Source of the DNA: Petrotoga sp. 9PWA.NaAc.5.4
GTDB taxonomy: Bacteria > Thermotogota > Thermotogae > Petrotogales > Petrotogaceae
DNA: 43,241 nucleotides
NCBI RefSeq assembly: GCF_002895485.1
Contig: NZ_AZRK01000045.1
Span: 1 to 43,241, forward strand
Direction of reading: 5' to 3'
Shown here: in pieces, positions 1-43,241 of the stretch
Layout: each line of letters opens with the position of its first letter
Position numbering within the stretch: position 1 is the first letter of the stretch
The notes under the pieces: generated by a model
The model's input: the letters and a program-made list of their open reading frames with translations, nothing else
What the model was told of the DNA's origin: nothing
The model's database searches: none
Made by a program: the position numbers and the translations under genes

Positions 1-7
1 CCATCAT
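1..7 (-). CDS. 5' end of a gene leaving the window (partial)
   Basis: Reading the minus strand, an AAAGGAG ribosome-binding sequence (about positions 11-17) is followed by two adjacent ATG codons at 7-5 and 4-2. The second has the better 6-nt spacing. Only the first one or two codons are inside the window, so nothing can be said about the product. An extended -10 promoter lies just upstream at 49-57, so this gene is probably transcribed separately from the suf operon that ends at 241. Confidence 0.4.
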
Positions 8-48
8 TTTCTCCTTTTGTTGTAGGATTTGAGTTTATATCTAATTAA

Positions 49-57
49 ATTATACCA
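49..57 (-). promoter_or_regulatory. Extended -10 promoter for the gene leaving the window
   Basis: The minus strand reads TGGTATAAT here: a perfect TATAAT preceded by the TGn extension. No good -35 is seen 16-18 nt upstream, which is usual for extended -10 promoters. It lies about 45 nt upstream of the partial gene at the left edge. Confidence 0.4.
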
Positions 58-240
58 TAATAGCGAAAGTTTTGACTGTAAAATAAAAATCCCTCTTGTT
101 TCATCTTCTGGATAAGGAAACAAAAAGGAAATGATAAAAGTAAGATTTCTTTATTTATTCTCCAATAACAGGGAATCAGGCCGGACTTTTACATTTATAA
201 ATTTGAATGAAAATTTTTGCGGGCAAGAATTAATCGAATT

Positions 241-630
241 TTATAATAATTTACTTGTCTCAACCATTATGCACTTTATTAAAGAATAATCGACATCTTT
301 TAAACCTTCAAGATAATTTTCAATTTCTTCTGATTCTGCTCCTGGTTGAAACCAAAATTTTCTGAATCCTACTTCATATGCTTCTTTAAGGATTTTTATT
401 CCAAGTTGGGGTGGAATAACAAAAACCATCAAATCAATTTTTTCTTTAGGAAGATCTTTTATTGATTTGTAAGTTTTTATTCCTTCAATTTCATCATGAT
501 TGGGGTTTACTAAATAGACTGTGTATCCTTTTTTTGTTAGATCTTTAAATATTTTATATCCAAATTTTTCTTTATTTGGCGAGGCACCAATTAATGCGAT
601 GTTTTTTATATTTTTTAAATCTATTATCAT
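241..630 (-). CDS. CoA-binding domain protein (YccU-like)
   Basis: A 129-residue single-domain protein with the Rossmann-type CoA_binding fold seen in YccU-like proteins and in the N-terminus of succinyl-CoA synthetase alpha. The N-terminus has the typical IALIGASPN nucleotide-binding turn (residues about 11-19). The VNPNHDEIEG segment near residue 42 and the WFQPGAESEE segment near residue 93 are also typical of the family. Ligand and function are not established for this family. Its start overlaps the end of sufU by 4 nt, so it is the last gene of the suf operon and is translationally coupled. The link to Fe-S biogenesis is positional only. No clear hairpin terminator follows it. Confidence 0.8.
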   Translation of the reverse strand: MIIDLKNIKNIALIGASPNKEKFGYKIFKDLTKKGYTVYLVNPNHDEIEGIKTYKSIKDLPKEKIDLMVFVIPPQLGIKILKEAYEVGFRKFWFQPGAESEEIENYLEGLKDVDYSLIKCIMVETSKLL

Positions 631-1079
631 AATTTTTCACTCCTGTTATGGTAGCTTTTAAGCGCTTCTTCAAAGGTATGCCATGCTAAAGTAAAACATT
701 TTGTTCTCATTGGAAAGTTTGATATATCAGAAAAAATTCCCACTCCATCGATTAATTCTTTATTAAAATCATTGCCTTGAGACATATTTATAACCTCTTC
801 AAATATTTGCGTTGCCTCTTGCAATGTTTTTCCTTCTAATATTTCACACATCATTGCAGCCGAAGCTTGACTTATGATACAACCATGGCCAAGAAAAGAA
901 ATTTCTTCTATAACATCATCTTTTACTTTTACAAATAAAGTAATTTCATCGCCACAAGACATGTTCTTTCCTTCGGATTTACTCGCAGAAGATATTTCTT
1001 TTTTGTACTTACTATTTTTTGCGTAATCCAAAATTATATCTGAGTATAAATCTTCTAATCCTATTTTAACCACTCCCAA
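627..1079 (-). CDS. sufU: SufU-type Fe-S cluster assembly protein
   Basis: A 150-residue NifU-N/IscU-like protein of the SufU class. The three conserved cysteines are visible: Cys42 in MSCGDE with Asp44, Cys67 in GHGCIIS and Cys128 in RTKCFTL. The long insertion between the second and third cysteines is typical of SufU rather than IscU. In Gram-positive bacteria SufU binds zinc through these residues and accepts persulfide sulfur from SufS, passing it to SufBCD; by homology that is its role here. It overlaps sufS by 19 nt upstream and the CoA-binding gene by 4 nt downstream, which indicates tight translational coupling. Confidence 0.92.
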   Translation of the reverse strand: MGVVKIGLEDLYSDIILDYAKNSKYKKEISSASKSEGKNMSCGDEITLFVKVKDDVIEEISFLGHGCIISQASAAMMCEILEGKTLQEATQIFEEVINMSQGNDFNKELIDGVGIFSDISNFPMRTKCFTLAWHTFEEALKSYHNRSEKL

Positions 1080-2287
1080 ACTTTTTTTAATCCTAATATA
1101 AGTTTGTCAATGTCTTCTTTTTCATTATATATGTAAAAACTTATTCTGCAGGTCGATTTTACTCCCAACTCTTCCATTATCGGCTGAGCACAATGATGCC
1201 CGCTTCTTATGGCTATTCCGTATAAATCATTCAAGAGCTGGGATACATCATGTGGATGAATTCCTTTCACATTGAAAGATACGATGGAACATTGGCTTTC
1301 GTTTTTTGGACCGTAAATTTCCAAAAAATTCAATAACTTTAATTGTTCTATTGCATAATCAGTCAATATTTTATCGTGTTCTTTAATATTCTGCATTCCT
1401 ATATCTTCTAATATTTCTATTGCTTTAGCTAAACCTACCGCACCATCAACGTTAGGTGTTCCAGCTTCAAATTTATAGGGTAAGATATTAAAAGATGTAT
1501 CTTTTGTAGTAACTTTATCTATCATTTCACCGCCAAATAAAAAAGGGTTTATCTTATTTAAATACTCTTTTTTACCAAATAAAACCCCAACTCCTGTGGG
1601 GCCAAGCATTTTATGGCCTGAAAATACCAAAAAATCTGCGTCCATTTTTTTTACGTTTGTTGGAAGATGTGGAACAGATTGAGCTCCATCAACGACAATT
1701 ATTATATCTTTTCTGATTTGTCTAACTTTACTTATTAATTCTTCTATCGGAATTACTTGTCCTGTAACATTTGAAACCGCGGTTATACTTATTACCCTTG
1801 TTTTATGAGAAATATATGTTAAATAATCGTCAAAATTAAAAATCCCATTTTTTGCTTGGTAGTATTTTACTCTTATATTAAAAATTTTGCCTATCTGCTG
1901 CCATGGAACAAAGTTAGCATGATGTTCCAAAGTTGTTATAAGGATTTCTTCTTCAGGTTGAATAATCTTAGATGTAGCCAGTGAATACGCAATTAAGTTT
2001 ATTGATTCGGTCGCACCTTTTGTAAAAATTATTTCTTCATTTTCTGCGTCTATAAAATTTGCAACTCTCTCTCTTGCATCTTCGTACATCTTGGTAGCCT
2101 CAGCAGCTAAAGTATGAGAAGATCTATGAACATTAGCATGATGATTTAAACTATACTCACATACAGCGTCCATAACTTCTTTAGATCTTAAAGTAGTCGC
2201 TGCATTATCAAGGTAAATTAAATCATGTCCATTTATCTTTCTTTTTAAGGCAGGAAATAACTCTTTATATTCTTTGGAAGACAGCAT
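1061..2287 (-). CDS. sufS: Cysteine desulfurase SufS
   Basis: A 408-residue PLP-dependent group II cysteine desulfurase that converts cysteine to alanine and carries the sulfur as an enzyme persulfide. The PLP lysine is Lys226 in the VFSGHKMLGP motif. The catalytic cysteine is Cys366 in RSGHHCAQP, on the short loop typical of SufS as opposed to IscS. Other family blocks include YLDNAATT near residue 25, THE-type EHHANFVPW near 121 and VDGAQSVPH near 199. Length is normal. It overlaps the end of sufD by 23 nt and is followed by its partner sufU, matching the SufS-SufU pairing. Confidence 0.95.
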   Translation of the reverse strand: MLSSKEYKELFPALKRKINGHDLIYLDNAATTLRSKEVMDAVCEYSLNHHANVHRSSHTLAAEATKMYEDARERVANFIDAENEEIIFTKGATESINLIAYSLATSKIIQPEEEILITTLEHHANFVPWQQIGKIFNIRVKYYQAKNGIFNFDDYLTYISHKTRVISITAVSNVTGQVIPIEELISKVRQIRKDIIIVVDGAQSVPHLPTNVKKMDADFLVFSGHKMLGPTGVGVLFGKKEYLNKINPFLFGGEMIDKVTTKDTSFNILPYKFEAGTPNVDGAVGLAKAIEILEDIGMQNIKEHDKILTDYAIEQLKLLNFLEIYGPKNESQCSIVSFNVKGIHPHDVSQLLNDLYGIAIRSGHHCAQPIMEELGVKSTCRISFYIYNEKEDIDKLILGLKKVWEWLK

Positions 2288-3482
2288 CTTTTACCTCCTG
2301 ACTTATGTCTTCCACAAAAGTTTTCACTGTTTCTATAGCCGGCTCGAATATACCGTAAGCTATGAGTCTTTTTGCTTCTTCTAAAGAAAATCCACGTGTC
2401 ATAAGATAATATAATTTTTCTTTTTCTATAGTTCCTACACTTGCAGCATGGGCAGCGTTTACTTCGTTTTCATCTACTATTAGGCTCGGGATGGCCTCCG
2501 CTTTAGCTTTTTCTGAAAGAGTAAGCGTATATTCTGATTCCGACGCACTCGCTTCCTTTGCCCCTCTTTTCAAATCGAGGAATCCTCTAAATATGGCTTT
2601 TGATTCGTCTTTTATAACTCCTTTCCCGTTTATAATACCTACTGTTTCAGGAGCATAGAACCTCAATAAATAAAGCATATCTATTACATTTTTACGGCTT
2701 CCAAGAAAATAAGGGTAAAGTGAAGCATTAGCTCCTTTTTCTGATAATCTAAAAACTATATGAGGTGCTGAAATTTTACCTCCAACCTGTATATCTGTGA
2801 CTTTTACATGAGCATTTTCTTTTACTTCTAACAAAATATTGTCAATATTGATATCGTTATCACCATTTAGATTAATGTTTATCAATTCAAAAGAAGCATT
2901 TTCATGGATAATAATCCTATTAGAGGTAGTCTTAAACCCTTCTTCAAAGTTCTTAGATCTTACAATTCTTATAACAGTTGCTCGAGAGTTCGGCTTTATA
3001 TTGTAAACAGAGGTTTCATATATAGGAAATTTCCAATCATAATTAATTATAACGGGATCTAAACTTTCTCCTTCCTCAGTTTTTAAATAAAATCCTGTAT
3101 TAGAAAAGGCTTCCGCCATTAAAAGAAATTTCCTGTGGGCACCCTCAAAATCATATTTTGCAAGTATTTCTATGCCTTCTTCATCGATTCCGTTTATTCC
3201 TTTTATTTTTCCTTTAACACTCACAGGAACAACAGAAACATATTTTAAAGGCTCATACCCATTTAGATTTGATCTTTTCCATTTAGGAAAGCCCCAATTT
3301 TTATATGCTTCATATCTATAACTCTTATATGTTTTTAATAAATCGCTTGATATATGCTCCAATGAAGATTGAAATTCAAATTCTCCATAATCTCTTTTAG
3401 GTTTTATTTGAGGCACTTGCCATTCAACTGCTTTTAAGTTGTTATGTCTCATATCTATTGCTTTTTCAAATATTGTATCCAA
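2265..3482 (-). CDS. sufD: Fe-S cluster assembly protein SufD
   Basis: A 405-residue SufB/SufD-family protein. The N-terminal half is family-specific and divergent; the C-terminal half is the beta-helix core and ends in the helical SufBD signature (YYLMTRGFSLEEAKRLIAYG). The NAAHAASVG segment near residue 344 contains the histidine used by SufD in cluster building at the SufB-SufD interface. It is shorter than SufB and lies directly downstream of it with a 13-nt gap, as in standard sufCBD operons. It is expected to form the SufBC2D scaffold in the cytoplasm. Confidence 0.92.
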   Translation of the reverse strand: MDTIFEKAIDMRHNNLKAVEWQVPQIKPKRDYGEFEFQSSLEHISSDLLKTYKSYRYEAYKNWGFPKWKRSNLNGYEPLKYVSVVPVSVKGKIKGINGIDEEGIEILAKYDFEGAHRKFLLMAEAFSNTGFYLKTEEGESLDPVIINYDWKFPIYETSVYNIKPNSRATVIRIVRSKNFEEGFKTTSNRIIIHENASFELININLNGDNDINIDNILLEVKENAHVKVTDIQVGGKISAPHIVFRLSEKGANASLYPYFLGSRKNVIDMLYLLRFYAPETVGIINGKGVIKDESKAIFRGFLDLKRGAKEASASESEYTLTLSEKAKAEAIPSLIVDENEVNAAHAASVGTIEKEKLYYLMTRGFSLEEAKRLIAYGIFEPAIETVKTFVEDISQEVKDAVFQRI

Positions 3483-3495
3483 TGATATTCACTCC

Positions 3496-4911
3496 TCACC
3501 CTATTGATGATTCTATTTCCAAATTCAAAAGTCTGTTTAATTCTATAGCGTATTCAAGAGGCAATTCTTTTGCGAATGGTTCCACAAAACCTCTAACAAT
3601 CATAGCCTTGGCTTCTGCTTCACTAAGCCCTCTACTCATTAAGTAATATATTTGTTCTTCTTTTATTCTTCCAATACGTGCTTCGTGCCCAACATCTGCA
3701 TCATCTGTATATACCTCAATGAGAGGAACTGTATCACTTTTTGAAATGTTATCAAGCATAAGAGCTTGACAAGCAACAGAAGCTTTAGCGCCTTTAGCAT
3801 TTTCACCTATTTTCAACCAACCTCTATAAAAAGCCCAACCTCCACCTATGCTTATACTCCTTGCATCAACGTTAGCGCTTGTATAGGGTGCAAACATGAA
3901 TACTTTTGATCCAGAGTCCATATGTTGATTTGGACCAGCATAAGTAATAGCTTTAGTTTCGGTCTTGGCACCTTTTCCTTTAAGTATAGAAGAAGGATAA
4001 ATCATTGTTTTATGACTTCCAAGCGATCCTGAAACCCATTCCATAATTCCATCTTCTTCTACTATAGCTCTTTTTGTATTTAAATTGTATGTATTTTTGC
4101 TCCAATTTTGTATTGTAGCATATTTCACCCTTGCACCTTTTTTAACGTATATTTCAACCATTCCTGCATGCAAGTTAGTTACTTCATAATAAGGAGCCGA
4201 ACATCCCTCAATAAAAACTACCTCGCTACCTTCATCAGCAATGATTATAGTATGTTCCATCTGGCCCATTCCTGCATTGTTCATTCTGAAGTACGCTTGA
4301 AGAGGTAACGGCACTTTAACACCTTTTGGAACATATAAAAAGGTCCCACCGCTCCACACAGCACCATGTAAAGCCGCATATTTATGGTTAGTAGGAGCAA
4401 CTGCTTTCATAAAATATTCTTTTACCAAGTCAGGATACTTTTTTACAGCACTCTCCATATCCAAAAAAATAATGCCCAAATTTTCTAACTCTTTTTTAAT
4501 ATTCTGATAAACGACTTCAGAATCATATTGAGCTCCTACTCCAGCTAAAGCCTTTTTCTCAGCTTCAGGTATTCCAAGTCTATCAAATGTCTCTCTTATT
4601 TCAGAAGGCAACTCTTCCCAATACGAAGACCTTTTTGCATTCGGACGTATATATGCTACTATCTTACTTACATCCAAATCTGTTACATCAACACCAAACC
4701 TTGGATCTCTCCATGTATCAAAGATATGAAGAGAATTCAGCCTAAGATCTCTCATCCATTTTGGCTCTTGCTTTTGTTCCGATATTTCTTGAACAACCTT
4801 TTCGTTTAAACCCGGAATTGTCTTATAAGCATACTTTTCCGGATTTCTGAAATCGAACTTGCTTTGATCTATCAATAAATCTTCCAAATTTATCTCTTTG
4901 TCTTTAGCCAT
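3496..4911 (-). CDS. sufB: Fe-S cluster assembly protein SufB
   Basis: A 471-residue SufB, the main scaffold subunit of SufBC2D. Recognisable blocks are WMRDLRLNSLHIF near residue 52, LHGAVWSGGTFLYVPKGV near 180, NWSKNTYNLNTKRA near 270 and the C-terminal YYLMSRGLSEAEA signature. The start codon lies 4 nt downstream of the sufC stop, so the two genes are coupled. The protein has normal full length with no sign of an intein, which is sometimes inserted in SufB genes. Confidence 0.95.
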   Translation of the reverse strand: MAKDKEINLEDLLIDQSKFDFRNPEKYAYKTIPGLNEKVVQEISEQKQEPKWMRDLRLNSLHIFDTWRDPRFGVDVTDLDVSKIVAYIRPNAKRSSYWEELPSEIRETFDRLGIPEAEKKALAGVGAQYDSEVVYQNIKKELENLGIIFLDMESAVKKYPDLVKEYFMKAVAPTNHKYAALHGAVWSGGTFLYVPKGVKVPLPLQAYFRMNNAGMGQMEHTIIIADEGSEVVFIEGCSAPYYEVTNLHAGMVEIYVKKGARVKYATIQNWSKNTYNLNTKRAIVEEDGIMEWVSGSLGSHKTMIYPSSILKGKGAKTETKAITYAGPNQHMDSGSKVFMFAPYTSANVDARSISIGGGWAFYRGWLKIGENAKGAKASVACQALMLDNISKSDTVPLIEVYTDDADVGHEARIGRIKEEQIYYLMSRGLSEAEAKAMIVRGFVEPFAKELPLEYAIELNRLLNLEIESSIG

Positions 4912-4915
4912 AATT

Positions 4916-5695
4916 TCACTCCTCAGATTCGGAAATTGTTATACCTAATTCTTTTTCCACTATTGAATAACCATTATTCTCAATTTCTTGCGCCAAATCT
5001 TCATTCCCAGTCATTACTATTCTTCCATCAATATAAACATGAACAAAATCTGGAACTATATAATTCAGAATTCTTTGATAATGAGTGATCAACAATATAC
5101 TCATATCATCAGTTTTAAATTTGTTTATATTTTCAGCAACGATTCTCAAAGCATCTATATCTAAGCCCGAATCTATTTCATCTAATATACATAGTTTAGG
5201 ATGTAAAAGTCCCATTTGCAGTATTTCACTTTTTTTCTTTTCACCACCAGAAAATCCTACATTTATATATCTTTCTAAAAAATCAGTGTTAAGATCAAGC
5301 CCTTTGGCAAGTTCTGAAATCTTTTTATTTAAATTCAAAACCGTAACTTTATCATCTGGATTAACATTTCTAAAAGAGCTTATCAAAAACTGCCTCATTT
5401 TAATTCCTTCAACTTCTTCAGGTATTTGAAAAGAAAGAAAAATTCCTAATTTTGCTCTCTCATCAGGTGATAACCCTAAAATAGATTGGCCTTCAAATAA
5501 TATATCTCCAGATGTAACTTTATACCTTGGATTTCCCATAATAACATGAGATAACGTCGATTTACCCGAACCATTTGGCCCCATAATAGCATGAATTTCG
5601 CCTTTATTAATAACTAAGTTTACCCCTTTTAATATATCAATGTCTTCCTCCGCTACTTTCGCTTTTAAATCTCTAATTTCTAACAAAGCTGACAT
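4916..5695 (-). CDS. sufC: Fe-S assembly ATPase SufC
   Basis: A 259-residue ABC-type ATPase that powers the SufBCD scaffold. It has a Walker A motif GPNGSGKST (residues 39-47), an ABC signature FSGGEKKK (148-155) and a Walker B LCILDE (168-173) followed by the D-loop SGLD. The lysine-rich signature is typical of SufC rather than a transporter ATPase, and no permease is nearby. It is the first gene of a six-gene suf operon. A GAGG ribosome-binding site precedes the ATG. A promoter at 5981-6010 and one copy of the 201-bp element (5728-5928) lie in its leader. Confidence 0.95.
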   Translation of the reverse strand: MSALLEIRDLKAKVAEEDIDILKGVNLVINKGEIHAIMGPNGSGKSTLSHVIMGNPRYKVTSGDILFEGQSILGLSPDERAKLGIFLSFQIPEEVEGIKMRQFLISSFRNVNPDDKVTVLNLNKKISELAKGLDLNTDFLERYINVGFSGGEKKKSEILQMGLLHPKLCILDEIDSGLDIDALRIVAENINKFKTDDMSILLITHYQRILNYIVPDFVHVYIDGRIVMTGNEDLAQEIENNGYSIVEKELGITISESEE

Positions 5696-5727
5696 CCCTT
5701 TTCCTCCTCAAAAATTTTATTATATTC

Positions 5728-5928
5728 ACTTTAGAAATTCCAAAATCCTTATTATATGTATATTTTAGCGTTGATTTTTTTACAAAATACCTCCCCGCTT
5801 CTAATCCTTACTAATTCCTAATTTCTTTACCTTTTTCGGTACTTGTAGTCAAGGAAGGGGAGAGGGCTCCGCCCTGGACCCAGTTTAAATTCAAATGCTT
5901 ATTTTCTGAAAATTATCATTTCTAAACT
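5728..5928 (-). repeat. 201-bp inverted-repeat-ended element, copy A (faces sufC)
   Basis: A full-length copy of the family described in the findings. The left end is ACTTTAGAAAT; the right end is a slightly degenerate form of its inverse. The GC-rich core GGGCTCCGCCCTGGACCC starts near 5863, in DNA that is otherwise very AT-rich. It is 201 bp, the same as copy G and one less than copy K. It occupies much of the 417-bp gap between the carbonic-anhydrase-like gene and sufC. Because the best suf promoter lies upstream of it, this copy is probably transcribed as part of the suf leader. Confidence 0.85.
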
Positions 5929-5980
5929 TCTTAAGTTTTATGTTTTTATACAGTTTTTCTTTAATTACTGTTTTGATTAA

Positions 5981-6010
5981 ATTCTACCATATTTGTCAAC
6001 TTTAAGTCAA
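5981..6010 (-). promoter_or_regulatory. Probable sigma-70 promoter of the suf operon
   Basis: The minus strand has TTGACT at 6010-6005 and TAGAAT at 5986-5981 with an 18-nt spacer. It sits about 290 nt upstream of sufC with only repeat copy A between them. It gives a long leader that would contain the element. Prediction by sequence match only. Confidence 0.5.
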
Positions 6011-6112
6011 CAATAAAATCACTTAAAATGTATATCTTAAACGCCACTTAATGTACATAAAATTATTTAAACAGTGATGTAACTTTTATAGAAATAAGAA
6101 TTTTTTAAAGTT

Positions 6113-6619
6113 TTATTTCAAAAGATATTTTTTTGAAAGATTATAATACTCTTTTGCAGAATTTTTAAGTTTTTCTATTTCTTCTTCAGTTAAGTTCCTA
6201 ACTATCCTGCCAGGTACTCCTATAACCAAACTATACGGTGGTATAATTTTATTTTCAGTTATCAAAGTTCCAGCACCTATTAAACAACTTTCACCAATTT
6301 TTGCACCATTAAGAATTATTGCACCCATACCAATAAGACAATTATCAGCAATTTCACATCCATGAATTATGGCGTTGTGCCCTACGGTTACACGATTCCC
6401 GATAATTACAGGAAAATTAGAATCAATATGTACAACACTATTATCTTGAATATTGGTATATTCACCAATATTTATAGGGCCAATATCACCTCTTAAAGTC
6501 GTATTAAACCATATACTTGAGCCTTTCCCTATTTTTACATTTCCTATAATTTGGCAATCAGGAGCCAAGAAAACATCTTCTGAAATTTCAGGGGTTATAT
6601 CATTGAATTTGTGAATCAT
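6113..6619 (-). CDS. Gamma-class carbonic anhydrase-like hexapeptide-repeat protein
   Basis: A 168-residue left-handed beta-helix protein of the gamma-CA/YrdA/PaaY family. Hexapeptide repeats run from about residue 20 to 130 (IGNVKIG, IGNRVTVG, IGMGAII, IGAGTLI). The metal-ligand histidines appear in VVHIDS near residue 65 and GHNAIIHG near 83-90. A short C-terminal helix (EEEIEKLKNSAKEYY) caps the trimer as in the family. Many members lack proven carbonic anhydrase activity, so the reaction is uncertain. It is a single gene between repeat copies A and B, with no partner to suggest a pathway. Confidence 0.85.
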   Translation of the reverse strand: MIHKFNDITPEISEDVFLAPDCQIIGNVKIGKGSSIWFNTTLRGDIGPINIGEYTNIQDNSVVHIDSNFPVIIGNRVTVGHNAIIHGCEIADNCLIGMGAIILNGAKIGESCLIGAGTLITENKIIPPYSLVIGVPGRIVRNLTEEEIEKLKNSAKEYYNLSKKYLLK

Positions 6620-6650
6620 CTATTCGATCTCTCCTCTTTAATTATATATA

Positions 6651-6853
6651 CTCATTAGAAATTCTAAACTTCACATTTTATAAATATTTCAGCGTTTAAC
6701 TTTTTACAAAATACCTCCCCGCTTCTAATCCTTACTAATTCCTAATTTCTTTACCTTTTTCGGTACTTGTAGCCAAGGAAGGGGGAGAGGGCTCCGCCCT
6801 GGACCCATTTTAAATTCAAATGCTTATTTTTAAAAAATTCTCTTTTCTAAAAT
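6651..6853 (-). repeat. Inverted-repeat-ended element, copy B (faces the carbonic anhydrase-like gene)
   Basis: Its end (CTCATTAGAAATTC) lies about 30 nt upstream of the gene start at 6619. The body closely follows copies A and K through the GGTACTTGTAGCC hairpin and the GGGCTCCGCCC core near 6790. The distal end is degenerate (TTTTCTAAAAT). Confidence 0.8.
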
Positions 6854-6869
6854 CTATAAATTATATATA

Positions 6870-7080
6870 CTCATTAGAAATTCTAAAACTCAGATTCTAT
6901 ATTAGAAAATTTACATTTTTAAAGTTCCTAACTAACATTCACTAATTATGCATCTCTTTAACTTCTTTGGTATTTATAGCCAAGAATATGCCACAACTTG
7001 TCAGACTTTCAACCTAACACAACTTTGGCAAGGACAATGGGACTTCGCTCTGGGCTCATTTTAAATTCAAAAACTTATTT
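6870..7080 (-). repeat. Diverged second copy of the element (B')
   Basis: Begins with the same ACTCATTAGAAATTC end as copy B and keeps the TTTTAAATTCAAA segment at its other end. The core has decayed (GGACTTCGCTCTGGGCTC) and carries an insertion-like stretch around 6985-7020. It looks like an old copy next to a younger one, both in the same orientation. Confidence 0.6.
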
Positions 7081-7100
7081 ATGGTATAATATTATAACAT

Positions 7101-7129
7101 AAAAAAAACCGGATCCATTTCGGATCCGG
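7101..7129 (-). terminator. Rho-independent terminator of the candidate sRNA
   Basis: A perfect 8-bp stem, CCGGATCC (7109-7116) with GGATCCGG (7122-7129), a 5-nt loop, and then eight T residues on the minus strand (7108-7101). There is no protein-coding gene ending here on the minus strand, so its presence is what points to a short transcript. Confidence 0.8.
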
Positions 7130-7180
7130 CAAGAAGGTTTGGGTTTATCTCAGGGGGATAGGGGGATCTTTCTCATTTTC
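7101..7180 (-). ncRNA. Candidate small RNA with C-rich segment
   Basis: On the minus strand a near-consensus promoter (7187-7215) is followed by about 80 nt of sequence and a strong Rho-independent terminator (7101-7129) with no meaningful ORF between. The 5' part carries two CCCCC blocks (7161-7165 and 7153-7157) in a pyrimidine-rich context that would be single-stranded and complementary to purine-rich ribosome-binding sites. A 10-codon reading frame (MKMRKIPLSP) starts near the expected 5' end but has no ribosome-binding site. No known RNA family is recognised; this is a prediction from promoter plus terminator. Confidence 0.5.
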
Positions 7181-7186
7181 ATTAAT

Positions 7187-7215
7187 ATTATAAAACAAAA
7201 TATGTTAATCTTCAA
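7187..7215 (-). promoter_or_regulatory. Promoter of the candidate sRNA
   Basis: The minus strand has TTGAAG (7215-7210), a 17-nt spacer and a perfect TATAAT (7192-7187), so the predicted start is near 7180. The stretch from about 7220 to 7470 is very AT-rich and I see no gene in it. Confidence 0.6.
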
Positions 7216-7470
7216 CATGGTTAAGTTACCTTTATATTTAATATAGTTAAAAATATGTATTCCTATGTTAATTTGACAAAATTTATCATTATAAAATTTT
7301 TGGAAATTATGCCTTTTTACAGCTGAAATAAGCTTTTTATTTTGAAATTAAGTGTCAAAAATACAGTATTTTAGTTTTAAAAATTACTTTTATAGTATTT
7401 TCTCTTTCTGTTTTCAAATTTATATATTTGTTATTAAAAATTAATATTGATAAACATAGTATTCACTAAA

Positions 7471-8021
7471 AATAAGCTTTTGAATTTAAAACGGGTCTAG
7501 GGCGGAGCCCTCTCCCCCCTTCCTTGGCTACAAGTACCAAAAAAGTTAAAAAATTCATAGCTTGTAACGATTAGATAGACACTTTAAAAACGGAGATTTT
7601 TCTGAAAATAAGCTTTTGAATTTAAAACAGGTCCAGGGCGAAGCCCTCTCCCCCTTCCTTGGCTACAAGTACCAAAAAAGTTAAAAAATTCATAGCTTGT
7701 GAGGATTAGATAGACACTTTAAAAACGGAGATTTTTCTGAAAATAAGCTTTTGAATTTAAAACGGGTCCAGGGCGGAGCCCTTTCCCCCCTTCCTTGGCT
7801 ACAAGTACCAAAAAAGTTAAAAAATTCATAGCTTGTGAGGATTAGATAGACACTTTAAAAACGGAGATTTTTCTGAAAATAAGCTTTTGAATTTAAAACG
7901 GGTCCAGGGCGGAGCCCCCCTCTACTTCGGTTGAAGCATCAACCAAATTAAAAAAATAAACAGTTACTAATTATTAGAATTATAGCGCTTTATAAAAAAT
8001 TTAAACTTAGAATTTCTAAAA
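7471..8021 (+). repeat. Tandem-expanded element, copy C (faces the PHP gene)
   Basis: Four consecutive units start at 7471, 7607, 7742 and 7878 (AATAAGCTTTTGAATTT), giving periods of 136, 135 and 136 bp. The first three units are nearly identical and each carries the GGTCCAGGGCGGAGCCC core (or a one-to-two base variant) and a GGCTACAAGTACC hairpin. The fourth is cut short after the core and followed by the right terminal end (AGAATTTCTAAAA) at about 8010-8020. The array lies about 30 nt upstream of the PHP start codon. Confidence 0.85.
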
Positions 8022-8051
8022 TAACTAAAAATAATGTAAGGAGGATCAAGA

Positions 8052-8714
8052 ATGCATAAAATATATGATTTTCACACACATACAATTTTAAGTGACGGAG
8101 AACTAATATGCAGCGAGCAAATAAGACATGCACAAATTCATGGATATTCAGCAATTGCTATAACAGATCATGTTGATGAATCAAATATTGATTTTGTTAT
8201 AGATAACTTGAATAAGTTTATAGAAAAAGAAGGTTCTTATTTTACTGATATAAAAATACTCGCTGGTGTTGAAATCACACATGTTCCACCTTCAATAATA
8301 GACAGTTTAGCAAAATATGCTAAAGAAAAAGGGATTCAAATTGTAGTTGTACATGGAGAAACTATTGTAGAACCTGTTATAGAAAAAACAAATTATTATG
8401 CGGTAAGGTCAAAGTATGTGGATATATTGGCTCATCCAGGATTAATTTCTGAAGAAGACGTCCAAGAAGCTGCAAAAAATAGTATTTTTTTAGAGCTCAG
8501 TGCAAGAAGAGGACACAGTTTATCTAATGGACATGTTTGCAAATTAGCCAAAAAATTTGGGGCTAAATTGTTAGTAAACAGCGATGGACATGGACCAAAT
8601 GATTTTTTAGATTATGAGTTTGCCTTTAAAATAGCTGTTTCTGCTGGATTAGATAGTCAAGAAGCGATTAGTGTTTTGAAAGACTATCCTTTAGAAATTA
8701 TTCGGAAATTATAA
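8052..8714 (+). CDS. PHP-domain phosphoesterase (histidinol-phosphatase-like)
   Basis: A 220-residue PHP-domain protein, a metal-dependent phosphoesterase fold. The N-terminal HxH is His8/His10 in DFHTHTILSDGE, followed by ITDHVDE near residue 37, VEITHVP near 73, HGE near 99, a LAHPGLIS block near 130 and NSDGHGP near 175, which together supply the family's metal ligands. This set matches short PHP proteins annotated as histidinol phosphatase or YcdX-like; there are no histidine-biosynthesis genes nearby, so the substrate is unknown. AAGGAGG precedes the ATG. It is monocistronic and its leader contains repeat array C. Confidence 0.85.
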   Translation: MHKIYDFHTHTILSDGELICSEQIRHAQIHGYSAIAITDHVDESNIDFVIDNLNKFIEKEGSYFTDIKILAGVEITHVPPSIIDSLAKYAKEKGIQIVVVHGETIVEPVIEKTNYYAVRSKYVDILAHPGLISEEDVQEAAKNSIFLELSARRGHSLSNGHVCKLAKKFGAKLLVNSDGHGPNDFLDYEFAFKIAVSAGLDSQEAISVLKDYPLEIIRKL

Positions 8715-8881
8715 AATTAAATTATAATTTACAAAAATTTATTATAAGGCTTAAAACATTTTGAACATTTTTAGATATATTGTGTCTAAATAAATGGTTG
8801 CTTTTATGCCAAGATTTTAAAATCTACTTTCAAACAAAACATAAAAATAGTTTTTCCCAAATTGTGAAGGGAGGGGAAAAG

Positions 8882-10150
8882 ATGGCTAAGACTAAAATAT
8901 CTCAAAAAGAGGAAAAAGAGATTATTAAGAGCATAGAAACTATGAATTTTGATGATTTAAAAGAAGAAGGAAATGCGGTAAAGGTTAAAATGAAAAAGGA
9001 TAATAATGATATTCCTTCAGTAGATAAAATCATAGAATTACTCAAAAATAAAGCTAAAAAGAATGAAAATAGATTGTCTTATTCTGATATAGACGAGGCT
9101 ATCCCTGCTGAAATATCTGATGAAATAGATAGTGACTTTATTGAAAAAATATACGAAACATTAGAGGCAGAGGGAATAGAAATTATGGATGAAATTGAAG
9201 ATGATGATATGGAAACAGATATGAAAGATACTCTTGTTGAAAATGAAGAAGAAGATGAAGAAATAGAAGAATTATTTGGAGATACTGAATTAAAAATGTA
9301 TGATAATATTTCCTTAGGTGATCCAATAAAAATTTATTTAAAAGAAATAAGTAAAGTAGATCTTTTAAGCCCATCTCGTGAAAGACAGCTTGCTATGAGA
9401 GCTCAAAAAGGCGACCAAAAAGCGAGAGACGAGCTTATCAAAGCAAATTTAAGGTTGGTTATAAGTATAGCCAAAAGATACACCGGAAGAGGCTTAAGCT
9501 TTTTAGATTTAATCCAAGAAGGAAATATCGGGTTAATAAAAGCTGTTAATAAATTTGATTGGAAAAAAGGATTCAAGTTTTCTACTTATGCGACTTGGTG
9601 GATAAGACAAGCTATTACAAGGGCTATAGCTGATCAGGCAAGAACCATAAGAATACCTGTGCACTTAGTGGAAACTATTAATAGAATGAATAAAGTTATA
9701 AGAGAATATTTACAAGAAAATGGAGATTATCCTTCTGCCAAAGAACTTGCCAATATAATGAAAAAACCAGAAGATAAAATCAATGAAATTTTGATGAGCG
9801 CAAAAGAAGTTTTATCTTTAAATTCTCCAATTTCGAACGGTACTGGAGAAGATGAAGAATCTGAAGCAGGGGATTTTGTAAGTACAGACGATACTACTCC
9901 CGAAGAAGAAGCACAAAGGATGATTTTGAGAGAAAAAATAGAAGAAGTCCTCGATACTTTAAGTCCAAAAGAAGCGTTGGTGCTAAAAATGAGATATGGA
10001 TTTTTAGACGGTAAACAAAAAACATTGGAAGAAGTGGGACAATTTTTCAATGTTACAAGGGAAAGAATAAGACAAATTGAAACTAAAGCCTTAAGGAAGT
10101 TAAGACACCCAAACAGAGTAGCACAACTTAAAGATATTGTCGAAAACTAA
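8882..10150 (+). CDS. rpoD: Primary RNA polymerase sigma factor RpoD
   Basis: A 422-residue sigma-70 family housekeeping factor. I choose the ATG at 8882 because GGGAGGGG lies just upstream; an in-frame TTG at 8780 would add 34 unlikely residues. The N-terminal region 1.1-like part is followed by a very acidic linker (residues about 110-135). Regions 1.2 to 2.4 follow, including [26 protein letters not shown] and the [14 protein letters not shown] -10 recognition helix. Region 3 and region 4.2 ([20 protein letters not shown]) lie at the end. The many TTGACA/TTGAAA-N17-TATAAT promoters in this window match its expected specificity. Confidence 0.96.
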
Positions 10151-10152
10151 TA

Positions 10153-10187
10153 AAAAAACCGCCTTTAAATAAGGCGGTTTTTTTATT
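10153..10187. terminator. Bidirectional terminator between rpoD and ackA
   Basis: Hairpin ACCGCCTT / AAGGCGGT with a 5-nt loop, flanked by A7 on the left and T7 on the right, so it can end transcription from either side. It sits between two convergent genes whose stop codons are at 10150 and 10193. Confidence 0.9.
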
Positions 10188-10192
10188 GATTA

Positions 10193-11398
10193 CTAATTTT
10201 TACCCATTTTTTCTACTATTTTCTTAGTATCTTTAGCAATCATCAACTCTTCATCGGTTTTTATTACTAAGACCTTTACATGCGAATCGGAAGTTGATAT
10301 AATTCTATCTTCTTTATTTAAAATGTTATTTTTTTCTTCGTCTAATTTTAATTCAAATATATCGAGATAGTCACACACATCTTTTCTTATCTCTGGATTG
10401 TTTTCTCCTACTCCTGCTGTAAATATCAATACATCAAACCTTTTTAGTATAGTTGCATAACTTCCTATGTATTTAGCTAACCTATATACATATACATCAT
10501 ATGCCAATTTAGCTTTTTTATTTCCTTCCCTTATCGCTTTTTTTATGTCTCTCATATCGTTACTTATTCCACTCAAACCTGTTAGTCCACTTTTTTTGTT
10601 CAATATATCATCAACTTCATCTATAGTATATCCTTTTCTTAAAAGAAACAAAGGAATACTTGGATCTATATCTCCACTTCTTGTTCCCATTATTAAACCT
10701 TCTAATGGTGTAAATCCCATGGAAGTGTCTATAACTTTACCTTTATCTACTGCTGCTAATGAAGCTCCGTTTCCTAAATGGGCACTTATTATTTTTAAAC
10801 TTTCTATATCTTTTCCTAATATTTCAGCAGCTTTTTGACTGACATATCTATGACTTGTTCCATGAAATCCATATTTTCTAATTTTATATTTTTCGTATAA
10901 TTCATAAGCTAAACCATACATGTAAGCTTTTGGTTCCATCGTATGATGAAAAGAAGTATCAAAAACCGCAACTTGTGGAACGCCAGGTAAAAGTTTTTTT
11001 GCCGCTCTTATTCCTGTTAAATTGGGTGGATTATGCAAAGGAGCGAGGTCAGAGTTTTCTTCTATAGCTTCTATAACTTCATCATTTATTAGAACCGACG
11101 AGAAAAATTTTTCTCCTCCATGTACAACTCTATGACCTATAGCATCTATTTCACTTAACTCTTTCAAACATCCGTATTCTGGATCTATCAACAATTTCAT
11201 TACTTCTTTTAACGCTTCTTCATGATCTTTTATCTTTTTATCATTTTCACAAATTTTTTCTTTATTTTTATGTTTTATATCAGATTGGTCTTCACCTATT
11301 CTTTCTACTATCCCTTTTACCAAACATTCTTCAGTTTTCATATCCAGTACTTGATATTTTAAAGAGGAACTGCCTGAATTTATTACCAATATTTTCAT
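10193..11398 (-). CDS. ackA: Acetate kinase
   Basis: A 401-residue acetate kinase of the ASKHA superfamily, making ATP and acetate from acetyl phosphate in fermentation. Motifs: VINSGSSSLKYQV at residues 4-16, GHRVVHGGEKF near 87, VFDTSFHHTMEP near 144, GFHGTSHRYV near 177, SAHLGNGASL near 205 and FTAGVGEN near 327. Length is normal for the family. It is a single gene; the phosphotransacetylase is not in this window. It lies about 100 bp downstream of the aldolase gene on the same strand and could be cotranscribed. Confidence 0.95.
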   Translation of the reverse strand: MKILVINSGSSSLKYQVLDMKTEECLVKGIVERIGEDQSDIKHKNKEKICENDKKIKDHEEALKEVMKLLIDPEYGCLKELSEIDAIGHRVVHGGEKFFSSVLINDEVIEAIEENSDLAPLHNPPNLTGIRAAKKLLPGVPQVAVFDTSFHHTMEPKAYMYGLAYELYEKYKIRKYGFHGTSHRYVSQKAAEILGKDIESLKIISAHLGNGASLAAVDKGKVIDTSMGFTPLEGLIMGTRSGDIDPSIPLFLLRKGYTIDEVDDILNKKSGLTGLSGISNDMRDIKKAIREGNKKAKLAYDVYVYRLAKYIGSYATILKRFDVLIFTAGVGENNPEIRKDVCDYLDIFELKLDEEKNNILNKEDRIISTSDSHVKVLVIKTDEELMIAKDTKKIVEKMGKN

Positions 11399-11498
11399 GT
11401 GACGTCCTCCAATATTTTATAATTCCCTATTTGTAAGGGAAGTTGCTACATAATCTAAACCAAATTTATCTATCTTAAGTAGGCATCTAATTATTATA

Positions 11499-12437
11499 TT
11501 AGGCCTTTTCTGCAGAACCTAAAAGCTCCATTCTATCTATAACAACTTTTTTAACATACTCTTTCGCTGTTTTCATGTATTTTCTCGGATCAAATTCTTT
11601 CGAATCATTATGAAGAAATTCTCTTAACCCTGCTATAAAAGCCATTCTAAGATCTGTATCTGTATTTACTTTATTTATTCCAAGTTTAACTGTTTCTTTT
11701 AATATATCTGAAGGGACACCTTTAGACCCACCAAAATCAGCACCATATTTTTCTGCTATATCGACCATTTCTTGAACAACACTTGAAGCACCATGAAGGA
11801 CTAATGGAATGCCTGTCAATTCTTTAACTTTCTTTAATCTTTCAAAATCTAATTTCGCTTCTCCTTTAAATTTGAAAGCACCATGAGAAGTCCCAATAGC
11901 AGGAGCAAGAAAATCCACAGAAGTTTCTTCAACAAATTTTTTAGCTTCATCAGGATTTACTAATACATTCTCAGCCGAAAAAACGTTATCCTCTATACCT
12001 GCTAATTTTCCAAGTTCTGCTTCAACAGAAACCCCTACTGCATGAGCTATTCTTACTATATCTTTTGTTATTCTCACATTTTCTTCAAATGGTTTATCAG
12101 ATGCATCAATCATTACCGACGAATACCCAGCTTTTATAGCAGCCATTATATACTTAAAATCTTTACCATGATCAAGATGTAAAGAAATTGGTATATTTAA
12201 AGTATCGGCAAATTCTCTAACCATTTTTACAAAAATCCTTGCTCCTCTTAAAGGATCTCCTAATCCAGCATATTTCATAGCTCCTTCACTTGTTTCAATT
12301 ATGATAGGAGACCTTTTTTCTATACCTGCTTCAACTATAGCCTGAAGAAACTCTAAATTGTTAATGTTGAAAGCAGCTATTGCATAATACTCTTTATTAG
12401 CTTTTTCCAAAATATCTTTTGTGTTAACATAAGGCAT
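11499..12437 (-). CDS. fba: Class II fructose-1,6-bisphosphate aldolase
   Basis: A 312-residue zinc-dependent aldolase that splits fructose 1,6-bisphosphate to DHAP and glyceraldehyde 3-phosphate. The zinc-ligand region PISLHLDHGKDF lies near residue 80, with HGAFKFKGEA near 185, LVLHGASSV near 212 and the phosphate/active-site block GINKVNTDTDLRMAF near 234. A tagatose-bisphosphate specificity (GatY/KbaY-like) cannot be excluded from sequence alone, but no tagatose-pathway gene is nearby. The ribosome-binding site is AAGGAGG. Two repeat copies fill the whole upstream gap to the SYLF gene. Confidence 0.92.
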   Translation of the reverse strand: MPYVNTKDILEKANKEYYAIAAFNINNLEFLQAIVEAGIEKRSPIIIETSEGAMKYAGLGDPLRGARIFVKMVREFADTLNIPISLHLDHGKDFKYIMAAIKAGYSSVMIDASDKPFEENVRITKDIVRIAHAVGVSVEAELGKLAGIEDNVFSAENVLVNPDEAKKFVEETSVDFLAPAIGTSHGAFKFKGEAKLDFERLKKVKELTGIPLVLHGASSVVQEMVDIAEKYGADFGGSKGVPSDILKETVKLGINKVNTDTDLRMAFIAGLREFLHNDSKEFDPRKYMKTAKEYVKKVVIDRMELLGSAEKA

Positions 12438-12471
12438 AGCTTTTTTCCTCCTTTTAATTTATATTTTACTA

Positions 12472-12783
12472 TCTTTAGAAATTCCAAAATTCATATTTTA
12501 TAAATATTTTGACGTTTAGTTTTTTTCAAAAAATACCTTCACTACTCTAATTTTGACCAACTGACTATTTCTTTAACTTTTTCGTTACGTGTAGCTAAGG
12601 AGAGAGGAGAGGGCTCCGCCCTGGACCCGTTTTAAATTCAAAAGTTCATTTTCAGAAAAATCTCCATTTCTAAAGTGTCTATCTAATCCTTACAAGATAT
12701 AAATTTTTAACTCTTTTGGTACTTATAGCCAGAGAGGAGAGGGCTCCGCCCTGGACCCGTTTTAAATTCAAAAGTTTATTTCT
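12472..12783 (-). repeat. Element with two core units, copy D (faces fba)
   Basis: The left end CTTTAGAAATTCC is about 35 nt upstream of the fba start codon. Two GGGCTCCGCCCTGGACCC cores start at about 12611 and 12741, 130 bp apart. The distal unit runs directly into the SYLF gene, whose stop codon is at 12784-12786. There is essentially no other DNA in this 346-bp gap, so any fba promoter must be inside the element, or fba is read through from upstream. Confidence 0.85.
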
Positions 12784-13482
12784 CTATAACTCTTGTTTAT
12801 CTTTTAACTTACTATCACTAATTGCTTTTTCAATAAGTTTTATGAGTTGCTCAGCTTCTCCATCCACCTTTTTCTCTTTCAAGATCTGTTCAGGTGTAAG
12901 AGGTTGCCTATAAAAGGCTTCGTTAGCATTATCGTTTGTTCTTATGTAAGCTCCTGCTACAGAAACACCCGCATAAAATCCCTTCGAAACTGAATAAGAA
13001 TATATAGATGCCTTAAGCTTATAATCAACATCTGCAGAGAGTTGCCTTCCTAAGGGACCGGCTGAAACTCCTACAGAACCTCCTAAAGTAAAATTATTGC
13101 CCATAAATCCGTTTATACCCTCTTCGTTCATTACTACCAACACAAGAGAAGCTGATTGAACTCCTGCTTGAGCACCCCAACTTAAACCATAAATATTTAC
13201 AAAAGCAGGACCATACCATTCTCCACTTTCTGGATCTTTTCTGAGAACGATACCTTCTCCGTATTGGCCTCCCACAACGAAACCTAATTTATAAAATGTT
13301 GGGAATATGACAAGTCCCTCGGCTTGTTCTACTAATTGTAAAAAAGCTCCACTATCTGGTTTACTCAACAATTCTTCAATTGCTATTCGAGCTCCTCTTA
13401 CTGTATCTGATATCGCAGCAAAAACATTAAAAGACAACAATAAAATTAATGACATAAAAAATAAGGTTTTCCATTTTTTCAT
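12784..13482 (-). CDS. SYLF-domain (YSC84-like) exported protein
   Basis: A 232-residue protein with a classic signal peptide: KKWK then a hydrophobic run (LFFMSLILLLSFNVFA) ending near residue 23. The rest is a SYLF/Ysc84 domain, recognised from the glycine-rich repeats VIFPTFYKLGFVVGGQYGEG (near residue 53), SWGAQAGVQSASLVLVVM (near 101) and NFTLGGSVGVSAGPLGRQ (near 130). In eukaryotes the domain binds phosphoinositides; bacterial members are exported and of unknown function. It follows wecB on the same strand but is separated by 613 bp of repeat array. Confidence 0.85.
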   Translation of the reverse strand: MKKWKTLFFMSLILLLSFNVFAAISDTVRGARIAIEELLSKPDSGAFLQLVEQAEGLVIFPTFYKLGFVVGGQYGEGIVLRKDPESGEWYGPAFVNIYGLSWGAQAGVQSASLVLVVMNEEGINGFMGNNFTLGGSVGVSAGPLGRQLSADVDYKLKASIYSYSVSKGFYAGVSVAGAYIRTNDNANEAFYRQPLTPEQILKEKKVDGEAEQLIKLIEKAISDSKLKDKQEL

Positions 13483-13516
13483 TTTTTCATACCTCCTATG
13501 AATTTATATTTTACTG

Positions 13517-14093
13517 TCCTTAGAAATTCCAAAATTCATATTTTATAGATAATTTAGTGTTTACCTTTTTCGATACGCATATTGAAGGAGAGGGGGGGCT
13601 CCGCCCTGGACCCGTTTTAAATTCAAAAACTTATTTTCTAAAATCTTTATTTATAAAATGCTTATGCAATTCTAATTTTGACAAGTTAACTATTTTTTTA
13701 AATTCTTTACTATACATATCGAAGAAGAGGGAGGGGGCTCCGCCCTGGACCCGTTTTAAATTCAAAAGATTATTTTCTAAAATCTTTATTTATAAAATGC
13801 TTATGCAATTCTAATTTTGACAAGTTAACTATTTTTTTAAATTCTTTACTATACATATCGAAGAAGAGGAAGGAGGGCTCCGCCCTGGACCCGTTTTAAA
13901 TTCAAAACCTTATTTTTTGAAAATTTTCATTTCTAAAGTTTCTACTTCTTTTTTAGTCATTCTAAGTTCTAATTCTCACTAATTCTTAATTTCTTTAGTT
14001 TTTCGCTACGTGTAGCAAGAAAGAGAAGGGCTCCGCCCTGGACCCATTTTAAATTCAAAAGCTTATTTTCAGAAAAATCTACGTTTCTAAAGT
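13517..14093 (-). repeat. Tandem-expanded element with four cores, copy E (faces the SYLF gene)
   Basis: Four GGGCTCCGCCCTGGACCC cores start near 13596, 13735, 13875 and 14028, giving spacings of 139, 140 and 153 bp. The second and third units are almost identical to each other and carry a local variant of the arm (TATACATATCGAAGAAGAGG). The left end CCTTAGAAATTCC lies close to the SYLF start; the right end TTTCTAAAGT stops 2 nt before the wecB stop codon at 14096. Several small reading frames can be drawn here but they follow the repeat and look meaningless. Confidence 0.85.
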
Positions 14094-14095
14094 CT

Positions 14096-15217
14096 TTAAT
14101 TTTTATTTTTTGCCGAATCTTTGTCAAAATTAACCAAATAATTGATTATTCTTTCGCTTGCTCTTCCATCACCATAAGGATTTTCTTTATTTATCATTTG
14201 TTTATATATAGGGCCTTCTAACAATTTCATATTTCTATATACAAATTCGGTATCTGTTCCAACTAACTTTGCTATACCGGCTTCTATAGATTCTAACCTT
14301 TCCGTGGTGTTTCTTAATACTAAAACGGGCTTATTAAATGTAGCTGCTTCCTCTTGAATTCCGCCTGAATCAGTCATAATATATAAACATTTACTCATAA
14401 GAGCTAAAAATTCAGTATATTCTAAAGGATTTAAAACCATTGCATTTTCTATATTTTCCAATTCACTGTGTACTAAATCTTTGACTTTTGGATTAGGATG
14501 TACAGGATAAACTAAATATACATGAGAATTTTCTTTTAAATACATTTTAACGGCTTTTAAAACTTTTCTTATAGGCTCTCCCCAATTTTCTCTTCTATGC
14601 ATGGTGAAAAGAATATAAGTTTTATCTTTTAATTCATATTTTTGTAAAACACTTTCCATTTCATTTTTCTTAGTATTTTTTACCCATAATAAGGCATCTA
14701 TAACTGTATTCCCAGTAACAATTACTCTATTTTCATCAATTCCTTCTTTTAAAAGGTTTTTTTTCGCATTTTGGGTTGGAGCAAAATGAACAGTTGCAAG
14801 GACACTTATAAGCCTTCTATTTATTTCCTCTGGAAAAGGATCGTACATATTATTTGTTCTTAACCCTGCTTCTATATGAGCTACAGGAACTTTATAGTAA
14901 AAACTTACCAACGCTCCTATAAAAGCAGAAGTTGTATCTCCTTGGACTATCACAAAATCAAATTTATCTTTCTTAAAAATTTCATCAATTTTTTGAATTA
15001 ATCTCTGGGTTAAATCTGAAAGTGATTGATTGGGGATCATTACATTTAAATCGTAATCAGAAGTCATCTCAAATATTCTCAGCATCTGATCAAGCATTTC
15101 CCTGTGTTGAGCAGTTGTTATAACAACTACTTCTACTCCAACTTCTTTTAACCTTTTATAAATAGGTGCTATTTTTATAGCTTCTGGTCGAGTACCAAAT
15201 ATCAACCCAATCTTCAA
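14096..15217 (-). CDS. wecB: UDP-N-acetylglucosamine 2-epimerase (non-hydrolysing)
   Basis: A 373-residue WecB/MnaA-type epimerase that interconverts UDP-GlcNAc and UDP-ManNAc for cell-surface polysaccharide. It has FGTRPEAIKIAP at residues 7-18, VQGDTTSAF near 92, HIEAGLRT near 114, FPEEINRR near 128, GNTVIDAL near 168, TMHRREN near 206, and TDSGGIQEEA near 281. It begins with a TTG codon, with GGGAT upstream as a modest ribosome-binding site. There are no other polysaccharide genes in the window. It is transcribed away from tRNA-Leu. Confidence 0.94.
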   Translation of the reverse strand: MKIGLIFGTRPEAIKIAPIYKRLKEVGVEVVVITTAQHREMLDQMLRIFEMTSDYDLNVMIPNQSLSDLTQRLIQKIDEIFKKDKFDFVIVQGDTTSAFIGALVSFYYKVPVAHIEAGLRTNNMYDPFPEEINRRLISVLATVHFAPTQNAKKNLLKEGIDENRVIVTGNTVIDALLWVKNTKKNEMESVLQKYELKDKTYILFTMHRRENWGEPIRKVLKAVKMYLKENSHVYLVYPVHPNPKVKDLVHSELENIENAMVLNPLEYTEFLALMSKCLYIMTDSGGIQEEAATFNKPVLVLRNTTERLESIEAGIAKLVGTDTEFVYRNMKLLEGPIYKQMINKENPYGDGRASERIINYLVNFDKDSAKNKN

Positions 15218-15255
15218 ATTTTATCCCAGCTTTCTTTGCCCTTTTGGTTATATAT

Positions 15256-15264
15256 ATTATATCA
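15256..15264 (-). promoter_or_regulatory. Extended -10 promoter for wecB
   Basis: The minus strand reads TGATATAAT, a perfect TATAAT with the TGn extension, about 40 nt upstream of the TTG start of wecB. The -35 region is poor. Confidence 0.45.
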
Positions 15265-15315
15265 CGCAAAAATGAGAATTTATAAACAAACTTTTTTATT
15301 TTTATAGTAACTTTC

Positions 15316-15344
15316 TTGACAAAGCATTATAGGTAGTGTATAAT
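15316..15344 (+). promoter_or_regulatory. Consensus sigma-70 promoter of tRNA-Leu
   Basis: A perfect TTGACA (15316-15321), a 17-nt spacer and a perfect TATAAT (15339-15344), with the tRNA starting 33 nt downstream. It is the best promoter in the window and sets the local consensus. Confidence 0.9.
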
Positions 15345-15377
15345 AAATCTGAAAGTTAAAGATTTTATGGTATATAT

Positions 15378-15465
15378 GCCGGGGTGGTGGAATTGGTAGA
15401 CACGTATGGTTGAGGGCCATATGAGTTTTAAACTCGTGCGGGTTCAAGTCCCGCCCCCGGCACCA
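15378..15465 (+). tRNA. tRNA-Leu (anticodon GAG)
   Basis: An 88-nt class II tRNA with CCA encoded. The acceptor stem GCCGGGG pairs with CCCCGGC; the anticodon stem TATGG/CCATA (15405-15409 with 15417-15421) closes the loop TTGAGGG, giving anticodon GAG at 15412-15414 (reads CUU/CUC). A variable arm (GAGTTTTAAACTC region) and a T arm with GGTTCAAGTCC confirm a leucine-type long variable loop. It stands alone with its own promoter and terminator. Confidence 0.96.
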
Positions 15466-15484
15466 TAATAGAGTTAAAATAATT

Positions 15485-15516
15485 AAAGGATCGTTTTAAG
15501 CGATCCTTTTGTTTTT
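15485..15516 (+). terminator. Rho-independent terminator after tRNA-Leu
   Basis: Stem AAAGGATCG (15485-15493) with CGATCCTTT (15501-15509), a 7-nt loop and a T-rich tail, 20 nt after the tRNA CCA. Confidence 0.88.
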
Positions 15517-15535
15517 AGTAATAACAAAGAAAAAT

Positions 15536-15726
15536 GAAGATCTTTGAAAAATAAGGTTTTGAATTTAAATTGGGTCCAGGGCGGAGCCCTCCCCTTCTCC
15601 TTAGCTACACGTAGCAAAAAAGTTAAAGAAATAGCCAGTTGGTTAAAATTAGAGTAGTGAAGGTATTTTTTTGAAAAAACTAAACGTCAAAATATTTATA
15701 GAATCTGAGTTTTATAATTTCTAAAG
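15536..15726 (+). repeat. Element, copy F (faces the ComEC-like gene)
   Basis: A single unit in plus orientation with the core GGTCCAGGGCGGAGCCC near 15572 and a GCTACACGTAGC hairpin. The right end AATTTCTAAAGG finishes at about 15726, 19 nt before the AGAAGGAGG of the next gene. Confidence 0.82.
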
Positions 15727-15764
15727 GTAATAATAAAATAACTCAGAAGGAGGCTTAAAATAAC

Positions 15765-17078
15765 ATAGAAAAAACTAATAAAAAAAGAATTCCTTTCTTT
15801 ATTGAATTATTTTTAATTTTTAGCCTCTTACTTTCACTCTCCTATCTTAATAAGACTTTAGTTATAATAGTCTTTATTTTAATAATAATTACTTTAAAAT
15901 TGCTTGAAAAAGATAATTTAAAGATTTTACTTTTATCTCTAATGCTTATTCCCGCAATGTTTTATACTCCAATAATTCCTGAAGGTGAAGTTGGTGTTTT
16001 AGGTAAAGTTATAGACAAAAGAGGTAACAGCTATACAGTTTTTTCAAAAAAATTGTACTATGATTCACAATGGTATAACTATAAAAATTATTATAAATTT
16101 TATTACAATGAATTCAGTACTGTACCTATTACAACTGGTAAAAATGTTTATGTATATGGACAAGCGGATAAAAAAGGTTTGAAGCCTATTTATATTGCGC
16201 CTTCTAATAATTTTTCTATAATGAAAGTTAAAGATAATGCAATAAATAAGATACAAAAGAATATCGAAAATGAAGAAGCAAGAGATATCTTAATAAGTTC
16301 TTTTATGGGAAATATAAAAGATAATGAAGTTTTTAAAAAAACCGGAACTCTACATTTATTCGCAGTTTCTGGAATGCATGTTTATATACTTTATGGAATA
16401 GTAAGTTTTTTTGTTAACTTTTTAATTTTAAAAAGAAACGCTCGCTTAATAATTAATTCTGTTATCATCTCTTTTTACTTGATATTTACAGGTTTCACTC
16501 CTAGTTCTGTTCGAGCAGTTTTATTATTGGTAACCTTAAATATTTTTCGATTTTTCGATATTCCTGTAAGTTCTTTTAATATTTTAGGACTTGTAGGTTA
16601 TATAAATCTACTATTTCTACCAAATAATATTCTAAACGTAAGCTTTCAAATGAGTTACGCTGCAGCTTTCATGATATTATTCACTTTAGAAAGAATAGAT
16701 AATTCGTTTATTAAAACTCTAATAATGCCTGTTGCTGCTTATATTGGCATTTTTCCTATTGCACTGATAAATTTTGGAGAGATATCTTTGACTGGACTCT
16801 TGATAACCCCTCTTCTTACACCAGCAGTAACTTTATTAATATTATGTGCTTTATTTTCAATAATATTGCCTTTTAATTTTATAACGCTTTTTTCAACAAA
16901 TTTTGCTATAGCAACTAAAAACTTTGTGAATGTGTTTACCTTTTGGGAACCTATTAAATTTGGTTCTATTTTTATCCCTTTAGTTGCCTGGAGTTTTTTG
17001 TTTTTATTGTATGTTTTCATTTTAGAAACCAAAACAAAAAGGTCTCCGCATAAACAGAGACCTTATATCAAAAATTAA
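15765..17078 (+). CDS. ComEC/Rec2-type competence membrane protein, apparently with an ATA start
   Basis: The core is a ComEC 'Competence' domain: GTLHLFAVSGMHVYILYGI is the family signature, followed by FTPSSVRAVLLLV, many membrane helices and a typical C-terminus without the metallo-beta-lactamase domain. ComEC proteins form the DNA-uptake channel. The first standard start is TTG at 15900, with no ribosome-binding site. The frame is open further upstream to 15759 and adds about 45 residues with two hydrophobic segments (FFIELFLIFSLLLSLSYL and LVIIVFILIIITL). A strong AGAAGGAGG (15745-15753) sits 11 nt before an ATA codon at 15765, and there is no ATG, GTG or TTG between them. I therefore place the start at ATA 15765 (437 residues), with real doubt. 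Either it uses a non-standard start or an ATG was mutated. Confidence 0.75.
   Translation: MEKTNKKRIPFFIELFLIFSLLLSLSYLNKTLVIIVFILIIITLKLLEKDNLKILLLSLMLIPAMFYTPIIPEGEVGVLGKVIDKRGNSYTVFSKKLYYDSQWYNYKNYYKFYYNEFSTVPITTGKNVYVYGQADKKGLKPIYIAPSNNFSIMKVKDNAINKIQKNIENEEARDILISSFMGNIKDNEVFKKTGTLHLFAVSGMHVYILYGIVSFFVNFLILKRNARLIINSVIISFYLIFTGFTPSSVRAVLLLVTLNIFRFFDIPVSSFNILGLVGYINLLFLPNNILNVSFQMSYAAAFMILFTLERIDNSFIKTLIMPVAAYIGIFPIALINFGEISLTGLLITPLLTPAVTLLILCALFSIILPFNFITLFSTNFAIATKNFVNVFTFWEPIKFGSIFIPLVAWSFLFLLYVFILETKTKRSPHKQRPYIKN
17038..17066 (-). terminator. gcvH terminator embedded in the 3' end of the ComEC-like gene
   Basis: Inverted repeat AGGTCTC / GAGACCT in the last codons of the plus-strand gene. 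On the minus strand the stem is followed by TTTTTGTTTTGG, a good U-tract, and it lies about 20 nt past the gcvH stop. On the plus strand the tail is poor, so it mainly serves gcvH. Confidence 0.75.
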
Positions 17079-17083
17079 AAATA

Positions 17084-17434
17084 TTAAATTTCCGGATCTT
17101 CATCTAACAATTCATTAAGTTCAGATGTATCAGAGACTTCAATTTTTACAATCCAACCTTTCCCTTCTGCATCCTCATTAATTAACTCTGGTTTATCTTC
17201 TAACTCATTGTTAATTTCAACAATTTTCCCGCTTACTGGTACATATACATCTTCTGCAGATTTTACAGACTCTATAGAGCAAAGTACTTCTCCTTTTTTG
17301 ACTTCTTTACCAATCTCTGGTAGGTCTACGTAGGTAATATCTCCTAACTCTTCTGCAGCTTTTTTAGAAATTCCAACTTTGGCAATATTTCCCTCTAAAA
17401 TTACGTATTCATGCGTTTGCGCATATTTTTTCAT
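17084..17434 (-). CDS. gcvH: Glycine cleavage system H protein
   Basis: A 116-residue lipoyl-carrier protein. The lipoylated lysine is Lys58 in the SIESVKSAEDVYVPVSG motif. GISKKAAEELGDITYVDLP (residues 21-39) and the C-terminal GKGWIVKIEV block are typical of GcvH. It is slightly shorter than many bacterial GcvH proteins (about 125-130) but complete. It stands alone: GcvT and GcvP are not nearby, though a dihydrolipoyl dehydrogenase (29596-30951) is in the same window. It is convergent with the ComEC-like gene with 5 nt between stops. Confidence 0.93.
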   Translation of the reverse strand: MKKYAQTHEYVILEGNIAKVGISKKAAEELGDITYVDLPEIGKEVKKGEVLCSIESVKSAEDVYVPVSGKIVEINNELEDKPELINEDAEGKGWIVKIEVSDTSELNELLDEDPEI

Positions 17435-17468
17435 GAAAGTTCCCTCCTATTCAAAATTAATAATACTC

Positions 17469-17669
17469 ACTTTAGAAATTCCAAAACCTAAGTTTTACCA
17501 ATATTTTAGTTTTAAATTTTTTCAAAAATACCTCCATAGCTCTAATCTTCATTAATTCTTAATTCTTTACCTTTTTCGGTACTTGTAGCCAAGGAAGGGA
17601 GAGAGGACTCCGCCCTGAACCCATTTTAAATTCAAATGCTTATTTTCTGAAAATTTTCATTTCTAAAGT
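17469..17669 (-). repeat. 201-bp element, copy G (faces gcvH)
   Basis: A complete single unit, 201 bp long, with clean inverted ends ACTTTAGAAAT (17469-17479) and ATTTCTAAAGT (17659-17669). The core is GGACTCCGCCCTGAACCC, so both arms differ from the usual core. It starts about 35 nt upstream of the gcvH ATG. A TATAAT on the minus strand at 17756-17751 is a possible gcvH -10 outside the element. Confidence 0.85.
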
Positions 17670-17801
17670 ACCTAAAAATTAATAACTCTGACCAGCTTTA
17701 AATCCAAAACCTTATTTTCAGCATAAAATTTCTAATTTAAATATATAAATATTATATCATAAATTTCTAATTTAAAATTTATAAATTTTTTATTTGGAAA
17801 C

Positions 17802-17830
17802 TTGAAAGGAAACAGAAAAAATGATATAAT
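17802..17830 (+). promoter_or_regulatory. Promoter of the manganese riboswitch leader
   Basis: TTGAAA (17802-17807), a 17-nt spacer and a perfect TATAAT (17825-17830). Transcription should start near 17837, about 35 nt before the riboswitch aptamer. Confidence 0.75.
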
Positions 17831-17869
17831 TTTTTTGTTTAATAACAATTACTTATATACAATAAAAAT

Positions 17870-17956
17870 AAAAAGGGGAGTAACTCGTTCTGTACTATCG
17901 TCATAACGGCAATAGCCCGGTAGTACAGCAAGATAACTTGAGAGTGAGACCTTTAT
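17870..17956 (+). promoter_or_regulatory. yybP-ykoY manganese riboswitch aptamer
   Basis: The aptamer opens with the diagnostic AAAGGGGAGUA (17872-17882) and closes with GUGAGACCUUU (17944-17954), the two strands that form P1 and loop 1 in the yybP-ykoY family. Between them is the paired CUGUACUA / GGUAGUACAG arm with the GUCAUAACGGCAA loop. Members sense Mn2+ and control exporters including P-type ATPases, which agrees with the next gene. The 3' strand is shared with the terminator that follows, giving a clear switch: Mn2+-stabilised aptamer allows read-through, free aptamer lets the terminator form. Confidence 0.85.
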
Positions 17957-17986
17957 TCATAGGTATATGGATAAAGGTCTTTTTTG
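17947..17986 (+). terminator. Riboswitch expression-platform terminator
   Basis: A long hairpin, AGACCTTTATTCATA (17947-17961) pairing with TATGGATAAAGGTCT (17966-17980) with one U-G wobble and a GGTA loop, followed by a T-run. Its 5' arm overlaps the last aptamer strand, so the two structures exclude each other. Confidence 0.85.
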
Positions 17987-17999
17987 TATGTTCTGATCC

Positions 18000-18698
18000 T
18001 AAAAATTTTACTAACACCACCCTCCCCTGTCTTGGTACAAGTACCGAAAATGGTAAAGAAATTAAGAATTAGTAAGTATTAGATAAGGACTTTAGAAATG
18101 AGAATTTTCAGAAAATAAGCATTTGAATTTATAGTGGGTCCAGGGCAGAGCCCTTCCCCCTCTCTTTCACTACATGTAGCGAAGAAGTTAAAGAAATTCA
18201 CAGTTAGTAAAGATTAGATAAGGACTTTAGAAATGAGAATTTTCAGAAATAAGCATTTGAATTTATAGTGAGTCCAGGGCGGAGCCCTTCCCCCTCTCTT
18301 TCACTACACGTAGCTAAAAAGTTAAAGAAATTAAGAATTAGTGAGAATTATGTAGAGACTTTGGAAAATATAATTTTTCAGAAAATAAGCTTTTGAATTT
18401 ATAGTGGGTCCAGGGCGGAGCCCTTCCCCCTCTCTCTCACTACACGTAGCTAAAAAGTTAAAGAAATTAAGAATTAGTGAGAATTATGTAGAGACTTTGG
18501 AAAATATAATTTTTCAGAAAATAAGCATTTGAATTTATAGTGAGTCCAGGGCAGAGCCCTTCCCCCTCTCTTTCACTACACGTGGCGAAGAAGTTAAAGA
18601 AATTCATAGTTAGTAAGTATTAGGATTATGGAAATATCTTTGAAAAAAAAATTTAAAACTAAAAGATTGGCAAAACTTAAGTTTTGGAATTTCTAAAG
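18000..18698 (+). repeat. Tandem-expanded element with four cores, copy H (faces the P-type ATPase)
   Basis: Core units (GTCCAGGGC) start at 18138, 18272, 18408 and 18544, periods 134, 136 and 136 bp. The first two units carry an internal GGACTTTAGAAAT, showing that each tandem unit is the left two-thirds of the element including its end. A partial fifth unit lies at about 18000-18120. The right end GGAATTTCTAAAG finishes at 18698, 37 nt before the ATPase start. The whole array lies between the riboswitch terminator and the gene it should control. Confidence 0.88.
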
Positions 18699-18734
18699 AT
18701 AGTAATAAATTTTATTAATCAAGGGAGGAAAAAT

Positions 18735-21344
18735 ATGCCTAAATTTTACGACAAAGAAGTAGACGAAGTTTTACAGGAACTACAAACTTCTACTAAAGGC
18801 TTGACATCACAAGAAGCTGCAGAAAGAATCAAAAAATACGGTTATAACGAACTTGAGGAAAAAAAGGGTAAATCGCTCTTTCAAATGTTTATAGATGAAT
18901 TTAAAGATTTTATGATAGTAGTTTTATTAATAGCGGCGCTTATCTCGTTATTTGTTGGTGAAACTACAGATGCTGTAATAATTATAGCAATTGTTGTACT
19001 TAATGCCTTATTAGGTGTAATTCAAGAAAACAAAGCCAACCAAGCTTTACAGGCACTTAAAAAACTTTCCACTCCTCATGCCAAGGTATTAAGAGATGGG
19101 AAGATACAAGTTTTACCTACAAAAGAACTTGTGCCAGGAGACATTGTTATTTTAGAAGCTGGTGATTTTGTGCCTGCGGACGGGCGTCTTATAGAATCTG
19201 CCAACCTTAAGATTAATGAATCTTCTTTAACAGGAGAATCTGTGCCTGTGGATAAAAAAAATACTCGATTAGATTCTGACGGTGTATCATTGGGAGATAG
19301 GATAAATATGGTATTTAGTGGAACAACCGTTGTATATGGTCGAGGAAAAATGGTTGTCACTAATACTGGTATGAATACAGAAATAGGGAAAATAGCTTCC
19401 ATGATGGGAGAAGAAGAAGTAAAAATTCCTTTACAAGAAAGACTGGCTCGATTAGGAAAAACTTTAGCTATAGCTGCTCTTGCAATTTGTGGAGTAATTT
19501 TTGTTATTGGGATATTTAGAGGAACCCCTCTTATGGATATGTTTTTGACAGCCGTAAGTTTAGCTGTAGCAGCAATTCCTGAAGGCCTTCCTGCCATAGT
19601 CACAGTTACTCTTGCACTTGGTGTTCAAAGAATGGTTAAAAGAAATGCTATAATAAAGAAACTTCCTGCCGTAGAAACTTTGGGTAGCGCAAATGTTATT
19701 TGTACTGATAAAACAGGAACATTGACATTAAATAAGATGACCGTTACAAATGTATATATAGATAAAAAGGTAAATGAATTTAAAGAAAGCGATAACAAAA
19801 GATTATTAAAACTGATTGAATATTCAGCGTTATGTTCCGATGCTGAAATAGATGATGAAGGAAGAGAAATAGGTGATCCTACAGAAGTAGCTCTCGTTAT
19901 CGCATTGAAAAAATTAGGAAAAATGAAAAATGAATTACAGGAAAAATATCCACGAATCGACGAAATTCCTTTTGAATCAGAAAGAAAATTGATGACAACT
20001 GTCCACAAATATGATGATAAATTTCTTTCTATAACTAAAGGTGCCTTAGAAAGTCTATTACCAAAATGTGAATACATAGATGATAATGGAAATATTAGAA
20101 AAATTACACAAAATGACATAGAAGAAATTAATAAAGCAAACGAGCAACTGGCACGAAATGGAATGAGAGTTTTAAGTTTAGGTTATAGAATCCTCCCTGA
20201 TAAGGATTATGATAAAGAAAATTTGGAAACTAATTTAACTTTTTTAGGTTTAATTGGAATGATAGATCCTCCACGCCCTGAAGCAAAAGAAGCTATTAGA
20301 AAATGTGATTTAGCTGGTATAACTACTGTTATGATAACTGGAGATCATAAACTTACAGCAGAGGCTATTGCAAGAGAATTGGGATTACTTCATGAAGGAG
20401 AGCTTGTTGTTACTGGAAAAGAATTAGATGAAATGGATTTCGAAGAATTAGTTAAAAAAGTAAAGAAAATTAGGGTATATGCAAGAGTCTCTCCAGAACA
20501 TAAAGTGAAAATAGTTAAAGCATGGCAAAAAAATGGTGCAATTGTTGGCATGACGGGGGATGGAGTAAATGATGCTCCGGCTCTTTCTCAAGCCGACATT
20601 GGAGTAGCTATGGGTATAACTGGTACAGAAGTTGCTAAAGAAGCATCAGATATGGTATTAACTGATGATAATTTTGCAACAATAGTTTCAGCAGTTGAAG
20701 AAGGTAGAACTATATATTCTAACATTCGAAAGTCTATTAGATACCTTTTATCGTGTAATGTCGGTGAAATATTTACAGTCTTTATCGCAACTTTATTTGG
20801 ATTAGGGCAACCCCTCCTTCCTATCCACCTTTTGTGGATTAACCTTGTGACGGATAGTTTACCAGCTTTGGGACTTGGGATGGAACCACCGTCCCCAAAT
20901 GTTATGAAGGAAAAACCAAGAAGCAGAAATGAAAACATTTTTGCACAAGGATTAGGCATTCAAGTTATTATTGAAGGTGCTTTTATGAGTATTTTATCTA
21001 TAACAGCTTTTATGCTTGGAAACAGATATAGTTTAGAAATAGCCGAAACTATGACGTTTATGACACTTGTATTTTCACAGCTTTTACATTCTTTAAATTC
21101 AAGGTCACACGTAGAATCTATATTTAGAATGAAATTCTTTAGCAACAGATTTCTTCTTATGGCAATAGGTATAGGAGCCCTTTTACAGCTAATTTTAGAA
21201 ATTCCTTTCTTGCGCGCCGTGTTTGAAATAGTGCCCTTAAACTCCACTCAATGGTTGTATGTTATGGGACTATCTTTATTTTTTGTAGTCTTTGTCGAAG
21301 TAGAAAAAATCTTTTTTAGAAGATTTAATAAGCAAGCTCAATAA
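18735..21344 (+). CDS. P2-type cation-transporting ATPase (Ca2+/Mn2+)
   Basis: An 869-residue P-type ATPase. I choose the ATG at 18735, preceded by AAGGGAGG; the longer frame from 18684 has no such site. Visible parts: cation ATPase N-domain, TGES (166-169), M4 motif PEGLP (282-286), phosphorylated Asp325 in DKTGTLT, MTGDGVNDAP hinge, M5 NVGE, and M6 NLVTDSLP with Asn703, Thr706 and Asp707. The M4 Glu283, M5 Asn/Glu and M6 Asn/Thr/Asp match the Ca2+ ligands of SERCA-type pumps, so Ca2+ export is the first guess. The upstream yybP-ykoY riboswitch argues that Mn2+ is a real substrate or signal. The pump would act at the cytoplasmic membrane to lower metal levels. Confidence 0.92.
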   Translation: MPKFYDKEVDEVLQELQTSTKGLTSQEAAERIKKYGYNELEEKKGKSLFQMFIDEFKDFMIVVLLIAALISLFVGETTDAVIIIAIVVLNALLGVIQENKANQALQALKKLSTPHAKVLRDGKIQVLPTKELVPGDIVILEAGDFVPADGRLIESANLKINESSLTGESVPVDKKNTRLDSDGVSLGDRINMVFSGTTVVYGRGKMVVTNTGMNTEIGKIASMMGEEEVKIPLQERLARLGKTLAIAALAICGVIFVIGIFRGTPLMDMFLTAVSLAVAAIPEGLPAIVTVTLALGVQRMVKRNAIIKKLPAVETLGSANVICTDKTGTLTLNKMTVTNVYIDKKVNEFKESDNKRLLKLIEYSALCSDAEIDDEGREIGDPTEVALVIALKKLGKMKNELQEKYPRIDEIPFESERKLMTTVHKYDDKFLSITKGALESLLPKCEYIDDNGNIRKITQNDIEEINKANEQLARNGMRVLSLGYRILPDKDYDKENLETNLTFLGLIGMIDPPRPEAKEAIRKCDLAGITTVMITGDHKLTAEAIARELGLLHEGELVVTGKELDEMDFEELVKKVKKIRVYARVSPEHKVKIVKAWQKNGAIVGMTGDGVNDAPALSQADIGVAMGITGTEVAKEASDMVLTDDNFATIVSAVEEGRTIYSNIRKSIRYLLSCNVGEIFTVFIATLFGLGQPLLPIHLLWINLVTDSLPALGLGMEPPSPNVMKEKPRSRNENIFAQGLGIQVIIEGAFMSILSITAFMLGNRYSLEIAETMTFMTLVFSQLLHSLNSRSHVESIFRMKFFSNRFLLMAIGIGALLQLILEIPFLRAVFEIVPLNSTQWLYVMGLSLFFVVFVEVEKIFFRRFNKQAQ

Positions 21345-21362
21345 TAAATAAATTTTAAATCA

Positions 21363-21406
21363 AAAATTAAGTCCTAACATAAGTTAGGACTTAATTTAAT
21401 TTTTTA
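21363..21406. terminator. Bidirectional terminator after the P-type ATPase
   Basis: AAATTAAGTCCTAAC and GTTAGGACTTAATTT form a perfect 15-bp stem around ATAA, with a T-run to the right. It lies between two convergent genes and can serve both. Confidence 0.88.
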
Positions 21407-21409
21407 CTA

Positions 21410-22012
21410 TCAATATCCCGCTCTTTTAACTGCTCTTATTACTCCGATGGTAATTAGAACAGCAACTATTATTTCTGGAATGCCGTTTGTTAGACCTATA
21501 GCTAATATTACTCCACCTACAGCACTCCTTTCTATACCCATAGCAAAAGCAACTCTATCTGCATACAACAAATACATCATACCTAAAACACCTGCGGTGT
21601 TCGTCAATGTACCTAAAGCAGCACTCACACCTACAGAAATAGTGTCGCTTAATTTTGAAATTTTATCCTTTTTATTATTCCGAGAAAAAAATGTCAACAC
21701 AAGTTTATAGGAGTAATAAGAAACAAGCCCAATCAATATTCTTGGTAAAACTGAAACTAAAGGATTTACAAATGCAAAAGATAAGATGTTTGGCCTTAAT
21801 AAAGCTTGAATAATACTTGAAATCCCAAAAATCAAACCTATTACTACTCCAGCGATAGGTCCTTCTAAAATTGCTCCAATAATTACAGGAATATGCATAG
21901 TTGTAGCATTAGCTGGAGGTATAGGAATAAATCCTAAAGGCGTGAACCCCAAAACAAAAGAGATAGCTGACAATAAAGAAATTGTGACTAATCTTTTAGT
22001 TTTCGTATGCAT
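21410..22012 (-). CDS. ECF transporter S component (substrate unknown)
   Basis: A 200-residue integral membrane protein of the ECF vitamin-transporter S-component type. I start at the ATG at 22012, because GGAGGAAG lies just upstream; the longer frame would use that sequence as codons. The features are an N-terminal basic segment (HTKTKRL), about six hydrophobic helices, and the family-like MHIPVIIGAILEGPIAGVVIGLIFG block near residue 40. The ATP-binding and T subunits are not in this window, so it probably uses a shared ECF module. No riboswitch is visible in the short upstream gap, and sequence alone does not tell me the substrate. Confidence 0.82.
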   Translation of the reverse strand: MHTKTKRLVTISLLSAISFVLGFTPLGFIPIPPANATTMHIPVIIGAILEGPIAGVVIGLIFGISSIIQALLRPNILSFAFVNPLVSVLPRILIGLVSYYSYKLVLTFFSRNNKKDKISKLSDTISVGVSAALGTLTNTAGVLGMMYLLYADRVAFAMGIERSAVGGVILAIGLTNGIPEIIVAVLITIGVIRAVKRAGY

Positions 22013-22118
22013 TTCTTCCTCCATTTTTAAAAGATTTTTCGTTATTATTTTCATTATTATTCAACGAATTGATTATATCACAATTTTTTTCACGATTAGT
22101 AAAAATTTGCTTGATCCA

Positions 22119-24116
22119 TCATTTTAAGTATTTATCGAACCATTGAGTAATTTCTTTTAGTCTTATTATTCTATGTTTTGGTTTACCGCTTCTGCTTAAT
22201 TCATGATTTTCGTCTCTAAACATAACAAGTCTAGATTCAACTCCGTTATATTTAAGAGAAGTGAACATCTGTAAGCCTTCTGCTAACCAACATCTGTAAT
22301 CTTCTTCAGAGTGAATAAACAAGGTTGGTGTTTTAACTCTATCAGCATATTTCATTGGTGAATGGAACCAAAGTTTTTCGTAATCACTCCAAGGAGTAGC
22401 AGCTTGTTGATCTTCAACAAAATAATAACCTATATCTGTAGTTCCAAATTTAGAAATCCAATTGGCTATGCTTCTTTGAGAAACTGCAGCTTTAAATCTA
22501 TTTGTATGACCAATTATCCAATTAGTCATGTATCCACCGTATGAACCTCCTGTCACACCTATTCTCTCTTTATCGATATAGCTGTTATCTTGTAACACTT
22601 TATCAACAAAATCCATAATATCTTCATAATCTATTGTTCCATACTTTCCTCTAATATCAGCGAATTCGTTTCCTCTTCCATCACTTCCTCTGGGGTTACA
22701 AAAGATTACTACATATCCCTCATTTGCCCAATACTGCATCTCATGAAAGAACACTTCTCCTGAATAGACAGTTTTAGGACCACCATGAATATCTAAAATA
22801 GCCGGATATTTTTTTCTATTATCAAAATCGATAGGCTTCATTATCCAACCTTCTATTTCAACATCATTTTTTACAACCATTATTCTTTCAGTTTTAGAAA
22901 TAGTTTTTTCTTTGATTACCCATTCGTTAAATTCTGTGATTTGATGTTCTTGCCCATTTGTTAATTCATACAATTCTTGCAACTTTAAATTTCTCATACC
23001 AACAAAAATAATTTTGTCACTATATACATCAAATCCATCGACTGAACCTTCTTCTGTTGTTAACTTTTCTTTATTTCCACTTTCATTTATTCTGTTGATA
23101 AATGAATTTCCATACTCGGTAGTTTCAAAGTAAAAATAATCTCCATCAACCTTGAACTCACTATTGGAACCGTATCTACAATCAGAGCCCACAGAACTCC
23201 ATGTGCTATAATCGAAATCTGTTTGAATTTGTTTAACTTCTTTTGTTTCATCATTCATTAAATAAAATTTAGGATTTTCATTTATTCCATATTTTTTCAT
23301 ATCTGATCCTAAAAATATAATTTTATCTCTGAAAAAATCAGCGTAATCATAGCTAAAAGGATCTTGATGAGTCAGTTTTTCTAATTTTTCTTTTTCTAAA
23401 TCATACAAGAATAGATCGGATTTTATTTCCATTTTATCTTTGAATGTATTTGAAATGAAAAGGATTTTGTTTTTATTCTTATTAATTTTAAACATATTAA
23501 CATCAGTTAATTCATCAGTTATTGGAGATAGTTTATTATCTTTTGTTGAAAATATATACAACCTATTTCTTTTTTTGTTTGTAAAACCACTACCATTTGA
23601 CCAAAAAGGTATCTCATCAAGAATTTCGTAATCCTTTTCCTCTTTTAGTTCTTCAAGTTTTTTCTCTTTTTCTTCTTTAGTTAAATTTTCAAGATCCCTG
23701 TATTTTGGATCATAGATAGCCGTTAAAACAAACTTTTCTTCAGATATAGGTTCTACCTTATTGACAAATAAAGGTACTTCAAAAAATTTTTCTGCTTCAC
23801 CACCATTAATATTTATTTTATAATATATGGTGAAAGGTTCTCCTTTCTCTTTTCTTTTCTTATCCTTTTCATCCCTAATAGTTGAAAATACTATATTATC
23901 CTCATCCAACCACACAAAAGAACTTTCTTGATTAAAAGTAGTCAATTTGTTCATCTTTTTGTTTTGAAGATCGTATAACCAAATATTTGAGAGATATTCG
24001 TTTTCATCTACATCCATTTGATGAACAACAAAAGCTAATTTTTTACCATCCGGTGAAAATTTTGTACTCGATAAGAACTTATACTTTGTAAAATCGTCCA
24101 GTACCAATTTTTCCAT
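22119..24116 (-). CDS. S9-family serine peptidase (acylaminoacyl/prolyl oligopeptidase-like)
   Basis: A 665-residue two-domain peptidase. Residues about 1-390 form a WD40/beta-propeller-like domain (repeated LWLYDLQNKK / LFLYDLEKEK motifs). The C-terminal alpha/beta hydrolase domain has the nucleophile Ser525 in GGSYGGYM, Asp606 in HSEEDYRCW and His638 in DENHELSR. The layout matches acylaminoacyl peptidases and dipeptidyl-peptidase-like S9C enzymes, which clip short peptides in the cytoplasm. No signal peptide. It is monocistronic, with a GAGGAGG ribosome-binding site and a TATAAT-containing upstream region. It could feed peptides to the amino acid pathways, but nothing links it to the arabinose operon. 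Confidence 0.93.
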   Translation of the reverse strand: MEKLVLDDFTKYKFLSSTKFSPDGKKLAFVVHQMDVDENEYLSNIWLYDLQNKKMNKLTTFNQESSFVWLDEDNIVFSTIRDEKDKKRKEKGEPFTIYYKININGGEAEKFFEVPLFVNKVEPISEEKFVLTAIYDPKYRDLENLTKEEKEKKLEELKEEKDYEILDEIPFWSNGSGFTNKKRNRLYIFSTKDNKLSPITDELTDVNMFKINKNKNKILFISNTFKDKMEIKSDLFLYDLEKEKLEKLTHQDPFSYDYADFFRDKIIFLGSDMKKYGINENPKFYLMNDETKEVKQIQTDFDYSTWSSVGSDCRYGSNSEFKVDGDYFYFETTEYGNSFINRINESGNKEKLTTEEGSVDGFDVYSDKIIFVGMRNLKLQELYELTNGQEHQITEFNEWVIKEKTISKTERIMVVKNDVEIEGWIMKPIDFDNRKKYPAILDIHGGPKTVYSGEVFFHEMQYWANEGYVVIFCNPRGSDGRGNEFADIRGKYGTIDYEDIMDFVDKVLQDNSYIDKERIGVTGGSYGGYMTNWIIGHTNRFKAAVSQRSIANWISKFGTTDIGYYFVEDQQAATPWSDYEKLWFHSPMKYADRVKTPTLFIHSEEDYRCWLAEGLQMFTSLKYNGVESRLVMFRDENHELSRSGKPKHRIIRLKEITQWFDKYLK

Positions 24117-24348
24117 ATTGATCCTCCTCTTTGCAGTTAGTTTGTTAAGCTAATTTATCTTAATTATACACCAAATTTATTCCTTTTTAAAAAACTATTT
24201 GAAATTAAGAATTTTTAAGTTTTCACTTGTTAATAAAATCTAATAATCTCTAATTCCTTATAATATTCAAATTTTTAACTTTATTTTTTTATAAGTTAGT
24301 GATAAGATATATAAGTGCAAATAGTGTTTTGAAAATAGGAGGGATATA

Positions 24349-25545
24349 ATGCAACTTTCTCAGAGAGTTTTGAATTCACAATTTTCACCAATCAGGAAAT
24401 TAGTACCATACGCTGAAGCAGCAAAGAAGTCTGGGAAAAAAGTATACCACTTGAATATTGGACAGCCAGATGTTGAAACGCCAAAAGCCTTCTTTGAAGG
24501 TATTAAAAAGTATTCAACAAATATAGTGTATTATAGCCATTCAGCAGGTTTATATGAATTGAGAGAAGCCTTCTCCAAGTATTACAAATCTTGGAATATT
24601 AACTTTGATGCTGAAGATCTGATAATTACGACAGGAGGAAGTGAAGCCGTAATCTTTTCTTTGGCAACTGTCGCTGTTCCTGGAGATGAGGTAATGGTTA
24701 TTGAACCTTTTTATGCAAATTATAAAGGATTTGCCGAAATGTTAAATGTTAAATTAAGACCCGTAAAATCAAGTCCCAAAAACGGATATGCTGTTCCAGA
24801 AAGAGAAGCATTCGAAAAGGCTTACAATGAAAAAGTCAAAGCTATTATATTTTCTAATCCTTCTAATCCAACAGGAGCTGTTTATACTTACGATGAATTG
24901 AAAAGAATAGTTGATTTTGCTAAAGAAAAGGATATTTTTGTTATGTCAGATGAAGTTTATAAAGAATTTACATTTGATGGCAAAAAACACATTTCTATAA
25001 TGAATTTTGAAGACCAAGAAAGATTCATTTTGTTGGACAGTATTTCAAAAAGATACAGTGCTTGTGGCGCGAGAATCGGTGTATTAGCAACTAAAAACAA
25101 AAAAATTTTAGAACAAGTTATGAAATTCGCACAATCAAGGTTAAGCCCTCCCTTGATGGCACAATTTGGAACTTTAGGTTTACTTAAAGATTTAGAAGAA
25201 GATTATTTTGAGAAAATGGTTTTAGAGTACCAGCAAAGAAGAGACGCTGCTTTTGATGAATTAAGTAAAATAGAAGGAGCAGTTTTCCAAAAACCTCATG
25301 GTTCTTTTTATATCTCTGTTGAATTACCTGTTGATAGTTCTGAAGAATTTGTAAAATGGATGCTCACAGATTTTGATATAGACGGTGAAACTGTTATGGT
25401 ATCTCCTTTGAATGGTTTTTACGCTACTCCCGGAGCTGGAAAAAGCGAAATAAGAATCGCATATGTTTTAAATAACCAAGAATTAAGAAAAGCTTGCAGC
25501 ATTTTAAAAGAAGGAGTTTATGCATATAACCAAAAAAGAAAGTAA
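24349..25545 (+). CDS. Class I/II PLP-dependent aminotransferase
   Basis: A 398-residue fold-type I aminotransferase of the aspartate aminotransferase family. The PLP lysine is Lys234 in DSISKRYSACGARIG; FSNPSNPTGAVY near residue 168, MSDEVYKEF near 199 and the C-terminal SEIRIAYVLN arginine block complete the site. The substrate could be aspartate, an aromatic amino acid or alanine; I cannot decide from sequence. It is a single gene with a GGAGG site before the ATG, and it converges on the membrane-protein operon at a shared terminator. Confidence 0.9.
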   Translation: MQLSQRVLNSQFSPIRKLVPYAEAAKKSGKKVYHLNIGQPDVETPKAFFEGIKKYSTNIVYYSHSAGLYELREAFSKYYKSWNINFDAEDLIITTGGSEAVIFSLATVAVPGDEVMVIEPFYANYKGFAEMLNVKLRPVKSSPKNGYAVPEREAFEKAYNEKVKAIIFSNPSNPTGAVYTYDELKRIVDFAKEKDIFVMSDEVYKEFTFDGKKHISIMNFEDQERFILLDSISKRYSACGARIGVLATKNKKILEQVMKFAQSRLSPPLMAQFGTLGLLKDLEEDYFEKMVLEYQQRRDAAFDELSKIEGAVFQKPHGSFYISVELPVDSSEEFVKWMLTDFDIDGETVMVSPLNGFYATPGAGKSEIRIAYVLNNQELRKACSILKEGVYAYNQKRK

Positions 25546-25576
25546 AGGTATGCATTTAGCATACCTTTACTTTTTT
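25538..25576. terminator. Shared bidirectional terminator containing both stop codons
   Basis: Stem AAGTAAAGGTATGC / GCATACCTTTACTT with loop ATTTA and T-runs on both strands. The aminotransferase stop (25543-25545) lies in the left arm and the stop of the minus-strand membrane protein (25567-25569) in the right arm. Confidence 0.9.
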
Positions 25577-26049
25577 GCATTTTGATCGTTTTTCGGATTG
25601 TTCTGGTTTTTAACGGACTTTGGCTCGTTTTGATTTTGAGTAGCTTCCTGACTGATATTCTTTTGTGGAACTTTTACAGTTTTTGGCTCTTTTTCTTTGG
25701 TATAATATATAGCAAGGGCTAATCCTACAATATTTGCGATAAAAATTGCACTTAGAATCATTGAAGAATATAGAAAAATTGAAAGAAAAGCCAACGCTGA
25801 TAAAAATGTGAATGAAAAGAACATTCCATACTTTTTTTTCATGAGTAATCTAATATAGAAAAAAATGAGAAATACCACTAAAGCCACAAATAAGATTACA
25901 AGCAAAAATGCAATTAAATCAGAAAATTCATAATATTCAAACAGTCTTTGATTTATATCTTCCAAATAAAAAAGGTATAAAGATATTGCTGCTACTACTA
26001 TACTGGCTATAATAACCACACTTCTTAAAAAATCCTTTAAGTTTTCCAT
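25567..26049 (-). CDS. Small membrane protein of unknown function
   Basis: A 160-residue protein with four predicted hydrophobic segments (about residues 10-28, 43-65, 74-95 and 98-115). A basic, glutamine/asparagine-rich cytoplasmic tail follows (KVPQKNISQEATQNQNEP and on). I do not recognise a family. It begins 2 nt after the stop of the DUF5693-like gene, with the AAGGGGG ribosome-binding site inside that gene's last codons, so the two are translated together. Confidence 0.6.
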   Translation of the reverse strand: MENLKDFLRSVVIIASIVVAAISLYLFYLEDINQRLFEYYEFSDLIAFLLVILFVALVVFLIFFYIRLLMKKKYGMFFSFTFLSALAFLSIFLYSSMILSAIFIANIVGLALAIYYTKEKEPKTVKVPQKNISQEATQNQNEPKSVKNQNNPKNDQNAKK

Positions 26050-26051
26050 AG

Positions 26052-27461
26052 TTATACCCCCTTAGTTTGTGAATTTTCTTGTTCCTCTTGTGATTCTTCT
26101 ACTTTTTGTAATCCATTTTCTAATTGATTGGAGCTCTTAGATTCTCTTATTTTTTTTATCAATGTTTCCACAAATAAAATAATTAATAATAATATTAGAG
26201 AAACTAAAAAGCCATTTATTGTTCTTAAAATACTTAAATATAAAGGCGTATGTATATGTAAAAAAGTGTTAAGTATAGATACAGGCAAAATTGCTCTAAA
26301 TGTATTCCAAATGAAAGACCTTCCTGGTAACGATGGTGTATAATAAAAGAAGTAAGATATTATCTCTTTAGTCCTTGGTCTTGCAATTAGAACCCTTTCA
26401 AAATAATCTCTTACCTTCCTTTCAAAATTTGTGACAAAAGCCCAATTTGAACTCCTTACTATGTATATTATACCTGCTATTATAACTAACAACAATAGTA
26501 CAATATCTGTTTTTCTAAATCTTATACTTTTAATTTTCTTGAAAGCATTTTTGATATCGCCTTTCTTAAATGTAATTCCTGTAAAGTCTATAAATGCTTT
26601 CAATAAAACCAAAGCCGGCAAAACGACAAGTAAAATTTTTACTCCCCTAACATTATTAAGCTTAAATATCAATAAGTTATTATATCCACTCATAAATACA
26701 AGAATTCCAAATAACAAAGAATAGCTTATAATTTTTAAAAGATTATTTTTGGAAACCCTAAAAAATATAATTATAGAAAATAATGTAGCTGCTATTGTAA
26801 AAGACCAATTATTTAAAAAAATAAAGCACAGAATATATATAATAGCAAACAATGGTACGTACGAAAATAAATTCAAAAATATTAATCCTACCCCAATGCC
26901 TGAAAAAATAAACGTCGGCTCAGAATAATTGATTGAATTAATGTTAACGGGAGTACCTAAATCTTTTTGGATCAAATTAATTAAATTTAACGTTCTGGAA
27001 TGCTCCGGAAATATAAAATACCGTATTTTTCTTTCTTTTAAAGCTCTATGAAACCTTTGAACTATCATTTCATCATCAAACTTATCTATTTCAGCCGCTT
27101 TTATATAATGAGCATACCTCATGTTGTTTAATATATCTTTGTCCAATCGATCTTTAATTTCTGTAAAATATTTATCGAAGTCGGAAAATTCCACAATGAG
27201 CACATATTTATATCTTAAAGTTAAATCTTTTAAAAAAATTATATCTTCCTCAAAACCTTGAGACTGAAAATCTTTTAGTATAGCATGATTCTCATAAGTA
27301 TAATAAAAATACCCATTATTCTCAATTATATGTAACTGACTTTCTATAGGAAGTATCGAATAAGTACTTGAATTTGCAATATCAACATATAGGGAATAAA
27401 AAAAGAAAACTATCGAAAAAATTATAGAAATTAAAACAACGTACTTTCTTATTTTTCTCAT
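26052..27461 (-). CDS. DUF5693-like polytopic membrane protein
   Basis: A 469-residue protein with an N-terminal signal-anchor helix, a soluble region (about 35-180) and then eight or more membrane helices. The soluble part contains MIVQRFHRALKERKIRYFIF near residue 133, which resembles the conserved segment of DUF5693 proteins (residues that read roughly 'RFxRAVxERxxRVLY'). I recall that family from Firmicutes near surface-polymer genes; the match is from memory. Function is unknown. The C-terminus is a charged tail. It is the middle gene of a three-gene operon after rluD. Confidence 0.65.
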   Translation of the reverse strand: MRKIRKYVVLISIIFSIVFFFYSLYVDIANSSTYSILPIESQLHIIENNGYFYYTYENHAILKDFQSQGFEEDIIFLKDLTLRYKYVLIVEFSDFDKYFTEIKDRLDKDILNNMRYAHYIKAAEIDKFDDEMIVQRFHRALKERKIRYFIFPEHSRTLNLINLIQKDLGTPVNINSINYSEPTFIFSGIGVGLIFLNLFSYVPLFAIIYILCFIFLNNWSFTIAATLFSIIIFFRVSKNNLLKIISYSLLFGILVFMSGYNNLLIFKLNNVRGVKILLVVLPALVLLKAFIDFTGITFKKGDIKNAFKKIKSIRFRKTDIVLLLLVIIAGIIYIVRSSNWAFVTNFERKVRDYFERVLIARPRTKEIISYFFYYTPSLPGRSFIWNTFRAILPVSILNTFLHIHTPLYLSILRTINGFLVSLILLLIILFVETLIKKIRESKSSNQLENGLQKVEESQEEQENSQTKGV

Positions 27462-27481
27462 TAAATTATCCCCCTATTCTT

Positions 27482-28384
27482 TTAAGACGATTTTTCTAAC
27501 CTCTCTAAAACTGATTGTAGATCCTCACTAAGCGGGGCACTAAATTCAAAATATTGGCCTTTAAAATTAAAAGAAAGTTTACTCGCATGAAGAAAAAATC
27601 TTCTCAAATTATATTTTTTTCTTAAAATTCTGTTCTGCCCTTTGTTGCCATAAGTATCGTCTCCAGCAATTGGGTAACCAAGATTGGCAAATTGTATTCT
27701 TATTTGATGTTTCCTTCCTGTATGCAATTCTATCTCTACGAGCGTGTAAATCCCTTCCGGTGTTTTATACTTTTTTATTACTTTGTATTCCAAATAAGCC
27801 TCTTTTCCATAAACTGGCGTAGATAAGAATCCTTCTTTTTTCTTCAAGTCTCCAACTAATAAAGATAAATAAAATTTCTTTGACTCTCTACCTTTTATAA
27901 GCTCTGTTAACTCCCTGGCAGTTTGTTTATTTTTAGCTATTATCATAACACCAGAAGTTAGTTTATCTAATCTATGCACTAAATGAGGTTCAAATTGACC
28001 ATCTGAATAATACATAACACCTTCAATTATGGTTGCCATTTCTTCTTGGGCTCCAGGATGCACTGACACCTTAGCTGGTTTATTTATTACCAAAAATTCA
28101 TTGTCTTCATATATTATGTCAAAATCAACATGTCTTGCTTTCAAAGACGGTTCCGCAGGCCTTTTTATATCTTCTAACTTTTCATCGTTTAAAATTATCT
28201 TGACTCGATCTCCAATATTTAGAGAGTAATTGTTATGCTTTATCCTTTTTCCATTAACTCTTACAAAACCTCTTCTTATAAGGCTATAAATAGCTCCCAA
28301 TTTTATGTCTGGATAATTTTTTCGTATAAAGGTATCTAACCTTGAATAATAATTTTTTTCATTTACAACGGTTTCTTTTTCCAA
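27482..28384 (-). CDS. RluA/RluD-family pseudouridine synthase
   Basis: A 300-residue pseudouridine synthase. An S4 RNA-binding domain lies at residues about 13-65. The catalytic domain has Asp140 in HRLDKLTSG and the downstream HTGRKHQIRIQFANLGYPIAGDD block, both diagnostic of the RluA family. It modifies uridines in large-subunit rRNA or tRNA; the exact site cannot be read from sequence. It begins with TTG, with GGAGG 12 nt upstream. Repeat copy I lies just upstream. It heads a three-gene operon with two membrane proteins, spaced 20 and 2 nt. Confidence 0.92.
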   Translation of the reverse strand: MEKETVVNEKNYYSRLDTFIRKNYPDIKLGAIYSLIRRGFVRVNGKRIKHNNYSLNIGDRVKIILNDEKLEDIKRPAEPSLKARHVDFDIIYEDNEFLVINKPAKVSVHPGAQEEMATIIEGVMYYSDGQFEPHLVHRLDKLTSGVMIIAKNKQTARELTELIKGRESKKFYLSLLVGDLKKKEGFLSTPVYGKEAYLEYKVIKKYKTPEGIYTLVEIELHTGRKHQIRIQFANLGYPIAGDDTYGNKGQNRILRKKYNLRRFFLHASKLSFNFKGQYFEFSAPLSEDLQSVLERLEKSS

Positions 28385-28431
28385 TTAAATTTAATCCTCC
28401 CAAAAATTAGAATTTTATTCCCTTTAGAAAT

Positions 28432-28579
28432 TCTAAAACTTAAGTTTTATTAATATTTTTGTTAACTACTATTCCTTTAACTTCTTCGCTGCTTGCAACG
28501 AAAAAAAAGGGAGGGCTCCGTCCTGCACCTATTTTAAATTCAAATACCTATTTTCTAAAAAAATTATCATTTCTAAAGT
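28432..28579 (-). repeat. Shortened element, copy I (faces rluD)
   Basis: Inverted ends CTTTAGAAATTC and ATTTCTAAAG are intact, but the unit is only about 148 bp and the core is changed to GGGCTCCGTCCTGCACC, with part of the middle missing. It starts about 48 nt upstream of the rluD start. Confidence 0.8.
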
Positions 28580-28650
28580 CCTTAATTATAATTACATCCA
28601 CTTTCTTTGTTTTTATTATAACACTTTTTATATAGAAAATTATAAAGTAA

Positions 28651-28675
28651 AATTCCCCTTCACAGAAGGGGAATT
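28651..28675. other. Perfect inverted repeat between divergent genes
   Basis: AATTCCCCTTC / GAAGGGGAATT, an 11-bp stem with a 3-nt loop, lying between divergent rluD and the GNAT gene. The minus strand continues with UUUUACUUUAU and could be a weak terminator; the plus strand has no U-tract. No gene would end here, so it could also be an operator or a small-RNA end. A TATAAT is found on the minus strand at 28726-28721 without a good -35. Confidence 0.4.
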
Positions 28676-28757
28676 AAAACCTGCCACATCTCTCAAGAGT
28701 TTAATTAAAAATAAAATTTTATTATAATTTAAAATTGAGGTAAAATATTGATAAAGG

Positions 28758-29360
28758 ATGATTCGAATTATGGATATAAAAAAAGCAACTATTAGTGATA
28801 ATAAGAATTTTGTCGAACTTTTTCTAATCTCTGCCCCATTTTTTCCGTTGATTTTTGGTCAAAATACAAAGAAAACGCTAAATAATTTATTTGTAACTAA
28901 AAGCAATCTTTTTAGTTACCAACATGTTTGTTTCGCAAAGAAAGAGGAAGAAACCCTTGGAATGATATTATGCTATAATTGGGAAACAAAAAATAGAGAA
29001 AATCTAAGGACTGGGCATCTTATGTTTAAAAACTTAGGAATTATTTTTTTCAAAAGTATAATTCCACTGGTTAAACTAAATAAAGTTATCGGGAAGATAA
29101 GTAAGGAAGATTTTTATATCAGCAACATAGCGATTTATGATTTATTTAGAGGGTTAGGTACGGGCAAGCAATTAATTTTTAAAGCGGAAGAAACTGCAAG
29201 AAAATCTGGAAGCAAAAACGTTATTTTAGATGTTGAAAAGGAAAACATAAAAGCTATTAATTTTTATAACAACATAGGATTTAGAAAAATAACTGAATCA
29301 ACTATAAAAACTCGGAATTGTATTCTGAGTTTTTATAGGATGAAAAAACAATTAATTTAG
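28758..29360 (+). CDS. GNAT-family N-acetyltransferase
   Basis: A 200-residue GNAT protein. The acetyl-CoA binding motif A is seen as ISNIAIYDLFRGLGTGKQLI near residue 112, followed by the beta-5/alpha-4 region NVILDVEKENIKAINFYNNIGF. The N-terminal part, TISDNKNFVEL, is typical of a small acetyltransferase. The acceptor is unknown. The start could be the ATG at 28758 or the one 12 nt later at 28770, where AAAGGATG has better spacing. It lies alone upstream of repeat copy J and lpdA. Confidence 0.82.
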   Translation: MIRIMDIKKATISDNKNFVELFLISAPFFPLIFGQNTKKTLNNLFVTKSNLFSYQHVCFAKKEEETLGMILCYNWETKNRENLRTGHLMFKNLGIIFFKSIIPLVKLNKVIGKISKEDFYISNIAIYDLFRGLGTGKQLIFKAEETARKSGSKNVILDVEKENIKAINFYNNIGFRKITESTIKTRNCILSFYRMKKQLI

Positions 29361-29563
29361 GTATTTTAGAAATGAGAATTTTCAGAAAACAAGCATTTGA
29401 ATTTAAAACGGGTCCAGGGCGGAGCCCTTCACCTCTCTTTCGCTACACGTAGCGAGAAGGTTAAAGGAATAGAGAATAGCTCAAAATTAGAATTGTGGAG
29501 GTATTTTATAAAAAGTTAAACGCTAAACTATTGATAAAATATGAATTTTATAATTTCTAAAGT
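29361..29563 (+). repeat. Element, copy J (faces lpdA)
   Basis: Single unit in plus orientation with ends TTTAGAAAT and AATTTCTAAAGT. The core is GGTCCAGGGCGGAGCCC. It contains a perfect hairpin CGCTAC / GTAGCG at 29441-29454, a compensatory variant of the CGGTAC / GTACCG stem of copy K. It occupies almost the whole gap between the GNAT stop and the lpdA ribosome-binding site. Confidence 0.85.
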
Positions 29564-29595
29564 GAGTAAATTTTAAAAAAGAGGAGGAAGCGTAG

Positions 29596-30951
29596 ATGTA
29601 TGATAGCGTAATAATCGGATCAGGACCTGGAGGTTATGTTTCAGCAATAAGATTATCACAATTAGGCAAAAAAGTCGCGGTTATTGAAAAAGAAGATTTA
29701 GGCGGAACGTGTACTAATAAAGGATGTATCCCTACCAAAGCTTTATTAACTTCTGCCCATTTATATGAGAAAATCAATACAGAAGCTAAAAAATTTGGAG
29801 TAAAGGTTGAAAATATTGATTATGATTTAAAAGAAATAATCAAACACATGAACAAAGTAGTTTTGCAGTCCAGAAAAGGTATAGAATATTTATTTAAGAA
29901 AAATAACGTAGATTTAATCAAAGGTGTTGCTGAGATTATCGATAAAAATCACATTAAAGTCTTAAATCAAACAATAGAAACAAAGTATATTATTTTAGCT
30001 CATGGATCTCAACCTGTAATTTTTACTCCTTTTGATAAAATAGAAGGTATCTGGACAAGCGACGACGTTTTTAAAATGACAGAACTTCCAGATTCAATTT
30101 TAATAGTCGGGGGAGGAGTTATCGGAATAGAAATAGCTACTCTTTTTTCTAATCTTGGCAAAAAAGTTTACATAGTTGAGTTGTTGGATCATATTCTACC
30201 AAATGAAGATCCAGATGTTGCAGAAGTTGCCAAAAAATCTTTAATGAAAAAAGGTGTAGAAATATTTGAAAAGTACAAAGTAACTAATGTAACAAAAAAC
30301 AAAGAATCCTACATATCTAAAGTAGAAAAAGATGATGAAAGTAAAGAAATAGAAAGCTCAAAAGTATTGATTGCAGTCGGTAGAAGACCTCTCATCCCTA
30401 AGGATATCAAAGAATTGGGTGTTACTATTGAAAAAGGAGTAAAAACCGATCTATCAATGAAAACAAATATAGAAAATGTGTACGCTATTGGAGACATAAG
30501 AGCACATATAATGTTGGCACATGTTGCAATGTACGAGGGGATAGTAGCTGCTCATAATATTGCAGGTGAGAGTAAAAAAATGGATTATAGCGCAGTTCCT
30601 AACGTTATATTTTCAAACCCAGAAATAGCAACAGTTGGGTTGAAAGAAAAAGATGTTGATTTAGAAAAAGTAATTATATCAAAATTCCCAGTATCTGCCA
30701 ACGCCAGAGCCAGAACAATGGAAGAAAGAGAAGGATTTGTAAAAATAATCGCTGACAAAGAAACCAAAAAAGTTTTAGGTGCATCAATTGTTTCACCCAA
30801 CGCTACCGATATGATTATGGAAGGTGTCTTGGCAATAAAATACGGAATGACCGCATCTCAATTAGTAGATTCTATTCATCCACATCCAACTTTAACAGAA
30901 AGCATTTTAGGAGCTGAAGAAGGTATAGAAGGACTGACAATACATATTTAA
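29596..30951 (+). CDS. lpdA: Dihydrolipoyl dehydrogenase
   Basis: A 451-residue FAD-dependent dihydrolipoyl dehydrogenase (E3). FAD-binding IIGSGPGGY is at residues 6-14, the redox disulfide Cys39/Cys44 is in GGTCTNKGC, and NAD-binding GGGVIGIEIATL is near 172. The second FAD motif, VYAIGDI, is near 294, and the active-site His430/Glu435 pair is in HPHPTLTES near the C-terminus. It reoxidises lipoyl groups; the only lipoyl protein in this window is GcvH, so glycine cleavage is the likely partner. No E1/E2 genes of a keto-acid dehydrogenase are adjacent. The ribosome-binding site is GAGGAGG. Confidence 0.94.
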   Translation: MYDSVIIGSGPGGYVSAIRLSQLGKKVAVIEKEDLGGTCTNKGCIPTKALLTSAHLYEKINTEAKKFGVKVENIDYDLKEIIKHMNKVVLQSRKGIEYLFKKNNVDLIKGVAEIIDKNHIKVLNQTIETKYIILAHGSQPVIFTPFDKIEGIWTSDDVFKMTELPDSILIVGGGVIGIEIATLFSNLGKKVYIVELLDHILPNEDPDVAEVAKKSLMKKGVEIFEKYKVTNVTKNKESYISKVEKDDESKEIESSKVLIAVGRRPLIPKDIKELGVTIEKGVKTDLSMKTNIENVYAIGDIRAHIMLAHVAMYEGIVAAHNIAGESKKMDYSAVPNVIFSNPEIATVGLKEKDVDLEKVIISKFPVSANARARTMEEREGFVKIIADKETKKVLGASIVSPNATDMIMEGVLAIKYGMTASQLVDSIHPHPTLTESILGAEEGIEGLTIHI

Positions 30952-30976
30952 AAAATCCCGCTTTTAGCGGGATTTT
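30952..30976. terminator. Bidirectional terminator between lpdA and araM
   Basis: AAAATCCCGC / GCGGGATTTT with a 5-nt loop and A/T flanks on both sides, immediately after the lpdA stop codon. It can also end the araM-side transcript of the arabinose operon. Confidence 0.85.
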
Positions 30977-31042
30977 AGATTTAATATATTTGATTTTTCA
31001 CCTAAAATTTTTTCAATCTTTATATGAAATAATTACGAAGAA

Positions 31043-32212
31043 TTAAGCATAAAATTTTTCTGTGAGTGTTTTAGCTATTTTTTCCAGTTTATTGTGTTCG
31101 TACGCTAATTGAAGAATAGTATATCTATTTCGAATTTCTCTTGCATGAATTATGCTTTCTCTAAAAAGTTCTTTTGAAATACCTAATTCTTTTGGATCAT
31201 ATGTAGAGCCAACTTTTTTATGAAGCGAAATAAGATATTCAGGGTCTACAGGAGAAATTTCTTTTGGTATGTTATTTTTCATAAGTCTATATATCATCGA
31301 TACAATCACTGTTCCTACACCAACTAAATTTCCGTGTAACGGATGAGGTTTGTTTTTTGAAATAGCTTCTATTTCCCAAAAGTGTGCGATATGATGTTCG
31401 GCACCTGATGCGGGTCTTGAATTCCCCACAAAACTTATCGCTATACCTGAAATTATAAGGGCTTCGGTTAAATGTTTGATAACTTCTTCGCTTCTTCGAC
31501 TTATTTTTTCCGCATTTTCGACACACATATTCCTTGCTTTTTCAACAAGTTTTACCGTTGTTTCACAGTAATATTCGTTATTAACATACTTTGAAAGTTC
31601 CCAATCAGTTAAAGAAGTGTATTTACCTAAAATATCTCCAAATCCTGCGTGTATCATATCTAAAGGAGCTTTTCTTAAAATTTCAGTATCAGCTATGATA
31701 GATTTTGGATAGGTAGCTTCAAAAGTTTTCTTAAATTTTTCAACAATTAAAGGAGATACAGTAGAAGCATAACCATCCATTGAAGGAGCAGTAGCAAAAA
31801 TTATATACGGTACATTTGTTTTATAACTCAAAAACCTGCAAAGATCGTTTATAGTTCCAGAACCAACCGCAATTATTAGAGATGCATTTTTAGGAATTTC
31901 TATCAATAGTCTTCCAACACTTTCTTCATTTGGGATTAAAGGGTTTGAACCTTGAAATATATATTCGGTTATATTATAGTTTTCTTCTCTTAAGACTTTT
32001 AACAAATTTTCTCCACAAGCCTTGTAAGTGTTGTTATCAGCTACAAAAAACAAATTCTCTTTGTTGATCATCTCAAAAATTTTAGTTTTATTTTTTGTTA
32101 CTTCTTTTTGCACAACAATATTTTCTATATTTACTTTATGATTTTTGCCACATTCACATAAAAAATTTAAATTTGCCATTTTTTCTATTTCTAAGTTTAA
32201 AAGATCTAACAT
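31043..32212 (-). CDS. araM: sn-Glycerol-1-phosphate dehydrogenase (AraM/EgsA type)
   Basis: A 389-residue iron-containing alcohol-dehydrogenase-fold protein of the AraM family. The nucleotide-binding segment LIIAVGSGTINDLCRFLSY lies near residue 112, FATAPSMDGYAS near 139 and the metal-binding block HAGFGDILGKYTSLTDW near 192, with a further histidine in HPLHGNLVG. These enzymes reduce dihydroxyacetone phosphate to glycerol 1-phosphate, the archaeal-type stereoisomer; in Bacillus the araM gene also sits in the arabinose operon. It is the last gene here, 11 nt after araR. Why arabinose operons carry it is not known. Confidence 0.87.
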   Translation of the reverse strand: MLDLLNLEIEKMANLNFLCECGKNHKVNIENIVVQKEVTKNKTKIFEMINKENLFFVADNNTYKACGENLLKVLREENYNITEYIFQGSNPLIPNEESVGRLLIEIPKNASLIIAVGSGTINDLCRFLSYKTNVPYIIFATAPSMDGYASTVSPLIVEKFKKTFEATYPKSIIADTEILRKAPLDMIHAGFGDILGKYTSLTDWELSKYVNNEYYCETTVKLVEKARNMCVENAEKISRRSEEVIKHLTEALIISGIAISFVGNSRPASGAEHHIAHFWEIEAISKNKPHPLHGNLVGVGTVIVSMIYRLMKNNIPKEISPVDPEYLISLHKKVGSTYDPKELGISKELFRESIIHAREIRNRYTILQLAYEHNKLEKIAKTLTEKFYA

Positions 32213-32223
32213 ATATTTTCTCC

Positions 32224-33285
32224 TTAATTTCTTTTTAACAAACTGTTTCTTTCAATAAATTCGGCTTTTTCAACTACTTTTTCAGCTTTACCGTTGTTAT
32301 TATCTTCTATCATTTTTAACAACATTTGTGCAGCTTTTTCTCCAAACTGCTGTTTGGGATGTCTAAAAGTAGATAATTCTAAAGCTTGCGCAAAATCCGC
32401 ATCATCGAATCCTATTAGAGAAATATCTTTAGGTATCTCCAATCTTAATTTTTTTGATGCGATCACTACTTGCATTGCTACAAGATCGTTAGAACAAAAG
32501 ATAGCTGTAGGAATGTTATCTTTTGGTAAACTGAGAAGTGAAAGTATTAAATTTAAAACGGTATCTGAAGTCTCTTGACTATGAAAAGGTATTTCATACA
32601 GGATCAATTTTTTATTTTCTTTGACTTTGTCTATAAATCCTTCCGCTCTTTCTACAGCGGCCTTATGAACAGCCTTATATATGACTGCTAACCTTTTATG
32701 GCCAAGTTCTATATACTTTTCTGCTGCAAAAGCTCCACATTCGTAATCATTTAAAACAAGAGTTCCAGCATGTGGAATGTCAAGATCACTGTTAATTATT
32801 ATTGTTGGTATATCTTTGCTTATTTCCTTTAAAAGGTTTGTGTTTGCTTGTTTTGTAGCACTTACAACCGGATCTACTATTAATCCTTTTACTCCTTGAT
32901 CTACCCACCTTTCCAGTATTTCTTTTTCCAAAATGGGATCATTTTTAGCGTTCCCAATAAATGACTTATACCTCGTATTTTTTAGTTTTTCTTCTGTTCC
33001 CATAACAATGAATGGAAATATATAATCAGTTAGAGACTGTGTCAGTATGCCAATATTCTCTTTGTCCTTTTTTACAGATTTAACGTATGTACCGCTTCCC
33101 CTTCTGGTTAGCAAATATCCTTCTTTTTCTAATTCAAATAATGCCTTTCTAACAGTTTGTCTACTGACAGAAAAATATTCGGCAAGTTGATTTTCTGAAA
33201 GTAATTTATCTCCTTTTTTTAAATCTCCGCTTTTCATTTGGTCTAAGATATATTCTTTTATAATAGACTGCTTAGTCTTCTTCAA
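32224..33285 (-). CDS. araR: AraR-type GntR/LacI chimeric transcriptional regulator
   Basis: A 353-residue regulator with an N-terminal GntR winged helix (about residues 1-70, including YFSVSRQTVRKALFELEKEGYLLTRRGSGTYV) and a C-terminal LacI-type periplasmic-binding-like effector domain (ENIGILTQSLTDYIFPF through PTAIFCSNDLVAM and SLIGFDDADFA). This combination is the AraR architecture, which represses arabinose genes and is released by L-arabinose. It is inside the operon it probably controls. I do not find a convincing AraR-type palindrome just upstream of the GH51 gene. It lies 17 nt after the activase stop. Confidence 0.88.
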   Translation of the reverse strand: MKKTKQSIIKEYILDQMKSGDLKKGDKLLSENQLAEYFSVSRQTVRKALFELEKEGYLLTRRGSGTYVKSVKKDKENIGILTQSLTDYIFPFIVMGTEEKLKNTRYKSFIGNAKNDPILEKEILERWVDQGVKGLIVDPVVSATKQANTNLLKEISKDIPTIIINSDLDIPHAGTLVLNDYECGAFAAEKYIELGHKRLAVIYKAVHKAAVERAEGFIDKVKENKKLILYEIPFHSQETSDTVLNLILSLLSLPKDNIPTAIFCSNDLVAMQVVIASKKLRLEIPKDISLIGFDDADFAQALELSTFRHPKQQFGEKAAQMLLKMIEDNNNGKAEKVVEKAEFIERNSLLKRN

Positions 33286-33302
33286 TTTTTATGCCTCCAT
33301 GC

Positions 33303-34226
33303 TTAATTCATTTTTACAATATAACCATTTTTTTCGAATTTCTCTTTAATTTCAAGCAATCTCTCATTAGTTGGAGATTCGCTGTTCTTTATTTTATACT
33401 CTTTATCTAATCTGTAATACTTCTCACTTACATCATGAAAAGGCATTAAATCAATCTCTTTGATACCTTTCAATGAAGAAATGAAATCTAAAATACCTTC
33501 TACGTTTCTGTTTGTATCGGTAATATTTGGAATAACTGGAAATCTGATTATTATATCTTCAGCTTTTCTTTTATTAGCTAAAAATCTTAAATTATCTAAT
33601 ATTACCATGTTAGAAACTCCTGTGTACTTTATATGTTCGTTTTCATCAATAAGTTTTAGATCGTATAAAAAAAGATCAACATATTCTATAACAGATGCAA
33701 AAACTTTTTTTGATGCAAACCCCGAGGTATCTAAAGTTGTATGAATGCCCTTATTTTTAAATTCTTTTAAAAGTTCTAATAAGAAGGGGTACTGATATAG
33801 AGGTTCTCCCCCAGAAAAAGTAACTCCTCCTTCAGAATTGTCAAAAAATAATATGTCTTTTTCTACTTCTGATGTTACTTCATTAACTGTCTTCATTTCT
33901 CCTACCATTTTTAAAGCAGTTGTAGGGCAAGAAGAAGAGCAATTTCCACAAAGCGTACATAACTCTCTTTTTATTTTTGGACTTTCATCAAATTCTATCA
34001 CATTTTCTGGACACACTTCATAACAGGTGCCACAATGCATGCATTGGTATTCAAAATACATTAATTCTTCGTGGTATTCAATTCCTTCAGGATTATGACA
34101 CCACCAACAGTTCAACGGGCATCCTTTAAAAAAGATAGTCGTTCTTATCCCCGGCCCATCATGTATAGCATACCTTTTTATATCAAATATTAATCCTGGT
34201 TTTTCACTGATATTAGATTTCTTCAT
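33303..34226 (-). CDS. Glycyl-radical enzyme activase (radical SAM)
   Basis: A 307-residue radical SAM activase. The SAM-binding cluster CxxxCxxC is Cys36, Cys40 and Cys43 in FFKGCPLNCWWCHNP. Two extra ferredoxin-type clusters follow: Cys62/65/68/72 and Cys90/93/96/100. The GGEP SAM motif is near residue 137. The extra clusters are typical of activases for dehydratase/decarboxylase-type glycyl radical enzymes rather than pyruvate formate-lyase activase. Its start overlaps the end of the glycyl radical enzyme by 14 nt, so it must be the dedicated partner installing the glycine radical. Confidence 0.94.
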   Translation of the reverse strand: MKKSNISEKPGLIFDIKRYAIHDGPGIRTTIFFKGCPLNCWWCHNPEGIEYHEELMYFEYQCMHCGTCYEVCPENVIEFDESPKIKRELCTLCGNCSSSCPTTALKMVGEMKTVNEVTSEVEKDILFFDNSEGGVTFSGGEPLYQYPFLLELLKEFKNKGIHTTLDTSGFASKKVFASVIEYVDLFLYDLKLIDENEHIKYTGVSNMVILDNLRFLANKRKAEDIIIRFPVIPNITDTNRNVEGILDFISSLKGIKEIDLMPFHDVSEKYYRLDKEYKIKNSESPTNERLLEIKEKFEKNGYIVKMN

Positions 34227-36639
34227 ATTCTGTCCTTGCTATAATTTCTTCTTGTAGTCCTTTTGGAAGATTTACAAAATAATCACTGTATCCTGCTACT
34301 CTAACCATCAAATCTTGAAAATCTTTTGGCCTTTTTTGAGCTTCTCTTAACAATTCTGTACTTACGACGTTAAACTGCACGTGATGACCACCCATTAGAA
34401 AAAAGGTTTTTATTACCTGCGCTAACTTTTTAATATTATCTTTACTGTTCATTAAGCCCGGACTTAGCCTTTGATTAAGTAGTGCACCACCTGTCTTGTC
34501 CCAATCACATTTTGACACAGACCTAAAAACAGCTGCAATACCTTTTTTATCACTCCCTTGAACTGGTGAAACACCTTCAGAAACTGGTTCCCCAGCTTTT
34601 CTTCCATCAGGAGTTGCTTCTGTTACCTTCCCAAAATAAACATGTACTGTAGTTGGTAAAAAATAAGCCCTTTTTGAAGCTTTTCTTATTGGAGAAGGTG
34701 GATAACTTTCAATCATATCAACTATTTTTTCAACCAAAGATTTTGCTATAAAATCTGCATAATCATTGTCTTCACCATATTTTGGAGTTTTGTTCAAAAT
34801 TACTTGTCTTAAATATTCAAAATCTCCTTCAAAATTCGAATTTAAAGCTTTAAGAAGCTCATTCATTATAGTATTTTTTTGATCAAATACATGGTATTTC
34901 AAAGATGTCAGGCTATAAGTAATAGTTCCAAGCCCTACTATTTGAATATACTGAGTATTATACTTTGCACCACCACTGTTATAATCTTTGGCTTTTTCAA
35001 CACAATCCTCTATCCATAAAGATAAAAAAGGAACAGGAAAGTGCTTGGCAAATATACTTTCTATAATATCGTTCCCTTTCATTTTAATATCCAAAAAATA
35101 TTTAATTTGATTCATATAAGCGTCCCATAACTCTTCAAAACTTTTAAATGCGCGAGGATCGCCAGTACTTAATCCAATCTTTTTTCCAGATTTTGGATCA
35201 ACACCATTGTTCAATGTAATTTCTAAGATTTTAGGTAAGTTGAAATATCCAGTCAAAATATAAGATTCTTTTCCAAAAGAACCACTTTCAACGCAACCAC
35301 TTACTCCAGCGGTTCTGGCATCTTCTAAAGATTTCCCTTGCCTTAGCATTTTAAGCAAAACTCCATCGAAATTGAAAAAAGGAGGTTCTCCAAATCCTGG
35401 TCCCACAACTTCTAACGCTTTAATAATAAAATGCTCAGGATTTTTAACGCTTACTTGTACAGCTGTATTGGGTTGCAAAGTTCTCATTTCACTTAATACT
35501 TCTAATATCAAATAAGAAACTTCATTTACTCCATTAGAACCATCTTTTTTTAATCCCCCGACATTTATTTTTGTGAAATCGTTGTAGGTAAAACTTTCTT
35601 CGGCAGTGACTCTAACTTTCGGAACGGCAGGTTGGTTATTGAATTTTATCCAAAATGCTTCTAATAGTTCTTTAGCTTGTTCACTACTCAGTGATCCCTC
35701 AGCAATTTCTTTCTCATAAAAAGGATATAAATGTTGATCTAATCTCCCAGGGTTGAAAGAGTCCCATGGATTGGTTTCATATACCACACCTACATGTATG
35801 AACCAATAATGTTGTAAAGCTTCCCAATAACTGGTTGGAGCATGTGCAGGAACATGCTCACATATTTGAGACATCTTTTCTAACTCAACTTTTCTCTCAA
35901 CATCTTTTTCTTCTTTAGCTAAATCTTTCAACTTTTTCGAATATCTTTTGGCATATATCAAAATAGCATCTGCAGAAATATCCATCGCTTTTAATTCTTC
36001 TAATTTATCGTAATATAACGAATCCGTAGGAGATAACTCTTTTATTTTATTTTTTATCTTTTCTTTAATATCTAATATGCCAGTTTTGAATATCCTTTCT
36101 CCACCAGCAGTGTGCCCAGGTGCTCTTTGTTCCATAAATTCTGTCCATATACCGGCATTATATGCTTCTATCCATTCTTTTGGCAGATTTTCAAAAATTA
36201 TCTCTCTTGTCGTTTTGCTCTTCCAAAAAGGAATAATATCTTTTTCATATATTTTTTTAGTTTCTTCATCTACCTTGTATGGCATATTTTCTCTTTTATC
36301 TAAAGTTTCAAGATCCTCTAAATCGTGGGTACATATTTCGGGATAAGTAGGTACTTGTTGAGGTCCTGTCCCACGAAGTCCAACTATCAACTGACCCTCT
36401 TCGACAGGAAGACTTACCCTTTCCATCAAATATTTAAAAGCCATTGCTTTTTTTACTGGTTCAGATTTTCCATCCGCAAAACCACTTTTATAGAATTCGG
36501 TAATTAATCTCGCTCGTTCATTTGAGATTTTTACTTCGGTACCAATACTTTCTTCACGCAATTTTGCGATACGATGATTCAATGATTTTAGAGAAGAACG
36601 TCTTTTAGAGAGTTCTTCTTCGACTTTTGTTTGTGACAA
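34213..36639 (-). CDS. hypD: Glycyl radical enzyme, probable trans-4-hydroxy-L-proline dehydratase
   Basis: An 808-residue glycyl radical enzyme. The radical glycine is Gly783 in RVAGYSDYF; the thiyl cysteine and base are Cys449 and Glu451 in SGCVES. Comparing with the HypD active-site residues as I remember them, I find Phe168, His176, Asp293, Ser349, Asp354, Phe355, Tyr465 and Thr663 all in place, with a constant numbering offset (+15/+16, then +18). HypD converts trans-4-hydroxy-L-proline to pyrroline-5-carboxylate, which ProC reduces to proline. No proC gene is in this window. It is not pyruvate formate-lyase, which has a Cys-Cys pair. The HypD assignment is from remembered residues, not a search; another small-molecule dehydratase is possible. 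Confidence 0.75.
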   Translation of the reverse strand: MSQTKVEEELSKRRSSLKSLNHRIAKLREESIGTEVKISNERARLITEFYKSGFADGKSEPVKKAMAFKYLMERVSLPVEEGQLIVGLRGTGPQQVPTYPEICTHDLEDLETLDKRENMPYKVDEETKKIYEKDIIPFWKSKTTREIIFENLPKEWIEAYNAGIWTEFMEQRAPGHTAGGERIFKTGILDIKEKIKNKIKELSPTDSLYYDKLEELKAMDISADAILIYAKRYSKKLKDLAKEEKDVERKVELEKMSQICEHVPAHAPTSYWEALQHYWFIHVGVVYETNPWDSFNPGRLDQHLYPFYEKEIAEGSLSSEQAKELLEAFWIKFNNQPAVPKVRVTAEESFTYNDFTKINVGGLKKDGSNGVNEVSYLILEVLSEMRTLQPNTAVQVSVKNPEHFIIKALEVVGPGFGEPPFFNFDGVLLKMLRQGKSLEDARTAGVSGCVESGSFGKESYILTGYFNLPKILEITLNNGVDPKSGKKIGLSTGDPRAFKSFEELWDAYMNQIKYFLDIKMKGNDIIESIFAKHFPVPFLSLWIEDCVEKAKDYNSGGAKYNTQYIQIVGLGTITYSLTSLKYHVFDQKNTIMNELLKALNSNFEGDFEYLRQVILNKTPKYGEDNDYADFIAKSLVEKIVDMIESYPPSPIRKASKRAYFLPTTVHVYFGKVTEATPDGRKAGEPVSEGVSPVQGSDKKGIAAVFRSVSKCDWDKTGGALLNQRLSPGLMNSKDNIKKLAQVIKTFFLMGGHHVQFNVVSTELLREAQKRPKDFQDLMVRVAGYSDYFVNLPKGLQEEIIARTEYEEI

Positions 36640-36670
36640 TTTCTATCCCACCCCCAAACGAAAAGAACCA

Positions 36671-38452
36671 TTATATACTTTTCGTATTTTCTTTTAACCA
36701 TTCTTTCTCTTCAACCTCTAAATAAGGAGATAACTTGTCGAATACTTGCTTATGATATTCATTTAACCATTTTTTCTCTTTTATAGTTAGCAAGGTTACA
36801 TATATACCTTTTAAATCTATTGGACAAAAAGATAAAGGTTGAAATCTCATAAATTTTCCAGAATCAGTAGTTATATCTTCTTCTACTACCGTTACATTTT
36901 CAATTCTAACCCCATGTTTACCTTCTTTGTATACTCCAGGTTCTATAGTTAATATCATACCTTCTTCTAATACAACTTCATTGTATTTATTGGAAATACT
37001 TTGCGGACCTTCATGAACATTTAATAGAAAACCAACACCATGTCCAGTTCCGCATTTGTAATCTAAACCTTCTTGCCATAGTGGATATCTTGCTAAAACA
37101 TCAAGATTTGTTCCCGTTGCACCATAAAGAAATTTAGAATTTATTAAATTTATATGCGCCTTCAAAGTAAGTGTAAAATCACGTTTTTCTTCGTCTGTTA
37201 TGGGTCCTAAGATGATAGTTCTTGTTATGTCAGTCGTTCCATCAAGATATTGGCCTCCAGAATCAACTAAAAACATTTTTTCATTTTTTAATTCATAATT
37301 AGACTTTCCCTCTTCGGGTTTGTAATGCATCATAGCAGCGTTTTCTTTGTAAGCAGCAATCGTATCAAAACTTGGTTCAATAAATTCTTCTTGTTGACGT
37401 CTAAAATCTTCTAATTGTTTTGAAGCAGATACTTCAGTAATTTTAGTTTTACCAATGTTTTTATCAAGCCAATATATGAATTTCACCAAAGCTACTCCAT
37501 CTTTGATATAAGCATTTTTTTGATTTTTTATTTCCACTTCATTTTTTATAGATTTTAAATAAGTAGTTATATTAGTGCCTTTTATTATTTTGCAACGTCC
37601 TGGTATATTTTTATAAAGCCATCTATTTATCTTTGAAGGATCTAAAAATACTTTGCTTCCTGATGGAATATTTTCTATTTCTTCTACTATCTTATCGTAT
37701 TCTTTAATTTCAACACCGTTTTCTTTCAAATGACTTTTCACTTTTTCATTTATTTTATTTTTATTTACAAATATAAATGCATTATCTTCAGAAATTAAAG
37801 CATAAGAAATAATTACTGGATTTTTTGGAATATCTCTCCCTCTTATATTATACAACCATGCTATATCATCGAGACTTCCAATTAAAAAATGTGTGGATCC
37901 TTTGTTAGTCATCTCTTTCCTAACTTCCTCTAATTTCTCTTTAGTAGTTTTACCAGCATATTTTACATCGTGAACAAAAGCTTCGCTTTGTGGGAGTGCT
38001 GGCCTATCCACCCATATTTTACCTATCAGGTCATAATCGTCAATTATTTTTATCTTCTTTTTAAAAACTTCTTTTTCTAAACTTTCGTATTCTTTTTGAG
38101 AAAAAGTTTTCCCATCAAATCCAATAGTATCTCCTTCATTTAACAAATCTTTCAACCATTGAGAATACGTTGGGAAACCAGGAATACCGATTTTGCACAG
38201 TTTTATACCACTTCCTTCAAGCTCTTTTTCTGCTTGAATAAAGTATCTCCCGTCTGTCCAAAGAATAGCTTCCTTTTGAGTAATTACCACCGTTCCTGCG
38301 GAACCTGTAAACCCTGAGATCCATACCCTTGTTTTATAATAATCAGCAATATATTCCGACTGGTGTGGATCAGATGTTGGAACTACGTAAGCTGTAATCC
38401 CCATTCTTTGCATTAACTCCCTCAGCCTATTAATCCTTTCTTTAACTTCCAT
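36671..38452 (-). CDS. Xaa-Pro aminopeptidase (M24B, APP1-like)
   Basis: A 593-residue, three-domain aminopeptidase P. Two creatinase-like N-terminal domains precede the pita-bread catalytic domain (about residues 310-593). All metal ligands are present: Asp397 in LVDSGG, Asp408 in DGTTDITRT, His471 in GTGHGVG, Glu504 in TIEPGVY and Glu518 in RIENV. The length and domain layout resemble eukaryotic APP1 rather than the shorter bacterial PepP. It removes the residue before proline and would be expected to act on X-hydroxyproline bonds too. There is no signal peptide. It sits between the GH127 and glycyl radical enzyme genes, 64 and 31 nt away, clearly in the operon. Confidence 0.92.
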   Translation of the reverse strand: MEVKERINRLRELMQRMGITAYVVPTSDPHQSEYIADYYKTRVWISGFTGSAGTVVITQKEAILWTDGRYFIQAEKELEGSGIKLCKIGIPGFPTYSQWLKDLLNEGDTIGFDGKTFSQKEYESLEKEVFKKKIKIIDDYDLIGKIWVDRPALPQSEAFVHDVKYAGKTTKEKLEEVRKEMTNKGSTHFLIGSLDDIAWLYNIRGRDIPKNPVIISYALISEDNAFIFVNKNKINEKVKSHLKENGVEIKEYDKIVEEIENIPSGSKVFLDPSKINRWLYKNIPGRCKIIKGTNITTYLKSIKNEVEIKNQKNAYIKDGVALVKFIYWLDKNIGKTKITEVSASKQLEDFRRQQEEFIEPSFDTIAAYKENAAMMHYKPEEGKSNYELKNEKMFLVDSGGQYLDGTTDITRTIILGPITDEEKRDFTLTLKAHINLINSKFLYGATGTNLDVLARYPLWQEGLDYKCGTGHGVGFLLNVHEGPQSISNKYNEVVLEEGMILTIEPGVYKEGKHGVRIENVTVVEEDITTDSGKFMRFQPLSFCPIDLKGIYVTLLTIKEKKWLNEYHKQVFDKLSPYLEVEEKEWLKENTKSI

Positions 38453-38515
38453 AAAGTATTCTCCTTTGATCTTGTTGAATTTTTACAATTATATCAAATT
38501 ATTAATCTAAATTTT

Positions 38516-40390
38516 TTATTTTTTTAACCACACAACCATAGGACCTTTACTTCTATTTGCCCAGGCAAAATATGGAATAAGATTAATTTTAATTTGTTCT
38601 TTGTCTGTTTTAATACTTCCTATTTTTGTGTATAATTTTTCTTCCCAATCTTTTAATTCTTCAAAGCATCCCTTTGCTTTTAATTTTATTATCTTTTTAT
38701 TTTCTATTTCTGCGTTTTCTTCTTCTACTTCTCCGTTTATATCGATTATATAGTTCCAAACATCTCCTTCTTTGTTATCTGTTTTTTCTGCACAGTACAC
38801 TAAAGGTCCTCTTTTTATAGCTACTTTCCCAATATTTTCCCTCACAAAAGGGTGACTTTCTATATATTTCATAGTCATTGGAAAACCTAATTCAACTTTA
38901 TGACCACCCTTCCAATTTTTTTGGATTCTCAAAAAACCTTTTTCCATATTTTTGGGGACTTTCTCTCCATCCACTTCTATTTCAAAATTATCTACCCATG
39001 AAGGTATTCTTAGAAATATATTGAAAGTATTATCTTCTTCTGTTGAAATATTTATTTCTATCTTTCCTGTCCACGGATAATCTGTTTCTTGTGTTAGTTT
39101 TACTTTACTATTTTTATATTCTAAATTAGCTTCACTACCTTCGTACAGATTAATGTAAATTCCATCCTTAGATGTTGCATACATGTATCCAGGAAAAGAA
39201 GTTAATGTTCTTGCTATGTTTGGTGGGCAACAAGCACAGTCATACCATGATTTTCTTCTGTGTTTTCCTCTGTCTTCAAGTGGATTAACGTAGAAATAAT
39301 TTTTACCATCGATTGATAATCCTGAGAGCAACCCATTGTATAATATTAGTTCCATTAAATCAACGTATTTTGCTTCACCTGTTGCTAAAAACATTCTGTA
39401 ATTCCACATGAATGAAGCTATTGCTGCACATGTTTCTGTGTACGCTCTTTTGTTTGGAAGTTCATATTCTTCTCCAAAAGCTTCACCTTCATATCTTGAG
39501 CCTATTCCTCCTGTTACATACATTTTTTTAGTGATTAAATTATTCCAAAGTCTTTCTAAAGTAGAGAATATTTCTTCATCACCTGTTTCTAAATATATAT
39601 CAGTTGCTCCATTACAAAGATACAACATTCTCACTGCATGCCCAGTCATTTCTTCCAATTCTTTGAAAGGTTTGTGATCTATATAATATTCAGGATTAAA
39701 GAATTTGTAGGTACTTGCATATCCATTTCCCCTTTCTTCTAAGAAATATTTAGCAAGGTTTAAATATTTTTGATTTTTTGTTTCACGGTATAGCTCAACT
39801 AACGCCATTTCAATTTCCGGATGCCCTGGAGCCCCTCTTTTTTTATTTGGGCCAAAGGTATTCGCAATTAAATCAGCAAATTTAATTGCCACATCTAAAA
39901 GTGTGTCTTCTCCAGTTACCCTTTTATGAGCAACAGCTGCTTGTATTAAATGACCTGCACAGTATAATTCATGTTTTGTTGCTAAATCACTCCATCTTTC
40001 TTTCTTTCTCTCAAAAGTAAAGTAGGTATTTAAATATCCATTTTCGTCTTGTGCTTCTTTGATTTCTTGAATAGTTCTATCTACTTTTTCTTTTAACTCT
40101 CTATCACCTGTAAATAATAATGCATAAGAAGCTGCTTCAAGCCATTTATACACATCAGAATCACTAAACACCATTCCCTTAAAAGAACCTTCTTTTTTAC
40201 CAGAAGCTATTAAAAAATTATCTATCGTTCCAACTTTTTCCAACATTTCATACTGCGAAAAGATTGTAACTCTTAACATCTTTTCTAAATATTCACCCAT
40301 GAAACCATTTATTTTCACTGAGTCAATAGAAAATGGCGTTATTTTGTTTTTAGACGAATCTAAAAAGTTTATTATCTTTGCACTCTTCAT
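38516..40390 (-). CDS. GH127-family beta-L-arabinofuranosidase
   Basis: A 624-residue glycoside hydrolase of family 127 (former DUF1680). I start at the ATG at 40390 because AAGGAG lies upstream; the longer frame runs back into a hairpin. The (alpha/alpha)6 barrel includes GHLIQAAVAH near residue 146. The unusual zinc/cysteine active site is visible: Glu303 (acid/base position), Glu319 and Cys321 in TETCA, and Cys387/Cys388 in CACCPPN. HypBA1 of Bifidobacterium, the type enzyme, removes beta-L-arabinofuranose from hydroxyproline-linked arabinooligosaccharides; related families can have other specificities. There is no signal peptide, so it acts in the cytoplasm on imported material. Confidence 0.9.
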   Translation of the reverse strand: MKSAKIINFLDSSKNKITPFSIDSVKINGFMGEYLEKMLRVTIFSQYEMLEKVGTIDNFLIASGKKEGSFKGMVFSDSDVYKWLEAASYALLFTGDRELKEKVDRTIQEIKEAQDENGYLNTYFTFERKKERWSDLATKHELYCAGHLIQAAVAHKRVTGEDTLLDVAIKFADLIANTFGPNKKRGAPGHPEIEMALVELYRETKNQKYLNLAKYFLEERGNGYASTYKFFNPEYYIDHKPFKELEEMTGHAVRMLYLCNGATDIYLETGDEEIFSTLERLWNNLITKKMYVTGGIGSRYEGEAFGEEYELPNKRAYTETCAAIASFMWNYRMFLATGEAKYVDLMELILYNGLLSGLSIDGKNYFYVNPLEDRGKHRRKSWYDCACCPPNIARTLTSFPGYMYATSKDGIYINLYEGSEANLEYKNSKVKLTQETDYPWTGKIEINISTEEDNTFNIFLRIPSWVDNFEIEVDGEKVPKNMEKGFLRIQKNWKGGHKVELGFPMTMKYIESHPFVRENIGKVAIKRGPLVYCAEKTDNKEGDVWNYIIDINGEVEEENAEIENKKIIKLKAKGCFEELKDWEEKLYTKIGSIKTDKEQIKINLIPYFAWANRSKGPMVVWLKK

Positions 40391-40418
40391 TTTAATTACT
40401 CTCCTTAAAAATAATATT

Positions 40419-40439
40419 AAAAGGGGCAAAGCCCCTTTT
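40419..40439 (-). terminator. Hairpin between the GH51 and GH127 genes
   Basis: AAAAGGGGC / GCCCCTTTT, a 9-bp perfect stem with a 3-nt loop, followed on the minus strand by a broken T-run (AATATTATTTTT). It is inside the 68-nt gap in the operon, so it may give partial termination and set the ratio of GH51 to downstream enzymes. Confidence 0.65.
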
Positions 40440-40458
40440 ATTTAATAAAGAATATTTT

Positions 40459-41958
<1,500 letters not shown>

Positions 41959-41990
41959 CTAAAAACCTCCCTAAATAAAGTTGCATATCC

Positions 41991-42192
41991 ACTTTAGAAA
42001 TTCCAAAATCCTTATTATATGTATATTTTAGCATTGATTTTTTTACAAAATACCTCCCCACTTCTAATCCTTACTAATTCCTAATTTCTTTACCTTTTTC
42101 GGTACTTGTACCGAAGGAAGGGGGAGAGGGCTCCGCCCTGGACCCATTTTAAATTCAAATGCTTATTTTCTGAAGATTATCATTTCTAAAGT
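41991..42192 (-). repeat. 202-bp element, copy K (faces the arabinose operon)
   Basis: The cleanest full copy: ends ACTTTAGAAAT (41991-42001) and ATTTCTAAAGT (42182-42192), core GGGCTCCGCCCTGGACCC near 42128, and a perfect hairpin TTCGGTAC / GTACCGAA at 42098-42115. Its end lies 32 nt upstream of the GH51 ATG. The remaining DNA of the 357-bp gap (about 42193-42315) is AT-rich with no gene; a TATTAT-like -10 is possible there, but I see no convincing -35. Confidence 0.88.
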
Positions 42193-42315
42193 CCCTATAA
42201 AATTGCATCCATTTTAGTCTATAATAGAAATTTACTAATCCCACTATTGCAAATTCTTCTTATCTTTTCAAAAAAATGAGACTTTCTAAGTCAAAAATTC
42301 AACATTCAAGAATAA

Positions 42316-43092
42316 TTAATAACTAAAATATTTGGGGTTCGTCATACCTCCCTCACCATCAAAATCTCCAAAAATATCTTTTAACCATTCTATGCTATCA
42401 TCCACCCAGTTAGGTACCCTATTACAGAAAGATATATTAGGTGCCGTAACTGCTGATTTACATGATGAAAAACCATGTGGCCCATATCCATAAATATGGC
42501 TTTCAAATGCAACTCCTGCTTTATCAAGTGCATCCATAAACTTAAGAGAATTTGTGATAGGAACTATATCGTCTGTACGTGTTGCAAAGATGAAACATGG
42601 ACATGTATTCTTGTCAACTTTATCCCATGTTGACGGTGCTGATAGTAAGCACTCATGTACCGTATCTTCAGTTGTAATTGCATATCCCAATAAAGCTGCA
42701 TTAGGCCTATTCTTTGCCATGGTAGCCGCAGCAGAAGCAAGATGACCGCCAGCAGAAAATCCCAAAACTGTAATTTTATCTTCATAAATATTCCACTCAT
42801 CCGCTTTCGATCTTATTAGTCTCATAGCTTGTTCATAATCATTCAATGGATTTGGCCATAACGCATCTTTTTTCACTGAATAGCGAAGTACAAAAGCTTG
42901 ATATCCTACCCTTAAATATTCAAATGCAATTATTTCTGATTCTCTTTCGGAACACATTTGATACCCTCCACCAGGAATTATAAGTATCGCTGGTCGTTTT
43001 TTAATAAAACTGAATTCGCCTTCCACTGGTTGAGTTAATGATGTTAGGGTAACATTTCTTTCCTTATTTAACACAAAAACTTCCACATTCAC
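42316..43092 (-). CDS. Alpha/beta-hydrolase esterase (acetyl-xylan-esterase-like)
   Basis: A 258-residue alpha/beta hydrolase of the BD-FAE / acetyl-xylan esterase-like group. The oxyanion segment LIIPGGGYQ is at residues 37-45, nucleophile Ser113 in GFSAGGH, acid Asp174 or Asp175 in TRTDDIVP and His206 in YGPHGFS. There is no signal peptide, so the likely substrates are imported acylated oligosaccharides. The start is GTG at 43092 with GAGGGGG upstream. It is on the same strand as the arabinose operon, but element K and 350 bp separate them; a joint role is plausible but not shown. Confidence 0.85.
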   Translation of the reverse strand: MNVEVFVLNKERNVTLTSLTQPVEGEFSFIKKRPAILIIPGGGYQMCSERESEIIAFEYLRVGYQAFVLRYSVKKDALWPNPLNDYEQAMRLIRSKADEWNIYEDKITVLGFSAGGHLASAAATMAKNRPNAALLGYAITTEDTVHECLLSAPSTWDKVDKNTCPCFIFATRTDDIVPITNSLKFMDALDKAGVAFESHIYGYGPHGFSSCKSAVTAPNISFCNRVPNWVDDSIEWLKDIFGDFDGEGGMTNPKYFSY

Positions 43093-43241
43093 GTTTTGTT
43101 CCCCCTCTTTTGATAATTTCTCCTTATATTGCTCTGCTCATTAGGTTTTCCTGAAATACTCCCTAAAAAAGCAATAATTAACTAGGTTATTAGAACTGCC
43201 ATTTAATCTTTTCCCTTTTATTTCATCACTCATACAACCAG

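Follow-up and report, generated by a model that had tools for sequence, protein, structure and literature searches.

The analysed stretch of DNA, hereafter the window, comprises 43,241 nucleotides of contig NZ_AZRK01000045.1 of Petrotoga sp. 9PWA.NaAc.5.4 (genome G000). A predicted small RNA (sRNA) unit lies in some 1.4 kb of intergenic DNA bounded by a hexapeptide-repeat gene and a PHP-domain gene. Its parts, the flanking genes and one possible target are as follows.

6113-6619, minus strand: hexapeptide-repeat gene, the nearest ORF on one side of the unit
7101-7180, minus strand: predicted sRNA transcript of about 80 nt (start placed by the −10 box, stop at the last U of the run)
7101-7130, minus strand: intrinsic terminator, perfect stem CCGGATCC/GGATCCGG (stem-loop 7130-7108) followed by a U run (8 T at 7108-7101)
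7141-7168, minus strand: core GAUCCCCCUAUCCCCCUGAGAUAAACCC, conserved in family alignments, with two C-boxes (CCCCC at 7165-7161 and CCCCC at 7157-7153)
7146-7160, minus strand: mini-hairpin UAUC (7160-7157)/GAUA (7149-7146) with a CCCCUGA loop, from the predicted fold and pair counts
7187-7215, minus strand: sigma-70-type promoter, TTGAAG (7215-7210), 17-nt spacer, TATAAT (7192-7187)
7204-7271, minus strand: candidate operator, in which four [GT]T[AT]AC half-sites follow one another at exact 21-bp steps (7271-7267, 7250-7246, 7229-7225, 7208-7204)
8052-8714, plus strand: PHP-domain gene, the nearest ORF on the other side
27462-27477, minus strand: G-rich leader AUAGGGGGAUAAUUUA, abutting the start codon of a DUF5693 membrane protein gene (26052-27461, minus strand); possible target

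The original prediction described a promoter, C-boxes and a terminator on the minus strand with no gene among them, and every part lies where it had been placed; the window's ORF list contains no frame of at least 80 amino acids at the unit. The promoter matches the consensus at 10 of 12 positions, a top score common to four sites between 6000 and 8500. This interval contains 19 promoter-like sites (12.5 expected by chance) and one terminator-like site (1.2 expected), so that the two signals by themselves are within chance expectation locally. The predicted fold of 7180-7102 (−18.1 kcal/mol, z −2.73) owes its stability mostly to the terminator, and in predicted folds the C-rich motif falls in loops or single strand, with the C-runs mostly unpaired.

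Local signals could arise by chance, conservation could not, and it is because the unit is conserved that we consider it real. The sRNA gene almost certainly exists at 7101-7215 on the minus strand, as a free-standing predicted transcription unit with its own intrinsic terminator. On comparative sequence grounds its existence and anatomy are well supported; its targets and mechanism we infer.

The window also contains dispersed and tandem intergenic repeats (about 135 bp) in both orientations, at 5722-5930, 6646-6854, 7447-7947, 12447-14098, 17444-18705, 28396-29598 and 41966-42203, which combine GGGCTCCGCCCTGGACCC with G-rich GAAGGGGGAGAGGG-like parts.

Conservation and structure of the RNA family

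The genome of the window contains one copy of the sRNA and is the only representative of its genus in the family comparison. The first relative, locus L019, was found via the PHP gene, and there too the sRNA unit stands in front of that gene, with 92% mean column identity to the window over promoter, core and terminator. L019 belongs to a metagenome-assembled contig titled “Bacillota bacterium”; since its sRNA stretch (884-1000) is identical to that of G003, which belongs to the window's family, this label is probably wrong.

A family search with the L019 unit gave a match in each of 21 genomes, with best E-values from 3.7e-56 to 8.0e-4. The original prediction had pointed to a search of close relatives, whose lack of the sequence would speak against it; the sequence is present in all 21. 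In the alignment of 20 family loci, GAUCCCCCUAUCCCCC(C)(C)UGA(G/A)AUA is almost invariant, promoter and terminator are both included, and the two promoter boxes are recognisable in most loci. A covariance model built from these 20 loci (R1) was then applied to the class with the stricter filters of Infernal. It matched 94 of 103 genomes at E ≤ 0.01, leaving nine without a match; the matches cover 35 of 38 genera and, among the 82 better genomes, 76. The best E-value is at most 1e-5 in 79 of the 103 genomes (counted by reading the results table); several third and fourth copies scoring above 1e-5 may consist of a terminator alone. The orphan promoter-terminator unit first proposed as a candidate small RNA is thus kept across the class. 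One matching genome, G093, encodes a RuvB identical over 333 residues to PDB 1in4, which we take to be the T. maritima protein; the class searched is therefore Thermotogae. The family of the window is probably Petrotogaceae, which the NCBI taxonomy assigns to Petrotogales.

The structure of the family was assessed on 55 of the 57 class loci (L094 and L095 omitted), from which 35 sequences were chosen by hand for pair counts, with family f5 and weak or atypical copies set aside. In these 35 sequences the letters of the terminator stem have been replaced wholesale and the stem kept: six of its seven pairs are changed on both sides. Compensated changes amount to 57 cells with both sides altered, against 16.0 in shuffles. 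Over the whole structure, 96.4% of cells are paired, against 49.5% at best after sliding; the covariation score of 0.418 compares with 0.142 for shuffles and with 0.116 or less after sliding. The terminator stem thus co-varies while the core is almost invariant.

The core itself comes in several forms. It is mostly GAUCCCCCUAUCCCCCUGAGAUAAACC in the window's family (f1), whereas in families f3, f10 and f11 it reads A(C)CCCCCUAUCCCCCUUGAGAUACACCCCCCAC and contains a third C-run; many Thermotoga-like members have three C-runs, compared with the two C-boxes of the window's sRNA. Members of f5 retain CCCCCCUAUCCCCCUUAA and have a poor second half. The length of a C-run is 5, 6 or 7 among relatives, which excludes a conserved reading frame. 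Indeed, a candidate peptide across the core (M-R-K-I-P-L-S-P-stop) was rejected as a chance frame in the window that is not kept in relatives.

The UAU/AUA pairs of the mini-hairpin are present in 35 of 35 sequences, and in 30 of them the closing pair is C-G or U-G. Because UAU and AUA are invariant, they are neutral on the pairing, neither for nor against it; as modelled, the mini-hairpin is conserved and presents the second C-box. Predicted folds extend it to CCUAUC/GAUAGG in L110 and to CUAUCC/GGAUAG in L108. In the L108 fold the C-box hairpin is further enclosed by an outer GAGUGC/GCACUC stem, and L109, L140 and L137 resemble L108 by eye, a subtype spanning families f2 and f8. Genus g7 has second copies of the sRNA; the three that were fetched (L102-L104) carry UAUCCUCCUUAA / UAUCCUCCUUAAAAUA, which contains CCUCCUU, the anti-Shine-Dalgarno sequence of 16S rRNA.

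A phage origin was considered and rejected: an 18-nt core pattern gave two matches in viral contigs, both lacking a terminator, with scores of 11.9 and 10.7 bits. Together with the E-values, this viral scan takes the place of a negative control for the family.

Pairing with G-rich start regions and competing explanations

Our preferred reading, to which we assign a probability of about 0.68, is that 7101-7215 encodes an autonomous, trans-acting, Hfq-compatible sRNA that blocks mRNAs with GGGGG-type Shine-Dalgarno sequences. A regulator acting on the 21-bp-spaced array would set its transcription. At its 3′ end the RNA would form a terminator hairpin tailed by U residues, a shape compatible with Hfq, which is above the Pfam cut-off in 98 of 103 class genomes, including that of the window. 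The small hairpin and single-stranded stretches would expose the C-boxes. These may be read as imitating the 16S anti-Shine-Dalgarno sequence with U replaced by C (CCCCCUU vs CCUCCUU), a change that would make their pairing with GGGGG-type Shine-Dalgarno sequences perfect. Paired C-boxes would block ribosome entry and reduce translation of a subset of mRNAs; in Petrotogales the likely targets would be the toga proteins Omp-alpha and Omp-beta, together with other envelope and transport proteins.

The first line of evidence on targets is the frequency of the complementary motif. AGGGGG at 3–9 nt from ATG exceeds its reversed-pattern control in G003 (75 vs 44), G012 (120 vs 51) and G015 (162 vs 30). 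There is no enrichment in G000 (83 vs 123), where the control may have been swollen by G-rich repeats. In 800-kb samples, GGGGG precedes the start of 57 of 732 ORFs in G012 and 92 of 721 in G015. Among 231 reciprocal best pairs between these samples, a GGGGG Shine-Dalgarno sequence is retained in 7 of 18 ortholog pairs, with a background of 29/231 (Fisher p 0.0029). GGAGG is retained too (50 of 93 pairs), and retention is therefore not peculiar to GGGGG. By our own reading of the sequences, the GGGGG-retaining set includes Omp-alpha, a solute-binding-like protein, two ABC ATPases, an aldehyde-ferredoxin-oxidoreductase-like protein and a response regulator.

The second line of evidence is exact complementarity, on which the target statistics rest in place of an RNAduplex ranking; the latter yielded long loose duplexes, and its coding-control mean in G012 was distorted by an artefact value. 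Complementarity of at least 8 nt at positions −25 to −1 occurs in 30 of 716 ORFs in G015, against 5 and 3 in the coding and upstream controls, while G012 has 8 of 718, with 2 and 4 in its controls. As to the suggestion of the original prediction that the sRNA could target translation broadly, start-region complementarity in the two genomes sampled is raised in G015 and only weakly in G012. With shuffled cores, matches of at least 7 nt reached a maximum of 91 and 55 genes in these genomes, compared with 74 and 31 for the real core. Shine-Dalgarno pairing by the C-boxes is plausible in that it fits these data, which carry no specificity in their statistics. Three observations favour it indirectly: the paralog that resembles the anti-Shine-Dalgarno sequence, the GGGGG Shine-Dalgarno sequences kept between genomes, and the Omp-alpha leader conserved in families f1 and f2. 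The sRNA probably acts by pairing with G-rich start regions.

Individual genes provide a third line of evidence. The toga protein Omp-alpha, an SLH protein by Pfam, has the Shine-Dalgarno sequence GGGGGU(A) in 20 of 20 f1 loci from eight genera and in all five f2 loci read, out of nine f2 genomes with a match. Outside these two families, GGGGG was found at none of 23 Omp-alpha-like loci, read by eye with start codons chosen by the analyst; GGAGG or GGGAGG stands there instead. The predicted duplex between Omp-alpha and the sRNA reaches −18.3 in G000 and −17.1 in G012, compared with −9.2 and −8.4 for seed-changed controls; in G015 it is −15.5, no better than the control at −16.0. We would put the presence of toga proteins among the sRNA targets of Petrotogales at slightly under an even chance. 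For the DUF5693 gene of the window, AUAGGGGGAU before the start is a perfect complement of AUCCCCCUAU in the sRNA, with a duplex energy of −22.3 kcal/mol that weakens to −11.7 in the seed-changed control; a similar gene in G003 has AGGGGGAU before its start.

Several Omp-alpha leaders of family f3 have a GUGGGGGG stretch further upstream, complementary to CCCCCCAC of their sRNA. In four f3 loci (L213, L215, L225 and L228) an inverted repeat GTGGGGGG...CCCAC, likewise complementary to CCCCCCAC, lies about 40–50 nt before the Omp-alpha start.

An alternative that we consider improbable is that the RNA is a decoy, its C-runs sequestering a protein with affinity for C-rich sequence, such as Rho, a KH-domain protein or a ribosomal protein, with no mRNA pairing. 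Rho and KH proteins do bind C-rich RNA, predicted folds leave the C-runs largely unpaired, and a protein could tolerate their variable length. However, the letters between and after the C-runs (UAU; UUGAGAUA in Thermotoga-like members) are conserved equally with the runs, and in the paralog CCCCCU has become CCUCCU, thereby matching the anti-Shine-Dalgarno sequence.

Still less probable, in our opinion, is that the RNA is the sponge or partner of G-rich RNA, for instance of transcripts from the intergenic repeats that contain GGGGGAGAGGG. The window has many repeats with parts resembling GAAGGGGGAGAGGGCTCCGCCC, and these, if transcribed, could pair with the C-boxes; a G-rich sponge of C-rich sRNAs, RosA, is known in Bacillus subtilis (available part of PMC8216469). 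Against this stands the class-wide distribution of the sRNA; the repeats were surveyed in the window.

The genes around the sRNA differ between genera. It is flanked by the PHP gene, rpoD and the hexapeptide gene in genera g1 and g3, and by the PHP gene and other genes in g4; a different gene lies downstream in g2 and g5, the downstream gene is on the opposite strand in g6, and g7 and g8 have yet other neighbours (names beyond the Pfam-matched ones are our own reading of the sequences). Because neighbouring genes change while the RNA stays, we regard it as autonomous and not as a leader. A cis-acting leader or attenuator, with signal-dependent stop or read-through at the terminator into the downstream gene, is accordingly very improbable: a gene with its own Shine-Dalgarno sequence does start directly behind the terminator in G001 and G004, and a gamma-carbonic-anhydrase-like gene lies about 60 nt downstream in g3, but the downstream gene varies between genera and is sometimes reversed with the RNA unchanged, and the predicted folds contain no alternative antiterminator pairing.

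Relation to known small RNAs

At the gathering cut-off, Rfam (release 15) recognised a single RNA in the whole window, a tRNA at 15378-15462. At E ≤ 10, the region 7051-7290 gave 10 matches, all far under their cut-offs. One of these, mmgR (RF00519, listed as suhB) at 7093-7165 on the minus strand, was rejected as a chance-level match (17.1 bits where the cut-off is 41; E 0.25).

According to the available parts of PMC8216469 and PMC4132741, Shine-Dalgarno-binding C-rich sRNAs occur in Bacillus, Listeria and Staphylococcus. The present sRNA resembles RoxS (RsaE), FsrA and CsfG of B. subtilis in having C-rich regions; RoxS and FsrA apply theirs to mRNA targets, RoxS to Shine-Dalgarno sequences (PMC8216469, available part). 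It differs from them in belonging to another phylum with no Rfam match at E ≤ 10, in its UAU-joined tandem C-boxes, in its own candidate operator array and in its class-wide range. With LhrC of Listeria monocytogenes, whose redundant UCCC-motif sites bind a G-rich sequence upstream of the start codon (PMC4132741, available part), it shares several redundant C-rich sites per molecule. Unlike LhrC, it has adjacent C-boxes, no Rfam sequence match and mostly a single main copy in the family genomes.

MicA and RybB are the outer-membrane-protein sRNAs of enterobacteria. If the proposal for Omp-alpha holds, the Thermotogae sRNA would be like them in limiting abundant outer-envelope proteins with Hfq, albeit through a different seed; to our knowledge they have no sequence in common with it.

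In our literature search, no publication was recognised as describing the C-rich sRNA of Thermotogae. The available part of a T. maritima transcriptome study reports 12 (in its abstract) or 13 (in its section 9) putative ncRNAs, termed a paucity (PMC3636130); the Thermotoga copy may therefore already be listed there as an unnamed transcript. Thermotogae are credited with one sRNA in a 2022 review (PMC9029176, available part). The family is real, deeply conserved and apparently unnamed: its probable kind, a C-rich RNA directed at Shine-Dalgarno sequences, is known, and the member is new. Base-pairing sRNAs of deep-branching thermophiles are little known. A class-wide core, together with candidate targets and a candidate operator, makes the post-transcriptional control of this lineage directly testable in thermophiles that are harmless and in culture, and offers a new family to RNA libraries.

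The promoter array

A 21-bp grid of [GT]T[AT]A[CT]-like elements precedes the sRNA in 19 loci from seven genera, with partly degenerate elements in g3, g4 and g7; in G000 the first bases of its four elements are 7271, 7250, 7229 and 7208. Arrays of at least three elements are rare, with one in the window (the sRNA promoter), two in G012 and three in G015 (800 kb each), where other spacings give 0–4. A family scan for three-member arrays at exact 21-bp spacing matched 15 of 21 genomes. The scan reached the sRNA promoter in g1, g2, g4, g5 and g6 and in G002, G016 and G008 of g3; the g7 promoter, whose array is degenerate, was not matched. Other places found by the scan were scattered and about as numerous as with the reversed-pattern control. 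That the sRNA promoter is the recurring intergenic place points to a dedicated regulator of the array.

One could go further and suppose that Shine-Dalgarno spelling (GGGGG vs GGAGG) decides the regulon of the class-wide sRNA, that the CCUCCUU paralog addresses the canonical spelling, and that a dedicated regulator of the four-fold 21-bp array runs the Petrotogaceae main copy; we regard this combined proposal as speculative and, as a whole, rather unlikely.

The array recalls PhoP/PhoB sites, which are direct repeats. In the Thermotoga-like genome G093 (L138), the sRNA has a PHO4 phosphate transporter gene on its 5′ side and an SDH-type protease/RNase HII pair on the other, with a DUF47 (PhoU-like) gene nearby. 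Array and PHO4 gene together suggested phosphate control of the sRNA, an idea that was dropped because the pstS promoters of the family have a different box. Most pstS upstream regions of the family (L352-L374) share CTTAAYATTTCTTAAYAT, without the 21-bp [GT]TWAC grid, and this sequence is likely to be the Pho box of the lineage.
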